This document shows, piece by piece, positions 1 through 64,000 of a stretch of DNA of 64,000 bases. How positions within the stretch are numbered: position 1 is the stretch's first letter; each line of letters opens with the position of its first letter. The DNA comes from Hydrogenophaga sp. (lineage in GTDB: Bacteria > Pseudomonadota > Gammaproteobacteria > Burkholderiales > Burkholderiaceae_C): positions 62,001-126,000 of the forward strand of contig NZ_JAHBZK010000009.1 in the NCBI RefSeq assembly GCF_019635465.1. The letters run 5' to 3'. The notes beneath the pieces are model-generated. The model did no database searches. It was given only the letters and a program-made list of their open reading frames with translations, and was not told the DNA's origin. Made by a program: the position numbers and the translations under genes.

Positions 1-2142
<2,142 letters not shown>

Positions 2143-2156
2143 CCACCTTTTTCACC

Positions 2157-3025
2157 GTGAAACTGCAAGCTCTGCTGGCACAGGCCGAACAGCGCCTGAA
2201 CGCCGCCCCACTGGCCTATGGCCACGGCACCACCAACGCGCACGACGAAGCCGCCTGGCTGGTGCTGTGGCGTCTGGGCATGCCGCTTGACAGCAACCTG
2301 GACGCCGTCGCCCAACAGGACATCGCCGCGCAGGCTGTCGATGCCGTTCTCGCGCTGATCGATCAACGCATCAGCACCCGCCAGCCCGCCGCCTATCTGA
2401 CGCAGCAAGCCTGGCTGCAAGGGGTGCAGTTCCACGTGGACCGGCGCAGCATCGTGCCGCGCAGCTTCATTGCCGAACTCATTGCCGATGGCACGATCGA
2501 CCCCTGGCTGAGCGACGCCACACACCGGGTGCTTGACCTGTGCACCGGCAACGGCAGCCTGGCAGTGCTGGCGGCCATGGCCTGGCCCGAGGTTCAGGTG
2601 TGGGGCGCCGACCTGTCGATTGACGCATTGGCTGTCGCGCGCATCAATGTGGATCAGCACGGCCTGCAGTCGCGCATCACCCTGCTTCAAAGCGACGGCT
2701 TGAGCGCGTGCCCGGGCCCCTGGGACCTGATCCTGTGCAACCCGCCCTACGTCAACGCAGCGAGCATGCGCACGCTGCCCGCCGAGTACCTCGCTGAGCC
2801 CGAGCTGGCGTTGGCGGGCGGCGAAGACGGCATGGACTTCGTGCGCGCGCTGCTGCGTGACGTGCCACCACAACTGAGCGAGAACGGTGTACTGGTGCTG
2901 GAAATCGGCAACGAGCGGGCCCACTTCGAGGCCGCGTTTCCCCACCTTCTACCGATCTGGCTGCCCACCAGCGCGGGCGCTGACCAGGTGCTGCTGCTGA
3001 CGCGCGAACTGCTGGAGCAAGCCCC

Positions 3026-3029
<4 letters not shown>
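2157..3029 (+). CDS. prmB: 50S ribosomal protein L3 N5-glutamine methyltransferase PrmB
   Basis: SAM-dependent methyltransferase of the HemK/PrmC/PrmB group that modifies a glutamine of ribosomal protein L3. I chose the GTG at 2157, giving 290 residues; a longer reading from 2094 would overlap dapE by 49 bases and adds a low-complexity leader. The SAM-binding motif DLCTGNGS is at about 127-134 and the diagnostic NPPY at 195-198. The stretch around SIVPRSFIAEL matches PrmB rather than PrmC. The stop overlaps the next start (ATGA), implying translational coupling with the ABC-F gene. Confidence 0.88.
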
Positions 3030-5011
<1,982 letters not shown>

Positions 5012-5054
5012 CTCCGGCCGCATCCGCTGCCATCGCTGCAGTCGATGGCAGGCC

Positions 5055-5089
5055 AAAGAAAAAGGCCCTGGTCTTTCGACCAGGGCCTT
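5055..5089 (-). terminator. Intrinsic terminator after tRNA-Lys
   Basis: A perfect 12-bp stem (AAGGCCCTGGTC / GACCAGGGCCTT, loop TTTC, 5062-5089) is followed on the minus strand by a TTTTTCTTT tract. It lies just beyond the CCA end of tRNA-Lys. The plus-strand side has no T run, so it mainly serves the minus-strand tRNA, though it may also slow transcripts from the ABC-F gene. Confidence 0.8.
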
Positions 5090-5097
5090 CTTGTTGG

Positions 5098-5173
5098 TGG
5101 TAGGACGTGGCAGGCTCGAACTGCCGACCAACGGATTAAAAGTCCGCTGCTCTACCAACTGAGCTAACGTCCC
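5098..5173 (-). tRNA. tRNA-Lys (anticodon TTT)
   Basis: A 76-nt cloverleaf: acceptor GGGACGT / ACGTCCT, D arm GCTCAGTTGGTAGAGC, anticodon loop CTTTTAA with TTT at 34-36, TPsiC loop GTTCGAGCC, discriminator A and an encoded CCA. The first acceptor pair is G1-U72, a wobble where tRNA-Lys usually has G-C. It stands alone between the ABC-F gene (convergent) and tcdA, with its own terminator. Confidence 0.95.
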
Positions 5174-5211
5174 ACACTCTTCGCAACACGCTGTTCGCTT
5201 GCTGCGAAGCC

Positions 5212-6039
5212 TCAAATTATAGCGTGGTTTTTATCGACTTCAGAAGGGCGATGCAGTTTTTTGCGAAGGCCTTGCGAGGCCACTGCATCCAGCACCCAAC
5301 CGGCTGCGCACAAGCCGAAGGTGGCGGTGACGCTCACCACCGAACCATAGCCATGGCAGTTCAATGAACCATCACCACCGGCGTGGATGGCGCACGATGG
5401 ATCGGGTGGCGCCACCGCCTCTTTGCTGAACACGCACGACACACCCATGCGACCCTGTCGGGGCGCAGCGTGGTGCTTGCGCAGTCGGTACCGGAGTTGG
5501 GCCAGCAAGGGGTCGTGCGTGACATCACCCAGGTCCGCGATCTGCACCTCCTGGGCACGGCGCTTGCCGCCAGCAGCACCAACCGTCACGAAGTGGGTGT
5601 TGCTGTGGATGGCCCACGCCGCCATGGCTGCCTTTGCGCGCACGGCATCGCAGGCATCAATGACCGCATCCGGTGTCTGCCCGCCCAGAAGGCCGGGCCA
5701 GTTGTCGTGATCGACGAAATCGTCGATGGCTTCTAGCTCGATGTCGGGGTGGATGCCCAGAATACGATCGCGCATGGCGTCGACCTTCGCCTGCCCAAGG
5801 GTCATGTCGATCGCGTGCACCTGGCGATTGACGTTGGATTCGGCGATGTGATCCAAGTCGATCAGGGTGAGCCTTTTCACGCCACTGCGGGCCAGCGCCT
5901 CTGCCGCCCACGAGCCCACGCCACCGATACCGACCACCACCACGTGCGCGTCAAAGATGCGCTGCGCACCGTCGACACCGTAGAGCCGTCGCAAGCCGCC
6001 AAAGCGGCGCTCGAAACGATCGGCGTCGAGAGCGGTCAT
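5212..6039 (-). CDS. tcdA: tRNA threonylcarbamoyladenosine dehydratase (TcdA/CsdL)
   Basis: E1-like ThiF-fold enzyme that uses ATP to cyclise t6A37 to ct6A in ANN-decoding tRNAs. From the ATG at 6039 it is 275 residues, the usual length. The N-terminal RFGGLRRLYG, the nucleotide-binding GIGGVGSWAAEALARSG (about 37-53) and LIDLDHIAESNVNRQ are typical of the family. A longer open frame upstream belongs to antisense reading of the neighbouring permease. The start overlaps the stop of the YeeE/YedE gene (ATGA), so the two are translationally coupled. tcdA ends about 40 bp from the acceptor end of tRNA-Lys, itself an ANN-decoding tRNA. Confidence 0.92.
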   Translation of the reverse strand: MTALDADRFERRFGGLRRLYGVDGAQRIFDAHVVVVGIGGVGSWAAEALARSGVKRLTLIDLDHIAESNVNRQVHAIDMTLGQAKVDAMRDRILGIHPDIELEAIDDFVDHDNWPGLLGGQTPDAVIDACDAVRAKAAMAAWAIHSNTHFVTVGAAGGKRRAQEVQIADLGDVTHDPLLAQLRYRLRKHHAAPRQGRMGVSCVFSKEAVAPPDPSCAIHAGGDGSLNCHGYGSVVSVTATFGLCAAGWVLDAVASQGLRKKLHRPSEVDKNHAII

Positions 6040-7154
6040 CCGCCGCGATCCAGCAGCCAGAGCTGAAAACGGAATCCGAGCACGGCACCACCAACAATGC
6101 CGGCGACGGCAATGGCACTGGTGATGCTCAGCGTGGACAAGCCCGACAGGCCTTGCCCCACCGTGCAACCCAGGGCGGTGACACCACCTACCCCCATGCA
6201 CACGGCGCCCACAAGGTGCAGCGCGGTGTCCTGTGTGTCGCGAAACCCTTCCCAACGGAAACTGCGCTCGAAGAGTGCGCAGGCAAGCGAACCCAGCACC
6301 ACGCCCACCACCGTGATCACGCCGAAGGTCACCACCTTGGACACGTCGCTGAAAAAGATCAACCAGTCGAGCACATAGGCCATGGGCGCGGTGAAGGTGA
6401 GCGACTCCATGCGCCCGCTGTTGCTGCCCAGGTAGACGGGCTCCAGGGTCTCCGGGTGCTCGGGCAGGAAACCCAGGTGCCCGCTCACCCACCACATGGC
6501 GGTGATGACCAGACCGATACCAATGCCTGCAAGCAAGTTGTTGCCGGTGCGGAAGTCTGCACTCTTGAGTGCCCAGGCGATCAAGCCCAGACCCACCACC
6601 GCCGCACAGACCAGGCCCACCACGGCGCCGTTCATGCCCGTGCTGGCGGCGATCCACTGCGGCACAGCGGCGCCCGACGGCATGTCAAACGTGACCTTGT
6701 CGACCGTGGCATTTCGGGCCACGGCAAACACGCCACGCAGGGTCATGAAGGCGGCCAAGCCCATGACGACGAACACCACCAGAGACTTGAGACTGCCCGC
6801 GCCGATGCGCACCAGCGTCTTGCTGCCGCAGCCAGAGGCGAGCACCATGCCGAAGCCGAACAAGGCGCCCCCCACCAAGGCGGAGAGCCAGATCACGCGA
6901 GACGAGGTGTAGAGCGATTTGCCGGTGTCGATCGCGCCAAACCAGCCCAGCAGGTAGAAGCCGATGGTCGCCACCCCCACGGCCATGCCCCACATGCGCA
7001 TGCGCGTCCAGTCGCCCATGTTGACGATGTCGCTGATCGCGCCCATGGTGCAGAAATGCGTGCGTTGGGCGATGAAGCCAAACACGATGGACACGGCAAA
7101 GGCCGCCCACAGGACGGTCTGGTTCAGGGATTGCAGGGCGGCGAGGTCTTCCAT
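6036..7154 (-). CDS. YeeE/YedE family sulfur-compound permease (TsuA-like)
   Basis: Polytopic inner-membrane protein with about ten hydrophobic segments. The family includes TsuA, which takes up thiosulfate through conserved cysteines. Cys-containing loop motifs are visible near the N-terminus (HFCTMGAISD), in the middle (LASGCGSKTL) and near the C-terminus (LGCTVGQGLSG), the pattern seen in both halves of the internally duplicated fold. I chose the ATG at 7154 (372 residues); an ATG at 7184 would add ten residues. Substrate is inferred: thiosulfate or another reduced sulfur species. Its stop overlaps tcdA. Confidence 0.82.
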   Translation of the reverse strand: MEDLAALQSLNQTVLWAAFAVSIVFGFIAQRTHFCTMGAISDIVNMGDWTRMRMWGMAVGVATIGFYLLGWFGAIDTGKSLYTSSRVIWLSALVGGALFGFGMVLASGCGSKTLVRIGAGSLKSLVVFVVMGLAAFMTLRGVFAVARNATVDKVTFDMPSGAAVPQWIAASTGMNGAVVGLVCAAVVGLGLIAWALKSADFRTGNNLLAGIGIGLVITAMWWVSGHLGFLPEHPETLEPVYLGSNSGRMESLTFTAPMAYVLDWLIFFSDVSKVVTFGVITVVGVVLGSLACALFERSFRWEGFRDTQDTALHLVGAVCMGVGGVTALGCTVGQGLSGLSTLSITSAIAVAGIVGGAVLGFRFQLWLLDRGG

Positions 7155-7218
7155 AGGGCCGCGATTGTAGGTGCGGCCCGCCAAGCCCCGCCACCGGAGG
7201 GGTTGGCCCGGGAGCGCG

Positions 7219-8004
7219 TCAGCGAAGGCGCGTCAGGCGTTCCTTGGCGGCGGCGGCGGCCTCGCTCTTCGGGTACTGCTTGACCAGGTCGTCGAGCGTG
7301 CGCTTGGCGCCCTTGGTGTCCTTGAGTTCGACCTGGCTGTTGGCAATGGCCAGCATGGCCTCGGACGCCCGTGGGTGGTCGGGGAACTCCCGCACCATGC
7401 GCTGATGGGTTTCCACCGCCTCCTTGTAGGCGCGCGACGCGTATTGCGAGTTGCCCAGCCAGTACAGCGCCACCGGGGTGTAGCCGCTCGATGGGTAGCG
7501 TCGCAGGAACGCCGTGAACGCTGTCGTGGCAGCCGGAAATTCCGAGCGGCGCAGCGTGGCCATGGCGGCTTCGTACTCCGCCTTCTCGGCCGGCTGGACC
7601 TCGAAACTGCGTCCGTCGAGCTCGACTTTCACCGGTTCGAACTGACGCAGGCGCTCATCAACGCCAGCCTGAACATCTTTCTGCGCGCGTTGCAGCTCGG
7701 ACAGCTCGCGGGCCAGCTGTTCGTTCTGCCCGCGCAGTCGCGCGATCTCGCCACGCAGCTGCTCAATCTGGTTGGCCAGGTCGAGCAGGCTGCGCTTGAT
7801 GCCGGCTTCGTTCTCACGCGATTGCAGCGCGGCCGCGTCTGCCGCCGTGCGATTGGCCTCCACCTGCTTGCGCAGATCAACGATGGCCTGACGGGCTTCG
7901 TCGTCGCCGAACAGCGCCATCGCCGGCGAGCTGGCCATCAGCGCAGCCGCCGCCAGCGGAACCACGGCGGCGACGCGCCATTGGATGCGAGCCATGCCTG
8001 CCAT
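7219..8004 (-). CDS. cpoB: Cell division coordinator CpoB (YbgF)
   Basis: Periplasmic protein that links Tol-Pal outer-membrane constriction to PBP1B peptidoglycan synthesis. A signal peptide (about 1-30, ending SSPAMA) is followed by a trimerising coiled coil rich in Glu/Gln/Arg/Leu (about 40-115) and C-terminal TPR repeats (about 140-255), the standard domain order. The ATG at 8004 gives 261 residues and overlaps the pal stop by one base (TGATG); a TTG three bases upstream or an ATG at 7995 are alternatives. It is last in tolB-pal-cpoB. Confidence 0.9.
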   Translation of the reverse strand: MAGMARIQWRVAAVVPLAAAALMASSPAMALFGDDEARQAIVDLRKQVEANRTAADAAALQSRENEAGIKRSLLDLANQIEQLRGEIARLRGQNEQLARELSELQRAQKDVQAGVDERLRQFEPVKVELDGRSFEVQPAEKAEYEAAMATLRRSEFPAATTAFTAFLRRYPSSGYTPVALYWLGNSQYASRAYKEAVETHQRMVREFPDHPRASEAMLAIANSQVELKDTKGAKRTLDDLVKQYPKSEAAAAAKERLTRLR

Positions 8005-8561
8005 CAACGGTAGGTGATCTCGACGCGGCGGTTCTTGGACCAGGCCGATTCGTCAAAACCCACCACGGCAGGCTTTTCTTCACCGAAGCTCACAGCCTCC
8101 ATCTGGCCGTCTTGAACGCCCAGCAGCGACATGGCGCGGCGCACGGCCTCGGCACGCTTTTGGCCCAGGGCCAGGTTGTATTCGCGCCCGCCACGCTCGT
8201 CGGTGTGGCCTTCGAGCTGCACGCGCACCGCACGGTTGGCATTGAGGTAGCGCGCATTGGCCTCGAGCAGCGCAGCGAACTCCGGTTTGATCTCGAAGCT
8301 GTCGTAGTCGAAATAGACCACGCGCTGCATCGAAGCGGGCTGGTCGCCACCGTTGGAGGGCACCTGCACGCCGGTCACGCCGCGCTGATCGACGCCGCTG
8401 CCCTGCCCGCCCGCGCCGGCACCGCCGGCGGCCGTTCCAGAGCGGTCTTCAACCGGCGGTTGATCCAGGCGCACGTTGGAGCCGCAGGCCACCAGGGCCA
8501 GCGATGCGACGAGAGCGGCCAGCAGACCGCGAGAGCGACGGGTGTTGAGGACTTGGAACAT
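8004..8561 (-). CDS. pal: Peptidoglycan-associated lipoprotein Pal
   Basis: Outer-membrane lipoprotein whose OmpA-like domain binds peptidoglycan and TolB, holding the outer membrane to the wall during division. The ATG at 8561 gives 185 residues. The signal peptide ends in a lipobox (LVAC, acylated Cys at about 26), then a Gly/Ala-rich linker, then the OmpA-C domain with VYFDYDSFEIKP and the peptidoglycan-binding GHTDERGGREYNLALGQKRA. It is 38 bp downstream of tolB and coupled to cpoB by a one-base overlap. Confidence 0.95.
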   Translation of the reverse strand: MFQVLNTRRSRGLLAALVASLALVACGSNVRLDQPPVEDRSGTAAGGAGAGGQGSGVDQRGVTGVQVPSNGGDQPASMQRVVYFDYDSFEIKPEFAALLEANARYLNANRAVRVQLEGHTDERGGREYNLALGQKRAEAVRRAMSLLGVQDGQMEAVSFGEEKPAVVGFDESAWSKNRRVEITYR

Positions 8562-8599
8562 GGTGGTGCCTGTGGTGGGTTGGAGTGATGGAAAACGGA

Positions 8600-9916
8600 T
8601 CAGCGCAGGAACGGGCCCCATTCGGGCTCGCGGATGTCGCCCTGGGCACCCGCCAGGCGGGTCTTGATGCGACCGTCGACCGTGGTCGTCATCAGGGCTT
8701 CGGCACCCTTGTCGCGGGTGGCGTAGATGATCATCCTGCCGTTGGGTGCAAAGCTCGGGCTTTCGTCGCTGGTGGTGTCGGTGAGAGCGGTCACGGTGCC
8801 GGTGGCCAGTTCCATCACGTGCAAGCGGAAGGCGCCATTGACACGCGAGACATAGGCCAGCAAGCGACCGTCGGGGCTGACCGATGGCGAGATGTTGTAG
8901 TTGCCGCTGAAGGTGACACGCTGCGCGCCACCGCCCTGGGCCGGCATGCGGTAGATCTGGGGCGAACCACCCCGGTCGCTCACAAAGTAGATCTGCTGCC
9001 CATCCGGGCTGAACACCGGCTCGGTGTCGATGCTCGCGCTTTGCGACAAACGCCGAGGTGCGCCACCGCCCGCGTCAACCGCGTACAGCTGCGCGTTGCC
9101 CGAAATCGACAGCGTGGCGACGATGGTCTTGCCGTCGGGTGACCAGGCCGGGGCGCTGTTGGAGCCACGGAAGTCGGCCAGCAGGCGGCGCTTGCCGGTC
9201 GCCACTTCGTGGGTGTAGATCACCGGCTTTCGCGCCTCGAAGGACACATAGGCCAGCACACCGCCGTTGGGCGCCCAGCTCGGCGAGATGATGGGCTCGT
9301 TGCTGGCAAGGGCGGCCCGGGCGTTTTCGCCATCGGCATCGGCTACCCACAGGGTGTGGCGATTGCCGGCCTTGGTCACATAGGCGATGCGGGTGGAGAA
9401 CACGCCTTTCTCGCCGGTGAGCTTCTCGTAGACGAAGTCGGCGATGCGGTGTGCCGCCAGACGCAGGTCGGTGGCTGCCACCGGGTAGCTCAGGCCGCCC
9501 AGGTCCTGAGTGCGAACCACGTCCCACAAGCGGAAGCGGACATCAAAACGCCCGTCGGCCAGGCGCGTGACGCTGCCCGTGACCAGGGAGTCCGCACCAC
9601 GTTCGCGCCACGGCGCGAGGTCGGGGCGGGAGGTTTCGTCGAGCGCACCGTTGAGGGGTGGCACGAACACGAACTGGCCGGAGCGCTCAAGGTCGGCGCG
9701 CACGATGGCAGCGATGTTCTCGCTGACGGCGTCGTTGCCTTTGAAGCTGACGGCCGAAAAAGGGAAGCGCGTGAGACCCACGCCGGCCACTTCGACACGG
9801 AACTGGGCAAGCGCCTGGCTGGCGGGCAGGCCGAGCAGCGCTGCGCCGGACATGAGCCCAAGTGCATGCCGGCGCGGCATCCCTGGCTGGGGATGAAGAC
9901 GGGTCGGTTCGATCAT
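8600..9916 (-). CDS. tolB: Tol-Pal system protein TolB
   Basis: Periplasmic beta-propeller that exchanges between Pal and the TolA-driven machinery. From the ATG at 9916 it has 438 residues, near the usual 430. The leader contains MPRRHALGLMSG and ends ASQALA, a possible twin-arginine-like signal. An N-terminal alpha/beta domain (about 40-180) precedes repeated PD40/WD-type blades with SPDGxxI motifs (for example AWSPDGKTI, FSPDGQQIYF, SVSPDGRLLAY). Unlike many proteobacteria, tolQ, tolR and tolA are not adjacent; the gene is divergent from msbA. Confidence 0.95.
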   Translation of the reverse strand: MIEPTRLHPQPGMPRRHALGLMSGAALLGLPASQALAQFRVEVAGVGLTRFPFSAVSFKGNDAVSENIAAIVRADLERSGQFVFVPPLNGALDETSRPDLAPWRERGADSLVTGSVTRLADGRFDVRFRLWDVVRTQDLGGLSYPVAATDLRLAAHRIADFVYEKLTGEKGVFSTRIAYVTKAGNRHTLWVADADGENARAALASNEPIISPSWAPNGGVLAYVSFEARKPVIYTHEVATGKRRLLADFRGSNSAPAWSPDGKTIVATLSISGNAQLYAVDAGGGAPRRLSQSASIDTEPVFSPDGQQIYFVSDRGGSPQIYRMPAQGGGAQRVTFSGNYNISPSVSPDGRLLAYVSRVNGAFRLHVMELATGTVTALTDTTSDESPSFAPNGRMIIYATRDKGAEALMTTTVDGRIKTRLAGAQGDIREPEWGPFLR

Positions 9917-10096
9917 GGTGTTGGGAAGGGTGGGCAGTGCGGGGCGTACAGCCCGGTGCCCTGGCGAAGACCGGTCGATAATACCGGACACTCGTCAGAG
10001 AGCCGTGACAAGATGTGAGCCGCGGGCCTTGGCTGACCGCACCTTGCCGCATTGGTTCCCAGGCCCTCCACCCGATTCGCCCAGGCCCGCCCACCG

Positions 10097-11947
10097 TTGA
10101 CATCGCCCACTTCGCCCACCGACGCAACGTCCGCACCGCTCTCCGGCACCCTGTCGCAGCGGCTGTGGCGTCTATGGCCCTACTTCCGCAGTGCGCGCAG
10201 CGGCATCGCCGTGGCGGTGGTCGCTACCATTGTGGGCGCCATCACCGAGCCCCTGATCCCCGCCCTGCTCAAGGCGCTGCTCGACGACGGCTTCAACAAG
10301 GGGAAAGTGGCGCTGTGGATGGTGCCAGTGGCGTTCATGGGTCTGTTCGGCATACGCGGCATGGCCTCTTTTGCGGCCCAGTACGCCCTGGCCTACACGG
10401 CCAACGCCGGCATGCTCAACCTGCGCCGCGCGATGTTTGCCAAGCTCACCGCCGCGCAGCTCAGCCTGTTCAGCCGCCAAAGTGCCAGCAAGCTGTCGAA
10501 CACACTGGTGTATGAGGTGCAGACCGGCTCGCAGATGCTGGTGTCGTCGTTTCTGACGTTGGCGCGCGACAGCATGACGCTGGTGGCCTTGATGGGCTAC
10601 CTGATGTATCTCAACTGGAAGCTCACGCTGATCGTGGTCGCCGTGTTCCCGGGTCTGGCGTGGATCATGCGGGTGCTGTCCAAGCGCCTGTACAAGCTCA
10701 CCCGCGCCAGCCAGCAGGCCACCGACGAGCTGGCGTACGTGGTGGAAGAAAACGCACTCGCCCACCGCATGGTGCGACTGCACGGCGCACAGCAGCGCCA
10801 GAGCGAGCGCTTCGATGGCTTGAGCGTGGCGCTGCGCAAGCTGGCGCTCAAGAGCACGATCGCCATGGCCGCCATGACGCCGTTCACCCAGCTGCTGGCA
10901 TCGGCGGCGTTGTCGGCGGTGGTCGCCGTCGCGCTGTGGCAAAGCACCACCACGGGCGTGACTGTGGGCAACTTCGTGGCCTTCGTCACCGCCATGCTCA
11001 TGCTGATTGCGCCCATCCGGCACCTGGCCGAAATCGCTTCGCCGATCACCCGCGGCCTGGCGGCGCTGGAGCGTGGGTTGGAGCTGATCGAACAAACGCA
11101 GGAGCAAAGCGGCGGCACCCACCGCAGCGAGCGCGCCCGGGGCGAGCTGGCCTGGCAGGGCGTCTGGGTGCGATACCCGCCCAAGTCGGACGACCTCGGC
11201 GCCCATGAAGCCGGCATTGCGCTGCGCGGCATCGAACTGGCCATTCATCCGGGCGAGGTGGTGGCTTTTGTGGGGCCCTCGGGCTCGGGCAAGACCACGT
11301 TGGTCAACCTGCTGCCGCGTTTCGTGGAGATCGAACGTGGCGCCGTCACGCTCGACGGTGTGGCGCTGACCGACTGGGACCTGGCCAGCCTGCGACGCCA
11401 GTTCGCGATGGTCAGTCAGGATGTGGTGATGCTCAACGACACGCTGGCCGCCAGCGTGGCGCTGGGCGACGCCGACGACGCGATCGACGAGCCACGCGTG
11501 CGCGCAGCACTCGAATCGGCCAACCTGGGCGAACTCATCCAGCGCCTGCCGCAGGGCATGCACACCAATGTGGGCCACAACGCGGCCGAGCTCTCGGGCG
11601 GGCAGCGCCAGCGGCTGGCCATTGCGCGCGCCATCTACAAGGACGCGCCCATCCTCATCCTCGACGAGGCCACCTCGGCACTGGACAACGAGTCCGAGCG
11701 GCTGGTGCAGGACGCCCTGGCGCGCCTCATGAAGGGCCGCACGACCCTCGTGATTGCGCACCGGCTGTCCACCATCGAGCATGCCGACCGGGTGATCGTG
11801 CTCGTCGATGGCCGCATCGTCGAACAGGGCAACCACGCCAGCCTGCTGGCCAGCGACGGTGTCTATGCACGCTTGCACGCGCAAGGTCTGGGCTCGACAC
11901 CGCAGGCCGACGAAACCGCCACCGAGCCCCGGGTCGATCGGGATTGA
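10097..11947 (+). CDS. msbA: Lipid A export ATP-binding/permease protein MsbA
   Basis: Homodimeric ABC exporter that flips lipid A-core across the inner membrane. Six transmembrane segments occupy about residues 15-310, followed by the nucleotide-binding domain with Walker A GPSGSGKTT, Q-loop MVSQDVV, signature LSGGQRQRLAIARA, Walker B ILILDEATSALD and H-loop IAHRLSTI. The start is uncertain: no ATG precedes the first helix in frame, and both TTG 10097 (616 residues) and TTG 10052 (631) are possible; neither has a clear Shine-Dalgarno. The gene is divergent from tolB, consistent with envelope function on both sides. Confidence 0.9.
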   Translation: MTSPTSPTDATSAPLSGTLSQRLWRLWPYFRSARSGIAVAVVATIVGAITEPLIPALLKALLDDGFNKGKVALWMVPVAFMGLFGIRGMASFAAQYALAYTANAGMLNLRRAMFAKLTAAQLSLFSRQSASKLSNTLVYEVQTGSQMLVSSFLTLARDSMTLVALMGYLMYLNWKLTLIVVAVFPGLAWIMRVLSKRLYKLTRASQQATDELAYVVEENALAHRMVRLHGAQQRQSERFDGLSVALRKLALKSTIAMAAMTPFTQLLASAALSAVVAVALWQSTTTGVTVGNFVAFVTAMLMLIAPIRHLAEIASPITRGLAALERGLELIEQTQEQSGGTHRSERARGELAWQGVWVRYPPKSDDLGAHEAGIALRGIELAIHPGEVVAFVGPSGSGKTTLVNLLPRFVEIERGAVTLDGVALTDWDLASLRRQFAMVSQDVVMLNDTLAASVALGDADDAIDEPRVRAALESANLGELIQRLPQGMHTNVGHNAAELSGGQRQRLAIARAIYKDAPILILDEATSALDNESERLVQDALARLMKGRTTLVIAHRLSTIEHADRVIVLVDGRIVEQGNHASLLASDGVYARLHAQGLGSTPQADETATEPRVDRD

Positions 11948-12007
11948 GCACCGGCCGGCGCCGGTGTACAAAACCGTCGCACCCTCGCCAGGCCCAGGAG
12001 CCCCCGG

Positions 12008-12535
12008 ATGAAGACCCTGACCGATCAGCTCAGCCAGTACGCGGCCTACCACCGCGACCGCCGCAACATCGCCACCCACTTTGTCGGCATTCCACTGATC
12101 GTGATGGCCGTGGCCGTGTTGCTGGCTCGACCCCAGCTGGCCCAATGGGGTGGCATGACCCTCTCACCCGCCACTCTGGTCACGCTTGCCACGGTGCTCT
12201 ACTACCTGCGTCTGGATCGCCCGCTCGGTGTGGCCATGGCAGGACTGATGGGCCTCAACCTCTGGTTCGCGCAGACCGTGGCAGGCCAGGCAACCAGCCT
12301 CTGGCTCGCGGTCGGCATCGGCCTGTTCGTGGTCGGCTGGGTGATTCAGTTCATTGGCCACTACTGGGAGGGCCGCAAGCCGGCCTTCGTGGACGACATT
12401 GTGGGCCTCATCATCGGCCCGCTGTTCGTGGTGGCGGAGGCCGGCTTTCTGCTGGGTCTGCGCCCCGAACTGCAGCGCGACATCGAAGCCCGCGTCGGAC
12501 CGGTGCGCGCTGCCACGCCTGCCCGGGCCGCCTGA
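12008..12535 (+). CDS. Mpo1-like (DUF962) integral membrane protein
   Basis: Member of the YGL010w/Mpo1 family, whose yeast founder is an Fe-dependent dioxygenase in alpha-oxidation of 2-hydroxy fatty acids; the bacterial role is not established. The 175 residues contain the conserved N-terminal YHRDRRNIATHFVGIP, with candidate metal-binding His residues, a second conserved block WVIQFIGHYWEGRKPAF, and about four hydrophobic segments. It starts 60 bp after msbA with an AGGAG box before the ATG. Co-transcription with msbA is plausible and would hint at a lipid role, but that is inference. Confidence 0.8.
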   Translation: MKTLTDQLSQYAAYHRDRRNIATHFVGIPLIVMAVAVLLARPQLAQWGGMTLSPATLVTLATVLYYLRLDRPLGVAMAGLMGLNLWFAQTVAGQATSLWLAVGIGLFVVGWVIQFIGHYWEGRKPAFVDDIVGLIIGPLFVVAEAGFLLGLRPELQRDIEARVGPVRAATPARAA

Positions 12536-12579
12536 TCCCGCGTCAGGCCGTTCGCCACGACTGGCGCGCGGCGGTCAAG

Positions 12580-14094
12580 TCACAGCAGCACGATGTCGTA
12601 CTGCTCCTGGGTCATGGAGTTCTCACTCTGCAGCGAGATCGGTTTGCCGATGAACTCCGACAAACCGGCAAGGTGCGCGCGCTCCTCATCGAGAAACAGC
12701 TCCACCACCTTGGGCGCGGCCACGACCCGGAACTCGCGCGGGTTGAAGGCGCGCGCTTCGCGCAGGATTTCGCGCAGGATGTCGTAGCACACGCTGCGCG
12801 CGGTCTTCACCGCGCCCTTGCCAGCGCAAGCTTCGCAAGGCTCGCTGAGCATGTGCGCCAGCGATTCGCGCGTGCGCTTGCGCGTCATCTCCACCAACCC
12901 AAGCTGCGAAAAGCCGCCAATCATGGTCTTGACCCGGTCACGCGAGAGTTGCTTGCGAAACTCGTGAAGCACCGACTCGCGGTGGTCCTCGCGCGTCATG
13001 TCGATGAAGTCGACGATGACGATGCCGCCCAGGTTGCGCAGGCGCAGCTGCCGCGCGATGGCCTGCGCAGCCTCGAGATTGGTGCGAAACACCGTGTCGT
13101 CAAAGTTGCGCGCGCCCACGTAGCCGCCGGTGTTGACATCGACCGTGGTCAGCGCCTCGGTCTGGTCGATCACCAGGTAGCCACCCGACTTGAGGTCGAC
13201 GCGCCGGCTCAGCGCACGGGCGATCTCGTCGTCCACATTGAAGAGGTCGAAGATCGGGCGTTCTCCGCCGTAGTGCTGCAGCTTGCCCACCGTGTCGGGC
13301 ATGAACTCGTCGGCAAAAGCCTGCAGCAACCCGTGCTGCTCGTGCGAATCGATGCGGATCGACTGGGTCTCGGCGCTGGTGAGGTCGCGCAGCACCCGCT
13401 GCATCAGGTTCAGGTCTTCGTGCAGCAAGGTGGCCGCGGCCTGGCTGAGCGCGGCCTGCTTGATGCGCAACCAGGTCTTGCGCAGGTAGGCCACGTCGTC
13501 GGCCAGCTCTTCGTCGCTGGCGTCCTCGGCATTGGTGCGAAGGATGAAGCCGCCTGGCGGGCTGCCGTCGCTCGTGGCGGTCAGCCGCTGCAGGCGTTGG
13601 CGCAGGGCTTCGCGTTGGTCAGGCGGAATCTTCTGCGACACGCCGATGTGGCCGTCCTGCGGCAGGAACACGAGCAAGCGCCCGGCAATGCTGATCTGGG
13701 CCGTCAGGCGCGCGCCCTTGGTGCCGATCGGGTCCTTGAGCACCTGCACCATCAGGGCCTGACCTTCGAAGATCTGCTTCTCGATCGGCAGCACCGGGTT
13801 GGGCGCGAGCACCTGCGGCGCGCCTTCGACAGCGGCCGGCTTCGGCGCGGCGTGTTTGGCCTGGATGTTGGGCATCAGATCGGCCACGTGCAGGAAGGCG
13901 GCGCGGTCGAGGCCAATGTCGAGAAATGCCGACTGCATGCCCGGCAGCACCCGCGAGACCTTGCCCAGGTAGATGTTGCCCACCAGGCCGCGCTCAAGTG
14001 TGCGCTCGATGTGCACTTCCTGCACGGCGCCCTGCTCGACCACCGCCACGCGTGTCTCTTGCGGAGACCAGTTGATGAGGATGTCCTGGTTCAT
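12580..14094 (-). CDS. rng: Ribonuclease G
   Basis: Endoribonuclease of the RNase E/G family that matures the 16S rRNA 5' end and decays some mRNAs. The ATG at 14094 gives 504 residues, close to the E. coli 489. It has an N-terminal S1 domain (about 38-130, with GNIYLGKVSRVLPGMQ), the 5'-sensor region, the DNase-I-like catalytic core with DVNTGGYVG and IVIVDFIDM supplying catalytic Asp residues, and a Zn-link CEAC motif. It is the last gene of a nine-gene minus-strand cluster, 14 bp after maf; rng-maf-rlmH is a common arrangement. Confidence 0.95.
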   Translation of the reverse strand: MNQDILINWSPQETRVAVVEQGAVQEVHIERTLERGLVGNIYLGKVSRVLPGMQSAFLDIGLDRAAFLHVADLMPNIQAKHAAPKPAAVEGAPQVLAPNPVLPIEKQIFEGQALMVQVLKDPIGTKGARLTAQISIAGRLLVFLPQDGHIGVSQKIPPDQREALRQRLQRLTATSDGSPPGGFILRTNAEDASDEELADDVAYLRKTWLRIKQAALSQAAATLLHEDLNLMQRVLRDLTSAETQSIRIDSHEQHGLLQAFADEFMPDTVGKLQHYGGERPIFDLFNVDDEIARALSRRVDLKSGGYLVIDQTEALTTVDVNTGGYVGARNFDDTVFRTNLEAAQAIARQLRLRNLGGIVIVDFIDMTREDHRESVLHEFRKQLSRDRVKTMIGGFSQLGLVEMTRKRTRESLAHMLSEPCEACAGKGAVKTARSVCYDILREILREARAFNPREFRVVAAPKVVELFLDEERAHLAGLSEFIGKPISLQSENSMTQEQYDIVLL

Positions 14095-14108
14095 GGTCGG
14101 TCCGTGCC

Positions 14109-14723
14109 TCAAAGAATGTTCAGGCCGGCGGCACGCAGCAGCTGCGCGGTCTCGTACGCCGGCAATCCGATGATGCCCGTGTGGCTGCCGTGGATGCGGC
14201 GCACCCACAGGCCGGCGTGGCCCTGAATGGCATAGGCCCCGGCCTTGCCCATGGGTTCACCGGTGGCCACGTAATGGCGGATGCGCGTCGGGCTCAGGTC
14301 GTCGAACTCGACCCGGGAGTCCGACACCGCGGCCCAGCGTCGAGCGCCCTTGCCCACCGCCACGGCCGTCATGACACGGTGGGTCTGCCCTGACAACGCC
14401 GCCAGCATGCGCCGCGCGTCGGCGGCATCGGCGGGCTTGCCGAGAATGCGCTTGCCCAGCGCCACGGTGGTATCGGCACACAGCACCGGCGCGGGCGCCA
14501 GACCGCGCCGTTTCAAGCGGGCCATCGCCGCTTCGAGCTTGAGAGCGGTCACGCGCCGCACATAGCGGCTCGGTGCCTCGTTGGGCAGCGGGGTCTCCAG
14601 CGATTCGGCGTCTTCGTCGGCGTCGGGCAGCAACAGCTCGCAACGCACACCCCACTGCGCCAGCAACTCACGCCGCCGAGGACTTTGCGACGCCAGGTAC
14701 ACGAAGTCGGGGCGATCACTCAC
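14109..14723 (-). CDS. maf: Maf family nucleotide pyrophosphatase (dTTP/UTP type)
   Basis: House-cleaning NTP pyrophosphatase. The N-terminal loop [12 protein letters not shown], the catalytic ADTTVAL region, [13 protein letters not shown] and the C-terminal [18 protein letters not shown] with GIIGLP match the YhdE subgroup, which acts on dTTP and UTP; the YceF subgroup (7-methyl-GTP) is less similar. It has 204 residues. Its start overlaps the rlmH stop by 8 bases, so the pair is translationally coupled. Confidence 0.9.
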
Positions 14724-15183
14724 GGTGGTACGGATGGTTGGCGTTGATCGACCACGCGCGGTAGAGCTGCTCGATCAGCAACACGCGCACCATGGCGTGC
14801 GGCAAGGTGAGGTCGGACAGGCGGATGCGCTGGTGTGCGGCCTCGCGAAAGCCGGGTTCCAGTCCGTCAGGGCCCCCAATGACCAGTGCCACATCGTCGC
14901 CACCCATCTGCCACTGCCGCAGCTGTTGGGCCAGGGCCTGCGTGCCCAGCGTCGCGCCACGCTCGTCGAGCGCCACGACGCGAGCGCCACGCGGGATGGC
15001 GCCTTCGATGCGCTGGCGTTCGGCCGCCCAGAGGGTCTCGATGGATTTGCTGCCGCGAGGCTCGGTCTTGACGGCCTTGAGCTCGACACGCAGTTCGGGC
15101 GGAAAGCGTTTGGCGTAATCGTCGTAGGCGGTCTGGGCCCAGTCGGGCACCTTTTGCCCGACCGCGACGATCACGAGCTTCAT
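14716..15183 (-). CDS. rlmH: 23S rRNA (pseudouridine1915-N3)-methyltransferase RlmH
   Basis: SPOUT-class methyltransferase acting on Psi1915 in helix 69 of 23S rRNA in the assembled ribosome. It has 155 residues, exactly the family size. Visible features are the N-terminal [14 protein letters not shown], the SAM-binding trefoil-knot segment FVIGGPDGL (here [11 protein letters not shown]) and the C-terminal [20 protein letters not shown] followed by the conserved NHPYHRE end. It overlaps rsfS by 4 bases (ATGA) upstream and maf downstream. Confidence 0.95.
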
Positions 15184-15896
15184 GGCTTCTTCTTGGCGGC
15201 CGGCCGCGTCGGTTTGGCCGACTTGGCGGCTGGGGCAGCAGCCTTGGGCGTGGTCTTCTTCTTGGCGGCAGGCGCGCCCACGACCACCTTGCTCATGCCC
15301 GCACGCGACTTGGCCGGCGCCGCCTTCTTGGCAGCAGGTCTGGCGGTCGATTTGGTGGCTGGTTTGCCGCTGGTCTTACCGGCCGGTTTGGCGGCCACCT
15401 TGGCACCCGCTTTCGCGCCGGTCTTCTTGGCCGCGCCCGGCGCTTTGGCGGTGGGCGATTTTGCGGTGGGGGCCTTGGCCACCTTGGGCGCCGCGGCGGG
15501 CGCGGGTTTGCTGCTCGCGCTCTTGCGGGCTGCCGCGCCCAGGCGCACCGGTTTGGCACCCCAGATCTCTTCGAGGCGGTAGTACTGCCGGATCACGGGT
15601 TGCATCACATGGACCACGGCCTGGCCACAGTCCACGATGATCCATTCGCCGTTCTCCTCGCCTTCGATGCGCGGCTTGTCGAAGCCGGCCTCACGCACGG
15701 CATCGCGCACGCTGGCGGCCAGCGCCTTGGTCTGGCGATTCGAGGTGCCACTGGCGACGATCACGCGCTCAAACAGCGGTGACAGCTCCTCGGTATTGAA
15801 GACCACGATGTCCTGGCCTTTGACATCCTCCAGGCCATCGACGATGGCCCGTTGCAGTTTCTGGACGTCTTTTTTTGCGGCGGTTTCGCTGGTCAT
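15180..15896 (-). CDS. rsfS: Ribosomal silencing factor RsfS with long Lys/Ala/Pro tail
   Basis: RsfS binds uL14 on the large subunit and blocks subunit joining. Residues 1-115 form the normal domain ([20 protein letters not shown], the conserved [12 protein letters not shown] and [16 protein letters not shown]). The remaining roughly 120 residues are a low-complexity tail of Ala, Lys and Pro ([18 protein letters not shown]-like), resembling histone-H1-type tails; family members usually end near 105-130. The frame is open and codon use does not change abruptly, so the tail looks translated. ATG 15896 overlaps the nadD stop by 4 bases. Confidence 0.9.
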
Positions 15897-16540
15897 GTAA
15901 GGGGCTGATAGAGGTGGTGTTGCGAAATATAGCCTGCGACCGCTGGCGGGACCAGCACGTCCAGGGGCGGTCCATCGGCCGCCGCGGCGGCCAGGCGGGC
16001 GCGCACGGCGGTCGCGCTCAGGTGCTGCAACGGCATGTCGATGCGCACAAATGGCACGTCGACGCCGGACAAATCGGTCTCGTCGGCCTGCCCCAGCAGC
16101 GCCTGTGCGCCGATGCTGGTAGGTCGGTTGGCCACCGCCAGGGTGGCGACATCCAGCACCTCCTGCCAGCGCTGCCAGGACTTGAAGGCCAGCAACTGGT
16201 CGGCGCCCAGGATCAGGAACAACCGGGCCTGCGGGTACTCGCGGCGCAGTTCGACCAGCGTGTCGGCCGTGAAGGTCGGACCTGCCCGCTCGGTCTCGCG
16301 CACGTCGATACGGACTTTGGGCAGGTCGCCGAAGGCGCGTTCGCACATGGCGATGCGGTGATGAGCCGGCGACAAGGTGCGGGCCTTGTGCCAGGCGTGG
16401 CCGGTGGGCAAGACGTGCAACCGGTCGAGTTGGAGCTGCGCAATCGCAGCCTCGGCCAGTGCCCGGTGCGCACCATGGGGTGGATCGAACGCGCCGCCGA
16501 ACATGCCGACGCGTTGCAGAGAGGGATCGATCGCCGCCAT
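15893..16540 (-). CDS. nadD: Nicotinate-nucleotide adenylyltransferase NadD
   Basis: Transfers AMP from ATP to nicotinate mononucleotide in NAD synthesis. The 215-residue product starts at ATG 16540. The nucleotidyltransferase loop GGAFDPPHGAHRA is at about 15-27, GADQLLAFKSWQRW follows in the middle, and the C-terminal SATAVRARL replaces the common ISSTxIR motif. It overlaps hemF by one base and rsfS by four; nadD-rsfS-rlmH is a widely conserved order. Confidence 0.94.
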   Translation of the reverse strand: MAAIDPSLQRVGMFGGAFDPPHGAHRALAEAAIAQLQLDRLHVLPTGHAWHKARTLSPAHHRIAMCERAFGDLPKVRIDVRETERAGPTFTADTLVELRREYPQARLFLILGADQLLAFKSWQRWQEVLDVATLAVANRPTSIGAQALLGQADETDLSGVDVPFVRIDMPLQHLSATAVRARLAAAAADGPPLDVLVPPAVAGYISQHHLYQPLT

Positions 16541-17457
16541 CAGAGCCAGTCTTTGCGCACCAGGAAGTCGCGGTAGAGCCGATCCTCCGGCGTGCCCTTC
16601 TTGGTCTTGCGGTTGTAGGCCCAGCTCACCAGCGGCGGCATGGACATGAGGATCGATTCGCTGCGCCCGCCTGACTGCAGGCCGAAGTGCGTGCCGCGGT
16701 CCCACACCAGGTTGAACTCGACGTAGCGCCCGCGCCGGTAGAGCTGGAAGCTGCGTTCGCGCTCGCCGTAGCTGGTGTTCTTGCGGCGGTCGACGATCGG
16801 CAGGTAGGCGTCCAGGAAGGCGTCGCCCACCGAGCTGAGCATGGCGAAGCTGCCGTCGAAGCCAAGCTCGGCAAAGTCGTCAAAGAAGATGCCGCCGATA
16901 CCGCGCTGCTCGTCGCGGTGCTTGAGGTAGAAGTACTCGTCACACCAGCGCTTGAAGCGAGGGTATTTGTCGACGCCAAACGGATCGAGCGCGGCCTTGC
17001 AGGTGCGGTGGAAATGCACTGCGTCCTCTTCAAAGCCGTAGTACGGCGTGAGGTCCATGCCACCGCCGAACCAGTACACCGCCGGGCCCTTCGATGGCGT
17101 GGCGGCGATCATGCGCACGTTCATGTGCACGGTGGGCACATAGGGGTTGCGCGGGTGGAACACCAGGGACACCCCCATGGCCTCGAAGGGTGCGCCGGCC
17201 AGGTCGGGCCGGTGCTGGGTGGCCGATGGCGGCAACTGCGGGCCCTTGACATGGGAGAAGCCACAACCGGCGCGCTCGAACACCGCGCCGTCTTCCAGCA
17301 CTTGCGACACACCGTCGCCCTGCAGGCGCTCGCCACTGGGCTTGGTCCAGCGGTCCACAACGAACTGTCCGCCATCGACGAGCGCCACGGTGGAGGTGAT
17401 GCGGTCCTGCAGATCGATCAGGAATTCGCGGACTTTGGCAGCGGGCTTGTCGCTCAT
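16540..17457 (-). CDS. hemF: Oxygen-dependent coproporphyrinogen III oxidase HemF
   Basis: Oxidatively decarboxylates coproporphyrinogen III to protoporphyrinogen IX in aerobic haem synthesis. The 305 residues carry the family signatures [28 protein letters not shown] and the C-terminal [23 protein letters not shown] 17457 is preferred over GTG 17463 because an AGGG box sits 7 nt before the ATG. The stop shares one base with the nadD start. The acyltransferase gene upstream ends 12 bp away. Confidence 0.95.
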
Positions 17458-17469
17458 GCTCACACCCTA

Positions 17470-18093
17470 TCAGGCTCGGGGCAAAGGTTGAATCGGGCTG
17501 GCCTGGGGGGGGCGAAGCCCCTGGGCGCTGGCCAGGGCCTGCGCCATGGCACGGTAGTCGGACTGGCTGTCACCGCTCAGGCGAAGAAATGGCTGCACGC
17601 GCACTTCTTTGCGGCCGTAGTCGAGCGCCACCATTGCCACCGGCACGCCCGCACCGAGGGCCACCTGGTAGAAGCCGCTGCGCCAGCCATCGACATAGCG
17701 GCGCGTACCTTCCGGCGACAGCGCCAGCCAGAGGAGGTCGTCGCGGGCCATGGCGTCGCGCATGGCCTGGACCATGGCCCCGACAGCGCCGCGCGGTGAA
17801 CGGCGTTCGATGGGCATGCCGCCCAGCCATCGCAGCCAGCGCCCGAACAAAGGCACCTCGAACAAGGTGTCCTTGGCCCAGAAGCGCACCGGGATGCCGA
17901 TGGCCCACTTGGCCAGCAGGCCGACCACGAAGTCCCAGTTGCTGGTGTGCGGGTACACGATGGCGACGCCCTGGCGGGTCGGAAAGCCATCGTCCAGCAC
18001 GCGCCAGCCGAACAGCAACAACGCGGCGCGCGCCAGGCGCGAGCCTTGAAAGCGCACCGAATGCGGCCCGGGCAGGACTTGCGGTGGGTTCAA
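17470..18093 (-). CDS. Lysophospholipid acyltransferase family protein
   Basis: PlsC-superfamily membrane-associated acyltransferase. It has the catalytic PHTSNWDF block (HX4D, here His then Asp after TSNW) at about 45-52 and the acceptor-binding SPEGTRR at about 119-125, with a hydrophobic N-terminal region. This HTSNWD subgroup is common next to purD in betaproteobacteria; the acyl acceptor is not known. The start is uncertain: TTG 18093 overlaps the purD stop (207 residues) and GTG 18057 would give a shorter protein. A frame extending into purD is rejected as overlap. Confidence 0.8.
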   Translation of the reverse strand: MNPPQVLPGPHSVRFQGSRLARAALLLFGWRVLDDGFPTRQGVAIVYPHTSNWDFVVGLLAKWAIGIPVRFWAKDTLFEVPLFGRWLRWLGGMPIERRSPRGAVGAMVQAMRDAMARDDLLWLALSPEGTRRYVDGWRSGFYQVALGAGVPVAMVALDYGRKEVRVQPFLRLSGDSQSDYRAMAQALASAQGLRPPQASPIQPLPRA

Positions 18094-19364
18094 AGTGCGC
18101 GGTAACCAATGTCGCGACGGCACTGCATGCCGTCGAAATGCACCGCGTCCAGCGCGGCATAGGCGCGCTCGCGGGCTTGCGCCACCGAGTCGGCCAGCGC
18201 GGTCACGCACAGCACGCGGCCGCCAGACACGCGCACGGCCTCACCATCGCTGGCGGTGCCGGCATGGAAGACCATGCAGTCGGGCGCGTCGGCCGGCAGG
18301 CCGGTGATGGCGTCGCCCTTGCGCGGATCCATCGGGTAGCCGGCCGCAGCCATCACCACCCCCAGGGCGACACGCGGGTCCCAGTCGAGTTGCACCCGGT
18401 CCAGCTCCGCGCGCGTGGCCGCCAACAGCACCTGCGCCAGGTTGCTGCGCAAACGCATCATGATGGGCTGCGTTTCGGGGTCGCCCATGCGGCAATTGAA
18501 TTCCAGCGTCTTGACCGCGCCGTCGGGCGTGATCATCAGGCCGGCATACAGAAATCCCGTGTACGGGATGCCGTCGGCCTTCATGCCGCGCAGGGTGGGC
18601 AGGATCACCTCGTCCATGGCACGCTGGTGGACCGCCGGCGTAACCACTGGCGCGGGGGAGTACGCACCCATGCCACCCGTGTTGGGTCCCTGGTCGCCGT
18701 CCTTGAGGCGCTTGTGGTCCTGGCTGGTGGCCAGTGCCAGCGCGTGCTCGCCATCGCACAGGACGATGAAGCTGGCCTCCTCGCCTTGCAGAAACTCCTC
18801 GATCACGACCCGCGCACCGCCGGCGTTGTGAGCGACGCCGAGCTTGTTGTCGAGCAGCATGAAGTCGATCGCCTCGTGCGCTTCGGCCGCCGTCATGGCC
18901 ACCACCACACCCTTGCCAGCGGCCAGGCCGTCGGCCTTGACCACGATGGGTGCGCCCTTCGCGTCCACGTAGGCATGTGCCTTCTGCGGGTCGGTGAAGG
19001 TCTCGTACTCGGCGGTGGGAATGCCGTGGCGCTGCATGAACGCCTTGCTGAAGGCCTTGGAGCTCTCCAGCTGCGCGGCTTGTTGTGTGGGCCCGAAAAT
19101 GGCCAGGCCGTGGGCACGGAATTCGTCGACGACGCCCGCCGCCAGCGGCGCCTCGGGGCCCACCACCGTCAGCGCCACACCGTTGGCCTGCACCCATTCG
19201 CGCAGGGCCACCTTGTCGGTGATGGGCAGGTTGGTGAGCTGGGAATCGCGTGCGGTGCCGGCATTGCCGGGCGCCACGAAGACCTGCTGGACCCCCTCGG
19301 ACTGCTTGAGACGCCAGGCCAGCGCGTGCTCGCGGCCACCGCCGCCAATGACAAGAACCTTCAT
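18090..19364 (-). CDS. purD: Phosphoribosylamine-glycine ligase PurD
   Basis: ATP-grasp enzyme forming glycinamide ribonucleotide, step two of purine synthesis. The 424 residues begin with the dinucleotide-like [17 protein letters not shown], contain the ATP-grasp core around [11 protein letters not shown] and the conserved MGDPETQP (CRMGDPETQ) metal region. Its ATG overlaps the YebC-family stop (ATGA), and its stop overlaps the acyltransferase start, so it sits inside the coupled minus-strand cluster. Confidence 0.96.
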
Positions 19365-20086
19365 TCGGCGATTTCTGCGTTGTGATAGACGTTCTGCACG
19401 TCGTCGAGGTCTTCGAGGATGTCGAGCAGCTTCTGCATGCGCGCGCCGTCTTCGCCGGCCAGGGCCACGGTGTTCTCTGCACGCATGGTCACCTCGGCGA
19501 TCTCGGGCTTGAGGCCTTTGGCCTCCAGTGCGTTCTTCACCGCCTCGAAATCACCCGGGGCTGTCAGCACCTCGATGGCGCCGTCGTCGTCGGTGATGAC
19601 GTCCTCGGCACCGGCTTCCAGCGCCACTTCCATGACGGCATCTTCCGAGGTGCCCGGTGCGAACACCAACTGGCCACAGTGCTTGAACTGGAAGGCCACC
19701 GAGCCGTCGGTGCCCAGGTTGCCGCCGTGCTTGCTGAAGGCATGCCGCACCTCGGCCACCGTGCGCACGCGGTTGTCGGTCATGGTGTCGACGATGATCG
19801 CGGCGCCCGCGATGCCATAGCCTTCGTAGCGGATTTCTTCGTAGGTGACGCCGTCGAGGTTGCCCGTGGCCTTGTCGACGTTGCGCTTGATGTTGTCGGC
19901 CGGCATGTTGGCCGCCTTGGCCTTGTCGATGGCCAGGCGCAGGCGGGGGTTCATGTCCGGGTCGCCGCCGCCGTTACGGGCCGCAACGATGATTTCACGC
20001 GTCAGTCGGGTCCAGATGCGGCCACGCTTCTCGTCCTGACGGCCTTTGCGATGCTGGATGTTGGCCCATTTGCTGTGTCCGGCCAT
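19361..20086 (-). CDS. yebC: YebC/PmpR family protein
   Basis: Family reported as DNA-binding regulators and, for some members, as translation factors relieving ribosome stalling at proline stretches. The 241 residues start [18 protein letters not shown], the family hallmark, with [31 protein letters not shown] and GSVAFQF following. ATG 20086 gives the expected length; a longer upstream reading is antisense to the HerA-like gene. It is first in the nine-gene minus-strand cluster, so its promoter must lie in the 97-bp divergent gap before the HerA-like gene. Confidence 0.94.
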
Positions 20087-20183
20087 GGGTAGTCCTCGAT
20101 TTGCCTGTCGGCTTTGGTGTAATGAGCCCGCGATTTTACGATTTCGCACCATCCGACCGCCCCACCCCCTCCAGGAACGCCCC

Positions 20184-21719
20184 ATGGCCGAACCGCTGCT
20201 GATCGCCAAGAACGCCCAGACCACCTGCCAGCTGCTGCCTGGCCTGGCCAACCGACACGGCCTGATCACCGGCGCCACCGGCACCGGCAAGACGGTGACG
20301 CTGCAGGCCTTGGCCGAGGGTTTTTCGCGCATCGGCGTGCCGGTGTTCATGGCCGACGTCAAGGGCGACCTCACGGGCATCAGCCAGACCGGGCGCATCG
20401 GCGAGAAGATGGCGGGCATCCTGGCCGACCGGGGCATCGAGCTGCCCTCGCCCACCGAATGCCCCACCACCCTGTGGGACGTGTTTGGTGACCAGGGGCA
20501 CCCGGTGCGCGCCACGGTCAGCGACATGGGCCCGCTGTTGCTGGCACGCATGCTCAACCTCAACGACACGCAGACCGGCGTGCTCAACCTGATCTTCAAG
20601 ATCGCCGACGACAACGGTCTGCTGCTGCTGGACATGAAGGACCTGCGGGCCATGCTGCAGCACGTGGGCGACAACGCCAAACAGTTCACCACCGAGTACG
20701 GCAACATCAGCGCCGCCTCTATCGGCGCCATCCAGCGCGGCCTGATGCAGGTGGAAGAACAAGGCGGCGACAAGTTCTTTGGCGAGCCCATGCTCGACAT
20801 CGCCGACTTCATGCAGACAGTCGATGGCAAAGGGGTCGTCAACATCCTGGCGGCCGACAAATTGCTCAACGCGCCTCGGCTCTACGCCACCTTTCTGCTA
20901 TGGATGCTGTCCGAGCTGTTCGAAACCCTGCCCGAAATCGGCGACCCGGACAAACCCAAGCTGGTGTTCTTCTTCGACGAAGCCCACCTGTTGTTCAACG
21001 AAGCGCCCAAGGTGCTGGTCGAGCGCATCGAGCTGGTGGTGCGCCTGGTTCGGTCCAAGGGTGTTGGCGTGTACTTCGTGACGCAAAACCCGCTCGACAT
21101 CCCCGACAGCGTGCTGGGCCAGCTGGGCAACCGGGTGCAGCACGCGCTGCGCGCCTTCACCCCGCGCGACCAGAAAGCCGTGAAGGCCACCGCCCAGACC
21201 ATGCGCCCCAAGGCCGGTCTGGACATCGAGGCCGCCATCACCGAACTGGCCGTTGGCGAGGCCCTCGTGAGCTTCCTCGACGCCAAAGGCCGGCCCTGCG
21301 AAACCGAGCGCGCCTATGTGGTGCCGCCGGGCAGCCAGATCGGCCCGATCACGCCCGAGCAGCGCAAGGCCTTGCTCAAGGATTCGCTGGTCGCCGGCAC
21401 ATATGAGAAGGTCATTGACCGTGAGAGCGCCTATGAGGTGTTTCGCGCCCACGCGGGCGAGCGCGGTCAGGCAGAAGTGGATGAGGCCAAGGTCAAGTCC
21501 GAACCCAAGACACCGCGCGTGCCCGGCGCCGCCAAAGAGGCCCCGGCCGAGAAGAGCGTGATCAACGAAGTGCTGTTTGGACGTACCGGTCCGCGTGGCG
21601 GCCAGTACGACGGCCTGGTGCAGACCATGGCCAAGACCGCGGCGCGCACCGTCGCCAGTGGGCTGGGCCGGCAGATTCTGCGTGGGGTGCTGGGCGGCTT
21701 GCTGGGCGGCAAGCGCTGA
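20184..21719 (+). CDS. HerA/YjgR-like (DUF853) ATPase
   Basis: P-loop ATPase of the HerA-FtsK superfamily, YjgR branch; the biological role is not established. The 511 residues have Walker A GATGTGKT (30-37), Walker [14 protein letters not shown] (about 258-270), an arginine-finger region and the conserved [22 protein letters not shown] Lys/Glu/Pro-rich linker (about 420-455) leads to a short Gly/Arg C-terminus. An AGGAA box lies 9 nt before the ATG. The DUF1499 gene begins 5 bp after the stop. Mycobacterial and gammaproteobacterial relatives are also uncharacterised. Confidence 0.88.
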
Positions 21720-21724
21720 GTGAT

Positions 21725-22219
21725 ATGAAAAGGGGCATCAAAGTGCTATCCACCCTGATAGGCCTGCTGGTCCTGCTGCTGATAGCGGCGCAGCTCGGCG
21801 TCCTGGGCGGCCGCTCGCCCAACGATCTGGGCGTGACCGACGGCCGCTTGAAGCCGCCCTCACCCACGCCCAACAGCGTCAGCAGTCAGGCCAGTCTGTA
21901 CCCGGACCACCCGCAGCGCAGCTATGCGGCCATCGACCCTCTCCCGGCCAAGCCCGCGGGCCAGGCCGCATCAATGGCCGCGCTGGGTTTGGCGTTGGAG
22001 CAGATGCCGGGCGTGCGCGTCGTCGAGCGCAAAGAGAACTACCTCTACGCAGTGGCGACGACGCGCTGGCTGAAGTTCAACGACGACATCGAAGCGTGGT
22101 TCGACCCCGCCAGGCAGGTGATCGAGTTGCGCAGCGCCAGCCGCCTTGGACGCAAGGACTTCGGCGCCAATCGTGCGCGTGTCGACGCCCTGCGTGCGAT
22201 CTACCTGGCTCTGCCCTGA
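21725..22219 (+). CDS. DUF1499 family protein with N-terminal membrane anchor
   Basis: A 164-residue protein with one hydrophobic segment (about 8-27) and then the DUF1499 pattern: LGVTDGRLKPPSPTPNSVSSQA near the start, and DIEAWFDP with IELRSASRLGRKDFGANRARV near the end. In the usual motif the early block reads CPDSPNCVSS; here both Cys positions are replaced (PSPTPNSVSS). Function is unknown. It is co-directional with and 5 bp behind the HerA-like gene, and ends at a strong terminator. Confidence 0.8.
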   Translation: MKRGIKVLSTLIGLLVLLLIAAQLGVLGGRSPNDLGVTDGRLKPPSPTPNSVSSQASLYPDHPQRSYAAIDPLPAKPAGQAASMAALGLALEQMPGVRVVERKENYLYAVATTRWLKFNDDIEAWFDPARQVIELRSASRLGRKDFGANRARVDALRAIYLALP

Positions 22220-22239
22220 CGAAACAAGGCCCCAAATGA

Positions 22240-22264
22240 AAAGGCCCGGCAATGCCGGGCCTTT
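22240..22264. terminator. Bidirectional intrinsic terminator
   Basis: An 11-bp perfect stem (AAAGGCCCGGC / GCCGGGCCTTT, loop AAT) sits between the convergent DUF1499 gene and clpA. The plus strand reads CCTTTGTTT and the minus strand CCTTTTCATTT after the stem, so it can end transcripts from both sides. Confidence 0.85.
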
Positions 22265-22280
22265 GTTTGAAGCGCCTGGG

Positions 22281-24617
22281 TCAGACCTCGGTGGCCTCTT
22301 CCGGCTTGGCCTTGCCCTCTTTCTTGGGCAGCGGCTGGATGTCGAGATCCACGTCGTGGATTTCTTTGCCATCCTCGCCGGTCTTGGTGACCAGGTCGAC
22401 CGTCAGACGTCCGCCTTCGGTCAGGCGACCGAACAGCAGCTCGTCGGCCAAGGCACGGCGGATCGTGTCCTGGATCAGGCGCTGCATCGGGCGCGCGCCC
22501 ATCAGCGGATCGAAACCCTTCTTGGCCAGGTGCTTGCGCAGCGTGTCGGTGAAGGTGACCTCCACCTTCTTCTCGGCCAGCTGGGTTTCGAGCTGCAGCA
22601 GGAACTTGTCGACCACGCGCAGGATGATCTGCTCGTCCAGCGCCTTGAAGCTCACGATCGCGTCCAGGCGGTTGCGGAACTCGGGCGTGAACAAGCGCTT
22701 GATGTCGGCCATCTCGTCGCCCGACTCTCGGGCGTTGGTGAAGCCGATGCTGGACTTGTTCATGGTCTCGGCACCCGCGTTCGTGGTCATGATGATGATC
22801 ACGTTGCGGAAGTCGGCCTTGCGTCCGTTGTTGTCGGTCAGCGTGCCATGGTCCATGACCTGCAGCAGCACGTTGAAGATGTCCGGATGCGCCTTCTCGA
22901 TTTCGTCGAGCAGCAGCACGCAGTGCGGCTTCTTGGTAATGGCCTCGGTCAGCAGGCCGCCTTGGTCAAAGCCCACATAGCCGGGAGGCGCGCCGATGAG
23001 GCGACTGACAGCGTGGCGCTCCATGTACTCCGACATGTCGAAGCGAATCAACTCGATGCCCATGATGTAGGCGAGCTGTTTGGCCGCTTCGGTCTTGCCG
23101 ACGCCGGTCGGGCCGCTGAACAGGAAGGCGCCGATCGGCTTGTCGGCACGACCCAGACCGGAACGCGCCATCTTGACGCTGGCGGACAGCACTTCTAGCG
23201 CCTTGTCCTGACCGAACACCACACTCTTGAGATCGCGCTCAAGCGTGGCGAGCTTGCCGCGGTCGTCGTTGGAGACGTTGGCCGGCGGGATGCGGGCGAT
23301 CTTGGCCACGATCTCCTCGACCTCGGCCTTGGAGATGGTCTTCTTGCGCTTGGACGCGGGCAGGATGCGCTGCGCCGCACCGGCTTCGTCGATCACGTCG
23401 ATGGCCTTGTCGGGCAGGTGGCGGTCGTTGATGTACTTGGCCGACAGCTCGGCCGCGGCCTGCAGGGCGGCCACGGCGTACTTGACGTTGTGGTGTTCCT
23501 CGAAGCGCGACTTGAGGCCCTTGAGGATGTCCACCGTCTGCTCGACCGTGGGTTCCACCACATCGACCTTCTGGAAGCGCCGCGAAAGCGCTGCATCTTT
23601 CTCGAAGATGCCGCGGTACTCGGTGAAGGTGGTGGCGCCGATGCACTTGAGCTGGCCACTGGAGAGTGCCGGCTTGAGCAGGTTGGATGCGTCCAGCGTT
23701 CCACCCGACGCCGCACCCGCACCGATCAGGGTGTGAATTTCGTCGATGAACAGCACGGCATTGGGCTTGTCCTTGAGCGACTTAAGCACGCCTTTGAGAC
23801 GCTGCTCAAAGTCGCCGCGGTACTTGGTACCGGCCAGCAGCGCGCCCATGTCGAGCGAGTAGACGTTGGACTCGGCCAGGATCTCGGGCACGTCGCCCTG
23901 GGTGATGCGCCAGGCCAGGCCCTCGGCGATGGCGGTCTTGCCCACGCCCGCCTCGCCCACCAGCAGCGGGTTGTTCTTGCGGCGGCGGCACAGGATCTGG
24001 ATCACGCGCTCGACTTCGTACTCGCGGCCGATCAGCGGATCGATCTTGCCGTCCTTGGCCATCTGGTTGAGGTTCTGGGTGAACTGCTCCAGTGGCGAGG
24101 CCTTCTCATTGCCCTTGGCTTCAGCGGCCTCTTCGTTCTCGGCGGCGCTTTCGTTGGATTTGGTCGGCTCGGGCGGGTCGCTCTTGCGGATGCCGTGCGC
24201 GATGAAGTTCACCACGTCCAGGCGCGTCACGCCCTGCTGGTGCAGGTAGTACACAGCGTGCGAGTCCTTCTCGCCGAAGATCGCAACCAGCACGTTGGCG
24301 CCGGTGACCTCCTTCTTGCCATTGCCGGTGCTTTGCACATGCATGATGGCGCGCTGGATCACGCGCTGAAAGCCCAACGTGGGTTGGGTGTCGACCTCGT
24401 CGGTACCGGCCACCTGCGGCGTGTTGTCCTTGATGAAGTTCGTCAGGGACTTGCGCAGGTCGTCGATGTTGGCCGAGCAGGCTCGCAAGACCTCGGCCGC
24501 GCTGGGGTTGTCCAGCAGGGCCAGCAGCAGGTGCTCGACGGTGATGAATTCGTGCCGTTGCTGCCTGGCCTCCACAAAGGCCATGTGCAAGCTGACTTCA
24601 AGTTCCTGGGCAATCAT
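22281..24617 (-). CDS. clpA: ATP-dependent Clp protease ATP-binding subunit ClpA
   Basis: AAA+ unfoldase that feeds N-degron and other substrates to ClpP. The 778 residues contain the double Clp-N domain (1-145), a charged linker (about 150-180), AAA domain 1 with GEAGVGKT and [11 protein letters not shown], and AAA domain 2 with GPTGVGKTE and [11 protein letters not shown], ending in an acidic tail. There is no M-domain coiled coil, which separates it from ClpB. An AAGGA box precedes the ATG. It lies 75 bp downstream of its adaptor gene clpS, as is usual. Confidence 0.96.
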
Positions 24618-24692
24618 GGGGCACGTCCTTGGGCTGGGTCGGGAAAAGGGTGGCTTGAGAACACTGTAGGGCCAGATGGGGGGTATCCGACC

Positions 24693-25049
24693 TTATTCAA
24701 CGGGTTCGCTCAAGCATTGGAGCGGGTGGCCCGCATTGCGGGCGGCCTGGAGGACCTGATCCACCTTGGTGCTGGCCACGTCGCGCGAGTACACGCCGCA
24801 GACGCCTTTGCCTTCGAGGTGGATCTTCAACATGATCTGGGTAGCGGTTTCGCGGTCCTTGCTGAAGTACTCCTGGATGACCTGCACCACGAACTCCATC
24901 GGCGTGAAGTCGTCATTGAGCAGAACCACCTGGTACATCTGGGGCGGCTGTATGCGCTGGGTTCGGCGCTCGAGCACAACCGCATCGTCTCCGCTGGGCG
25001 CAGGCGGGTTGGCCGGGGTTTCAGGTTTCTTCGGTGTCTGAGAAGCCAT
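24693..25049 (-). CDS. clpS: ClpS, adaptor for ClpAP
   Basis: N-recognin that delivers proteins with bulky hydrophobic N-termini to ClpA. From ATG 25049 it has 118 residues: a Pro-rich flexible N-terminus (about 1-38) that engages ClpA, then the globular domain with [18 protein letters not shown], the [17 protein letters not shown] segment and a short C-terminus. The N-end binding residues (NDD, M, H) are present. An in-frame ATG at 25058 would add MIF; the inner start gives the standard MASQ-type beginning. Confidence 0.94.
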
Positions 25050-25284
25050 GAAAATCATTCTAGCGAGGGGGCCGCGCCCCCAATGTCATCCGGGACACTG
25101 ACGGAACTCCAGGGCGACAGACGCCCACGTGCTGCCCATTGTGCGCCTCGGCACGGAGGGCAAGCCATCGAGCAGATGCAAGAAACCTGCCCAATTCCAC
25201 GGGTAATGCCGGCTTGTTGCCGCCAGTCTGGAAAGAAGCCCGGCCGGGCGATCCAGGCGGGCGTCCGATCACACGGGGCCAGGT

Positions 25285-26538
<1,254 letters not shown>

Positions 26539-26675
26539 GTCGGCGATGGGTCCAAGTCTCGGGTGGTTGAAACGGCGCGGGGCATTCTAGACGGGGGCAC
26601 TCCAACCAACTTGCCCGACCTGTCCCCGGCGCATGGACCACAATGCGCACTTGCATTCAAGTTCTTGCCTGCCCT

Positions 26676-27125
26676 ATGAAATCACTGTTGGTTCGCCTGA
26701 TCGGATGGAGCCTGTTTGCCTGCGGCACCGCCTGGGCACAGGAAGGCCCGCAACTGGACCTGCCCCGCGTCAACCTGACCGCAGGCATGCACCTGATCCA
26801 TGCGCAGGTGGCGGCCACACCGCAAACGCGGGCCGTCGGGCTCATGTTTCGGCAGGAGATGCCGGCCAATGAAGGTATGTTGTTCGTGTTCGAACAACCA
26901 GCGGGGCAGTGCTTCTGGATGAAGAACACCTTGCTCCCGCTGACGGCCGCTTTCGTCGCCGACGACGGTACCGTGGTCAATCTGGCCGACATGAAGCCCC
27001 AGACCCTGGATTCGCACTGCTCGGACAAGCCCGTGCGCTTCGTGCTGGAGATGCACCAGGGCTGGTTTGCCAAACGCGGCATCAAAGCAGGCTATCGCCT
27101 GAGCGGGCCGCCCTTCACCAAGTAA
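26676..27125 (+). CDS. Secreted DUF192 family protein
   Basis: A 149-residue protein with a signal peptide (about 1-22, ending GTAWA) followed by a DUF192 domain: RAVGLMFRQEMPANEGMLFVF, CFWMKNTLLPLTAAFV and VLEMHQGWFAKRGI. Function of the family is unknown; the fold is a small beta barrel found in periplasmic or surface proteins. I chose ATG 26676, since the upstream ATG at 26643 adds a poorly hydrophobic leader. It is divergent from icd and convergent with the monomeric isocitrate dehydrogenase gene. Confidence 0.82.
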   Translation: MKSLLVRLIGWSLFACGTAWAQEGPQLDLPRVNLTAGMHLIHAQVAATPQTRAVGLMFRQEMPANEGMLFVFEQPAGQCFWMKNTLLPLTAAFVADDGTVVNLADMKPQTLDSHCSDKPVRFVLEMHQGWFAKRGIKAGYRLSGPPFTK

Positions 27126-27174
27126 GGTTTGGTGCGAGCGACCGCCAGCGCAGGCGGCCGCGTTTGGACGTCAC

Positions 27175-29412
27175 TCAGGCCTTGATCAAGGCCAGCGCCT
27201 TGTTGAAGGTGGCGCTGGGTCGCATGATGGTCTCCAGCTTGGCGAAGTCGGGCTTGTAGTAGCCGCCAATGTCGACCGACTTGCCCTGCACCGCCGCCAT
27301 CTCGTCGACGATGGCCTTCTCGTTGTCGGCCAAGGCCTTGGCCAACGGCGCGAACGTCTCGGCCAGGATCTTGTCTTCGGTCTGTGCAGCCAACTCCTGC
27401 GCCCAATACAGCGTCAGGTAGAACTGGCTGCCGCGGTTGTCGAGCATGCCCGTCTTCGGGCTGGGGTTCTTGTTGTTGTTGAGCAGTTGCCCCGTTGCGG
27501 AGTCCAGCGTCTTGGCCAGCAATTTGGCGCGGGCGTTGTTGTTTTTGAGGCCGAGGTCTTCGAAGCTGACTGCCAGGGCCAGGAACTCACCCAGCGAATC
27601 CCATCGCAGGTGGTTTTCTTCGACCAACTGCTGAACGTGCTTGGGCGCCGAGCCACCGGCACCCGTTTCGTACATGCCACCACCGGCCATCAGCGGCACG
27701 ATCGACAACATCTTGGCGCTGGTACCCAGTTCCATGATGGGGAACAGGTCGGTCAGGTAGTCGCGCAGGATGTTGCCCGTGGCGCTGATGGTGTCCAGGC
27801 CACGGATCACTCGTTCCAGCGTGTAACGCATGGCACGCACCTGGCTCATGATCTGGATGTCCAGACCGGCGGTGTTGTGCTCGTGCAGGTACATCTTCAC
27901 CTTGGTGATCAGCTGCGCCTCGTGCGGGCGGTACTGATCCAGCCAGAACACCACCGGCATGCCGGAGTTGCGAGCGCGGTTAACGGCCAGCTTGACCCAG
28001 TCGCGAATCGCGGCGTCCTTTACCTGGCACATGCGCCAGATGTCGCCCTGCTCGACCTCCTGGCTCATCAGCACCTCGCCCGTGGCGATGTCGGTGATGT
28101 TGGCCACGCCGTCTTCGGCAATCTCGAAGGTCTTGTCGTGCGAGCCGTATTCCTCGGCCTGTTGCGCCATCAGGCCGACGTTGGGCACCGTGCCCATGGT
28201 TTTCGGATCAAACGCGCCGTGCCATTTGCAGAAGTTGATCATCTCCTGGTAGATGCGCGCGAAGGTGCTCTCGGGCATCACGGCCTTGACTTCCTTCAGG
28301 CGGCCATCGGCACCGTACATCTTGCCGCCGGCGCGGATCATCGCGGGCATGGAGGCATCGACGATCACGTCGTTGGGCGAGTGGAAGTTGGTGATGCCCT
28401 TGGCCGAATCCACCATGGCGAGTTCGGGGCGGTGCTCCTGGCAGGCATGCAGATCGTGCTTGATTTCGTCCTGCTTGCTTTGCGGCAGCGACGCGATCTT
28501 GTTGTAGAGATCGACCATGCCGTTGTTGACGTTCACACCCAGTTCGTCGAACAACTTGCCATGCTTCTCGAAAGCCTCCTTGTAGAAGATCTTCACGCAG
28601 TGACCGAACACGATCGGGTGCGACACCTTCATCATGGTGGCCTTGACGTGCAACGAGAACATCACACCAGTCTTGCGGGCGTCTTCGATCTCTTTCTCGT
28701 AGAACGCCAGCAAGGCCTTCTTGCTCATGAACATGGAGTCGATGACCTCGCGGTCCAGCAAGGAGACCTTGGGCTTGAGCACGATGGTCTTGCCGCTCTT
28801 GGTGATCAGCTCCATGCGCACGTCGCGCGCGCGGTCGAGCGTCATTGACTTCTCACCGTGATAGAAGTCGCCGTGGTGCATGTGCGAGACGTGCGTGCGC
28901 GAAGCCTGGCTCCACTCGCTCATGCTGTGGGGGTGCTTGCGGGCGTACTCCTTGACGGCCTTGGGTGCGCGGCGGTCCGAGTTGCCTTCGCGCAGCACCG
29001 GATTGACGGCACTGCCGATGCACTTGTTGTAGCGCGCGCGGATGTCCTTTTCTTCGTCGGTCTGCGGGTTCTCGGGGAAGTCGGGAATCTTGTAGCCCTT
29101 CTTCTGAAGCTCACCGATGGCAGCCTTGAGCTGCGCCACCGAGGCACTGATGTTGGGCAACTTGATGATGTTCGCTTCGGGCTTGAGCGTCAGTTTGCCC
29201 AGCGCCGCCAGGTCGTCGGGTACGCGCTGTTCTTCGCTCAGGCACTCGGGGAAGGCGGCCAGCACGCGGCCCGCCACTGAAATATCGGCCGTGGCCACAT
29301 TGATGCCGGCGGGTGCTGCAAAGGTGCGGATGATGGGCAAAAACGAGCTGGTGGCCAGCAACGGCGCCTCGTCCGTCAGGGTGTAGATGATGGTGGGTTG
29401 CTGGCTACTCAT
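27175..29412 (-). CDS. icd2: NADP-dependent isocitrate dehydrogenase, monomeric type
   Basis: Single-chain isocitrate dehydrogenase of about 80 kDa, sequence-unrelated at motif level to the dimeric enzyme although it catalyses the same reaction. The 745 residues are the family length. Typical blocks include [19 protein letters not shown] at the N-terminus, [36 protein letters not shown] and the [10 protein letters not shown] segment. It has its own promoter region (29413-29595, non-coding) between it and sodB. Having both types in one neighbourhood suggests differential use, for example temperature or carbon source, but that is inference. Confidence 0.95.
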
Positions 29413-29595
29413 CGCTTATCTCCAAAGGTTGTTGGGTGCGCCATCGGCCGGCACCTGGCGGATTGTGCAAAGCCGCCGACCGATATCCCGCGATTGTGCT
29501 TTCAGTGAAAACGCGAAGACCGCGATTTCGGGATCAAACTCTCACGATACAAAATGGTTGCCAAAAAAATTTGCATGCCAACACATGGCTGGCCA

Positions 29596-29630
29596 CAAAA
29601 AAGGGCCCGGAGGTTGCCCACCGAGCCCTT
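29596..29630 (-). terminator. Intrinsic terminator after sodB
   Basis: On the minus strand an interrupted GC stem (AAGGGC-CGG-GG pairing with its complement, loop around TTGC, 29601-29630) is followed by TTTTTTGTGG. It lies 17 bp past the sodB stop and before the icd2 promoter region. Confidence 0.75.
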
Positions 29631-29647
29631 GTTCAGGCATGCCCTGC

Positions 29648-30229
29648 TCAGCCGAAGTTCTTTTCGGCAAACGACCAGTTGACCAGCTTGTCGAGGAAGG
29701 TCTCGACAAACTTGGGACGCGCGTTGCGGTAGTCGATGTAGTAGGCGTGCTCCCACACGTCCACCGTCAGCAGCGCCTTGTCGGCCGTGGTCAGCGGCGT
29801 ACCGGCCGCGCCCGTGTTGACGATGTCCACCGAGCCGTCGGCCTTCTTGACGAGCCAAGTCCAGCCGGAGCCGAAGTTGCCCACAGCGCTCTTGACAAAG
29901 GCTTCCTTGAACGCGGCATAGCTGCCCCATTTGGCATTGATGGCTGCGGCCAGCGAGCCACCGGGTTCACCACCGCCATTGGGCTTCATGCAGCTCCAGA
30001 AGAAGGTGTGGTTCCAGATCTGCGCCGCATTGTTGTAAACGCCGCCGCTGGACTTCTTGACGATGTCTTCCAGGCCCATCGACTCGAACTCGGTCCCCTT
30101 TTGCAGATTGTTGAGGTTGACCACGTAGGCGTTGTGGTGCTTGCCGTGGTGGTACTCCAGGGTCTCGCGGCTGTAGTGCGGGGCTAGGTCGTCCAGACCG
30201 TAGGGCAATGCGGGCAGGGTGTGTTCCAT
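29648..30229 (-). CDS. sodB: Superoxide dismutase, Fe type
   Basis: Cytoplasmic superoxide dismutase. The 193 residues have the Fe/Mn-SOD ligands: first His in [13 protein letters not shown] (about 27), second in NHTFFW (about 74), and Asp/His in [13 protein letters not shown]. The sequence around the second ligand ([14 protein letters not shown]) and GGGEPGG is typical of iron enzymes. The ATG at 30229 gives the standard start [10 protein letters not shown]. It is 74 bp downstream of xseA and followed by its own terminator. Confidence 0.95.
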
Positions 30230-30303
30230 GCGCTTCCTCTTGGATGTGGTTGTGGGGAAAACGGCGATTGTAGGCAGCGGGTGTGACGCTGACGGTGTCG
30301 GGG

Positions 30304-31665
30304 TTATGCCCCAGGTTCGTGCACTTGCAGCGGCAACGTGCCGTCGGCCAAGGTAGCCGTGAGTCGATCGCCCGAGGACACCTGACCCACGTGCGTGATG
30401 GCACGTCCCTGCTCGTCCGTGAGATAGGCGTAGCCCCTGCGCAGAACCAGGCGCGGATCCAGTAGGGACAGTGCCGCTTCGCTGCGTTGCAGTCGCTGCC
30501 GTTGCTGCTGCAACTGGCTGTCCATGGCTGCGGGAAGCGCTTTGCCCAGTTGGGCGTGTGTCCAGTGCTGACGCTGCAGCCACAGACTCGGGGCGGCCTG
30601 AAGGCGTCCCTGAAGCATTTGCAGCATTTCGCGCGCTGCGCCCACGCGCGCGGCCGGGCGCCCCAGGTGTGCGGCGACGCGGTCCAGGCGCTGCGCATGT
30701 TCGTTCATCAGGTCGTTCAGTCCATCGCGCAAGCGTTCCTGCAGGTACGCCAGCTCGCCCAGGCGCTGCTCGCGCGGCGCCGAACACAGCTCGGCCGCAG
30801 CGGTGGGTGTTGGCGCGCGCAGGTCGGCCGCGAAATCGGCCAGCGTGAAGTCGGTTTCGTGACCGACGCCCACCACCACTGGCAGGCTCGAACCCGCCAC
30901 CGCCCGCACCACCGCCTCGTCATTGAACGCCCACAGGTCTTCAAGCGATCCGCCGCCGCGCACGAGGAGGATGAGTTCACATGGGCCACGCTCGCCCCGG
31001 TAGCGGTTGGCCAAGTCCATTGCGCCCACCAGCTCGGCGGGCGCCTGCGCCCCCTGCACCGACGCTGGAAAGACCGTCACCGCCACATGCGGCACCCGCC
31101 GGTGCAAGGCGGTCACCACATCGCGCAAGGCGGCCGCGCCCAGCGAAGTCACCACAGCCACATGCCGCACCTGCGCGGGCAGCTCGCGCTTGCGCCCGGC
31201 ATCAAAGAGGCCCTGCGCCTCCAGCAGCGCCTTGAGCCTCAGAAATTGCTCGAACAGCGACCCTTGCCCTGCGGCGCGCATGTTCTCGACGATGAGTTGC
31301 AAGTCGCCCCGCGGGCCATACACGTCGAGCCGACCGCGCACCTGAACGCGAAGGCCATCCCGGGGGGGAAAGCTCAGCGCGTCGGCCGCGCGCCGAAACA
31401 TGGCGCAGCGGATCTGCCCGCTGTCGTCCTTCAGGCTGAAATAGCAATGCCCGCTGCTGGCGCGCGAGAAGCCGGAAATCTCGCCTTGAACCGCGACCGG
31501 GTTGAACCGTGCAGACAAGGTGTCCGCCACAGCTCGCACCAGCGAGCCAACCGCCCACACACGTTCGGCCGACTCTGCCTGTCGCTCGGGAAATGCCCCG
31601 GCGCTGCGGTCTGGCGGGTCAAACGTGTCCACAGGCCGCACCGATGCTCGATTTGCTGTCGCCAA
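30304..31665 (-). CDS. xseA: Exodeoxyribonuclease VII large subunit
   Basis: Nuclease subunit that degrades single-stranded DNA with XseB. The 453 residues have an N-terminal OB fold (about 40-130; [20 protein letters not shown]), the catalytic domain with the [21 protein letters not shown] and [12 protein letters not shown] motifs that hold the acidic/His residues, and a long coiled coil (about 320-400) ending in the RGYA[Y]L segment. The likely start is TTG 31665, with no ATG upstream in frame. xseB is not in the window. Confidence 0.92.
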
Positions 31666-31965
31666 TCCCCGACAAGCCGCATGGCATCGTCAAGTGCGTT
31701 GATTTCAAAGCGGAATGTGGTGCGCAAATTTCGGGCATTGTGCTCAAGCCCAAGTGGCGCAAGCCATCGCGAGCCCTATGCAGGGGGTTTTTCACAAAGT
31801 TATCCACAGAAGCTGTGAATGGTTGGACTGCTCGATGGCGAAACAAGCGCATTGTTGGATTGCGCAACATCGGCTCGGGCAATCACGGCGCACCAGGCTC
31901 TGGCACTGGTCCATAATCCGCCGCTGTTGACCGGTGCCGTCGGCACCACTGTCCGGAGCCCAGAG
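31666..31965. other. Non-coding gap between xseA and exbB; contains a DnaA box
   Basis: This 300-bp divergent spacer holds no convincing gene. The clearest element is a perfect E. coli-consensus DnaA box TTATCCACA at 31800-31808, nested inside an inverted repeat TTCACA (31791-31796) ... TGTGAA. Reading frames that continue upstream of the exbB start in this stretch have no ribosome-binding site. Promoters for xseA (minus) and for the exbB operon (plus) must lie here. Confidence 0.55.
31800..31808 (+). promoter_or_regulatory. Consensus DnaA box
   Basis: TTATCCACA matches the strong DnaA-ATP/ADP site exactly. It is single, so it is not an origin by itself; DnaA binding might influence xseA or the exbB-lpxK operon, or the site may titrate DnaA. 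Confidence 0.5.
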
Positions 31966-32601
31966 TTGTTGTCCATCATACAAGCCGCCGGTTGGCCGAT
32001 CTGGCCCCTGATCATCTGTTCCGTGACCGGCCTGACCCTCGTCATCGAACGCTTCATCAGCCTCAAAACCAGTCGCATCGTGCCGCCCAAGCTGCTCGAA
32101 GAGGCCATCATGGTGTCGCGCAACGGCGTGCCGGGCCCCGACGTGGTGACCCAGCTCGAGCAGAACTCGCTGCTTGGCGGCGTGCTGGCCACCGGCTTCA
32201 GAACCCTGGCTAACAACCCCAAAGCCAGCGCCGAAGACCTCAGGGCCAACATCGAAACCGCCGGCCGGCAGGCGGCGGCCCGCATGCAGCGCTACCTCGG
32301 GGCCCTGGCCACCATCGCCTCGGCCGCACCGTTGCTGGGGCTGTTGGGCACGGTCATCGGCATGATCGAAATCTTCGGCTCACAGGCCGGCAGCGGTCTG
32401 ACGCCCGGTGGCGGCGACCCCAGCCAGCTGGCCCATGGCATCTCCATCGCCCTGTACAACACAGCCTTCGGGCTGATCGTGGCGATTCCGGCGCTCATTT
32501 TCTGGCGTTACTTTCGCGCCCGCGTCGACGAGTACGTCCTGAGCATGGAAGTGGCCGCCGACCGCTTTGCCCGTCACCTGATGCTCATCCGCAAGCCATG
32601 A
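31966..32601 (+). CDS. exbB: MotA/TolQ/ExbB proton-channel family protein
   Basis: Inner-membrane proton-channel subunit that with ExbD/TolR energises a TonB- or TolA-type partner. From TTG 31966 it has 211 residues; a GGAG box 7 nt upstream decides this start against longer readings. Three membrane segments are visible (about 8-28, 115-140 and 160-185), with the conserved LLGLLGTVIGMIEIF channel helix and the long cytoplasmic loop between the first and second. It overlaps exbD by 4 bases. Position before lpxK is typical for Burkholderiales; the exact partner is not evident. Confidence 0.88.
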   Translation: MLSIIQAAGWPIWPLIICSVTGLTLVIERFISLKTSRIVPPKLLEEAIMVSRNGVPGPDVVTQLEQNSLLGGVLATGFRTLANNPKASAEDLRANIETAGRQAAARMQRYLGALATIASAAPLLGLLGTVIGMIEIFGSQAGSGLTPGGGDPSQLAHGISIALYNTAFGLIVAIPALIFWRYFRARVDEYVLSMEVAADRFARHLMLIRKP

Positions 32602-33041
32602 ACTTTCACGGCGGCTCCCATCGCGACGAACCTGAGGTCAACCTCATTGCGTTCATCGACATCCTGCTGGTGGTGGTCATTTTCCTGGTCCTCACCACCA
32701 CGTACAGCAAGTACACCGAGTTGAAGGTCAACTTGCCGGTGGCCGATGCCGACACGCAGAAAGAGAACCCCAAAGAGGTCGTGGTGACGGTCGGCGCGGA
32801 TGGCCGCTACGCGATCAACCGGGTGGTCCTCGAAGGCACCAGCGTCGAGCTGCTCACCGCCGCCCTGCAGGAGAGCGTGGACAGCGGCCGCGACACCGTC
32901 GTGGTCATCAGTGCCGACGCGGCCGCCATGCACCAGTCGGTGATCAACGTCATGGACGCGGCACGTCGGGCCGGCTTGGTACAAATCACCTTTGCCACCC
33001 AGCAAGGTGGTGGTCGGGCGGCGGCGCGCGCGCGCCCCTGA
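32598..33041 (+). CDS. exbD: ExbD/TolR family biopolymer transporter
   Basis: Single-span partner of the ExbB-like protein. In 147 residues it has a short cytoplasmic N-terminus, one membrane helix (about 16-37) with the essential Asp in AFIDILLVVVIFLV, and a periplasmic domain. Residues after about 137 form a Gly/Arg/Ala-rich end. ATGA overlap with exbB couples translation. lpxK starts 4 bp after its stop. Confidence 0.9.
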   Translation: MNFHGGSHRDEPEVNLIAFIDILLVVVIFLVLTTTYSKYTELKVNLPVADADTQKENPKEVVVTVGADGRYAINRVVLEGTSVELLTAALQESVDSGRDTVVVISADAAAMHQSVINVMDAARRAGLVQITFATQQGGGRAAARARP

Positions 33042-33045
33042 CCCC

Positions 33046-34083
33046 ATGGCGCCCAAGGCCGCCGAGTCCGGCTGGCAGGGCATGGCCCAGCACCGTGGGC
33101 CCTGGGCCCGATTGCTGTGGCCGCTTTCACTGCTCTATGGCGCGCTGGTGCGGTGGCGCTTGCACAGCGCCCCAAGCCAGAGGGGCGCACCCAGGCTGCC
33201 GTTGCCCGTCATCGTGATCGGCAACGTGGTGGTGGGCGGCGCCGGCAAGACACCGACCACCATGGCCGTGGTGCGTCACCTGAGCCGGCAAGGCTGGACG
33301 CCTGGCGTCGTCTCCCGCGGCCACGGCAGACGCGACCAGTCGCCCGCATCTGTGGAACTTGCGTCCGACCCACTGGCAGTGGGTGACGAACCGCTCCTGA
33401 TTCGCCGCAGTACCGGGGTCCCGGTGTGGGTGGGACGCCAGCGGGTGGACGCGGCGCGAGCACTGCTGGCAGCGCATCCGCTGACCGATGTGCTCGTCTG
33501 TGACGATGGTCTGCAACATCTGCCCTTGCATGGCGATCTGCGCATCGCGGTGTTCGACGACCGCGGCCTGGGCAATGGCTGGCTGCTGCCCGCCGGCTTG
33601 CTGCGCGAGCCCTGGCCCATCAGGCCCCCGACCCGCGCGCCCCAGCTGGTGCTGATCCACGGCCAGCCATTTGATGCCAGCGCCTTGCCGATGCCGAACG
33701 GGACGGACGTTTTCTTCGCGCAACGCGAGCTGGCCACCGTGGCGGTCGACGCCCTTGGCGCATCGCGCCCGCTGGCCGAGCTGCAGGATCAACCCGTGCT
33801 GGCCGTGGCGGCCATTGCACGCCCCGAGCGGTTCTTCGAAATGCTCACGGTCCTGGGTGTGCCGATTGCGCGCAGCGTGGCCTTGCCCGACCATGCCAGC
33901 GCCAGCGTCATCGAAGCGGCCATTGATGCCTGGCATGGCCATGTACTGTGCACCGAGAAGGACCTCGTGAAACTTGGCGGGGCGAGCCAGGGTGCGTCGG
34001 TGTGGGCTGTGCCGCTGAAGGTGGACATCGACGCCGGCTTCTTTGACGCCATTGACCGCGCCCTGAACGGGCTGCGCAGCTGA
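33046..34083 (+). CDS. lpxK: Tetraacyldisaccharide 4'-kinase LpxK
   Basis: P-loop kinase that phosphorylates the lipid A disaccharide at the inner membrane face. The 345 residues contain a hydrophobic N-terminal helix around [13 protein letters not shown], Walker [15 protein letters not shown] (about 64-77), the SRGHGRR motif and the DDGLQHLPL catalytic segment. ATG 33046 is used because an earlier in-frame start would lie inside exbD. It sits with kdsB in an LPS-focused run. Confidence 0.94.
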
Positions 34084-34106
34084 TCTCTCGACCTATCATC
34101 GCGGCC

Positions 34107-34313
34107 ATGGACACCAAACTGGTCGAACTGCTGGTATGCCCTGTGACCAAAGGGCCGTTGATTCTGGGCCCCGACAAGCAGGAGCTGATCTCGCGCAGCG
34201 CCCGCCTGGCCTACCCCATCCGTGACGGGATCCCGATCCTGCTCGAGCATGAGGCCCGCCCCATCTCGGATGAAGAGGCAGCCCGGCCTGCACCGCCGCC
34301 TTCGGTCGACTGA
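34107..34313 (+). CDS. Trm112 family protein
   Basis: A 68-residue Trm112-like protein with [12 protein letters not shown] and the C-terminal [17 protein letters not shown]. Only one Cys of the CxxC zinc motif is present (CPVT), as in many proteobacterial members such as YcaR. In E. coli the homologue sits between lpxK and kdsB, the same place as here. In eukaryotes Trm112 activates methyltransferases; the bacterial role is uncertain. Confidence 0.9.
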
Positions 34314-34316
34314 GCC

Positions 34317-35069
34317 ATGCGGTTCAGCGTCCTCATTCCAGCGCGCATGGCGTCATCGCGCCTGCCCGACAAACCCCTCGCAGACATTGCCGGTCTGCCC
34401 ATGGTGGTGCGGGTTGCCCAGCGCGCCGCGCTCAGTGGCGCCCAGCGCTGCGTGGTTGCCGCTGACGATTCCCGCATCCTCAGCGCCTGTGCGGCCCACG
34501 GCGTGCAGGCCATCCCCACGCGCGCCGATCACCCCAGTGGCAGTGATCGCCTGGCTGAAGCCTGCGAACACCTGGGCTTGAGCGGCGAAGAGGTTGTGGT
34601 CAATGTGCAAGGCGATGAACCTCTCATCGACCCGGAGCTCATCCGAGCAGTCGCCTCCCTGCTCCACGACAAGCCCGACTGCGCCATGAGCACCGCAGCC
34701 CATGCCATCGACGACCGGGCCGACTGGCTCAACCCGAACGTGGTCAAAGTGGTGCTCGACCGTGATGGTTGTGCGCGCTATTTCAGCCGGGCACCTATTC
34801 CCTGGTGGCGTGACGGGGCCGACGCACCCGGCCTGCCAGAGCCCCGGCCATTGAGGCACGTGGGCATCTACGGCTACAGAGCCGATTTCCTGCGTCGCTT
34901 TCCGACCATGGACGTCGCACCCACCGAACGCCTGGAGTCGCTGGAGCAGCTCAGGGCACTATGGCACGGCGCCCGGATCGGGGTGCACATTGCACCGCAG
35001 GCACCCGGCCCCGGCGTGGACACGCCGCAGGACCTCGAACGCGTTCGCGCCCTGCTCTCGCGCCCTTGA
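34317..35069 (+). CDS. kdsB: 3-deoxy-manno-octulosonate cytidylyltransferase KdsB
   Basis: Activates Kdo as CMP-Kdo for LPS inner-core synthesis. The 250 residues begin [19 protein letters not shown], the CTP-binding signature, and include [13 protein letters not shown] with the metal-binding Asp, and [12 protein letters not shown]. It starts 3 bp after the Trm112-family stop, so lpxK, Trm112 and kdsB are one transcription unit. Confidence 0.95.
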
Positions 35070-35080
35070 ATCGGGTCTGA

Positions 35081-35869
<789 letters not shown>

Positions 35870-35889
35870 TTCAACCTGCCCTGATGACG

Positions 35890-35914
35890 AGCCCCGCCAA
35901 GTGCGGGGCTTTTT
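35890..35914 (+). terminator. Intrinsic terminator of adk
   Basis: An 8-bp stem (AGCCCCGC / GCGGGGCT, loop CAAGT) is followed by a T5 run. It lies 20 bp past the adk stop and before the convergent DUF6152 gene. Confidence 0.85.
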
Positions 35915-35929
35915 GCTGCCCGATCAGGA

Positions 35930-36406
35930 TCAGGCCGGACTCGATCGCAGCCCGTAGGCCTTGTCCCCGATGAACAGGTACTCGACCCGCATAACCGCTT
36001 CGCCCTGCTCGTCCTTGAAGGTGAAGCCCACCATCGCCACCGGATCGCCCACCTTGGGCTCGGGCACCTGCCATTGGTTCATGCGAAAGATCGGCGCCAA
36101 CTCGATCTCCCAGCGAGCGTCCTTGCGCGTGGGGACAACTGCGCGTCGCAACAGATCGACCCCGTTCACCGAGGCGGTCTGGTTGGGCAACGGGCGCTGG
36201 GCCAAATCGGCCGGCACCGCCAGTGAGGCAGGCACTTCCACGATCAACTCGGCGTGCGGGTTTCGCCACGCGACTTCGACCACCTTGCCTGCGAGATAAA
36301 TCGGACGGGATTGGTCGAAGCCACTCCAGCCATGGTGAGCCATCGCCGGACCGGCCACACCTGCGAGCGGCATGCTCCCCAGGATCAGAAACTCTCTGCG
36401 GTCCAT
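35930..36406 (-). CDS. DUF6152 family exported protein
   Basis: A 158-residue protein of unknown function. The leader MDRREFLILGSMPLAG is twin-arginine-like and ends GPAMA. The mature part starts HHGWSGFDQSRPIYLAG and has KVVEVAWRNPHAELIVEV, the DUF6152 core (an AHHG start plus a W-x-NPH block, suggestive of metal binding). An AAGGAGA box precedes the ATG. It is 10 bp downstream of a four-helix DUF6644-like protein, a pairing seen in other proteobacteria. Confidence 0.75.
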   Translation of the reverse strand: MDRREFLILGSMPLAGVAGPAMAHHGWSGFDQSRPIYLAGKVVEVAWRNPHAELIVEVPASLAVPADLAQRPLPNQTASVNGVDLLRRAVVPTRKDARWEIELAPIFRMNQWQVPEPKVGDPVAMVGFTFKDEQGEAVMRVEYLFIGDKAYGLRSSPA

Positions 36407-36416
36407 CGGTTCTCCT

Positions 36417-36845
36417 TCAAAGATAGCCCAGCCAACGGCCACAAGTAAGCACGAGAAGCCACAAAACGGTCGATGCCAACGCCAACACCCGTGCCATGGC
36501 GTCCAGCCGCTCAAGAGAACCCCGCGCATGAAACCAGACGGCGTTGCCTGCGGCCAGGGCAATCAAGAGCAGCTTGAATAAGAACAACCGGTTGGCGATC
36601 AGTTCCTCGGCCATGGTGCCGAACATCAGCAACCCCGACACCGCGCAAAGCACAAAGCCGGCCCCCACCAGCCCCAAGGCCATGCGGGCCAAAGGCGCCA
36701 CAGCGATCGATGCCCCCACTCCCCACACCCGCATCTCCAACAGGATCAGATTGCCGAGCAACAAGGCAATGCCGACGATGTGCACCACTTCCAGCATGGG
36801 ATAGGCCCACGGGTGCGCACCGAGCGCGGCCAGCCACTCAGCCAT
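36417..36845 (-). CDS. DUF6644-like four-helix membrane protein
   Basis: A 142-residue integral membrane protein with about four hydrophobic segments (around 15-37, 50-75, 85-105 and 118-140). The N-terminal YPMLEVVHIVGIALLLGNL with a helix-buried His and the following L-E-x-R-V-W-G resemble DUF6644 proteins, which have cytochrome-b561-like His placements. The start overlaps the asparaginase stop by 8 bases. Function unknown; coupling with the DUF6152 gene suggests a shared periplasm-membrane task. Confidence 0.65.
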   Translation of the reverse strand: MAEWLAALGAHPWAYPMLEVVHIVGIALLLGNLILLEMRVWGVGASIAVAPLARMALGLVGAGFVLCAVSGLLMFGTMAEELIANRLFLFKLLLIALAAGNAVWFHARGSLERLDAMARVLALASTVLWLLVLTCGRWLGYL

Positions 36846-37794
36846 CCAGCAGGTCCAGCGTCAACGCCCAGCGCGCCTTGGCCGGCGACAGGCCATCCAG
36901 TTGAGGAAACGGCTGCGTGGCGTACGGCACCATCGGCAGCCCGCTGCGGGTGCCCAACACCACACGCACGCCGGCCGTTTCGGCACGCTTGAGGGACTCC
37001 TCCAGGTCGTTGTGCAGCGACGCGTTGCCGGTACCGGCCACCACAATGCCTCGCACACCTGCGGCGTTGCCATTGGCCAGCAGCACGTCGACCTCCCAGG
37101 CCTGTGCACCGGAATGGCTGTCGACCCACGCGACACGCGGCAAGTCCTTCGCGGCCAGAAAAGTCACCAAGCGCGCTGTGTGAGCCGACTCGCCTGGCCA
37201 CGGACGAAACACCCGCACCTGCCCTTCTTCCACCTGAGCCACCGCGCCCGCATCACCCGATGCAAAGGGATCGGTGCGGTAGGGGTGCACCTTGGCCACA
37301 TCCGTCGCCGAGTGGACCCGCCCTGCGCACACCACGACGACGCCCTTGGCGCCGGGGCAACGGGCCACGGCCACCGCATCGCACAGGTTTTGGGGGCCAT
37401 CGGGCGAGACCGCCGTGGCCGGTCGCATGGCGCAGGTCAGAACCACAGGCTTGGTGGGTGCCAGCAAGGTCTGAAGCAGATAGGCCGTCTCTTCGATCGT
37501 GTCGGTTCCGTGCGTGATCAGCACCCCTTGCACCTCGGGATCGACCAAGCAGTCCTGAACACGCTTGAGCAACCGTTGAAGGTCGGCCAGGCGCATGTCC
37601 TTGCTGTTGATTTGTGCCACCTGCTCGAAGCGCAGGTGCAAGCCAGCCAGCGCAGGCAGCCCGGCTGCCAGGTCCTCGACAGGGACCTGCCCGGCCCGAT
37701 ATCCGACGTTGTCGTCGGCCCGCTCCGCGCGCCCGGCTATGGTCCCGCCCATGCCGAGCACCACGATGCAACTGCCCTGTTGATCACGTGCCAC
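36838..37794 (-). CDS. Asparaginase
   Basis: L-asparaginase family amidohydrolase. The 318-residue chain has the first nucleophile block LGMGGTIAG (Thr at about 15), the second threonine block THGTDTIEETA (about 92-102) and TCAMRPATA. There is no signal peptide from the chosen start, so a cytoplasmic enzyme is likely. GTG 37794 is preferred because an AGGA box sits 8 nt upstream; the longer reading from GTG 37845 would run across the LexA box of the divergent lexA. It overlaps the membrane-protein gene downstream. Confidence 0.87.
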   Translation of the reverse strand: MARDQQGSCIVVLGMGGTIAGRAERADDNVGYRAGQVPVEDLAAGLPALAGLHLRFEQVAQINSKDMRLADLQRLLKRVQDCLVDPEVQGVLITHGTDTIEETAYLLQTLLAPTKPVVLTCAMRPATAVSPDGPQNLCDAVAVARCPGAKGVVVVCAGRVHSATDVAKVHPYRTDPFASGDAGAVAQVEEGQVRVFRPWPGESAHTARLVTFLAAKDLPRVAWVDSHSGAQAWEVDVLLANGNAAGVRGIVVAGTGNASLHNDLEESLKRAETAGVRVVLGTRSGLPMVPYATQPFPQLDGLSPAKARWALTLDLLDG

Positions 37795-37812
37795 TTGCCA
37801 ATTCCTGAACAA

Positions 37813-37828
37813 CTGATTAAAAATACAG
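37813..37828 (+). promoter_or_regulatory. LexA box (SOS operator)
   Basis: CTGATTAAAAATACAG fits the CTG-N10-CAG consensus with an A/T-rich core. It is 48 bp upstream of the lexA ATG and 19 bp from the asparaginase GTG. A weaker half-conserved site, CTG-N10-CAT, lies at 37832-37847. LexA autoregulation is the simplest reading; the divergent asparaginase could also be affected. Confidence 0.7.
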
Positions 37829-37875
37829 GCACTGGATAAAACCACATGTCATCCAGCCCCACCACGAGAGGCCCC

Positions 37876-38553
37876 ATGAACGATTCGCTGCTGCCCCCAA
37901 AGCTCACTGCTCGCCAGCAACAGATTCTTTCGCTGATCCAGAGCACGATCGCCCGCACCGGTGCACCGCCGACCCGGGCCGAAATCGCCAGCGAACTGGG
38001 CTTCAAATCGGCCAATGCCGCCGAAGAACACCTCCAGGCACTGGCCCGCAAAGGGGTCATCGAGCTCGTCAGCGGCACGTCACGGGGTATCCGGCTGCGC
38101 CGTGCCGACCTGCAGAGTATCAATGAGGCGCGCGAGCGCCAGCTGGCCTTACCCGGTCTGGCGCAACTGGTGCTGCCGCTGATCGGTCGTGTTGCGGCGG
38201 GCTCGCCCATCCTGGCTCAGGAGCACGTGGACCAGTCCTACGCCGTGGAGCCCAGCCTGTTTCAACGAACCCCCGACTATCTGTTGCGCGTTCGCGGCAT
38301 GTCCATGCGCGATGTGGGCATCCTCGATGGCGATCTGCTGGCGGTGGCCACCACGCGCGAGGCCCGCAATGGCCAGATCGTGGTCGCGCGGCTGGGCGAC
38401 GACGTCACCGTCAAGCGCTACATGCGGCTGCGCGATCACATCGAACTGCGGGCCGAGAACCCGGACTACCCCACCATCGTCGTCGAGCCCGGTGAACCCT
38501 TCGAAATCGAAGGTCTGGCGGTGGGCCTCATTCGCAACAGCTTTCAGAACTGA
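37876..38553 (+). CDS. lexA: LexA repressor
   Basis: SOS repressor that self-cleaves when RecA filaments form. From ATG 37876 (GAGAGG box upstream) it has 225 residues. The N-terminal winged helix-turn-helix includes [13 protein letters not shown] and [23 protein letters not shown]; the cleavage bond is A108-G109 in RVAAGSP; the catalytic pair is S143 (GMSMRD) and K180 (VTVKRYM). A frame beginning 30 bases earlier is not needed. The LexA box just upstream indicates autoregulation. Confidence 0.95.
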
Positions 38554-38682
38554 CCCGATCGGGTCCCTGCCGCCCTGGCGGGTGGCGGGCGTTGCGTGAC
38601 GCACCGTTGTGCGATCACGAAACCCCGCCGGGGCGCGCTTCGTCGCAATCCTGCCTGTGTCAAACCTTTTCAGGAGTTTCAC

Positions 38683-38997
38683 ATGGGTCTTTTCTTCCAA
38701 TCCAGCAGCTGGCGCAAACCTCTCCAGCTCATCGAATGCTGGTTGCCGGAGCACAGCCTCTCGACATCTGGCGTAGCCACCTCGCACGCCTGTGTGCAGC
38801 GGGCATCGTCGCCATCGGTGAGTCGGTTCGCGCGCGCCGGGTGGTTGGGCCGCGCCGCTGCGAACGCGCCCGGCGCGACCCATGGGCGACACGATGGCCG
38901 CGTGGCCCTTGCCGGACGCATCGACGACGTGTGCCGGGAACTCGATCGTTTGGCCGCGAGCGAGTCAAGTGCGCGCTGGATGCGTCGCGTGCGCTGA
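38683..38997 (+). CDS. Small hypothetical protein downstream of lexA
   Basis: A 104-residue reading frame beginning MGLFFQSSSWRKPLQL with a strong AGGAG box 8 nt before the ATG. I recognise no domain. It is Ser/Ala/Arg-rich, with three Cys and no membrane segment; the C-terminal part (GRIDDVCRELDRLAA) could be a short helix. It is 129 bp after lexA on the same strand, so it could be SOS-linked, as small inhibitors such as SulA often are, but no SulA similarity is seen. The good ribosome-binding site is the main reason to keep it. Confidence 0.45.
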   Translation: MGLFFQSSSWRKPLQLIECWLPEHSLSTSGVATSHACVQRASSPSVSRFARAGWLGRAAANAPGATHGRHDGRVALAGRIDDVCRELDRLAASESSARWMRRVR

Positions 38998-39057
38998 ACA
39001 GATCAGGTCGAGCGTGCCGGGCCAGTCGCCTGGCACGCGCGGGCACAATAGCTGCCC

Positions 39058-40065
39058 ATGAATATCGTGATCCTCGATGACTATCAGGACGCCGTCCGCA
39101 AGCTGCACTGCGCCGAGAAGCTCGAACCCTACCCCGCCAAGGTCTTTACCAACACCGTCAAGGGTGTGGGCCAGCTCTCCATCCGCCTGCGCGATGCGGA
39201 TGTGCTGGTCCTGATTCGGGAACGCACCCAGGTCACCCGCCAGCTCATCGACAAACTGCCGCGCCTCAAACTCATTGCCCAAACCGGGCGCGTGGGCGGA
39301 CACGTCGATGTGGCCGCGTGCACGGAGCGTGGCGTCGCAGTGGCCGAGGGCATGAGTTCACCGGCGGCCACCGCTGAACTGACCTGGGCGTTGGTGCTGG
39401 CCGCCATGCGCCGTGTGCCCCAATACGTCTCCAACCTCAAACACGGTGCCTGGCAACAGTCCGGGCTCAAGTCGTCTGCCATGCCCGCCAACTTTGGCCT
39501 GGGGATGGTGCTGAGTGGCAAGACCCTGGGGGTGTGGAGCTATGGCCGCATTGGCTCCATGGTGGCGGGCTACGGCCGCGCCTTTGGCATGCGGGTCGTG
39601 GTGTGGGGATCGGATGAATCCAGGGCCCGCGCTGCTGCCGATGGGTTCGATGTCGCCACGTCCAAGGAAGGCTTTTTCGAGTGCTGCGACGTCTTGAGCC
39701 TGCATCTGCGCCTGAGTGAGCGCAGCGTGGGCTGCGTGCAACTCGATGACCTGCTGCGCATGAAGCCCACTTCGCTGCTGGTCAACACATCGCGCGCCGA
39801 ACTCATTGAACCCGAGGCCCTGCTGACCGCACTCAACCGCGGGCGCCCTGGTATGGCAGCGGTTGATGTGTTCGAGTCTGAGCCCATCCTGCAAGGTCAT
39901 GCCCTGCTGCGCCTGGAGAACTGCATCTGCACGCCCCACATCGGGTACGTGGAGCTCGACAACTACGAACTGCTGTTCAGTTCGGCGTTCGACAACGTGG
40001 TGAACTTCATCAAGGGCACGCCCACCAACATCGTGAACCCGGGCGCCCTGCAGGTAAGGCGCTGA
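39058..40065 (+). CDS. D-2-hydroxyacid dehydrogenase family protein
   Basis: NAD-dependent D-isomer-specific 2-hydroxyacid dehydrogenase. The 335 residues include an N-terminal catalytic half, the Rossmann segment LGVWSYGRIGSMVAGYG (the first glycine of GxGxxG is replaced by Tyr), and the catalytic triad Arg in VNTSRAEL, Glu in VDVFESEPI and His in CTPHIGYV. Substrate cannot be told from sequence; SerA-like or tartronate/phosphonate-type relatives are possible. It stands alone between the small hypothetical gene and a convergent FimV-like gene. Confidence 0.85.
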   Translation: MNIVILDDYQDAVRKLHCAEKLEPYPAKVFTNTVKGVGQLSIRLRDADVLVLIRERTQVTRQLIDKLPRLKLIAQTGRVGGHVDVAACTERGVAVAEGMSSPAATAELTWALVLAAMRRVPQYVSNLKHGAWQQSGLKSSAMPANFGLGMVLSGKTLGVWSYGRIGSMVAGYGRAFGMRVVVWGSDESRARAAADGFDVATSKEGFFECCDVLSLHLRLSERSVGCVQLDDLLRMKPTSLLVNTSRAELIEPEALLTALNRGRPGMAAVDVFESEPILQGHALLRLENCICTPHIGYVELDNYELLFSSAFDNVVNFIKGTPTNIVNPGALQVRR

Positions 40066-40090
40066 CCCGACAGGTCAACGCCCCCACCCA

Positions 40091-42184
40091 TCAACGCGGC
40101 AAGTCGTCCGTCGGGTCGCTACCTTCACGGCGCTTGGGCGGATCGTTCTCGACGATTTCAAAGTCGATCATGCTTTCGCCTTCGCGATAAGCGTGTGAAC
40201 GGCCAGCTGTAGGCTCAACCGGCACGTCCACCTCGGGCAAGGAAGCTTCGAACTGCGACTCCGCCTCCAGGTCCTCGATGTTGACGTCGAGTGCCACCCG
40301 CGGCGATGCCGGCGGAATCACGTGCAGGTCCATCGGCACCGTACGGCGCATGGCGTCCTCACCCACCGGCGCGGCAGCGACCGGCTTGGCTGCCGCCTTC
40401 AAGGGCTGCATGTTGGTGTTCTGGAAGTCCACCGGCGGCTGGGTGGCCGATTCGCGTTCAACGATGTCCTTGGCGACGGAGTGCAGCATGAGCAGCTCGC
40501 GGTACGCCTCCAGGTCAAAGACTTCGGTCTCACCCTCTTCGCTGTCGCGGAAGATGCTGCGCTCGATCAGATCGAGCACACGGGGCTGCGGCCACAGCGC
40601 CTGAATGCGCGCAAAGGCCGTCTCGTAGGCCTCGAGGCCCCTGCCCTTGTCGGTATAGCGGTCAAACTCGGGCGCACCGGCGTTGAACACACGGTTGAAT
40701 TCCTCACGCAGGCCTGCGTAATCCTCGCGACGCCCGAGGCGGTGGTAGAGCCGGAACAGATCGAGGTAGGCCAGCGGGCTGGGTTCGTGGCTTTCCGTCA
40801 GGTGATTGCGCAGAACGGTGATGGCTTGTTCGTCTTCGCCCAGCGACACGAAGAAGTCCGCTTGCTGCTGCACATCGAACAACTCTTCGGTGGCCACCGA
40901 GCGGGACACGCCCAAGGCACTGGGCGCGAAATCGCGCCGATCCTGGGACGCAATGGGCGCTGCACTGCGGGGAGCCGGTTCTGGTTCGAGGGCTGCAGGC
41001 GTGGAGTCAATGTCGAGATCCACATCCAGTGGCTCAAGCGGCACCGGAGCACTGGGCTGCAACGGGGCGCGACGCGAATTGCGCGGGGGCATCTGCTCCA
41101 CGTCGTCATCGTCATCGCGCGCCTCAGCCCACCAGGCACGCGAGGCGTCCGAGGCAATGACCGCATCACGACGCTGGCGCCGCGCGAGCATCACCACCGC
41201 GCCGAGCGCCAGCAGCAGCAAGCCGCCCAGCACGTACACCAGCCAGTTGGCATAGCGCTGCTCCTGGGCGAGCGCCAACTTGGCGTTCAACTCGGCGATG
41301 CGCATCTGGTCACGCTGCTGGGCCTCGCGGAACTTGGCCATCTCCGCTTCCAGCGCTGCCAGTCGTTCCGTGTTGCGCTGCACTTCGGCATTGGCGGTGG
41401 CCAGTGCCGTCTCCAGCGGATTGGGCTCCACCGGTGCGGCGGCAGGGGTGTCTGCCATACCCACAGGCGAGCCGGCGCTCGACAGGTCCGGGGGATCCAG
41501 GCGCAGGCGCGGGGCGCCAGTGGGGGCCGCTGCGGGCGCTGGTGCGGCCGCCACAGCGGGTGCGGGCGCATTGCTGTCACGCTCTGGCGCAGGGGGCGGC
41601 AGTGGTTTGCTCCGTGGCGCAACGGCAATCTTGGATGGCTTGGGCGGCGCGGGCGGACGGGCGCGCACCACCGGTGGCGGCGAAGGCGGCGCCACTGCAG
41701 GCGCAGGTGCCGGTGCTCTCACGGGGGCGGGTGCGGGCGCGGGCGCCTGCACCACCGCCACGGGCGCGGTCGCCGGCTCGCTCACCAGGTCGGCCAGCAA
41801 CACATATCGGCGGGTGAACGGCAGGCCGCAGCCCGCGCGCACCGACAAGGTGACGATGGGCTCGTTGACCGGAGAGGCGCTGACAATGCGCGCGGTGCCT
41901 GTCGATTCACCCGGCTGGACAGCCGTGGTCACCACCACCTGCCCCGGCCCAAGGGGTATGTCGCCATACATCACGTCGGCGGCCAGGCACTGGGTTGCGA
42001 TGTCCTCACCAGGAGCCAGCAGGACCTGCACGCGCACGTCCAATGGCTGCCCGATCAATGCCACCCCGCTATGGCGACCCAGCGAGACCGCAGAAGCGCT
42101 CGCAGCGGTTGATAGCAAAATGCAGGCTGTCCAGATCTGACGCACGTCGGGTTTCCTTCGCAACAGGTTGAAACATTTTGTCAT
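40091..42184 (-). CDS. FimV-like Pro/Ala-rich membrane protein with TPR-type C-terminus
   Basis: A 697-residue protein probably akin to FimV, the inner-membrane hub for type IV pili and polar signalling. A signal peptide (about 1-29, ending ASASA) precedes a FimV-type N-domain (VSLGRHSGVALIGQPLDVRVQVLL). Next come about 100 residues dominated by Pro and Ala, a coiled coil (about 255-310), one transmembrane helix (about 320-340, LVYVLGGLLLLALGAVVML), an acidic linker, and a C-terminal helical region with TPR-like repeats and EAYRELLML. No LysM domain is visible, which is unusual for FimV. It might cooperate with PilU at the window start. Confidence 0.75.
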   Translation of the reverse strand: MTKCFNLLRRKPDVRQIWTACILLSTAASASAVSLGRHSGVALIGQPLDVRVQVLLAPGEDIATQCLAADVMYGDIPLGPGQVVVTTAVQPGESTGTARIVSASPVNEPIVTLSVRAGCGLPFTRRYVLLADLVSEPATAPVAVVQAPAPAPAPVRAPAPAPAVAPPSPPPVVRARPPAPPKPSKIAVAPRSKPLPPPAPERDSNAPAPAVAAAPAPAAAPTGAPRLRLDPPDLSSAGSPVGMADTPAAAPVEPNPLETALATANAEVQRNTERLAALEAEMAKFREAQQRDQMRIAELNAKLALAQEQRYANWLVYVLGGLLLLALGAVVMLARRQRRDAVIASDASRAWWAEARDDDDDVEQMPPRNSRRAPLQPSAPVPLEPLDVDLDIDSTPAALEPEPAPRSAAPIASQDRRDFAPSALGVSRSVATEELFDVQQQADFFVSLGEDEQAITVLRNHLTESHEPSPLAYLDLFRLYHRLGRREDYAGLREEFNRVFNAGAPEFDRYTDKGRGLEAYETAFARIQALWPQPRVLDLIERSIFRDSEEGETEVFDLEAYRELLMLHSVAKDIVERESATQPPVDFQNTNMQPLKAAAKPVAAAPVGEDAMRRTVPMDLHVIPPASPRVALDVNIEDLEAESQFEASLPEVDVPVEPTAGRSHAYREGESMIDFEIVENDPPKRREGSDPTDDLPR

Positions 42185-42220
42185 AGGCAATCTGGCGTTC
42201 AACCCAAATACAACACGAAT

Positions 42221-43741
42221 ATGCAATCCTTCTTCCACTGTGTCGGCCTGGTCGGCACCGGTGCCATGGGACGCGGCATCGCACAGATGGCGGCCCAGGC
42301 TGGTGCAAAAGTGCACCTGATGGACGCGCAACCGGGTGCCGCCTCAGGGGCCCGGGACGCACTCGCAAAGACCTGGGACAGCCTGGTCGGCAAAGGAAAG
42401 ATGACACAGGAAGCACGCGACGCGTGCCTGGCACGTCTGCACGTGGCAGAGGCCATGGCCGATCTGGGCGGGTGCGATCTGGTCATTGAGGCGATTGTGG
42501 AACGTCTTGAGGTGAAACAGGGGCTGTTCAAGCAACTCGAAGACATCGTGCCACCCGAGACGGTGCTCGTGAGCAACACATCGTCACTGTCGATCACCGC
42601 CATCGGGGCCGCGCTACGTCGTCCACAGCGCTTTGCCGGCTACCACTTCTTCAACCCGGTGCCGCTGATGAAGGTGGTCGAGGTCATCGCCGGCCTCAAG
42701 ACCGAGCCCTCGGTTTGCGAACGGCTGATCGGCTTCACCAAGGCCTATGGCCACACGCCTGTGATGGCGCAGGACACCCCCGGCTTCATCGTGAACCATG
42801 CGGGTCGTGGCTACGGCACCGAGGCGCTGCGCGTGGTGGGCGAGCGCGTGGCGGACTTCGCCACCATCGACCGCATCCTGCGCGACCAGATCGGCTTTCG
42901 CCTTGGTCCATTCGAGCTGATGGACCTCACTGCGCTGGACGTGTCGCACCCGGTCATGGAATCGATCTATCACCAGTACTACGAGGAACCGCGTTACCGG
43001 CCGAGCGTGATCACCGCGCAGCGTCTGGCCGGCGGCGTGGTCGGCAAGAAGGTGGGCGATGGGTTCTATCGCTACGTTGACGGTGCGGCACAGGTGCCTG
43101 CCGAGCCCGCACCTCCACAGGTCGACGAGCTGCCGCCTGTGTGGGTATCGCCCAAGGCTGCCCGGCGCCAGGAGCTGTATCAGTTGCTCAAGAACCTGGA
43201 CGCCCGCATCGAGACGGGCGCCGCGCCATCGGAGAAAGCGCTCATCCTGGTGGCCCCCCTGGGCATGGACGTCACCACGCTCGCAGCCGTGGAGCGACTG
43301 GACGCCACACGGACCCTGGGCATCGACATGATGCTCGAAGACAGCGCGACCAAGCGCCGCGTGCTGGCCACCAACCCAGCCACGCGGCCCGACATGCGCG
43401 ACGCCGCGCACGCCCTGTTCGCACGCGATGGCAAGGCCGTGAGCGTGGTCCGCGACAGCGGCGGCTTCGTGTCGCAACGCGTGGTGGCCACCATCGTCAA
43501 CATCGCAGCCGACATGTGTCAGCAGGGCATCTGCAGCCCGGCCGACCTGGATGTCGCCGTGACCCTGGGCCTGGGCTACCCCATGGGGCCTTTGGCCATG
43601 GGCGATCGCATCGGCCCGACCAACGTGCTCGAGATCCTGTTCAACCTGCAGACCGTGTACGGCGACCCACGTTACCGCCCCTCGCCCTGGCTGCGCCGAC
43701 GCGGCGCCCTGGGTCTGAGCCTGACCCACGAGGAGGTGTGA
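42221..43741 (+). CDS. 3-hydroxyacyl-CoA dehydrogenase (PaaH/PaaC type)
   Basis: NAD-dependent oxidation of 3-hydroxyacyl-CoA in beta-oxidation or phenylacetate-type degradation. The 506 residues have a Rossmann domain with GLVGTGAMGRGIAQMAA, the catalytic His-Glu pair in GYHFFNPVPLMKVVEVI, and two 3HCDH C-terminal domains (about 190-290 and 415-500), the double arrangement of PaaH-like enzymes. It is divergent from the FimV-like gene with a 36-bp gap, and 4 bp before the enoyl-CoA hydratase gene. Confidence 0.9.
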   Translation: MQSFFHCVGLVGTGAMGRGIAQMAAQAGAKVHLMDAQPGAASGARDALAKTWDSLVGKGKMTQEARDACLARLHVAEAMADLGGCDLVIEAIVERLEVKQGLFKQLEDIVPPETVLVSNTSSLSITAIGAALRRPQRFAGYHFFNPVPLMKVVEVIAGLKTEPSVCERLIGFTKAYGHTPVMAQDTPGFIVNHAGRGYGTEALRVVGERVADFATIDRILRDQIGFRLGPFELMDLTALDVSHPVMESIYHQYYEEPRYRPSVITAQRLAGGVVGKKVGDGFYRYVDGAAQVPAEPAPPQVDELPPVWVSPKAARRQELYQLLKNLDARIETGAAPSEKALILVAPLGMDVTTLAAVERLDATRTLGIDMMLEDSATKRRVLATNPATRPDMRDAAHALFARDGKAVSVVRDSGGFVSQRVVATIVNIAADMCQQGICSPADLDVAVTLGLGYPMGPLAMGDRIGPTNVLEILFNLQTVYGDPRYRPSPWLRRRGALGLSLTHEEV

Positions 43742-43745
43742 GCCC

Positions 43746-44525
43746 ATGGCCGCCAGCCTCAAAAGCCACAGTCAGGGCAGCACCCTGGTGCTGACCATCA
43801 GCAACCTGGAACACCGCAATGCCCTGGGGCCCGAGCTTTACGCCGCGGGGGTGGAAGCGCTCAACGTGGCCGAGACCAATGCCGAGCTGCGCTCGGTGGT
43901 CATCGTCGGCGAAGGTGCGCATTTCTGCGCGGGTGGCAACCTGCAGCGACTGCAGGGCAATCGCCAGAAGCCACCCGAAGTGCAGGCGCAGAGCATCGAC
44001 GGCCTGCACAGCTGGATCGAAACCATCCGGGCCTTTCCGAAGCCGGTGATTGCTGCGGTCGAAGGCTCGTGCGCGGGGGCCGGCTTTTCGTTGGCACTCG
44101 CGTGCGACTTTGCCATTGCGGCAGCCGACGCGGTCTTTGTCATGGCCTACAGCAACGTGGCGCTGTCGCCCGACGGAGGCGGCACCTGGAGCCTTGCCCA
44201 GGCCTTGCCCCGCCAGACCGTGATGCAACTGCTCATGCTGGGCGAGCGCATCAGCGCCGAGCGTTTGCACCAACTGGGACTCGTGAACGCGGTCGTCGAA
44301 CCTGGACGGGCCTTGGCCAGCGCACTGACGCTGGCCGATCGCCTGAACGCCCGCGCACCCAACGCCATGGCGAGCATCAAGGACCTGGTCAACGAGGCCT
44401 CGGGTGCCGCACTGCACACACAACTCAAAGCCGAGCGAGACCACTTTGTGCGCAACCTCCACCATGCCAACGCGGGCGAAGGCATCGGTGCGTTTCTGGA
44501 CAAGCGCAAGCCCACCTATCGCTGA
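43746..44525 (+). CDS. Enoyl-CoA hydratase/isomerase family protein
   Basis: Crotonase-fold enzyme of 259 residues. The oxyanion-hole motifs are HFCAGGNLQRL and AVEGSCAGAGFSLALACDFAIA, and the SPDGGGTW segment follows. At the usual first catalytic Glu position there is Asp or Gly, so isomerase (PaaG-like) or atypical hydratase activity is possible. With the preceding dehydrogenase it forms consecutive beta-oxidation steps. Confidence 0.88.
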   Translation: MAASLKSHSQGSTLVLTISNLEHRNALGPELYAAGVEALNVAETNAELRSVVIVGEGAHFCAGGNLQRLQGNRQKPPEVQAQSIDGLHSWIETIRAFPKPVIAAVEGSCAGAGFSLALACDFAIAAADAVFVMAYSNVALSPDGGGTWSLAQALPRQTVMQLLMLGERISAERLHQLGLVNAVVEPGRALASALTLADRLNARAPNAMASIKDLVNEASGAALHTQLKAERDHFVRNLHHANAGEGIGAFLDKRKPTYR

Positions 44526-44602
44526 CGCATCGGGGTTGTCCCTGCGTCCAGGGGTCCCCATCGCGACAAACTCCCGCTCTGAAGTCACTCAAAAGACAGA
44601 CC

Positions 44603-45322
44603 ATGGATGAGCCCATTCTGACAATCGACGAACGCGAGGCGATCAACAGCGGTCGCTGGTTCAACAGTCTTTCTCCCTCACTGCGGCACGACATCCTTCG
44701 ATGCGCATACGTCAAGCGATTCAAGGACGGCGATCTGATCGTCGCTCGCGGCGATCCACCGTCCGAATGGACAGCGGTTGCGCGCGGCGCGGTGCGTGTG
44801 AGCTCGACCTCGCTGTCGGGCAAACAGATCACACTCACCTACGTGGAGCCCGGGGTGTGGTTCGGCGACGTGGCCATGTTCGATGGGGATCAGCGCACGC
44901 ACGATGCCTATGCCCACGGCACCACCACCTTGCTCTGCGTGGCCCGCAACGATTTCCAGAAGATCCTGACGCAGCACGTCGAGCTCTACGAAGCCCTGAT
45001 GCGCCTGCAGGCGCGCCGCATTCGCACGCTCTTTGGCCTGGTCGAAGACCTCAACACCCTGCCCTTGCGGGCACGTCTGGCCAAGCAGTTGCTGCACCTG
45101 GTGCGCAGCTATGGCGTGCCCTGCCTGAGCGACGGCAACGAAATGCGCATCGGCCTGCAACTGGCGCAGGAAGAGCTGGCGCAGCTGCTGGGCGCCTCGC
45201 GTCAGCGCGTCAACCAGGAGCTCAAGTCGATGGAGCGCGAGGACGCGATCCGCATCGAGCAAGGTGGGCTGGTGGTGCGCAACCGTGCCGCCCTGATGCG
45301 CATCGCCGAAGCCGAGACCTGA
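44603..45322 (+). CDS. Crp/Fnr family transcriptional regulator
   Basis: A 239-residue regulator with an N-terminal cNMP-binding-like beta roll (about 20-135; WFGDVAMFDG) and a C-terminal winged helix-turn-helix (LAQEELAQLLGASRQRVNQEL, about 190-210). The Fnr cysteines are absent and the cAMP-binding Arg/Ser pattern is not clear, so the ligand is unknown. Lying between the hydratase and the phosphotransferase genes, it may regulate this acyl-CoA set. A longer frame reading upstream is out of frame with the hydratase and is rejected. Confidence 0.88.
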   Translation: MDEPILTIDEREAINSGRWFNSLSPSLRHDILRCAYVKRFKDGDLIVARGDPPSEWTAVARGAVRVSSTSLSGKQITLTYVEPGVWFGDVAMFDGDQRTHDAYAHGTTTLLCVARNDFQKILTQHVELYEALMRLQARRIRTLFGLVEDLNTLPLRARLAKQLLHLVRSYGVPCLSDGNEMRIGLQLAQEELAQLLGASRQRVNQELKSMEREDAIRIEQGGLVVRNRAALMRIAEAET

Positions 45323-45350
45323 CACCGCTGACCACACCGATCGCTGCCGA

Positions 45351-46436
45351 ATGAACGACGCACAGAACTTCACCGGCACGCGACCGGTATCCGAACGCCA
45401 CGCGTTCGACGAGCAGGCCTTGGCCAAGTGGCTTGGCGCCCACCTTGAGGGTTTCGCCGGTCCACTCACGGTCGAGATGTTCAAGGGTGGGCAATCCAAC
45501 CCCACCTACAAGCTCATCACCCCGCAGCGCAGCTATGTGATGCGGGCCAAGCCAGGACCTGTGGCCAAGCTGTTGCCCTCCGCGCACGCTATCGAGCGCG
45601 AGTTCCGCGTCATGAGCGCCCTGGCCACCACCGACGTGCCGGTGGCCACCATGCACGTGCTGTGCGAGGACGAATCGGTGATTGGCCGTGCGTTCTATGT
45701 GATGCAGTGCGTCGAAGGACGCGTGCTCTGGGAGCAATCGCTGCCCGGCATGAGCACCACCGAGCGCGGCGCCATCTACGACGAAATGAACCGCGTCATG
45801 GCGGCCCTGCATTCGGTCAGGCCGGATGCGATCGGTCTGGCCGACTACGGCAAGCCCGGCAACTACTTCGAGCGCCAGATCGGCCGCTGGAGCAAGCAGT
45901 ACCAGGCGTCGATCACGCAGCCCATCCCGGAGATGGATCGTCTGATCGAATGGCTGCCCCGCAGCGTGCCCGCCATGGCGCGCGACGAATCCCTGATCTC
46001 GGTGGTACACGGCGACTACCGCCTGGACAACCTGATGTTCCACCCGCACGAAGCGCGGGTGCTGGCGGTACTCGACTGGGAGCTGTCCACACTGGGCCAC
46101 CCGCTGGCCGACTTCAGCTACCACTGCATGTCCTGGCACATCCCGCCGGGCATGTTCCGCGGCATCGCCGGGCTCGACCTGGCGCAACTCGGCATCCCGT
46201 CCGAAGACGACTACATCGCGCGCTACTGCGAGCGAACGGGCTTTGCCACGCCCGCTCAACTCAAGGCCGACTGGTCGTTCTATCTGGCCTACAACATGTT
46301 CCGCCTGGCCGCCATCCTGCAAGGCATTGCCAAACGCGTCGAAGCCGGCACGGCGTCGAGCGAGCAAGCCGTGCGTTCGGCCGCGGGCGCCCGCCCCATG
46401 GCCGAGATGGCCTGGCGCTTTGCCAACGGCGGTTGA
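45351..46436 (+). CDS. Phosphotransferase (APH/ACAD10-type)
   Basis: Aminoglycoside-phosphotransferase-like kinase of 361 residues. It has the N-terminal lobe GQSNPTYKL with MRAKPGPVA, the Brenner motif [13 protein letters not shown] and the metal Asp in [17 protein letters not shown]. This subgroup is commonly encoded next to acyl-CoA dehydrogenases, and in animals is fused to them as ACAD10/11, which phosphorylate 4-hydroxyacyl-CoA. The neighbour here is such a dehydrogenase, 50 bp downstream, so a hydroxyacyl-CoA kinase role is likely (inference). Confidence 0.87.
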
Positions 46437-46486
46437 GGCCTTTTCCCGCGAGATTCGCGCAACGCATCCCCACACAAGGAGACCCC

Positions 46487-47746
46487 ATGCACTTCGATTA
46501 CACCGACAAGGTCAAGGACATGCGCGAGCGGCTGCTGGCGTTCATGGACCAGCACGTCTACCCCAACGAGAACCGCTTCTTTGAAGAGATCGAGGCCAAC
46601 CGCGCCAAGGGCAATGCCTGGGTGCCCACCAAGCTGATCGAAGAACTCAAACCCAAGGCACGCGCCGCGGGCCTGTGGAACCTGTTTCTGCCGCGCAGCC
46701 CGCGTGCACCGGAAGGCCTGTCCAACCTCGAGTACGCCCCCATGTGCGAAATCATGGGTCGCGTGCCCTGGGCACCCGAAGTGTTCAACTGCTCCGCACC
46801 CGACACCGGCAACATGGAAACGCTGGAGCGCTACGCGAGCGAATCGCTCAAGGACCAGTGGCTGGAACCCTTGCTCAAGGGCGAGTTCCGCTCGGCCTTT
46901 CTGATGACCGAGCCGGAGGTGGCCTCCAGCGACGCCACCAACATCCAGTGCCGCATCGAGCGCGATGGCGACGAGTACGTCATCAACGGCCGCAAGTGGT
47001 GGTCGTCGGGCGCCGGCGACCCGCGCTGCGCGGTCTACATCGTCATGGGCAAAACCAACCCCGACGCACCGCGCCACTCCCAGCAGAGCATGATCGTCGT
47101 GCCCTCCAACACGCCTGGCATCACCGTGGTGCGCCCGCTGTCGGTGTTTGGCTACGACGATGCGCCGCACGGCCACATGGAGGTTGTGCTCAAGAACGTG
47201 CGCGTGCCGGTGGGCAACATCCTGCTTGGCGAAGGCCGCGGCTTCGAGATCGCGCAGGGCCGCCTCGGCCCCGGGCGCATCCACCACTGCATGCGCTCCA
47301 TTGGCGCTGCCGAGCGCGCGCTGGAGCTGATGTGCAAACGCCTCAACAGTCGCGTCGCATTCGGCAAGCCGGTCTCCGCGCAATCGGTCTGGCATGAGCG
47401 CATTGCCGACGCACGCTGCAAGATCGAGATGGCGCGCCTGCTCACGCTCAAGGCGGCCTACATGATGGACACGGTGGGCAACAAGGTGGCCAAGGCCGAG
47501 ATCGCGATGATCAAGGTGGTGGCACCCAATGTGGCCTGCGAGGTGATCGACATGGCCATCCAGGCCCACGGTGGTGGCGGCGTCAGCGGCGACTTCCCGC
47601 TGGCCTACAGCTATGCCAATCAGCGCACCCTGCGGCTCGCCGACGGCCCTGACGAGGTGCACCGCCAGTCCATCGCCAAGCTCGAACTCGCCCGGCACCT
47701 GAACCTGCCAGGCGAAGTCGAGATGCCGGTTACGCGAGGGAGTTGA
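46487..47746 (+). CDS. Acyl-CoA dehydrogenase (ACAD11-like)
   Basis: FAD-dependent acyl-CoA dehydrogenase of 419 residues. Visible blocks are [16 protein letters not shown] and RKWWSSGAG for flavin and substrate binding, the helical C-terminal domain with [19 protein letters not shown], and [13 protein letters not shown] near the end. It is preceded by an AGGAG box and follows the ACAD10-type kinase, so both probably act on 4-hydroxyacyl-CoA intermediates. Its 3' end overlaps the next, convergent gene by 17 bases. Confidence 0.92.
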
Positions 47747-48413
47747 CCGCGCGCGCCTGGGCCAGCAGGCGCCGGGCCATGCGCTCGAACAGGTCGAGCG
47801 CGTGCAATTCGCTGGGCTTGTGGCGATCGGCGTCCAGTTGCAGGCACAGGTGCAGCTTGCTGCGCAAGCGCATCAACAGCAGCGGCGACTGCGCAGACCT
47901 CACGTCCTCAGGCCAGTGCATGAGGGCGTCGACGGTGTCCTGGTCGATCAGTTGGCGGGTCTCGTCCAGCCCATCCGTGAGCACGGCGTAACGGTCGAAG
48001 AACTCGGCGGCCGGGCCCGACCAACCTGCGTCGCGGTAGGCCGCCAGCCAGCGCACTTCCTCCGGCAAGGTATCGGCCATGGTTTGTACGACGTTGGTGA
48101 TCTGGGCGTACACATAGTCCGCCCAGCGCTCCATCGTCAGCTTGAGCGGCCGATTCATCAGCACCATGCCGGCCGATGCCTGCACGCCGACCTCGACCCG
48201 GGCCGAAATCTCCCAGCCCTCGAAGTAAGGGCGCCCGGACGGCTGCAGGTCGATGCTGACCGGCTGCCCCGACCACTCACCAACAAAACCGCAGCTGCCG
48301 TTGCGGCGGGCGAGGAATTCAAGGCCACGAGATTCCGCCCACTGCACCAGCGTCATGTGCTGCGCGCGTTGGCGACGGGTGGGGCTCAGGGCGTTCAACA
48401 TGGTGTCCAGCAT
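47730..48413 (-). CDS. Hypothetical protein, about 227 residues
   Basis: I do not recognise a family. The product has no signal peptide or membrane helix. The N-terminal part ([19 protein letters not shown] then [20 protein letters not shown]) looks like a small alpha/beta domain, and the rest is helical with many Trp, Arg and Leu. ATG 48413 gives a start [11 protein letters not shown]. The gene is divergent from the GST gene and overlaps the 3' end of the acyl-CoA dehydrogenase. Comparable hypotheticals occur in Burkholderiales, but that is recollection and not verified. Confidence 0.7.
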
Positions 48414-48477
48414 GGTTGGGCATTCTTCCGTAAGCTGCCGCCCCAATGCTGTTCAACAACGCACGAAAGGCACGTTC

Positions 48478-49182
48478 ATGATCGACGCGTACTCATGGCC
48501 AACGCCAAATGGCCACAAAGTTCACATCATGTTGGAGGAATGTGGGTTGCGCCTGGGCCACGAATGGCAGGTGCACCCGGTCAACATCGGTGCGGGCGAC
48601 CAGTTCAAGCCCGAGTTTCTGGCCATCAGCCCGAACAACAAGATCCCGGCCATCGTCGACAGCCAGGGCCCGGACGGCAAACCCATCAGCGCGTTCGAGT
48701 CGGGCGCCATCCTCGTCTACCTGGCCAGCAAGTTCGGACGCTTTCTGCCCAAGAGCGACCGCGAGCGATTCAAGGTGCTGGAGTGGCTGATGTTCCAGAT
48801 GGGGGGCGTGGGCCCCATGCTGGGCCAGGCGCATCACTTCCGCATCTACGCGCCCGAAAAGATCGAGTACGCCGTCAACCGCTACACCAACGAGGCCAAG
48901 CGCCTCTATGGCGTGATGGATCGGCAGCTGGCGAACCACGCCCATATCGCTGGGGCAGAGTACTCCATCGCCGACATCGCCATCTTTCCCTGGTTGCGCA
49001 GCTGGCAAAACCAGGGCATCGACTGGGCCGACTACCCGAGGCTGAAAGCCTGGTTCGACCGCATCGCGGACCGCCCAGCGGTTCAGCGGGGCGTCGCCGT
49101 GCTGGCCGACGCCCGAAAGCCACTCACCGACCAGAAGGCGCGCGAGGCCCTGTTCGGGAACACGCAGTACCAGAAACGCTGA
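48478..49182 (+). CDS. Glutathione S-transferase family protein (YghU/YfcG-like)
   Basis: Nu-class GST or disulfide-bond oxidoreductase type. The 234 residues have the thioredoxin-like half with PTPNGHKVHIMLEECGL, NKIPAIVD and the FESGAILVYLASKFG glutathione-binding loop, then the helical half with MFQMGGVGPMLGQAHHF and YSIADIAIFPW. The GAAAGG box 8 nt before ATG 48478 supports this start. It precedes two tRNA genes. Confidence 0.9.
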   Translation: MIDAYSWPTPNGHKVHIMLEECGLRLGHEWQVHPVNIGAGDQFKPEFLAISPNNKIPAIVDSQGPDGKPISAFESGAILVYLASKFGRFLPKSDRERFKVLEWLMFQMGGVGPMLGQAHHFRIYAPEKIEYAVNRYTNEAKRLYGVMDRQLANHAHIAGAEYSIADIAIFPWLRSWQNQGIDWADYPRLKAWFDRIADRPAVQRGVAVLADARKPLTDQKAREALFGNTQYQKR

Positions 49183-49259
49183 AACGGCGTCTTGGCCTAA
49201 GCCGGACAGCGACCAGCAGAGAAGACGCCGTTTCGAAGGTTAGAATCCGCGCTTCGTGT

Positions 49260-49336
49260 CGGAGCGTAGCGCAGCCTGGTAGCGCATCTGCTTTGGGAGC
49301 AGAGGGTCGCGAGTTCGAATCCCGCCGCTCCGACCA
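49260..49336 (+). tRNA. tRNA-Pro (anticodon TGG)
   Basis: A 77-nt cloverleaf with acceptor CGGAGCG / CGCTCCG, anticodon loop TTTGGGA (TGG at 34-36), TPsiC loop GTTCGAATC and an encoded CCA. The C1-G72 pair is the usual mark of bacterial tRNA-Pro. Confidence 0.96.
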
Positions 49337-49350
49337 TTCACACCAGAAAG

Positions 49351-49378
49351 AAAAAGGCCCACGCTGTGGGCCTTTTTT
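49351..49378 (+). terminator. Intrinsic terminator after tRNA-Pro
   Basis: A 12-bp stem (AAAAAGGCCCAC / GTGGGCCTTTTT, loop GCT) with a T6 run. It lies between the tRNA-Pro and tRNA-Arg genes and suggests they are separate transcripts. Confidence 0.8.
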
Positions 49379-49400
49379 CCATCCGCAGCGCATCCGCGCT

Positions 49401-49477
49401 CTGCCCGTAGCTCAACTGGATAGAGCAGCTGCCTTCTAAGCAGCAGGTCGGGGGTTCGAGTCCCTCCGGGCAGGCCA
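49401..49477 (+). tRNA. tRNA-Arg (anticodon TCT)
   Basis: A 77-nt cloverleaf with acceptor CTGCCCG / CGGGCAG, anticodon loop CTTCTAA (TCT at 34-36, reads AGA/AGG), TPsiC loop GTTCGAGTC, discriminator G and an encoded CCA. It decodes codons that are rare in this GC-rich coding sequence. Confidence 0.95.
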
Positions 49478-49531
49478 CCCCTCGGGTTTACCCCATGATC
49501 CGGGCGCAAAACATGCACTAAAGTGCGTGTC

Positions 49532-50020
49532 ATGTCTGACGCACCACCCAGCAAGCTGCTCATCCTCGTGGGCACCATGACCAACACCGCCGAGTACGTG
49601 GCACAGGCCATCGAGATGGATTGCGGCGATCTGATTGGCGCCATCGAGGTCCGGATGATGGATGGGCTGGACCCCAGCGTCTTCGAAGAAGATGCACTTT
49701 ACGTCATATGCACGTCCACCTATGGCTCAGGCGACGTGCCGGACAACGCGCAGGCCTTCTACGCCTCGCTGGACAGCCAGCCGCGGTTTCTCGGCCACGT
49801 GCGCTACGGTCTGATTGCGCTCGGCGACAGTGTTCAGTACGCCGCCACCTATGCCAACGGCGGTCGCCGTTTCGACGAGCGCTTGCGCGACCTGGGCGCA
49901 GTGCGTGTGGGCGATCCGCTGTTTCTTGATGCCTCCACCGACACCGAGCCCGAAGCGCAGGGCGTGGCCTGGTGCCGGGATTGGCTCGCGCTGGCGCTCA
50001 GCGGCGCACCAGCACAGTGA
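49532..50020 (+). CDS. Flavodoxin-domain protein (MioC-like)
   Basis: Flavodoxin-like protein of 162 residues. The FMN phosphate loop is LILVGTMTNTAEYVAQAI (about 10-27), and the second loop is ICTSTYGSGDVPDNAQAFYASL (about 60-81), which matches MioC and the reductase flavodoxin domains. ATG 49532 is used; a GTG nine bases earlier would add MRV. Redox partner unknown. It ends 156 bp before the livK gene. Confidence 0.85.
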   Translation: MSDAPPSKLLILVGTMTNTAEYVAQAIEMDCGDLIGAIEVRMMDGLDPSVFEEDALYVICTSTYGSGDVPDNAQAFYASLDSQPRFLGHVRYGLIALGDSVQYAATYANGGRRFDERLRDLGAVRVGDPLFLDASTDTEPEAQGVAWCRDWLALALSGAPAQ

Positions 50021-50046
50021 ATCACCACGAGGCAAGGCCCATTTAG

Positions 50047-50073
50047 TTCAAGTCTGAACGATTCAAACTTGAA
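50047..50073. promoter_or_regulatory. Inverted repeat upstream of livK
   Basis: TTCAAGT (50047-50053) and ACTTGAA (50067-50073) form a perfect 7-bp inverted repeat with 13 nt between. It lies 104-130 bp upstream of livK and may be an operator or part of a promoter. The core AGTTCAAG is also present at 60132-60139, upstream of the TRAP binding-protein gene. Confidence 0.35.
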
Positions 50074-50176
50074 GCGCATAGGGTAATTCTGGATCGCCAA
50101 CGCCTACCCCCCACCCTACAGTGACCCGCGTCTCTCGATCCCCTTACCGGCAACAACACCACAGGAGCTCACGCCC

Positions 50177-51364
50177 ATGACCACCCGCCGTCTCGTTCTG
50201 ACCCGCAGCGCTGCCGTGATCGGCGCCGCCTCCTCCGGCCTGCTGCTGCCGCAAATCGTCCGTGCGCAGTCCGACAAGCTGCGCGTGGGCTTCATGCTCC
50301 CCTACACCGGCACCTTTGCGGCCCTGGGCGTGGCCATCGAGAACGGCTTTCGCATGGCCCTCAACGAGCAAGGTGGCAAGCTCGGTGGGCGTGAGATCGA
50401 ATTCTTCAACGTCGACGACGAATCCAACCCGGCCAAGGGTGTGGAGAACGCCACCAAACTGGTGCAGCGCGACAAGGTGGATGTGCTGGTGGGCACGGTC
50501 CACTCGGGCGTGCAGATGGGTATCCACCGCGTGGCCCGCGAATCGGGTGTGCTCAACCTGATTCCCAACGCTGGCGTGCACATCGCCACGCGCGCCCAGT
50601 GCGCCCCCAACGTCTACCGCACCTCGTTCACCAACAGCCAGCCGACGCTGGCACTGGGCAAGCCCATGGTCGAGCGCGGTCACAAGAAGGCGGTCTGGAT
50701 CACCTGGAACTACGCCGCCGGCGACGAGGCCTACGAGGGCTTCGAGAAGAGCTACACCGAAGCGGGCGGCCAGATCATCAAGAAGCTGGGTGTGCCGTTC
50801 CCCAACGTGGAATTCCAGGCCCTGCTGACCGAGATCGCAGCGCTCAAACCCGACGCAGTGGCCTGCTTCTTTGCGGGCGGTGGTGCGGCCAAGTTCCTGC
50901 GCGACTACCACGCGGCCGGTCTGAGCAAAACCATCCAGCTCTACGGCTCGGGCTTCCTCACCGAGGGTGTGCTGGATGCCGCCGGTGATGCCGCCAACGG
51001 CGTGCTCACCACCATGCACTACAGCGATTCGCTGGACACGCCGCGCAACAAGAAATTCCGCCTCGACTACGCCAAGACCTTCAAGCTGCAACCCGACGTC
51101 TATGCCGTCCAGGGCTACGATGCCGGCCAGTTGCTGATCAAGGGCGCCAACGCGGTCAAGGGTGACTTCGGCAACAAGAAGGCGCTGTACGCCGCCATGG
51201 ACGGCGCCGAGATCGACAGCCCGCGCGGCAAGTGGAAGATGAGCCCGGCACACAACCCCATCCAGGACTTCTACCTGCGCAAGGTCGAAAACAAGGAGAA
51301 CAAGGTGATCGGCATCGCCGGCAAGGCCGTCTCCGATTCGGGCGCAGGCTGCCGCATGGCCTGA
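50177..51364 (+). CDS. Branched-chain amino-acid-type ABC transporter substrate-binding protein
   Basis: Periplasmic binding protein of the LivK/Peripla_BP_6 family, 395 residues. The leader MTTRRLVLTRSAAVIG is twin-arginine-like and ends IVRA. The mature part has LRVGFMLPYTGTFAALG, VDVLVGTVHSGVQMGI and IQLYGSGFLTEG. In Burkholderiales this family binds not only amino acids but also aromatic acids and amides, so the ligand is open. An AGGAG box precedes the ATG. It leads a complete livKHMGF set. Confidence 0.9.
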   Translation: MTTRRLVLTRSAAVIGAASSGLLLPQIVRAQSDKLRVGFMLPYTGTFAALGVAIENGFRMALNEQGGKLGGREIEFFNVDDESNPAKGVENATKLVQRDKVDVLVGTVHSGVQMGIHRVARESGVLNLIPNAGVHIATRAQCAPNVYRTSFTNSQPTLALGKPMVERGHKKAVWITWNYAAGDEAYEGFEKSYTEAGGQIIKKLGVPFPNVEFQALLTEIAALKPDAVACFFAGGGAAKFLRDYHAAGLSKTIQLYGSGFLTEGVLDAAGDAANGVLTTMHYSDSLDTPRNKKFRLDYAKTFKLQPDVYAVQGYDAGQLLIKGANAVKGDFGNKKALYAAMDGAEIDSPRGKWKMSPAHNPIQDFYLRKVENKENKVIGIAGKAVSDSGAGCRMA

Positions 51365-51386
51365 GGCTTGCTTCCCATCTGACGAG

Positions 51387-51410
51387 CCGGCGCCCTCGCG
51401 GCGCCGGTTT
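51387..51410 (+). terminator. Hairpin attenuating read-through from livK to livH
   Basis: CCGGCGCC and GGCGCCGG (8 bp, loop CTCGC) are followed by TTT only. A weak terminator or RNA-stabilising structure here would make the binding protein more abundant than the permeases, as is common in such operons (inference). Confidence 0.5.
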
Positions 51411-51430
51411 GACGTCTGGACCCCGCCTAC

Positions 51431-52294
51431 ATGGACTTCGCCAACTTCCTTATCCAGCTGCTCAACAGCGTCCAGTACGGATTGCTGCTGTTCATGCTGG
51501 CCGCCGGCCTCACGCTGATCTTCGGCATCATGGGCGTGGTCAACCTCGCGCATGGCAGCTTCTACATGCTGGGCGCCTACCTGGCCTGGTTCTTCAGCTC
51601 GCAGTTCGGCAGCCTCACGGCGGCCATCATCGTGGGCGCGGTGCTGGCGGTGGCCTTCGGCTGGCTGCTGGAGTGGCTGCTGTTTCGCCACTTCTACCAC
51701 CGCGATCACCTCGACCAGGTGCTGCTGACCTTCGGCCTGATCTACATCTTTGAAGAGCTGCGCTCCATCTTCTGGGGCGACGACGTGCATGCGGTGCAGG
51801 TGCCGGCCGCGCTGGACTGGTCGATTCCCCTCACCGACACCCTGTCCTATCCGGTCTATCGGCTGGTCATGTCGGGCGTGTGCATCGTGCTGGCCATTGC
51901 GCTGTACCTGCTGATCAGCAAGACGCGCCTGGGCATGAAGATCCGAGCCGGGGCATTCAACCGCGACATGACCGAGTCGCTGGGCGTGAACATCCGCCTC
52001 ATCCACGGCGTGGTATTCGCCCTGGGTGTCGGCCTGGCGGCGGTGGCCGGCATGCTGGCCTCGCCCATCGCCAGCGTGTACCCCGGCATGGGCAGCTCGG
52101 TGCTGATCATGTGTTTCGTGGTGGTGGTGATTGGCGGCATCGGATCGGTGCGTGGCGCGCTGGTCGCGGCGCTGCTGGTGGGCCTGGTCGACACCTTCGG
52201 CAAGGTGCTGTTGCCACAGATCGCCGGCATGGCGGTGTACATGCTCATGGCAGCGGTGCTGCTTTACAAACCTGAAGGGCTGTTCAAGCAATGA
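51431..52294 (+). CDS. livH: ABC transporter permease, LivH type
   Basis: Integral membrane protein of 287 residues with about eight hydrophobic segments. It has the family blocks LLFMLAAGLTLIFGIMGVVNLAHGSFYMLGAY near the N-terminus and VVIGGIGSVRGALVAALLVGLVDTFG near the C-terminus. It is the first permease of the Liv cluster. Its stop TGA overlaps an ATG at 52291 that begins a 28-codon mini-ORF, described separately. Confidence 0.92.
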   Translation: MDFANFLIQLLNSVQYGLLLFMLAAGLTLIFGIMGVVNLAHGSFYMLGAYLAWFFSSQFGSLTAAIIVGAVLAVAFGWLLEWLLFRHFYHRDHLDQVLLTFGLIYIFEELRSIFWGDDVHAVQVPAALDWSIPLTDTLSYPVYRLVMSGVCIVLAIALYLLISKTRLGMKIRAGAFNRDMTESLGVNIRLIHGVVFALGVGLAAVAGMLASPIASVYPGMGSSVLIMCFVVVVIGGIGSVRGALVAALLVGLVDTFGKVLLPQIAGMAVYMLMAAVLLYKPEGLFKQ

Positions 52295-52377
52295 GCATCG
52301 CCGGACCGCTCCAAGATGCGAACGCCCCCTTGGGGGGCAGCGAAGGACATGCAATGCCGAGCGTGGGGGCCACATGA
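52291..52377 (+). repeat. Inserted element with coupling mini-ORF between livH and livM
   Basis: ATGAGCATCGCC (52291-52302) at the livH stop is nearly repeated as ATGAGCATTGCC (52374-52385) at the livM start, 83 bp away. The DNA between has a GCCCCC-TT-GGGGGC hairpin (52324-52338) and ends in GCGTGGGGGCC, features of short intergenic elements I recall from Comamonadaceae (not verified). A 28-codon frame starts at 52291 and stops at 52375-52377, overlapping the livH stop and the livM start by ATGA on each side. It looks like an insertion with target duplication that keeps translational coupling. Confidence 0.6.
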
Positions 52378-53357
52378 GCATTGCCAAAGCCCAACTCGAA
52401 CGGCTGCCGCGCAGCATCGTCGCCGTTCTGATCGTCGGCCTTCTGGCGCTGGCCGCGTTTCCCTTCGTGCCCTTTGATGGCCGCGACTTCTACGTCGGCA
52501 TGCTCACGCAGATGATGATCCTGGCGATCTTCGCCATGAGCCTGGACCTGCTGCAGGGCGTCACCGGACTCGTCTCGCTCGGCCACGCTGCCTTCTTCGG
52601 CCTGGCGGGCTACGCCCTTGCCTTCCTCACCCCCGCCGACACGCCCATCGCTGTGTGGTGGTCGCTGACGGCCGCGGCGGCGGCGGCCGGCCTGGCCGCA
52701 CTGGTCATCGGTTTCTTCGTGGTGCGCACCCACGGCATCTACTTCATCATGGTCACCATGGCCTTCGCGCAGATGGTGTACTTCCTGTTCTTCGACAACA
52801 AGGCGCTGGGCGGCTCCGACGGCATCTACGTGAACTTCCGTCCCGACGCGAGCGCGCTGGGCATCGACCTGGAGAATCGGGTCGCGTTCTATTACTTCAC
52901 GCTGGTGGTGCTGCTGGCGCTGTACTTCGCGCTGCGCAGGCTGTTGTTCTCGCCGTTCGGTCGCGCACTGGCCGGCATCCGGGTCAACGAGCACCGCATG
53001 CGGGCCGTGGGCTACGGCACCTTCGGCTACAAGCTCACCGCATTCACGCTGGCGGGTGCGCTGGCCGGCGTGGCGGGCTACCTGTGGGCAGCGCAAACCG
53101 GCTTCGTCAACCCGGAGCTCATGGGTTTTCACCTGAGCGCGCACGCGATCATGATGGTCATCCTGGGCGGCATGGGCAACTTCGCCGGCGCCATCGTCGG
53201 CGCCTTCGCCTTCGAGTACGTCATGCACCTGTTCAAGGACCTGACCAAGCACTGGCAGTTGCTCATGGGCGGGTTCATCGTGCTGGTGGTCATCGTGGCG
53301 CCACGCGGCCTGCTGGGTCTGGTGGAGCGCTTCACCCGCCGCGGAGGCCAGGCATGA
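52374..53357 (+). CDS. livM: ABC transporter permease, LivM type
   Basis: Second permease of the Liv transporter, 327 residues with about nine hydrophobic segments. The LivM block GLVSLGHAAFFGLAGYALAFL (about 65-85) and the cytoplasmic coupling region FGRALAGIRVNEHRMRAVGY are clear. ATG 52374 is used. Its stop overlaps livG by ATGA. An upstream frame beginning inside livH is rejected. Confidence 0.92.
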   Translation: MSIAKAQLERLPRSIVAVLIVGLLALAAFPFVPFDGRDFYVGMLTQMMILAIFAMSLDLLQGVTGLVSLGHAAFFGLAGYALAFLTPADTPIAVWWSLTAAAAAAGLAALVIGFFVVRTHGIYFIMVTMAFAQMVYFLFFDNKALGGSDGIYVNFRPDASALGIDLENRVAFYYFTLVVLLALYFALRRLLFSPFGRALAGIRVNEHRMRAVGYGTFGYKLTAFTLAGALAGVAGYLWAAQTGFVNPELMGFHLSAHAIMMVILGGMGNFAGAIVGAFAFEYVMHLFKDLTKHWQLLMGGFIVLVVIVAPRGLLGLVERFTRRGGQA

Positions 53358-54118
53358 GCGAATTGCTGCTTTCTGCAAAACAACTCACCAAGCGCTTCGG
53401 TGGCCTGGCCGCGGTCAACGACGTGTCGGTCAATCTGCACCGCGGGCGCATTCACGCGGTGATCGGGCCCAACGGCGCCGGCAAGTCCACGCTGACCAAC
53501 CTGCTCTCGGGCGACCTGCCGCCCACCAGCGGGCGCATCGAACTCAATGGGCAGGACATCACCGGCTGGTCACCCGAGCGCATCTCACGCCAGGGCCTGG
53601 GCCGCAGCTACCAGAAGACCAACATCTTTCTGCCCTTCAGCGTGTGGGACAACGTACGTCTGGCCGCGCAGTCGCGCGAGCGCCAGCTTCCGTTCAATCC
53701 GCTGCACTGGTTCACGAGTGCGGCCCGCATGAGCGAAGTCAATGCACGTTGCGAGCGCGCCATCGAACTCGCCGGTCTGACCGAACGCACGCACCAGATC
53801 GCCGCAGCCATCAGCCACGGCGAGCAGCGCCAGCTCGAGGTGGCCATGACGCTGGCGACCGAGCCCACCGTGCTGCTGCTGGACGAACCCCTGGCCGGCA
53901 TGGGCGCGGCCGAAGCCGAGAGCATGGTGGCGCTGCTGCAGCGCCTCAAACCCGAGCACGCCATCATGCTGGTCGAGCACGACATGGACGCTGTCTTCGC
54001 GCTGGCCGATGTGCTGACCGTGATGGTCAATGGCCAGGTGATCGCCAGCGGCACGCCCGAGCAGATCCGCAACGACGAAGGCGTGCAGGCCGCCTACCTC
54101 GGGGAAGAACACGCATGA
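53354..54118 (+). CDS. livG: ABC transporter ATP-binding protein, LivG type
   Basis: Nucleotide-binding subunit of 254 residues with Walker A GPNGAGKST (about 37-45), the LivG-specific GRSYQKTNIFLPFSVWDNV Q-loop region, signature ISHGEQRQLEVAMTLA (S-H-G-E replaces the usual LSGGQ), Walker B VLLLDEPLAGMG and H-loop LVEHDMDAVF. It overlaps livM and livF by four bases each. Confidence 0.93.
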   Translation: MSELLLSAKQLTKRFGGLAAVNDVSVNLHRGRIHAVIGPNGAGKSTLTNLLSGDLPPTSGRIELNGQDITGWSPERISRQGLGRSYQKTNIFLPFSVWDNVRLAAQSRERQLPFNPLHWFTSAARMSEVNARCERAIELAGLTERTHQIAAAISHGEQRQLEVAMTLATEPTVLLLDEPLAGMGAAEAESMVALLQRLKPEHAIMLVEHDMDAVFALADVLTVMVNGQVIASGTPEQIRNDEGVQAAYLGEEHA

Positions 54119-54825
54119 ACGCGCTCATCGACGCCCGCGGCGTGCACACCCACTACGGCCAGAGCCACATCCTGCGCGGGGTCAATCTGCGCATCGAGGC
54201 CGGCCAGACCATCGGCCTGATGGGCCGCAACGGCATGGGCAAGACCACGCTGCTCAAGTCCATCGTCGGGCTGGTCAAACCCAGCGGCGGCCAGGTGCAG
54301 GTCAGGGGCCGCGACATGACCGGCGCCACCCCCTACGCGGTGGCGCGCGAGGGCATTGCCTACGTGCCCGAAGGCCGTGGCATCTTCGGCAACCTGAGCG
54401 TGAAAGAGAACCTGGTGATGGCCGCCCGCCCGGGCACACGTGGCCAGCGCGAGTGGACCTACGAGCGCGTGCTCGAGACCTTTCCGCGCCTGGCCGAGCG
54501 CCTGGGCCATGGTGGCCAGCAACTCAGCGGCGGCGAGCAGCAGATGCTCACCATCGGCCGCGCACTGATGACGAATCCCGACCTGCTCATCCTCGACGAG
54601 GCCACCGAAGGCCTGGCCCCGCTGATCGCGCGCGAGATCTGGCGCATCTGCGGCCTGATCCGCGAGAGCGGTATCAGCAGCGTGATCGTCGACAAGAACT
54701 GGAAACACGTCACGCAGATCACCGATCGCAACCTGATCCTGGTGAAGGGCGAGGTGGTGTTTGAAGGGGCCACTTCGGAACTGCTCGCCAAGCCTGAATT
54801 GCTGGCCCTGCATCTGGGCGTTTAG
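54115..54825 (+). CDS. livF: ABC transporter ATP-binding protein, LivF type
   Basis: Second nucleotide-binding subunit, 236 residues, with Walker A GRNGMGKTT (about 37-45), LivF's AYVPEGRGIFGNLSVKENL, signature LSGGEQQMLTIGRAL and Walker B LLILDEATEGLAP. The H-loop His is replaced: the sequence reads SVIVDKNWKHV instead of the usual EQN or H-loop pattern. It is the last gene of the liv operon; a GACCACGC/GCGTGGTC hairpin lies at 54849-54875. Confidence 0.93.
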   Translation: MNALIDARGVHTHYGQSHILRGVNLRIEAGQTIGLMGRNGMGKTTLLKSIVGLVKPSGGQVQVRGRDMTGATPYAVAREGIAYVPEGRGIFGNLSVKENLVMAARPGTRGQREWTYERVLETFPRLAERLGHGGQQLSGGEQQMLTIGRALMTNPDLLILDEATEGLAPLIAREIWRICGLIRESGISSVIVDKNWKHVTQITDRNLILVKGEVVFEGATSELLAKPELLALHLGV

Positions 54826-55265
54826 TTCGCACGCTGGCTTCGCTCGACGACCACGCGCTGGCGGCTGGCGTGGTCCGCGTTCTCCGGCCCACGCTCGCGG
54901 GCGTCTGCACCCTCACTCAAACATCGGTTCATCAACACCGTGTCGGCGCTCTGCCTCAGCGGCAACCGCGAATGGGGCCTGCGCCCGCGAACCCCACCAG
55001 CCACCGAGAGTGACGAGCAGGCATGCCTGCGGCGGTTTTCGGCGGTGTGTCGGAGCGCCACCGGGGTCGATGGGGTGGGTGTCCGCTCGCAGGCGCCAAT
55101 TCGCGGTTGCCACTGAGGTCGCGTGCCCAAAGCGGTGTGACGCCCGGGTGCAGGCCTGCCTAAGCAGACGCCCGCGAGCAAGCCGGAGAACGGATACCCA
55201 CCCCGTCGACCCTGAACAAACGTTGGAGAGAAGCGCCAGCCCAGAGCAAACGTTGGCGAGAAGGC
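54826..55265. other. Gene-free 440-bp gap with nested inverted repeats
   Basis: No convincing gene lies between livF and the GntR regulator. The open frames on the minus strand (about 119 and 66 codons) have no ribosome-binding sites and cover the inverted repeats described below, so I do not call them. The gap holds a livF-proximal hairpin, the concentric inverted repeat at 54878-55192, and a 30-bp tandem duplication at 55214-55273. Confidence 0.6.
54878..55192. repeat. Large concentric imperfect inverted repeat
   Basis: Two pairs of arms share one centre near 55036. Outer arms are 54878-54908 and 55164-55192: CGTTCTCCGGC and GCTCGCGGGCGTCTGC match perfectly, separated by 4 or 2 nt. Inner arms are 54954-54979 and 55092-55118 (about 26 nt with three differences, core GGCAACCGCGAAT). 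A perfect palindrome GCAGGCATGCCTGC (55017-55030) lies near the centre. A further inverted pair, 55064-55085 with 55191-55212 (20 of 22 matching), overlaps the right arm. A transcript would fold into a long hairpin. No target-site duplication was found. Confidence 0.65.
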
Positions 55266-55273
55266 TCAGCCCA
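55214..55273. repeat. 30-bp tandem duplication
   Basis: Two adjacent 30-bp units (55214-55243 and 55244-55273) match at 25 of 30 positions, sharing CAAACGTTGG and GAGAAG. The second unit covers the stop codon and last codons of the GntR-family regulator gene, so duplication probably started from the regulator's 3' end. Confidence 0.7.
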
Positions 55274-55985
55274 CCACCAGCTTCATCAACGGCATCACCC
55301 GCTCACTCTCCGATCGCCGCTCCAGCGCCAGGCGCATGTTCATCTGCGCCACCTCGGTGTGCTCGGTGCCCAGCGCCTGGGCCCGCGCACCTTCGCCGCG
55401 TTTGAGCGCATCGAACAACATGTGGTGTTGCCGGTGGGCATAGAGCATCCAGTCACGGTCCAGCGCCACCGTGCCTTGCATGGGCAGCATGGCCGATGCC
55501 GGCGCAAAGGGCAGCTTGTCGTTGAGCGTCACGGCGCGCTGCAAGGCGCGGTTGCCGCAAGCCGCCAGGATCAGCGCATGAAAGCGGTCGTTCATGCGGG
55601 CGTAGGCGGCATAGCTCTCCAGCGTGAGCGGGTCATCGGCCAGCAGCCGGTCGCCCTCTTCCAGCGCGGCCTGCAGGTCGTGCTGCAGCGCGCGCGACAG
55701 ACCGTGCTCGGCCACCAGGCGCGCGGCCATGCCTTCCAGGTGACCGCGCACCGCGATGGCGTCGATCACCTCCTGCGCGGTGAACTGACGCACCAGGAAC
55801 TTGCCCGTGTCATTGGCTTCAACCAGCCCCTCCTGCTCCAGCGTCACCAGGGCCGCCCGCACCGGTGTGCGAGACGCCCCCAGCCGCTCGGCCAGTTGCT
55901 GTTCGGCCAGGCGCTGCCCGGGCTCGAATTCGCCCGACAGGATCCAGTCGCGCAATTGCATCAAAACAGTTTCTTGCAAGCTCAT
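55266..55985 (-). CDS. GntR family transcriptional regulator with FCD domain
   Basis: A 239-residue regulator. The N-terminal winged helix-turn-helix includes GQRLAEQQLAERLGASRTPV, and the all-helical FCD ligand domain (about 85-230) carries the metal/ligand His and Asp pattern (ARMNDRFHALILAACGN). Such regulators usually respond to organic acids and often sense the substrate of an adjacent catabolic operon. It is divergent from the Rieske oxygenase gene across a 73-bp spacer containing a palindromic candidate operator. Confidence 0.9.
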   Translation of the reverse strand: MSLQETVLMQLRDWILSGEFEPGQRLAEQQLAERLGASRTPVRAALVTLEQEGLVEANDTGKFLVRQFTAQEVIDAIAVRGHLEGMAARLVAEHGLSRALQHDLQAALEEGDRLLADDPLTLESYAAYARMNDRFHALILAACGNRALQRAVTLNDKLPFAPASAMLPMQGTVALDRDWMLYAHRQHHMLFDALKRGEGARAQALGTEHTEVAQMNMRLALERRSESERVMPLMKLVVG

Positions 55986-56011
55986 GGCGCGAGAATGTAC
56001 ACTGAATCGCC

Positions 56012-56029
56012 AAAACGGTATCCCGTTTT
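56012..56029. promoter_or_regulatory. Palindromic candidate operator of the GntR-type regulator
   Basis: AAAACGGTATCCCGTTTT contains perfect 7-bp arms (AAAACGG / CCGTTTT) around a 4-nt centre. It lies in the 73-bp spacer between the divergent regulator and Rieske genes. It is A/T-richer than its surroundings. A second possible site, GTACAC, is at 55997-56002. Confidence 0.55.
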
Positions 56030-56058
56030 ACCCTGATCGATTCATCACCTACCGCCCC

Positions 56059-57447
56059 ATGAAAGCCGAACTCAATCAACGCCTGACCCAGGTCGGCCCC
56101 GGCACCCCCGCCGGTGAGCTGCTGCGCCGCTACTGGCAGCCCGTCGCCCTGCTCGACGAATTCGACCCCGCCATCGATCCGGCCATGGCCGTGCGGCCGG
56201 TCAAGCCGGTACGCCTGCTGGGCCAGAACTTCGTGCTGTTCAAGGATGCTCAGGGCCGCTTCGGCATGCTCGACCGCGACTGCCCCCACCGCGGCGCCGA
56301 CCTGGCTTTCGGCCGCAACGAAGGCGACGGCCTGCGCTGCCCCTTCCATGGCTGGAAGTTCGACGTCGAAGGCCGCTGCCTGGAAACACCGGCCGAACCC
56401 GTGGGCAGCACCCTGTGCCAGCGCGTACGCCAGCAGAGCTACCCGCTAGTGGAACGCAGCGGCGTGCTGTTTGCCTGGCTCGGCGCCGAAGGCAAAGCGC
56501 CGCCACTGCCGGCGCTGGACTGCTTTGAAGCGCCAGCCAGCCACACCTTTGCCTTCAAGGGCCTGTGGAACTGCAACTGGCTGCAGTCGCTGGAAGTCGG
56601 CATCGACCCGGCGCACGCCTCCTACCTGCACCGCTTCTTCAACGACGCATCGCTGGACGACGCCTATGGCAAACAGTTCCGCGGCGCCAGTGCCGGCGAG
56701 GTCGAGGGCGAACGCTGGCCCATGACGCGCGTGATGCGCGAGTTCGGCCGCCCGGACATCAGCCACGAAGCCAAGCCCTGGGGCCTGCAGCTGACCGCCC
56801 TGCGCCAGCTCAACGAGCAGCTCACCCACGTGCGCGTGACCAACGCGGTGTTCCCGCAGACCTTCGTCATTCCGCTGTCGGAGACCATGACCATCACCCA
56901 GATGCATGTGCCGGTGGACGACACCCACAACTACTGGTACGCCTTCTTCACCAGCTTCGATGCGCCAGTGGACAAGGCCGCCATGCGCACGCCGCGGCTG
57001 CAAGCGGTGACCCTGCCCTTCTTCGAGCCGAAGATGGGCCGCCACAACCACTGGGGCTTCAACCCGCAGGAGCAGGTCGAGCGCACCTACCTCGGCATGG
57101 GTGAAGACGACATCAACGTGCACGACCAATGGGCTTGCGAGAGCATGGGCGCCATTCAGGACCGCACCCGCGAGCACCTGGGCACCAGCGACAAAGTCAT
57201 CATGGCCCACCGACGGTTGCTGCAGCAGGCCATCGACGCCGTCGAGAACGGGGGCGATGCACCCGGCATTGCCAGCACCGCCAGCCTGGCCGAGATCAGC
57301 GGGCCCGACACCATCGACGGCTTTGCGCCCACCGGCGCCTGGCAGGACTGGTGGCAGACCGCCGTGCGCGAGCGCCGCGAGCGCGCACCCTGGACCGTTG
57401 AGGGCAAAGCCCTCGCAGACGCAGCCGCAGCGTTAGGCGCCAAATGA
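56059..57447 (+). CDS. Rieske non-haem iron oxygenase, alpha subunit (LigXa/phthalate-dioxygenase type)
   Basis: Terminal oxygenase of 462 residues. The Rieske [2Fe-2S] cluster is bound by C75-x-H77 and C94-x2-H97 (DRDCPHRGAD and LRCPFHGWKFD). The mononuclear iron site is D183-x2-H186-x4-H191 within EVGIDPAHASYLH, with E179 as likely bridge to the neighbouring subunit. Length and layout fit alpha3-type demethylases/hydroxylases such as LigXa, rather than alpha3-beta3 dioxygenases; no beta subunit is encoded. Substrate unknown. Its stop overlaps the next start (ATGA), so oxygenase and GS-like ligase are coupled. Confidence 0.88.
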   Translation: MKAELNQRLTQVGPGTPAGELLRRYWQPVALLDEFDPAIDPAMAVRPVKPVRLLGQNFVLFKDAQGRFGMLDRDCPHRGADLAFGRNEGDGLRCPFHGWKFDVEGRCLETPAEPVGSTLCQRVRQQSYPLVERSGVLFAWLGAEGKAPPLPALDCFEAPASHTFAFKGLWNCNWLQSLEVGIDPAHASYLHRFFNDASLDDAYGKQFRGASAGEVEGERWPMTRVMREFGRPDISHEAKPWGLQLTALRQLNEQLTHVRVTNAVFPQTFVIPLSETMTITQMHVPVDDTHNYWYAFFTSFDAPVDKAAMRTPRLQAVTLPFFEPKMGRHNHWGFNPQEQVERTYLGMGEDDINVHDQWACESMGAIQDRTREHLGTSDKVIMAHRRLLQQAIDAVENGGDAPGIASTASLAEISGPDTIDGFAPTGAWQDWWQTAVRERRERAPWTVEGKALADAAAALGAK

Positions 57448-58919
57448 CCTTTTCTGCCCTCTGCGGCGTGCACGACGCCGCGCGCGAAGCCGCCTGCCTG
57501 CGCCTGAAGCGGCTCATCGAGGAGCGCGGCATCCAGCGGGTGCGTCTGGCCTGGTGCGACGCCCATGGCCTGCTGCGCGGCAAGACGCTGATGCCCCACG
57601 CCGCGTTGCGCGCATTGCGCGACGGCGTCGGCATGGTGGGCACGCTGATGCTCAAGGACACCGCCGACAAAACGGCGTGGAAGGTATTCGAGCCCGGTGG
57701 CACCGACGACCTGCCGGGCTTTGCCGGTGCGGCCAACCTGCTGCTGCTGCCCGACCCCGAGAGCTTCGTCGAGTTGCCCTGGGCGCCCGGCACCGGCTGG
57801 CTGCGCTGTCAGCCCTGGCACGCCGACGGCCAGCCCGTGGACTTCGACAGCCGGCGCGTGCTGCAGCATGCGCTGGCGACGCTGGCGCGCGAAGGGCTGG
57901 GCTTCAAGACCGGGCTCGAGGTCGAGTTCCACATCTACCGCATCACCGACACCACGCCGCAGCTCGATCCGCAACGCGCGGCCTGGCCCGGTGAGCCACC
58001 CGCCATGCAGATGGTGCACCCCGGCTACCAGTTGCAAGGCGAGGCCATGATCGACCTGGCCGACGAGCCGCTGCGCATCGTCGAGCGCACCGCACTGGGC
58101 CTGGGCCTGCCACTGCAGTCGCTCGAAATCGAGCTTGGCCCCAGCCAGGTCGAGGCGGTGTTCGATGCCACCGACGCGCTCACCGCCGCCGACCAGATGG
58201 TGCAGTTGCGCAACGGGGTGAAGCAGGCGCTTCGCCGCGCCGGCTACCACGCCACGTTCATGTGCCGTCCGCCGTTTCCCAACATCATGTCCAGCGGCTG
58301 GCACCTGCACCAATCGGTGGTGGAGCTGGCCACCGGCCGCAATGTGTTCGCGCGCGACGAGCCGCTGGTGGGCAGCACGCCGCAGGACGCGCAGCACACA
58401 CTGAGCAAGACCGGCGCGCACTGGCTGGCCGGCCTGCTCGCCCATGCCCGCGCCATCACGCCGCTGTGCACGCCCACGGTCAACGGCTTTGGTCGGTTCC
58501 GGCCCAACGCCCTCGCGCCGCAAGCCATTCTGTGGGGGCGCGACAACCGCGGCGCCATGCTGCGCGTGGTCGGCAACGCGGGCGACGCCGCCACACGCAT
58601 TGAAAACCGCCTGGGTGAACCGGCGGCCAATCCGTACCTGTGCATGGCCGGGCAGATCCACGCCGGGCTCGACGGCCTCAAGCGCGCACTGCTCCCTCCC
58701 ACCGGCACCGAAGCGCCTTACGCCGAAGGCGCCGAGCGCATTCCCACCAACCTTGGCGACGCATTGGCCGCCTTGCGCGCGGACCCGGCCATGGTGCAGG
58801 GCCTGGGCGAATCGGTGGTGAACCACTTCTGCCGCATCAAGCAGCAAGAGCTCGACCGCCACGCCGCCGCCGAAGACAAGGCAGATTTCGAACGCCGCGA
58901 GTACTTCGCCCGCTACTGA
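57444..58919 (+). CDS. Glutamine-synthetase-like ligase (probable gamma-glutamyl-amine synthetase)
   Basis: GS-family protein of 491 residues. It has the N-terminal beta-grasp domain (RLAWCDAHGLLRGK) and catalytic blocks GLEVEFHIY, ELGPSQVEAVF, MCRPPFPNIMSSGWHLHQS and WGRDNRGAMLRV, covering ATP, metal and glutamate sites. GlnA-like adenylylation and full-length features are missing; the sequence resembles GS-like enzymes that glutamylate amines (PuuA, IpuC, aniline AtdA1/TdnQ). Next to a Rieske oxygenase this recalls aniline-type dioxygenase systems, where glutamylation activates the amine. That role here is inference. Confidence 0.85.
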   Translation: MTFSALCGVHDAAREAACLRLKRLIEERGIQRVRLAWCDAHGLLRGKTLMPHAALRALRDGVGMVGTLMLKDTADKTAWKVFEPGGTDDLPGFAGAANLLLLPDPESFVELPWAPGTGWLRCQPWHADGQPVDFDSRRVLQHALATLAREGLGFKTGLEVEFHIYRITDTTPQLDPQRAAWPGEPPAMQMVHPGYQLQGEAMIDLADEPLRIVERTALGLGLPLQSLEIELGPSQVEAVFDATDALTAADQMVQLRNGVKQALRRAGYHATFMCRPPFPNIMSSGWHLHQSVVELATGRNVFARDEPLVGSTPQDAQHTLSKTGAHWLAGLLAHARAITPLCTPTVNGFGRFRPNALAPQAILWGRDNRGAMLRVVGNAGDAATRIENRLGEPAANPYLCMAGQIHAGLDGLKRALLPPTGTEAPYAEGAERIPTNLGDALAALRADPAMVQGLGESVVNHFCRIKQQELDRHAAAEDKADFERREYFARY

Positions 58920-58982
58920 AGCAACACCCCCACGATCCTTTGGGCGCTGAGGGTTGCGCGTTCGGCGAGACCGCTCGATCTA

Positions 58983-59038
58983 CCCAACGCCCAACGCCCA
59001 ACGCCCAACGCCCAACGCCCAACGCCCAACGCCCAACG
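58983..59038. repeat. Heptanucleotide tandem repeat (CCCAACG)8
   Basis: Eight perfect copies of CCCAACG fill 58983-59038, ending one base before the ferredoxin ATG. No Shine-Dalgarno sequence is visible between the array and the start codon. Since seven is not a multiple of three, changes in copy number would also shift any reading through it. Confidence 0.95.
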
Positions 59039-59039
59039 A

Positions 59040-59366
59040 ATGATGATCCAGATCCACTTCATCGCCCCCGACCAGCGCACCCGCGACGTGCAATGTGCGC
59101 CCGGCCAGAGCCTCATGAAAGCCGCAGTCGATGCCGGCATCGATCAGATCGCCGCCGACTGCGGCGGCACGCTCACCTGCGCCACCTGCCACGTCTATGT
59201 CGACGAGGCATGGGTGGGCCGGCTGCCCGCACCGGTCGCCGACGAATCCGACATGCTCGATTTCGCCGCCGCCGCGGTGAAGCCGAACAGCCGCCTGTCC
59301 TGCCAGATCATGCTCACGCCCGAGCTCGATGGTCTGGTGGTGCACCTGCCGGACACCCAGTACTGA
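59040..59366 (+). CDS. [2Fe-2S] ferredoxin, adrenodoxin type
   Basis: Electron carrier of 108 residues. The cluster ligands are C41, C47 and C50 (CGGTLTCATC: C-x5-C-x2-C) and C88 (SCQI), with the acidic DEAWVG and PVADESDMLDFA region typical of vertebrate-type ferredoxins. It most likely passes electrons to the Rieske oxygenase. The start MMIQ offers two ATGs (59040, 59043). It follows the (CCCAACG)8 array and is 24 bp before the hydrolase gene. No ferredoxin reductase is nearby. Confidence 0.88.
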   Translation: MMIQIHFIAPDQRTRDVQCAPGQSLMKAAVDAGIDQIAADCGGTLTCATCHVYVDEAWVGRLPAPVADESDMLDFAAAAVKPNSRLSCQIMLTPELDGLVVHLPDTQY

Positions 59367-59390
59367 GCGGCGGTGGCACACTCGCACCCC

Positions 59391-60089
59391 ATGACCTCCT
59401 ACCTGTTCACCCCACCCCCCACCGTGTCCGTGCCCATCGTGGGGCGTGGCGAGCGCTTCCCGGTTCACCGCATTTACTGCGTCGGCCGCAACTACGAAGA
59501 GCATGCGAAGGAAATGGGCTTCACCGGCCGCGAGCCGCCGTTCTTCTTCCTCAAGCCGGCCGACGCCATCGTGGTGGCCGATGCGGGCCAGACGGCCAGC
59601 ATGCCCTACCCGTCGCTGACCAAGAACCTGCACCATGAGATCGAACTGGTGGTGGCCATCGGCACGGGTGGCAAGAACATCGCCGCGGCCGACGCGTTCA
59701 AGCACGTCTACGGCTACGCAGTGGGTCTGGACATGACGCGCCGCGACCTGCAAAACGACATGAAGAAACAGGGGCGCCCCTGGTCCATCGGCAAAGGCTT
59801 CGACCACTCGGCGCCCATCGGCCCCATCACCCCGGCAGATCAAGCCGGAGACGTGGTCAATGCCGCCATCTGGTTGCAGGTCAATGGCGCCGACCGTCAG
59901 CGCAGCGCCGTGAACAAGCTGATCTGGAACATCGCCGAGACCATCGAGCACCTGTCGGCCGCCTGGGAACTGCAGCCTGGCGACCTCATCTATACCGGCA
60001 CCCCCGAAGGCGTGAACGCGGTCGTCGCGGGCGACGTCCTGCATGGTGGCGTCGACGGCCTGACACCGATCACGGTGAAAGTGGTCTGA
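59391..60089 (+). CDS. Fumarylacetoacetate hydrolase family protein
   Basis: FAH-superfamily enzyme of 232 residues. It has [13 protein letters not shown] at the N-terminus, metal ligands Glu/Glu in [11 protein letters not shown] and Asp in [22 protein letters not shown] and the C-terminal [15 protein letters not shown]. The family hydrolyses acylpyruvates and oxo-acids from ring cleavage or decarboxylates oxaloacetate. In this setting it may process a downstream catabolic intermediate. ATG 59391 is used. Confidence 0.9.
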
Positions 60090-60175
60090 TCCCCGCCTGC
60101 GGGTATCACCTCTTCCCACACCCACAGCGATAGTTCAAGCTTCAATCGATCATCAACCCGAAGGAGACCCATCCC

Positions 60176-61222
60176 ATGATCCAGCGCAGAACCCTGATCC
60201 AGTCCGGTGCGGCCATCGCCCTGGGCGCACCCGCGCTCACCGGCTTTGCCCAGTCGAGCGTCACGCTCAAGTTCCACACCTTCATGGCGCCGCAGTCCAA
60301 CGTGTGGCTCAACATGCACAAGGCCTGGATGGACAAGGTCGAGAAGGACTCGGGCGGACGCATCAAATTCGAGGCCTACCCCGCCATGCAGCTGGGTGGC
60401 TCGCCGGTGCAGTTGTACGACCAGGCCCGCGACGGCGTGGTCGACATCGTGTGGACGCTGCCGGGCAACACGCCGGGCCGCTTCCCGCGCATCGAGGTGT
60501 TCGAGCTGCCGTTCATGATGAACAACGCAGAGGCAACCTCCAAGGCCTACTGGGAATACGTGCAGACCGTCGCCCAGGACGAGTTCAAGGAAACCCAGCC
60601 CATCGCCCTGCAAGTGCATGGCCCCGGCGTGATCCACATGCGCAGCAAGCAGATCAACTCGGCCGAAGACCTGCGCGGCTCCAAGGTGCGCGGCCCGACC
60701 CGCCAGATCACCAAGATGCTGGGCTACCTGGGCGCCACCCCGGTGGGCATGCCGCTGCCGCAGATCCCGGACTCGCTCTCCAAAGGCGTGATCGACGGCT
60801 GCGTGATCCCCTGGGAAGTCGTCCCCGCCGTCAAGGTGCACGAGCTGACCAAGTTCCACAGCGAGTTCGATCCCGCTGGTGGCGCGCTCTACACCACCAC
60901 CTTCGTCATGGCCATGAACAAGGCCAAGTACAACAACCTGCCGCCCGATCTCAAGGCCGTCATCGACAAGCACTCCGGTCTGGAAACCTCCGGCTGGCTG
61001 GGCAAGGTGCAGCAAAGCGGTGACGTCGCCGGTCGCAAGGCCGCGGTGGACCAGGGCAACACCATCCACACCATCTCGGCCACCGAAGCGCAGGAGTTCA
61101 AGCGCAAGGCAGCCCTGGTGGAAGTGGAGTGGGCGCAGGAGATGGACAAGCGCGGCTACGACGGCAAGAAACTGCTCGAGACGGCCAAGGCGCTGATCGC
61201 CAAGCACGGCAAGAAGGCCTGA
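60176..61222 (+). CDS. TRAP transporter solute-binding protein, DctP family (orphan)
   Basis: Periplasmic binding protein of 348 residues. The leader MIQRRTLIQSGAAIALGAPA has a twin-arginine-like pair and ends GFAQS. The mature part has LKFHTFMAPQSNVW, ARDGVVDIVWTLPG and the ligand-binding Arg in KVRGPTR. DctQ and DctM membrane subunits are not adjacent: a Nudix gene follows. It may work with a TRAP permease elsewhere or serve as a receptor. An AGGAG box lies before the ATG. Confidence 0.9.
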   Translation: MIQRRTLIQSGAAIALGAPALTGFAQSSVTLKFHTFMAPQSNVWLNMHKAWMDKVEKDSGGRIKFEAYPAMQLGGSPVQLYDQARDGVVDIVWTLPGNTPGRFPRIEVFELPFMMNNAEATSKAYWEYVQTVAQDEFKETQPIALQVHGPGVIHMRSKQINSAEDLRGSKVRGPTRQITKMLGYLGATPVGMPLPQIPDSLSKGVIDGCVIPWEVVPAVKVHELTKFHSEFDPAGGALYTTTFVMAMNKAKYNNLPPDLKAVIDKHSGLETSGWLGKVQQSGDVAGRKAAVDQGNTIHTISATEAQEFKRKAALVEVEWAQEMDKRGYDGKKLLETAKALIAKHGKKA

Positions 61223-61239
61223 GCCTTTTTGCCTGTGCC

Positions 61240-61266
61240 AGCCGGGGTTGCCCCCGGCTTTTTTTT
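61240..61266 (+). terminator. Intrinsic terminator of the catabolic operon
   Basis: A 7-bp GC stem (GCCGGGG / CCCCGGC, loop TTGC) extended by A-T at its base and followed by a T8 tract (61259-61266), 18 bp past the TRAP binding-protein stop. Confidence 0.85.
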
Positions 61267-61289
61267 GCCTGCCCCACTACACTGCCTGC

Positions 61290-61844
61290 ATGCTGCGTCC
61301 GCCCGCCAAGTTCTGCCGCAACTGCGGCACCGCTGTGCAGATGCGCCTGCCCGACGATGGCGACACGCGCGAGCGCGCGGTCTGCCCCGCCTGCGGCACG
61401 GTGCACTACGACAACCCGCTCAACGTGGTGGGCACCGTGCCGGTATGGGGCGTCGACGGCGAGCAGGTGCTGCTGTGCAAGCGCAACATCGAACCGCGCT
61501 GGGGCAAATGGACCCTGCCCGCGGGCTTCATGGAGCTCGGCGAGACCACGGCCGAGGGCGCACGCCGCGAAACCGACGAAGAGGCCGGTGCCCAGATCGA
61601 CATGGGCGAGCTCTTCACCCTCATGAACGTGCCGCGCGTGGGGCAGGTGCACCTGTTCTACCGGGCCCGCCTGCTCAGCGACCGCTTCGACCCCGGTCAC
61701 GAGACGATCGAAGCCCGGCTGTTTCGCGAAGACGAAATCCCCTGGGACGAGATCGCGTTTCGCACCGTGCGCGAGACGCTGCAGCACTACTTCGCCGATC
61801 GACGCGCAGGGCGCTTTGGCCTGCACGTGTTCGACATCGTCTGA
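61290..61844 (+). CDS. Nudix hydrolase with N-terminal zinc ribbon
   Basis: A 184-residue Nudix protein. Residues 1-40 hold two CxxC pairs (FCRNCGT and VCPACGT) forming a zinc ribbon. The Nudix box G-x5-E-x7-REx2EEx-G is at about 83-105 (GFMELGETTAEGARRETDEE). Zn-ribbon Nudix enzymes act on NADH, ADP-ribose or related dinucleotides. ATG 61290 is used; an upstream start would lie in the terminator. MFS gene starts 6 bp after it. Confidence 0.88.
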   Translation: MLRPPAKFCRNCGTAVQMRLPDDGDTRERAVCPACGTVHYDNPLNVVGTVPVWGVDGEQVLLCKRNIEPRWGKWTLPAGFMELGETTAEGARRETDEEAGAQIDMGELFTLMNVPRVGQVHLFYRARLLSDRFDPGHETIEARLFREDEIPWDEIAFRTVRETLQHYFADRRAGRFGLHVFDIV

Positions 61845-61850
61845 TCCTTC

Positions 61851-63032
61851 ATGGACAACAAGGCCTCGCTGGTGCTGCGACTGGGTACGGCCCAGACACT
61901 GGGCTGGGCGTCCAGCTACTACCTGCCGGCCATCCTGGCCAAACCGATGGCGGCCGGCCTGGGCTTGCCCGAGAGCACCATCTGGCTGGCGGTGACGGTG
62001 GCCATGCTGTTGTCGGCCGCGCTGGGGCCTTCGGCCGGGCGCACGATCGACCGCCGCGGCGGGCGCCCCGTGCTCATGGTGACGAGCCTGCTGTTTGCGG
62101 CGGGCCTGGCGCTGCTGGGCCTGGCGCAGGGGCCGGTCACGTTGTACGCAGGCTGGCTGGTGATCGGGGTGGCCATGGGCTCGGGCTTGTACGAAGCGGC
62201 ATTTGCCACGCTGGTCCGGCTGCAGGGTCAGGGTGCGCGCAACGCCATCACCGGGGTCACACTGCTCGGCGGCCTGGCCAGCACCGTGGGCTGGCCCCTG
62301 TCGGGCTGGATGGAGGCCGACTTCGGCTGGCGTGGCGCCTGCTTCGGCTGGGCCTTGTTGCACCTCGTCGTGGGTCTGCCACTGAACGCGTCGATGCCGC
62401 GCACCGAGCACCTGCCACCGCCCGAAGCACTGCAGCCCGCGCACAGTGACCACCAGCCCGCGCCACCACCGTATGTGGCCTGGGTGCTGGCCTACGTGTT
62501 TGCGGCCACCTGGTTTGTCAGCACGGCCATGGCCGCGCACCTGCCAGCCATGCTCATGGCGGGCGGCCTGTCGCTCGCGGGTGCATTGGCAATCGGCGCG
62601 CTCATCGGCCCCGCACAGGTGGCCGGCCGACTGCTCGAGTTCGGCGGCCTGCGGCGTTTTCATCCGCTGTGGTCGGCCCGGCTGGCCGCGTCGATGCACC
62701 CACTGGGTGTGCTGGCGTGGATGGGGCTGGGGGCGACGGGCGCCTCGGTCTTTGCGGTGCTGCACGGCCTGGGCAACGGCATCCTCACCATCGCCAAGGG
62801 CACGCTGCCCTTGGTGTTCTACGGGCCGGTCGGCTATGGCCGACGCCAGGGCTGGATCGTCGCGCCCTCGCGGGTGGCACAGGCCTTGGCGCCGCTGCTG
62901 TTCGGCTTCTTTGTGCAACGCTGGGGCATGGGCGCTTTGTGGGTGTCCGCGGGTCTGGTGGCCAGTGCGCTGCTGTGTTTGTGGTGGCTGCGCCCGGTGA
63001 TGCCCCGCACGGGCGAACAAGGCAATACCTGA
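61851..63032 (+). CDS. MFS transporter
   Basis: Major facilitator protein of 393 residues with about twelve hydrophobic segments. It has the loop motif GRTIDRRGGRPVLM (motif A, about 62-75) between helices 2 and 3, and YGRRQGW between helices 10 and 11. The substrate cannot be told. It shares one base with the EVE-domain gene (TGATG), so the Nudix, MFS and EVE genes form one unit. Confidence 0.85.
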   Translation: MDNKASLVLRLGTAQTLGWASSYYLPAILAKPMAAGLGLPESTIWLAVTVAMLLSAALGPSAGRTIDRRGGRPVLMVTSLLFAAGLALLGLAQGPVTLYAGWLVIGVAMGSGLYEAAFATLVRLQGQGARNAITGVTLLGGLASTVGWPLSGWMEADFGWRGACFGWALLHLVVGLPLNASMPRTEHLPPPEALQPAHSDHQPAPPPYVAWVLAYVFAATWFVSTAMAAHLPAMLMAGGLSLAGALAIGALIGPAQVAGRLLEFGGLRRFHPLWSARLAASMHPLGVLAWMGLGATGASVFAVLHGLGNGILTIAKGTLPLVFYGPVGYGRRQGWIVAPSRVAQALAPLLFGFFVQRWGMGALWVSAGLVASALLCLWWLRPVMPRTGEQGNT

Positions 63033-63496
63033 TGGCGCAGTACTGGTTGATGAAGTCCGAGCCCGACGAGTGTTCGATCGACGATGCGCTGGCCGCGCCC
63101 GGGCACACCGTGCCCTGGACCGGCGTGCGCAACTACCAGGCACGCAACTTCATGCGCGACACCATGCGCGTCGGCGACGGCGTGCTGTTCTATCACTCGA
63201 GTTGCCCCGAGCCGGGCATCGCCGGCCTGGCCCGCGTGGCCTCCACCGCCTACCCGGACCCGACCCAGTTCGACGCGGCATCGCCCTACTTTGATGGCGC
63301 CTCCAAAGCCGAGGCACCACGCTGGCTGCTGGTGGACGTGCAGGCGCTGCGCAAGACGCGGCTGATCGGCCTGCCCGAACTGCGCGCTGACCCTGCGCTG
63401 GCGGACATGCTGCTGCTCAAGCGCGGCAACCGGCTCTCGATCACGCCGGTGTCGCCGGCGCACTGGCGGCACATCACCGAGCGGCTGATGGGTTGA
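63032..63496 (+). CDS. EVE domain protein
   Basis: A PUA-like EVE domain of 154 residues: YWLMKSEPDECSIDDA at the start, WTGVRNYQARNFMRD, then VGDGVLFYHSSC. EVE domains bind modified bases in DNA or RNA; the prototypical bacterial function is not clear. Its start overlaps the MFS stop by one base. It is convergent with dnaE2, 36 bp away. Confidence 0.9.
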   Translation: MAQYWLMKSEPDECSIDDALAAPGHTVPWTGVRNYQARNFMRDTMRVGDGVLFYHSSCPEPGIAGLARVASTAYPDPTQFDAASPYFDGASKAEAPRWLLVDVQALRKTRLIGLPELRADPALADMLLLKRGNRLSITPVSPAHWRHITERLMG

Positions 63497-63532
63497 ACGC
63501 CGTCGGTTCAACATCGCAGCGACGGTGCGTGC

Positions 63533-64000
63533 TCAATGGAAATCCCGGCTCTCGGTGGCCAGCCGCCCCAGCAGCGGCGTGAGGTCTTCAAGGTAACCGG
63601 CAATCAGGTTGCAGACCTCGCCCTCGCGTTGCCAGGTGCCGTACACCGCCAGCAGCCGTGAGCGCAGCAACACCTGGCGAAAGCGCTCGCGCACCTGGCG
63701 CCACACGATGACCTGCACCACGCCGGTTTCGTCCTCCAGGCTCACGAACACCACCCCGCTGGCGGTCTCGGGTTGCTGGCGCAAGGTGACGATGCCGGCG
63801 TGGCGCACCAGGCGCCGATCGGGCATGGCCTGGAGTTCGGTCGCGCTCGACAGACGCCGTCGCGCCAGCATCGGCCGCAGCAAGGCCAGCGGGTGGCGGC
63901 GCAGCGTCAGGCCCAGGCTGGCGTAGTCCCACACGATGGCTTCGCCTTCGGGCGCGGCGGGCAACGCCAGCGGCACTTCGTCCACCGGGGCCTCGCTGAG
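63533..64000 (-). CDS. dnaE2: DnaE2-type error-prone DNA polymerase, C-terminal end (truncated by window edge)
   Basis: Alpha-like polymerase partner (ImuC/DnaE2) of the ImuA-ImuB mutasome used in SOS mutagenesis. The visible 155 residues are the C-terminus: WDYASLGLTLRRHPLALLRP and an OB-fold with GIVTLRQQPETASGVVFVSLEDETG, which is the DnaE2 hallmark, then VWRQVRERFRQVLL and a short tail ending DFH. The frame stays open to base 64000. imuA and imuB would lie upstream, outside the window. LexA control is expected from the family. Confidence 0.85.
   Translation of the reverse strand, partial: LSEAPVDEVPLALPAAPEGEAIVWDYASLGLTLRRHPLALLRPMLARRRLSSATELQAMPDRRLVRHAGIVTLRQQPETASGVVFVSLEDETGVVQVIVWRQVRERFRQVLLRSRLLAVYGTWQREGEVCNLIAGYLEDLTPLLGRLATESRDFH

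What the first reader, a model, noticed from the sequence alone, without database searches (positions are those of the whole stretch)
50177..61222. Candidate uncharacterised import-and-oxidation system: Liv ABC + GntR/FCD + Rieske oxygenase + GS-like ligase + ferredoxin + FAH hydrolase + TRAP binding protein
The Rieske and GS-like genes overlap (ATGA), then come a [2Fe-2S] ferredoxin and an FAH hydrolase, with a divergent FCD regulator on one side and a complete Liv transporter beyond it. GS-like plus Rieske is the logic of aniline dioxygenase systems (AtdA/TdnQ), but here the oxygenase is the single-subunit LigXa type and neither the small subunit nor an amidotransferase is present. Two different binding-protein classes suggest two substrates or two uptake routes. 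No ring-cleavage enzyme or reductase is in the window, so the pathway must be split.
Basis: partly seen in the sequence, partly recalled or inferred. Interest (0 to 1): 0.7.

Follow-up and report, generated by a model that had tools for sequence, protein, structure and literature searches.

The report
Sulfanilate-type aromatic amine oxidation operon
A Hydrogenophaga-like bacterium carries the known sad-type operon that probably tags an acidic aromatic amine with glutamate and then oxidises it; most of it is already described, but its natural substrate, its switch and a substrate-charge signature can now be tested.

Summary
The genes are there as stated. [quoted passage not shown] PMC5632844). 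The Rieske-GS pair is genuine: the two lie within 126 bp in 80 of 80 named loci, and 53 of 67 genomes of the genus hold the oxygenase. In 40 genus loci FAH (37), ferredoxin (36), DctP (36) and FCD (33) are conserved, Liv in only 2, so Liv is a clade-specific neighbour. New here: (1) a palindrome over the sadA promoter, present in 33 of 33 genus loci with FCD and 0 of 7 without, but missing from two more distant loci with FCD; (2) an invariant lysine (139 of 139) in the amine-entry loop of the ligase, absent from 10 of 10 hand-picked relatives of the naphthylamine ligase, and an invariant arginine (145 of 145) where phthalate-type oxygenases bind carboxylate. Both suggest an anionic aromatic amine. 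Likely mechanism: gamma-glutamylation, then dioxygenation to a catechol. Best natural-substrate guess: an aminobenzoate, perhaps 4-aminobenzoate; unproven, and gentisate-type neighbours in some lineages speak against that isomer.

The parts
55266..55985 (-). GntR/FCD regulator, divergent; probable repressor of sadA (inferred)
   Evidence: Pfam GntR + FCD; in 33 of 40 genus loci; co-occurs with the operator
55996..56001 (+). candidate -35 box TGTACA of the sadA promoter
   Evidence: TGTACA-N16to18-(T/G)AT(A/C)CC in 32 of 33 genus loci with FCD, 0 of 7 without; read in the window
56012..56029 (.). candidate FCD operator, inverted repeat AAAACGG-TATC-CCGTTTT, overlapping the candidate -10 (TATCCC 56019-56024)
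56059..57447 (+). SadA-type Rieske oxygenase, 462 aa (Rieske + LigXa_C)
57444..58919 (+). SadB-type glutamine-synthetase-like gamma-glutamyl amine ligase, 491 aa
58983..59038 (.). 8 perfect copies of CCCAACG just upstream of the ferredoxin start; not in 37 relatives measured
59040..59366 (+). [2Fe-2S] ferredoxin (SadD-type), 108 aa
   Evidence: matched in 36 of 40 genus loci
59391..60089 (+). FAH-family hydrolase, 232 aa; relatives directly follow gentisate 1,2-dioxygenase in Caenimonas and Ramlibacter (and, by clustering only, Polaromonas)
   Evidence: 37 of 40 genus loci
60176..61222 (+). orphan TRAP binding protein DctP; relatives in other genera have DctQM beside it
50177..54825 (+). LivKHMGF ABC importer; neighbour, not part of the conserved unit of the genus
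   Evidence: present in 2 of 40 genus loci

Best explanation
This is a chromosomal sad-type operon (FCD regulator, sadA, sadB, ferredoxin, with FAH and DctP attached). SadB ligates L-glutamate to the amino group of an anionic aromatic amine at the cost of ATP (inferred). The single-subunit SadA, fed by the ferredoxin and a reductase from elsewhere, dioxygenates the gamma-glutamylated ring at the nitrogen-bearing carbon and its neighbour (inferred; the net step 4-aminobenzenesulfonate to 4-sulfocatechol is published for Hydrogenophaga PBC). The product loses its nitrogen, by my inference as glutamine, and leaves a catechol. The FCD protein represses sadA by binding the palindrome over the -10 box and lets go when substrate or product is present (inferred). 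The physiological substrate is probably an aminobenzoate rather than sulfanilate.
For: One such locus in 52 of the 53 positive genomes among 67 of the genus, two in the other. Published sad genes are Rieske, glutamine synthetase and ferredoxin, conserved in Hydrogenophaga. The sulfanilate degrader Novosphingobium resinovorum SA1 carries the same pair, 54% and 43% identical. The best solved relative of SadB, over its whole length, is NpaA1, a proven aromatic-amine glutamyl ligase. Metal, glutamate and nucleotide residues are kept (one of them Arg in 138 and Lys in 1) and the flap Glu is Leu or Met in 139 of 139 distinct ligases. Lys71 in 139 of 139, in 0 of 10 hand-picked controls. Arg259, at the place of the carboxylate-binding Arg of isophthalate and phthalate dioxygenase, in 145 of 145 distinct oxygenases. 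Operator and FCD co-occur in the genus. A protocatechuate ligA and a ligB-type gene are in the genome.
Against: The SadA/B sequences of strain PBC are not held, so identity to them was not measured. The discoverers are reported to have proposed that SadB removes the amine after hydroxylation (PMC3704786). No ferredoxin reductase of the Reductase_C type was found in the genome (88% complete). Gentisate-pathway genes adjoin the pair in several lineages, which fits a 2-hydroxybenzoate product better than protocatechuate. Two loci with a more distant FCD gene (L185, L290) lack the palindrome. Of the 10 control ligases only NpaA1 has a known substrate in what I read. The Asp50 place of glutamine synthetase is variable and Asp in 5 of 19 here, in an unsure part of the alignment.
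Confidence: 0.78

Rival explanations
1. SadB acts after the oxygenase: the ring is hydroxylated as the free amine and SadB then removes the amino group, as the discoverers proposed.
For: The proposal rests on gene deletion and transposon mutants of strain PBC, as told in PMC3704786 (passages).
Against: Its nearest characterised relative glutamylates first, and the dioxygenase there uses the gamma-glutamyl amide (PMC11335346 section 7); the active site keeps the ligase residues.
Confidence: 0.12
2. The natural substrate is an ortho- or meta-substituted amino acid of the ring (for example 3-aminobenzoate or anthranilate) feeding a gentisate-type ring cleavage, and FAH is the last step of that path.
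For: Gentisate 1,2-dioxygenase over its curated cut-off directly before FAH beside the pair in one Caenimonas and one Ramlibacter locus tested; matches to gentisate dioxygenase in 17 and to 3-hydroxybenzoate 6-monooxygenase in 13 of 80 named loci; a gentisate-dioxygenase-like cupin overlaps the oxygenase gene in L072 and L073 and lies nearby in L075; FAH kept in 37 of 40 genus loci.
Against: In the window's genome the gentisate dioxygenase model scores 250 bits against a cut-off of 442; the gentisate block has a MarR gene beside it and is absent from many loci with the pair.
Confidence: 0.25
3. The whole stretch 50177-61222 is one import-and-oxidation system with Liv as its importer.
For: Liv genes also adjoin the pair in other lineages (12 of 19 loci, one of them showing only LivF inside the stretch; Polaromonas JS666; L071-L073 and L075).
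Against: Liv is beside the operon in 2 of 40 genus loci; the window LivK is only 23-35% identical to the binding proteins compared beside the pair elsewhere.
Confidence: 0.12

Closest known systems
sad operon of Hydrogenophaga intermedia PBC (4-aminobenzenesulfonate 3,4-dioxygenase)
   Same: Rieske, GS-like and ferredoxin genes; conserved in the genus
   Different: PBC also has the acquired 4-sulfocatechol genes; here the three intradiol-dioxygenase matches include no adjacent PcaH-PcaG pair
Aniline / naphthylamine dioxygenase (AtdA, TdnQ, NpaA1-A5)
   Same: GS-like ligase near a Rieske oxygenase; the window ligase is 37% identical to NpaA1
   Different: of 7 such plasmid loci read, 7 have alpha and beta oxygenase genes, 6 an annotated amidotransferase and 5 an annotated reductase (the plasmid gene table is incomplete); here one subunit, none of the rest, and Lys71 in place of Phe, His or Val
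Isophthalate and phthalate dioxygenase of Comamonas testosteroni KF1
   Same: alpha-only oxygenase, nearest solved structures; carboxylate-binding Arg kept
   Different: His257 of the first is Gln281 here; Arg207 of the second falls in an alignment gap; no GS partner mentioned in the passages I read
Pair on Polaromonas JS666 and Methylobacterium nodulans plasmids
   Same: Rieske-GS pair with [2Fe-2S] ferredoxin
   Different: both carry a ferredoxin reductase-like gene; JS666 also Liv and an amidotransferase; M. nodulans a nitroreductase and a 4-hydroxylaminobenzoate lyase nearby

Membership tests
sad operon (SadA-SadB-ferredoxin) | alpha-only Rieske gene followed by GS-like and ferredoxin genes | tested here: met
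sad operon (SadA-SadB-ferredoxin) | single orthologous locus in the genus where sad was described | tested here: met
sad operon (SadA-SadB-ferredoxin) | high identity to SadA WP_009515254.1 of strain PBC | not testable with these tools
   that record was not at hand
sad operon (SadA-SadB-ferredoxin) | turns 4-aminobenzenesulfonate into 4-sulfocatechol | not testable with these tools
   needs an enzyme assay
Aniline dioxygenase (AtdA/TdnQ) | alpha and beta oxygenase subunits | tested here: not met
   only an alpha-type gene
Aniline dioxygenase (AtdA/TdnQ) | amidotransferase and reductase in the operon | tested here: not met
   none among the eleven genes; no match to the JS666 amidotransferase or reductase in 40 genus loci
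Glutamyl organic amine synthetase (GoaS) | ATP, glutamate and metal residues kept; flap Glu lost; extra N-terminal loop present | tested here: met
   criteria from PMC11335346 sections 10, 12, 15. The paper prints the lost flap residue as Glu357; at that number both NpaA1 and the window keep Glu, so I took Glu327 (recalled), which is Leu or Met in all
Glutamyl organic amine synthetase (GoaS) | Asp50 of glutamine synthetase lost | tested here: inconclusive
   variable, Asp in 5 of 19, next to an alignment gap
Gentisate pathway hydrolase (for the FAH gene) | gentisate dioxygenase beside the FAH gene | tested here: not met
   not among the window genes nor matched in the 40 genus loci; met in Caenimonas and Ramlibacter
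Complete TRAP transporter | DctP with DctQ and DctM | tested here: not met
   no DctQM beside it; a related complete TRAP set, DctP 53% identical, lies on contig C16

The most novel reading that the evidence does not exclude
The sad family is an old, widely kept pathway for natural anionic aromatic amines, above all 4-aminobenzoate, that hands the ring to the protocatechuate pathway and the amine nitrogen to the cell as glutamine, under an FCD switch in this genus; sulfanilate breakdown is a side activity. Lys71 of the ligase and Arg259 of the oxygenase are the paired readers of the substrate's negative charge.
Probability: 0.35. Interest if true: 0.6.

Novelty: new member of a known kind. Interest (0 to 1): 0.42.

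Why it matters
Two papers (PMC3704786, PMC5632844) leave open what the sulfanilate dioxygenase was made for. The conserved operator, the charge-reading residues and the genus-wide conservation turn that into a few simple tests, and they warn that 'Rieske plus GS-like' genes should not be annotated as aniline degradation by default.

Tried and rejected
Liv as part of the unit: rejected on 2 of 40 genus loci. The first candidate for DctP's missing permease (best match to the L081 DctM, contig C9) lies beside what by eye are a LacI-type regulator, a gluconokinase and its own DctP, so it was dropped; contig C16 holds a better candidate. A 4-nitrobenzoate link (4-hydroxylaminobenzoate lyase near the pair) was matched in 1 of the 40 loci compared (L186), so it is weak support. 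Paper searches for a 4-aminobenzoate dioxygenase (listings) gave nothing on point; passages of PMC10470067 claim a 4-aminobenzoate path via 3-oxoadipate in Ralstonia without naming Rieske or GS genes. More operator copies in the window: 6 matches with up to 2 mismatches against 4.6 expected, one perfect. The first ORF caller missed genes and was replaced. Structure prediction and fold search were not used.
Full report
Observation. Eleven open genes lie at 50177-61222 as described. The oxygenase starts at 56059 and overlaps the GS-like gene by ATGA; ferredoxin, FAH and DctP follow; FCD is divergent.

Where it comes from. The window is part of a 3.9 Mb, 29-contig genome, 88% complete. So the genus is Hydrogenophaga by inference.

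The pair is real. In the order sample (300 genomes) 19 genomes hold an oxygenase match at E <= 1e-140; in 17 the GS-like gene is beside it. G052 ends at the contig edge. G137 is a miss on a short contig: ferredoxin follows the oxygenase directly (L060), and its GS match (50%) is on another contig. A scan of named genomes kept the best 80 of 564 loci, so it leans to near relatives; the GS match begins within 126 bp of the end of the oxygenase match in 80 of 80. In the genus 53 of 67 genomes have the oxygenase, 41 of 44 of the assemblies at least 90% complete and at most 5% contaminated. I fetched 40 of the 52 other positive genomes (of the 12 left out G049 was read as L058, 11 were not read): GS 40, FAH 37, ferredoxin 36, DctP 36, FCD 33, Liv 2, and no match to DctQ, DctM, gentisate dioxygenase, 3-hydroxybenzoate 6-monooxygenase, ferredoxin reductase or amidotransferase queries. 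In the phylum sample 21 of 398 genomes have it; GS follows in the 19 loci fetched (all but G000 and G049), and 16 of these show an IclR-type match, some weak.

What it is. Sections 3, 11, 12 and passages of PMC5632844 name sadA as 4-aminobenzenesulfonate 3,4-dioxygenase, sadB as glutamine synthetase and sadC (SadD in the same legend) as ferredoxin, found by transposon mutagenesis, and say that the operon is conserved in Hydrogenophaga while the 4-sulfocatechol genes are not. The 2012 paper on these genes is cited there but is not held. Because each positive genome but one has a single such locus, this locus is by inference the sad operon of its host; I could not compare it with the PBC proteins. 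The sulfanilate degrader N. resinovorum SA1 carries the pair on plasmid pSA3 with a ferredoxin, a ferredoxin reductase-like gene, a glutaminase and maleylacetate reductase. PMC3704786 (passages) reported two such pairs in another Novosphingobium and left the natural substrate open.

How it works. The GS-like protein's best solved relative is 8wwu (E 2e-157), which a listing ties to PMC11335346 and whose sequence is 99.8% that of the JS3066 plasmid gene, so it is NpaA1. NpaA1 glutamylates 1-naphthylamine; its dioxygenase takes the gamma-glutamyl amide and the amidotransferase is dispensable (section 7). That explains why the missing amidotransferase need not matter. Of 161 loci, 153 gave a ligase beside the oxygenase that passed the filters (139 distinct) and 159 an oxygenase (145 distinct). 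The residues that bind metal, glutamate and nucleotide are kept (Arg369 is Lys in one), the flap Glu is Leu or Met in 139 of 139, and the N-terminal loop missing from E. coli glutamine synthetase is present. The paper prints the lost flap residue as Glu357; that number is Glu in NpaA1 and here, so I took Glu327, from memory. The other residue it names, Asp50, is variable here and Asp in 5 of 19, in an unsure part of the alignment. In the loop NpaA1 uses Phe75 against its neutral amine (section 12); here the place is Lys in 139 of 139. Ten control ligases picked by hand from the 50 records have Phe (8), His or Val: 7 lie beside alpha/beta oxygenase genes, 1 has none within 4.5 kb, 2 records had no annotation; only NpaA1's substrate is known to me from a call. 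In the oxygenase the cluster ligands are kept in at least 144 of 145, and the bridging Asp183, His186, His191 and Asp356 in 145 of 145; Arg259, at the place of IPDO Arg234 and PDO Arg244, in 145 of 145; IPDO His257 is Gln281 in all, and PDO Arg207 falls in a gap (passages of PMC12445078). Together these suggest an aromatic amine with one negative group. They are alignment results, not structures of a complex.

Regulation. Between FCD and sadA lies TGTACA-N17-TATCCC with the inverted repeat AAAACGG-TATC-CCGTTTT over the -10. A site within 3 mismatches of AAACGGTATACCGTTT is upstream of sadA in 33 of 33 genus loci with FCD and 0 of 7 without; in the named set, which overlaps the first, in 27 of 32 with an FCD match in the locus and 0 of 46 without. 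Against it: the FCD-bearing loci L185 (Polaromonas JS666 plasmid) and L290, whose FCD is 55-56% identical, lack the site. Loss of FCD can remove the whole intergenic stretch, so the two are not independent losses; but the motif is also kept in Polaromonas, Tepidicella and Ramlibacter.

Surroundings. In one Caenimonas and one Ramlibacter locus tested the FAH gene directly follows a gentisate 1,2-dioxygenase over its curated cut-off, and in Caenimonas a 3-hydroxybenzoate 6-monooxygenase over its cut-off lies in the same block. FAH in the window may therefore be a leftover of that block, though its keeping in 37 of 40 genus loci argues for some present use. DctP sits beside DctQM in other lineages, also without gentisate genes (Rubrivivax, Ideonella), so TRAP uptake is linked to sad; here the permease is missing and a related complete TRAP set lies on contig C16, the contig that holds ligA and a ligB-type gene for protocatechuate.

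Natural substrate. For 4-aminobenzoate: it is the carboxylate twin of sulfanilate, the product would be protocatechuate, the lig genes are present, and M. nodulans has 4-hydroxylaminobenzoate lyase nearby (1 locus). Against: gentisate-type genes beside the pair in several lineages, and the p-aminobenzoate auxotrophy reported for H. intermedia. I give an aminobenzoate of any kind about 0.65 and the 4-isomer about 0.4. Release of the nitrogen as glutamine is my inference from the chemistry of a cleaved gamma-glutamyl anilide; the glutaminase near the SA1 pair fits it.

Noticed in passing
58983-59038: Eight perfect copies of the 7-base unit CCCAACG end one base before the ferredoxin start codon. 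In 37 relatives the gap is 1-68 bases; the only two long enough to hold such an array (53 and 68) do not. It may be a variable or assembly-borne insert that disturbs translation of the ferredoxin.
   Followed up: partly
L058 and L295 (Hydrogenophaga PBL-H3): One strain carries both the chromosomal sad pair and a plasmid aniline-type GS-amidotransferase-alpha/beta oxygenase-reductase set, so the two systems are separate.
   Followed up: partly
L072 and L073: A gentisate-dioxygenase-like cupin gene, below the family cut-off, overlaps the sadA-like gene by a few bases, with a Liv importer upstream: possible ring-cleavage partner of this branch.
   Followed up: partly
L184:11952-12293 and L187:9361-9699: A small CHMI-family protein of about 112 residues lies beside the GS-like gene in Novosphingobium SA1 and Pseudooceanicola; role unknown.
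   Followed up: no
55210-55273: A 30-base unit repeated about twice between livF and the FCD gene.
   Followed up: no
49260-49477: tRNA-Pro and tRNA-Arg genes upstream of the Liv genes, a possible integration spot for the clade-specific Liv block.
   Followed up: no
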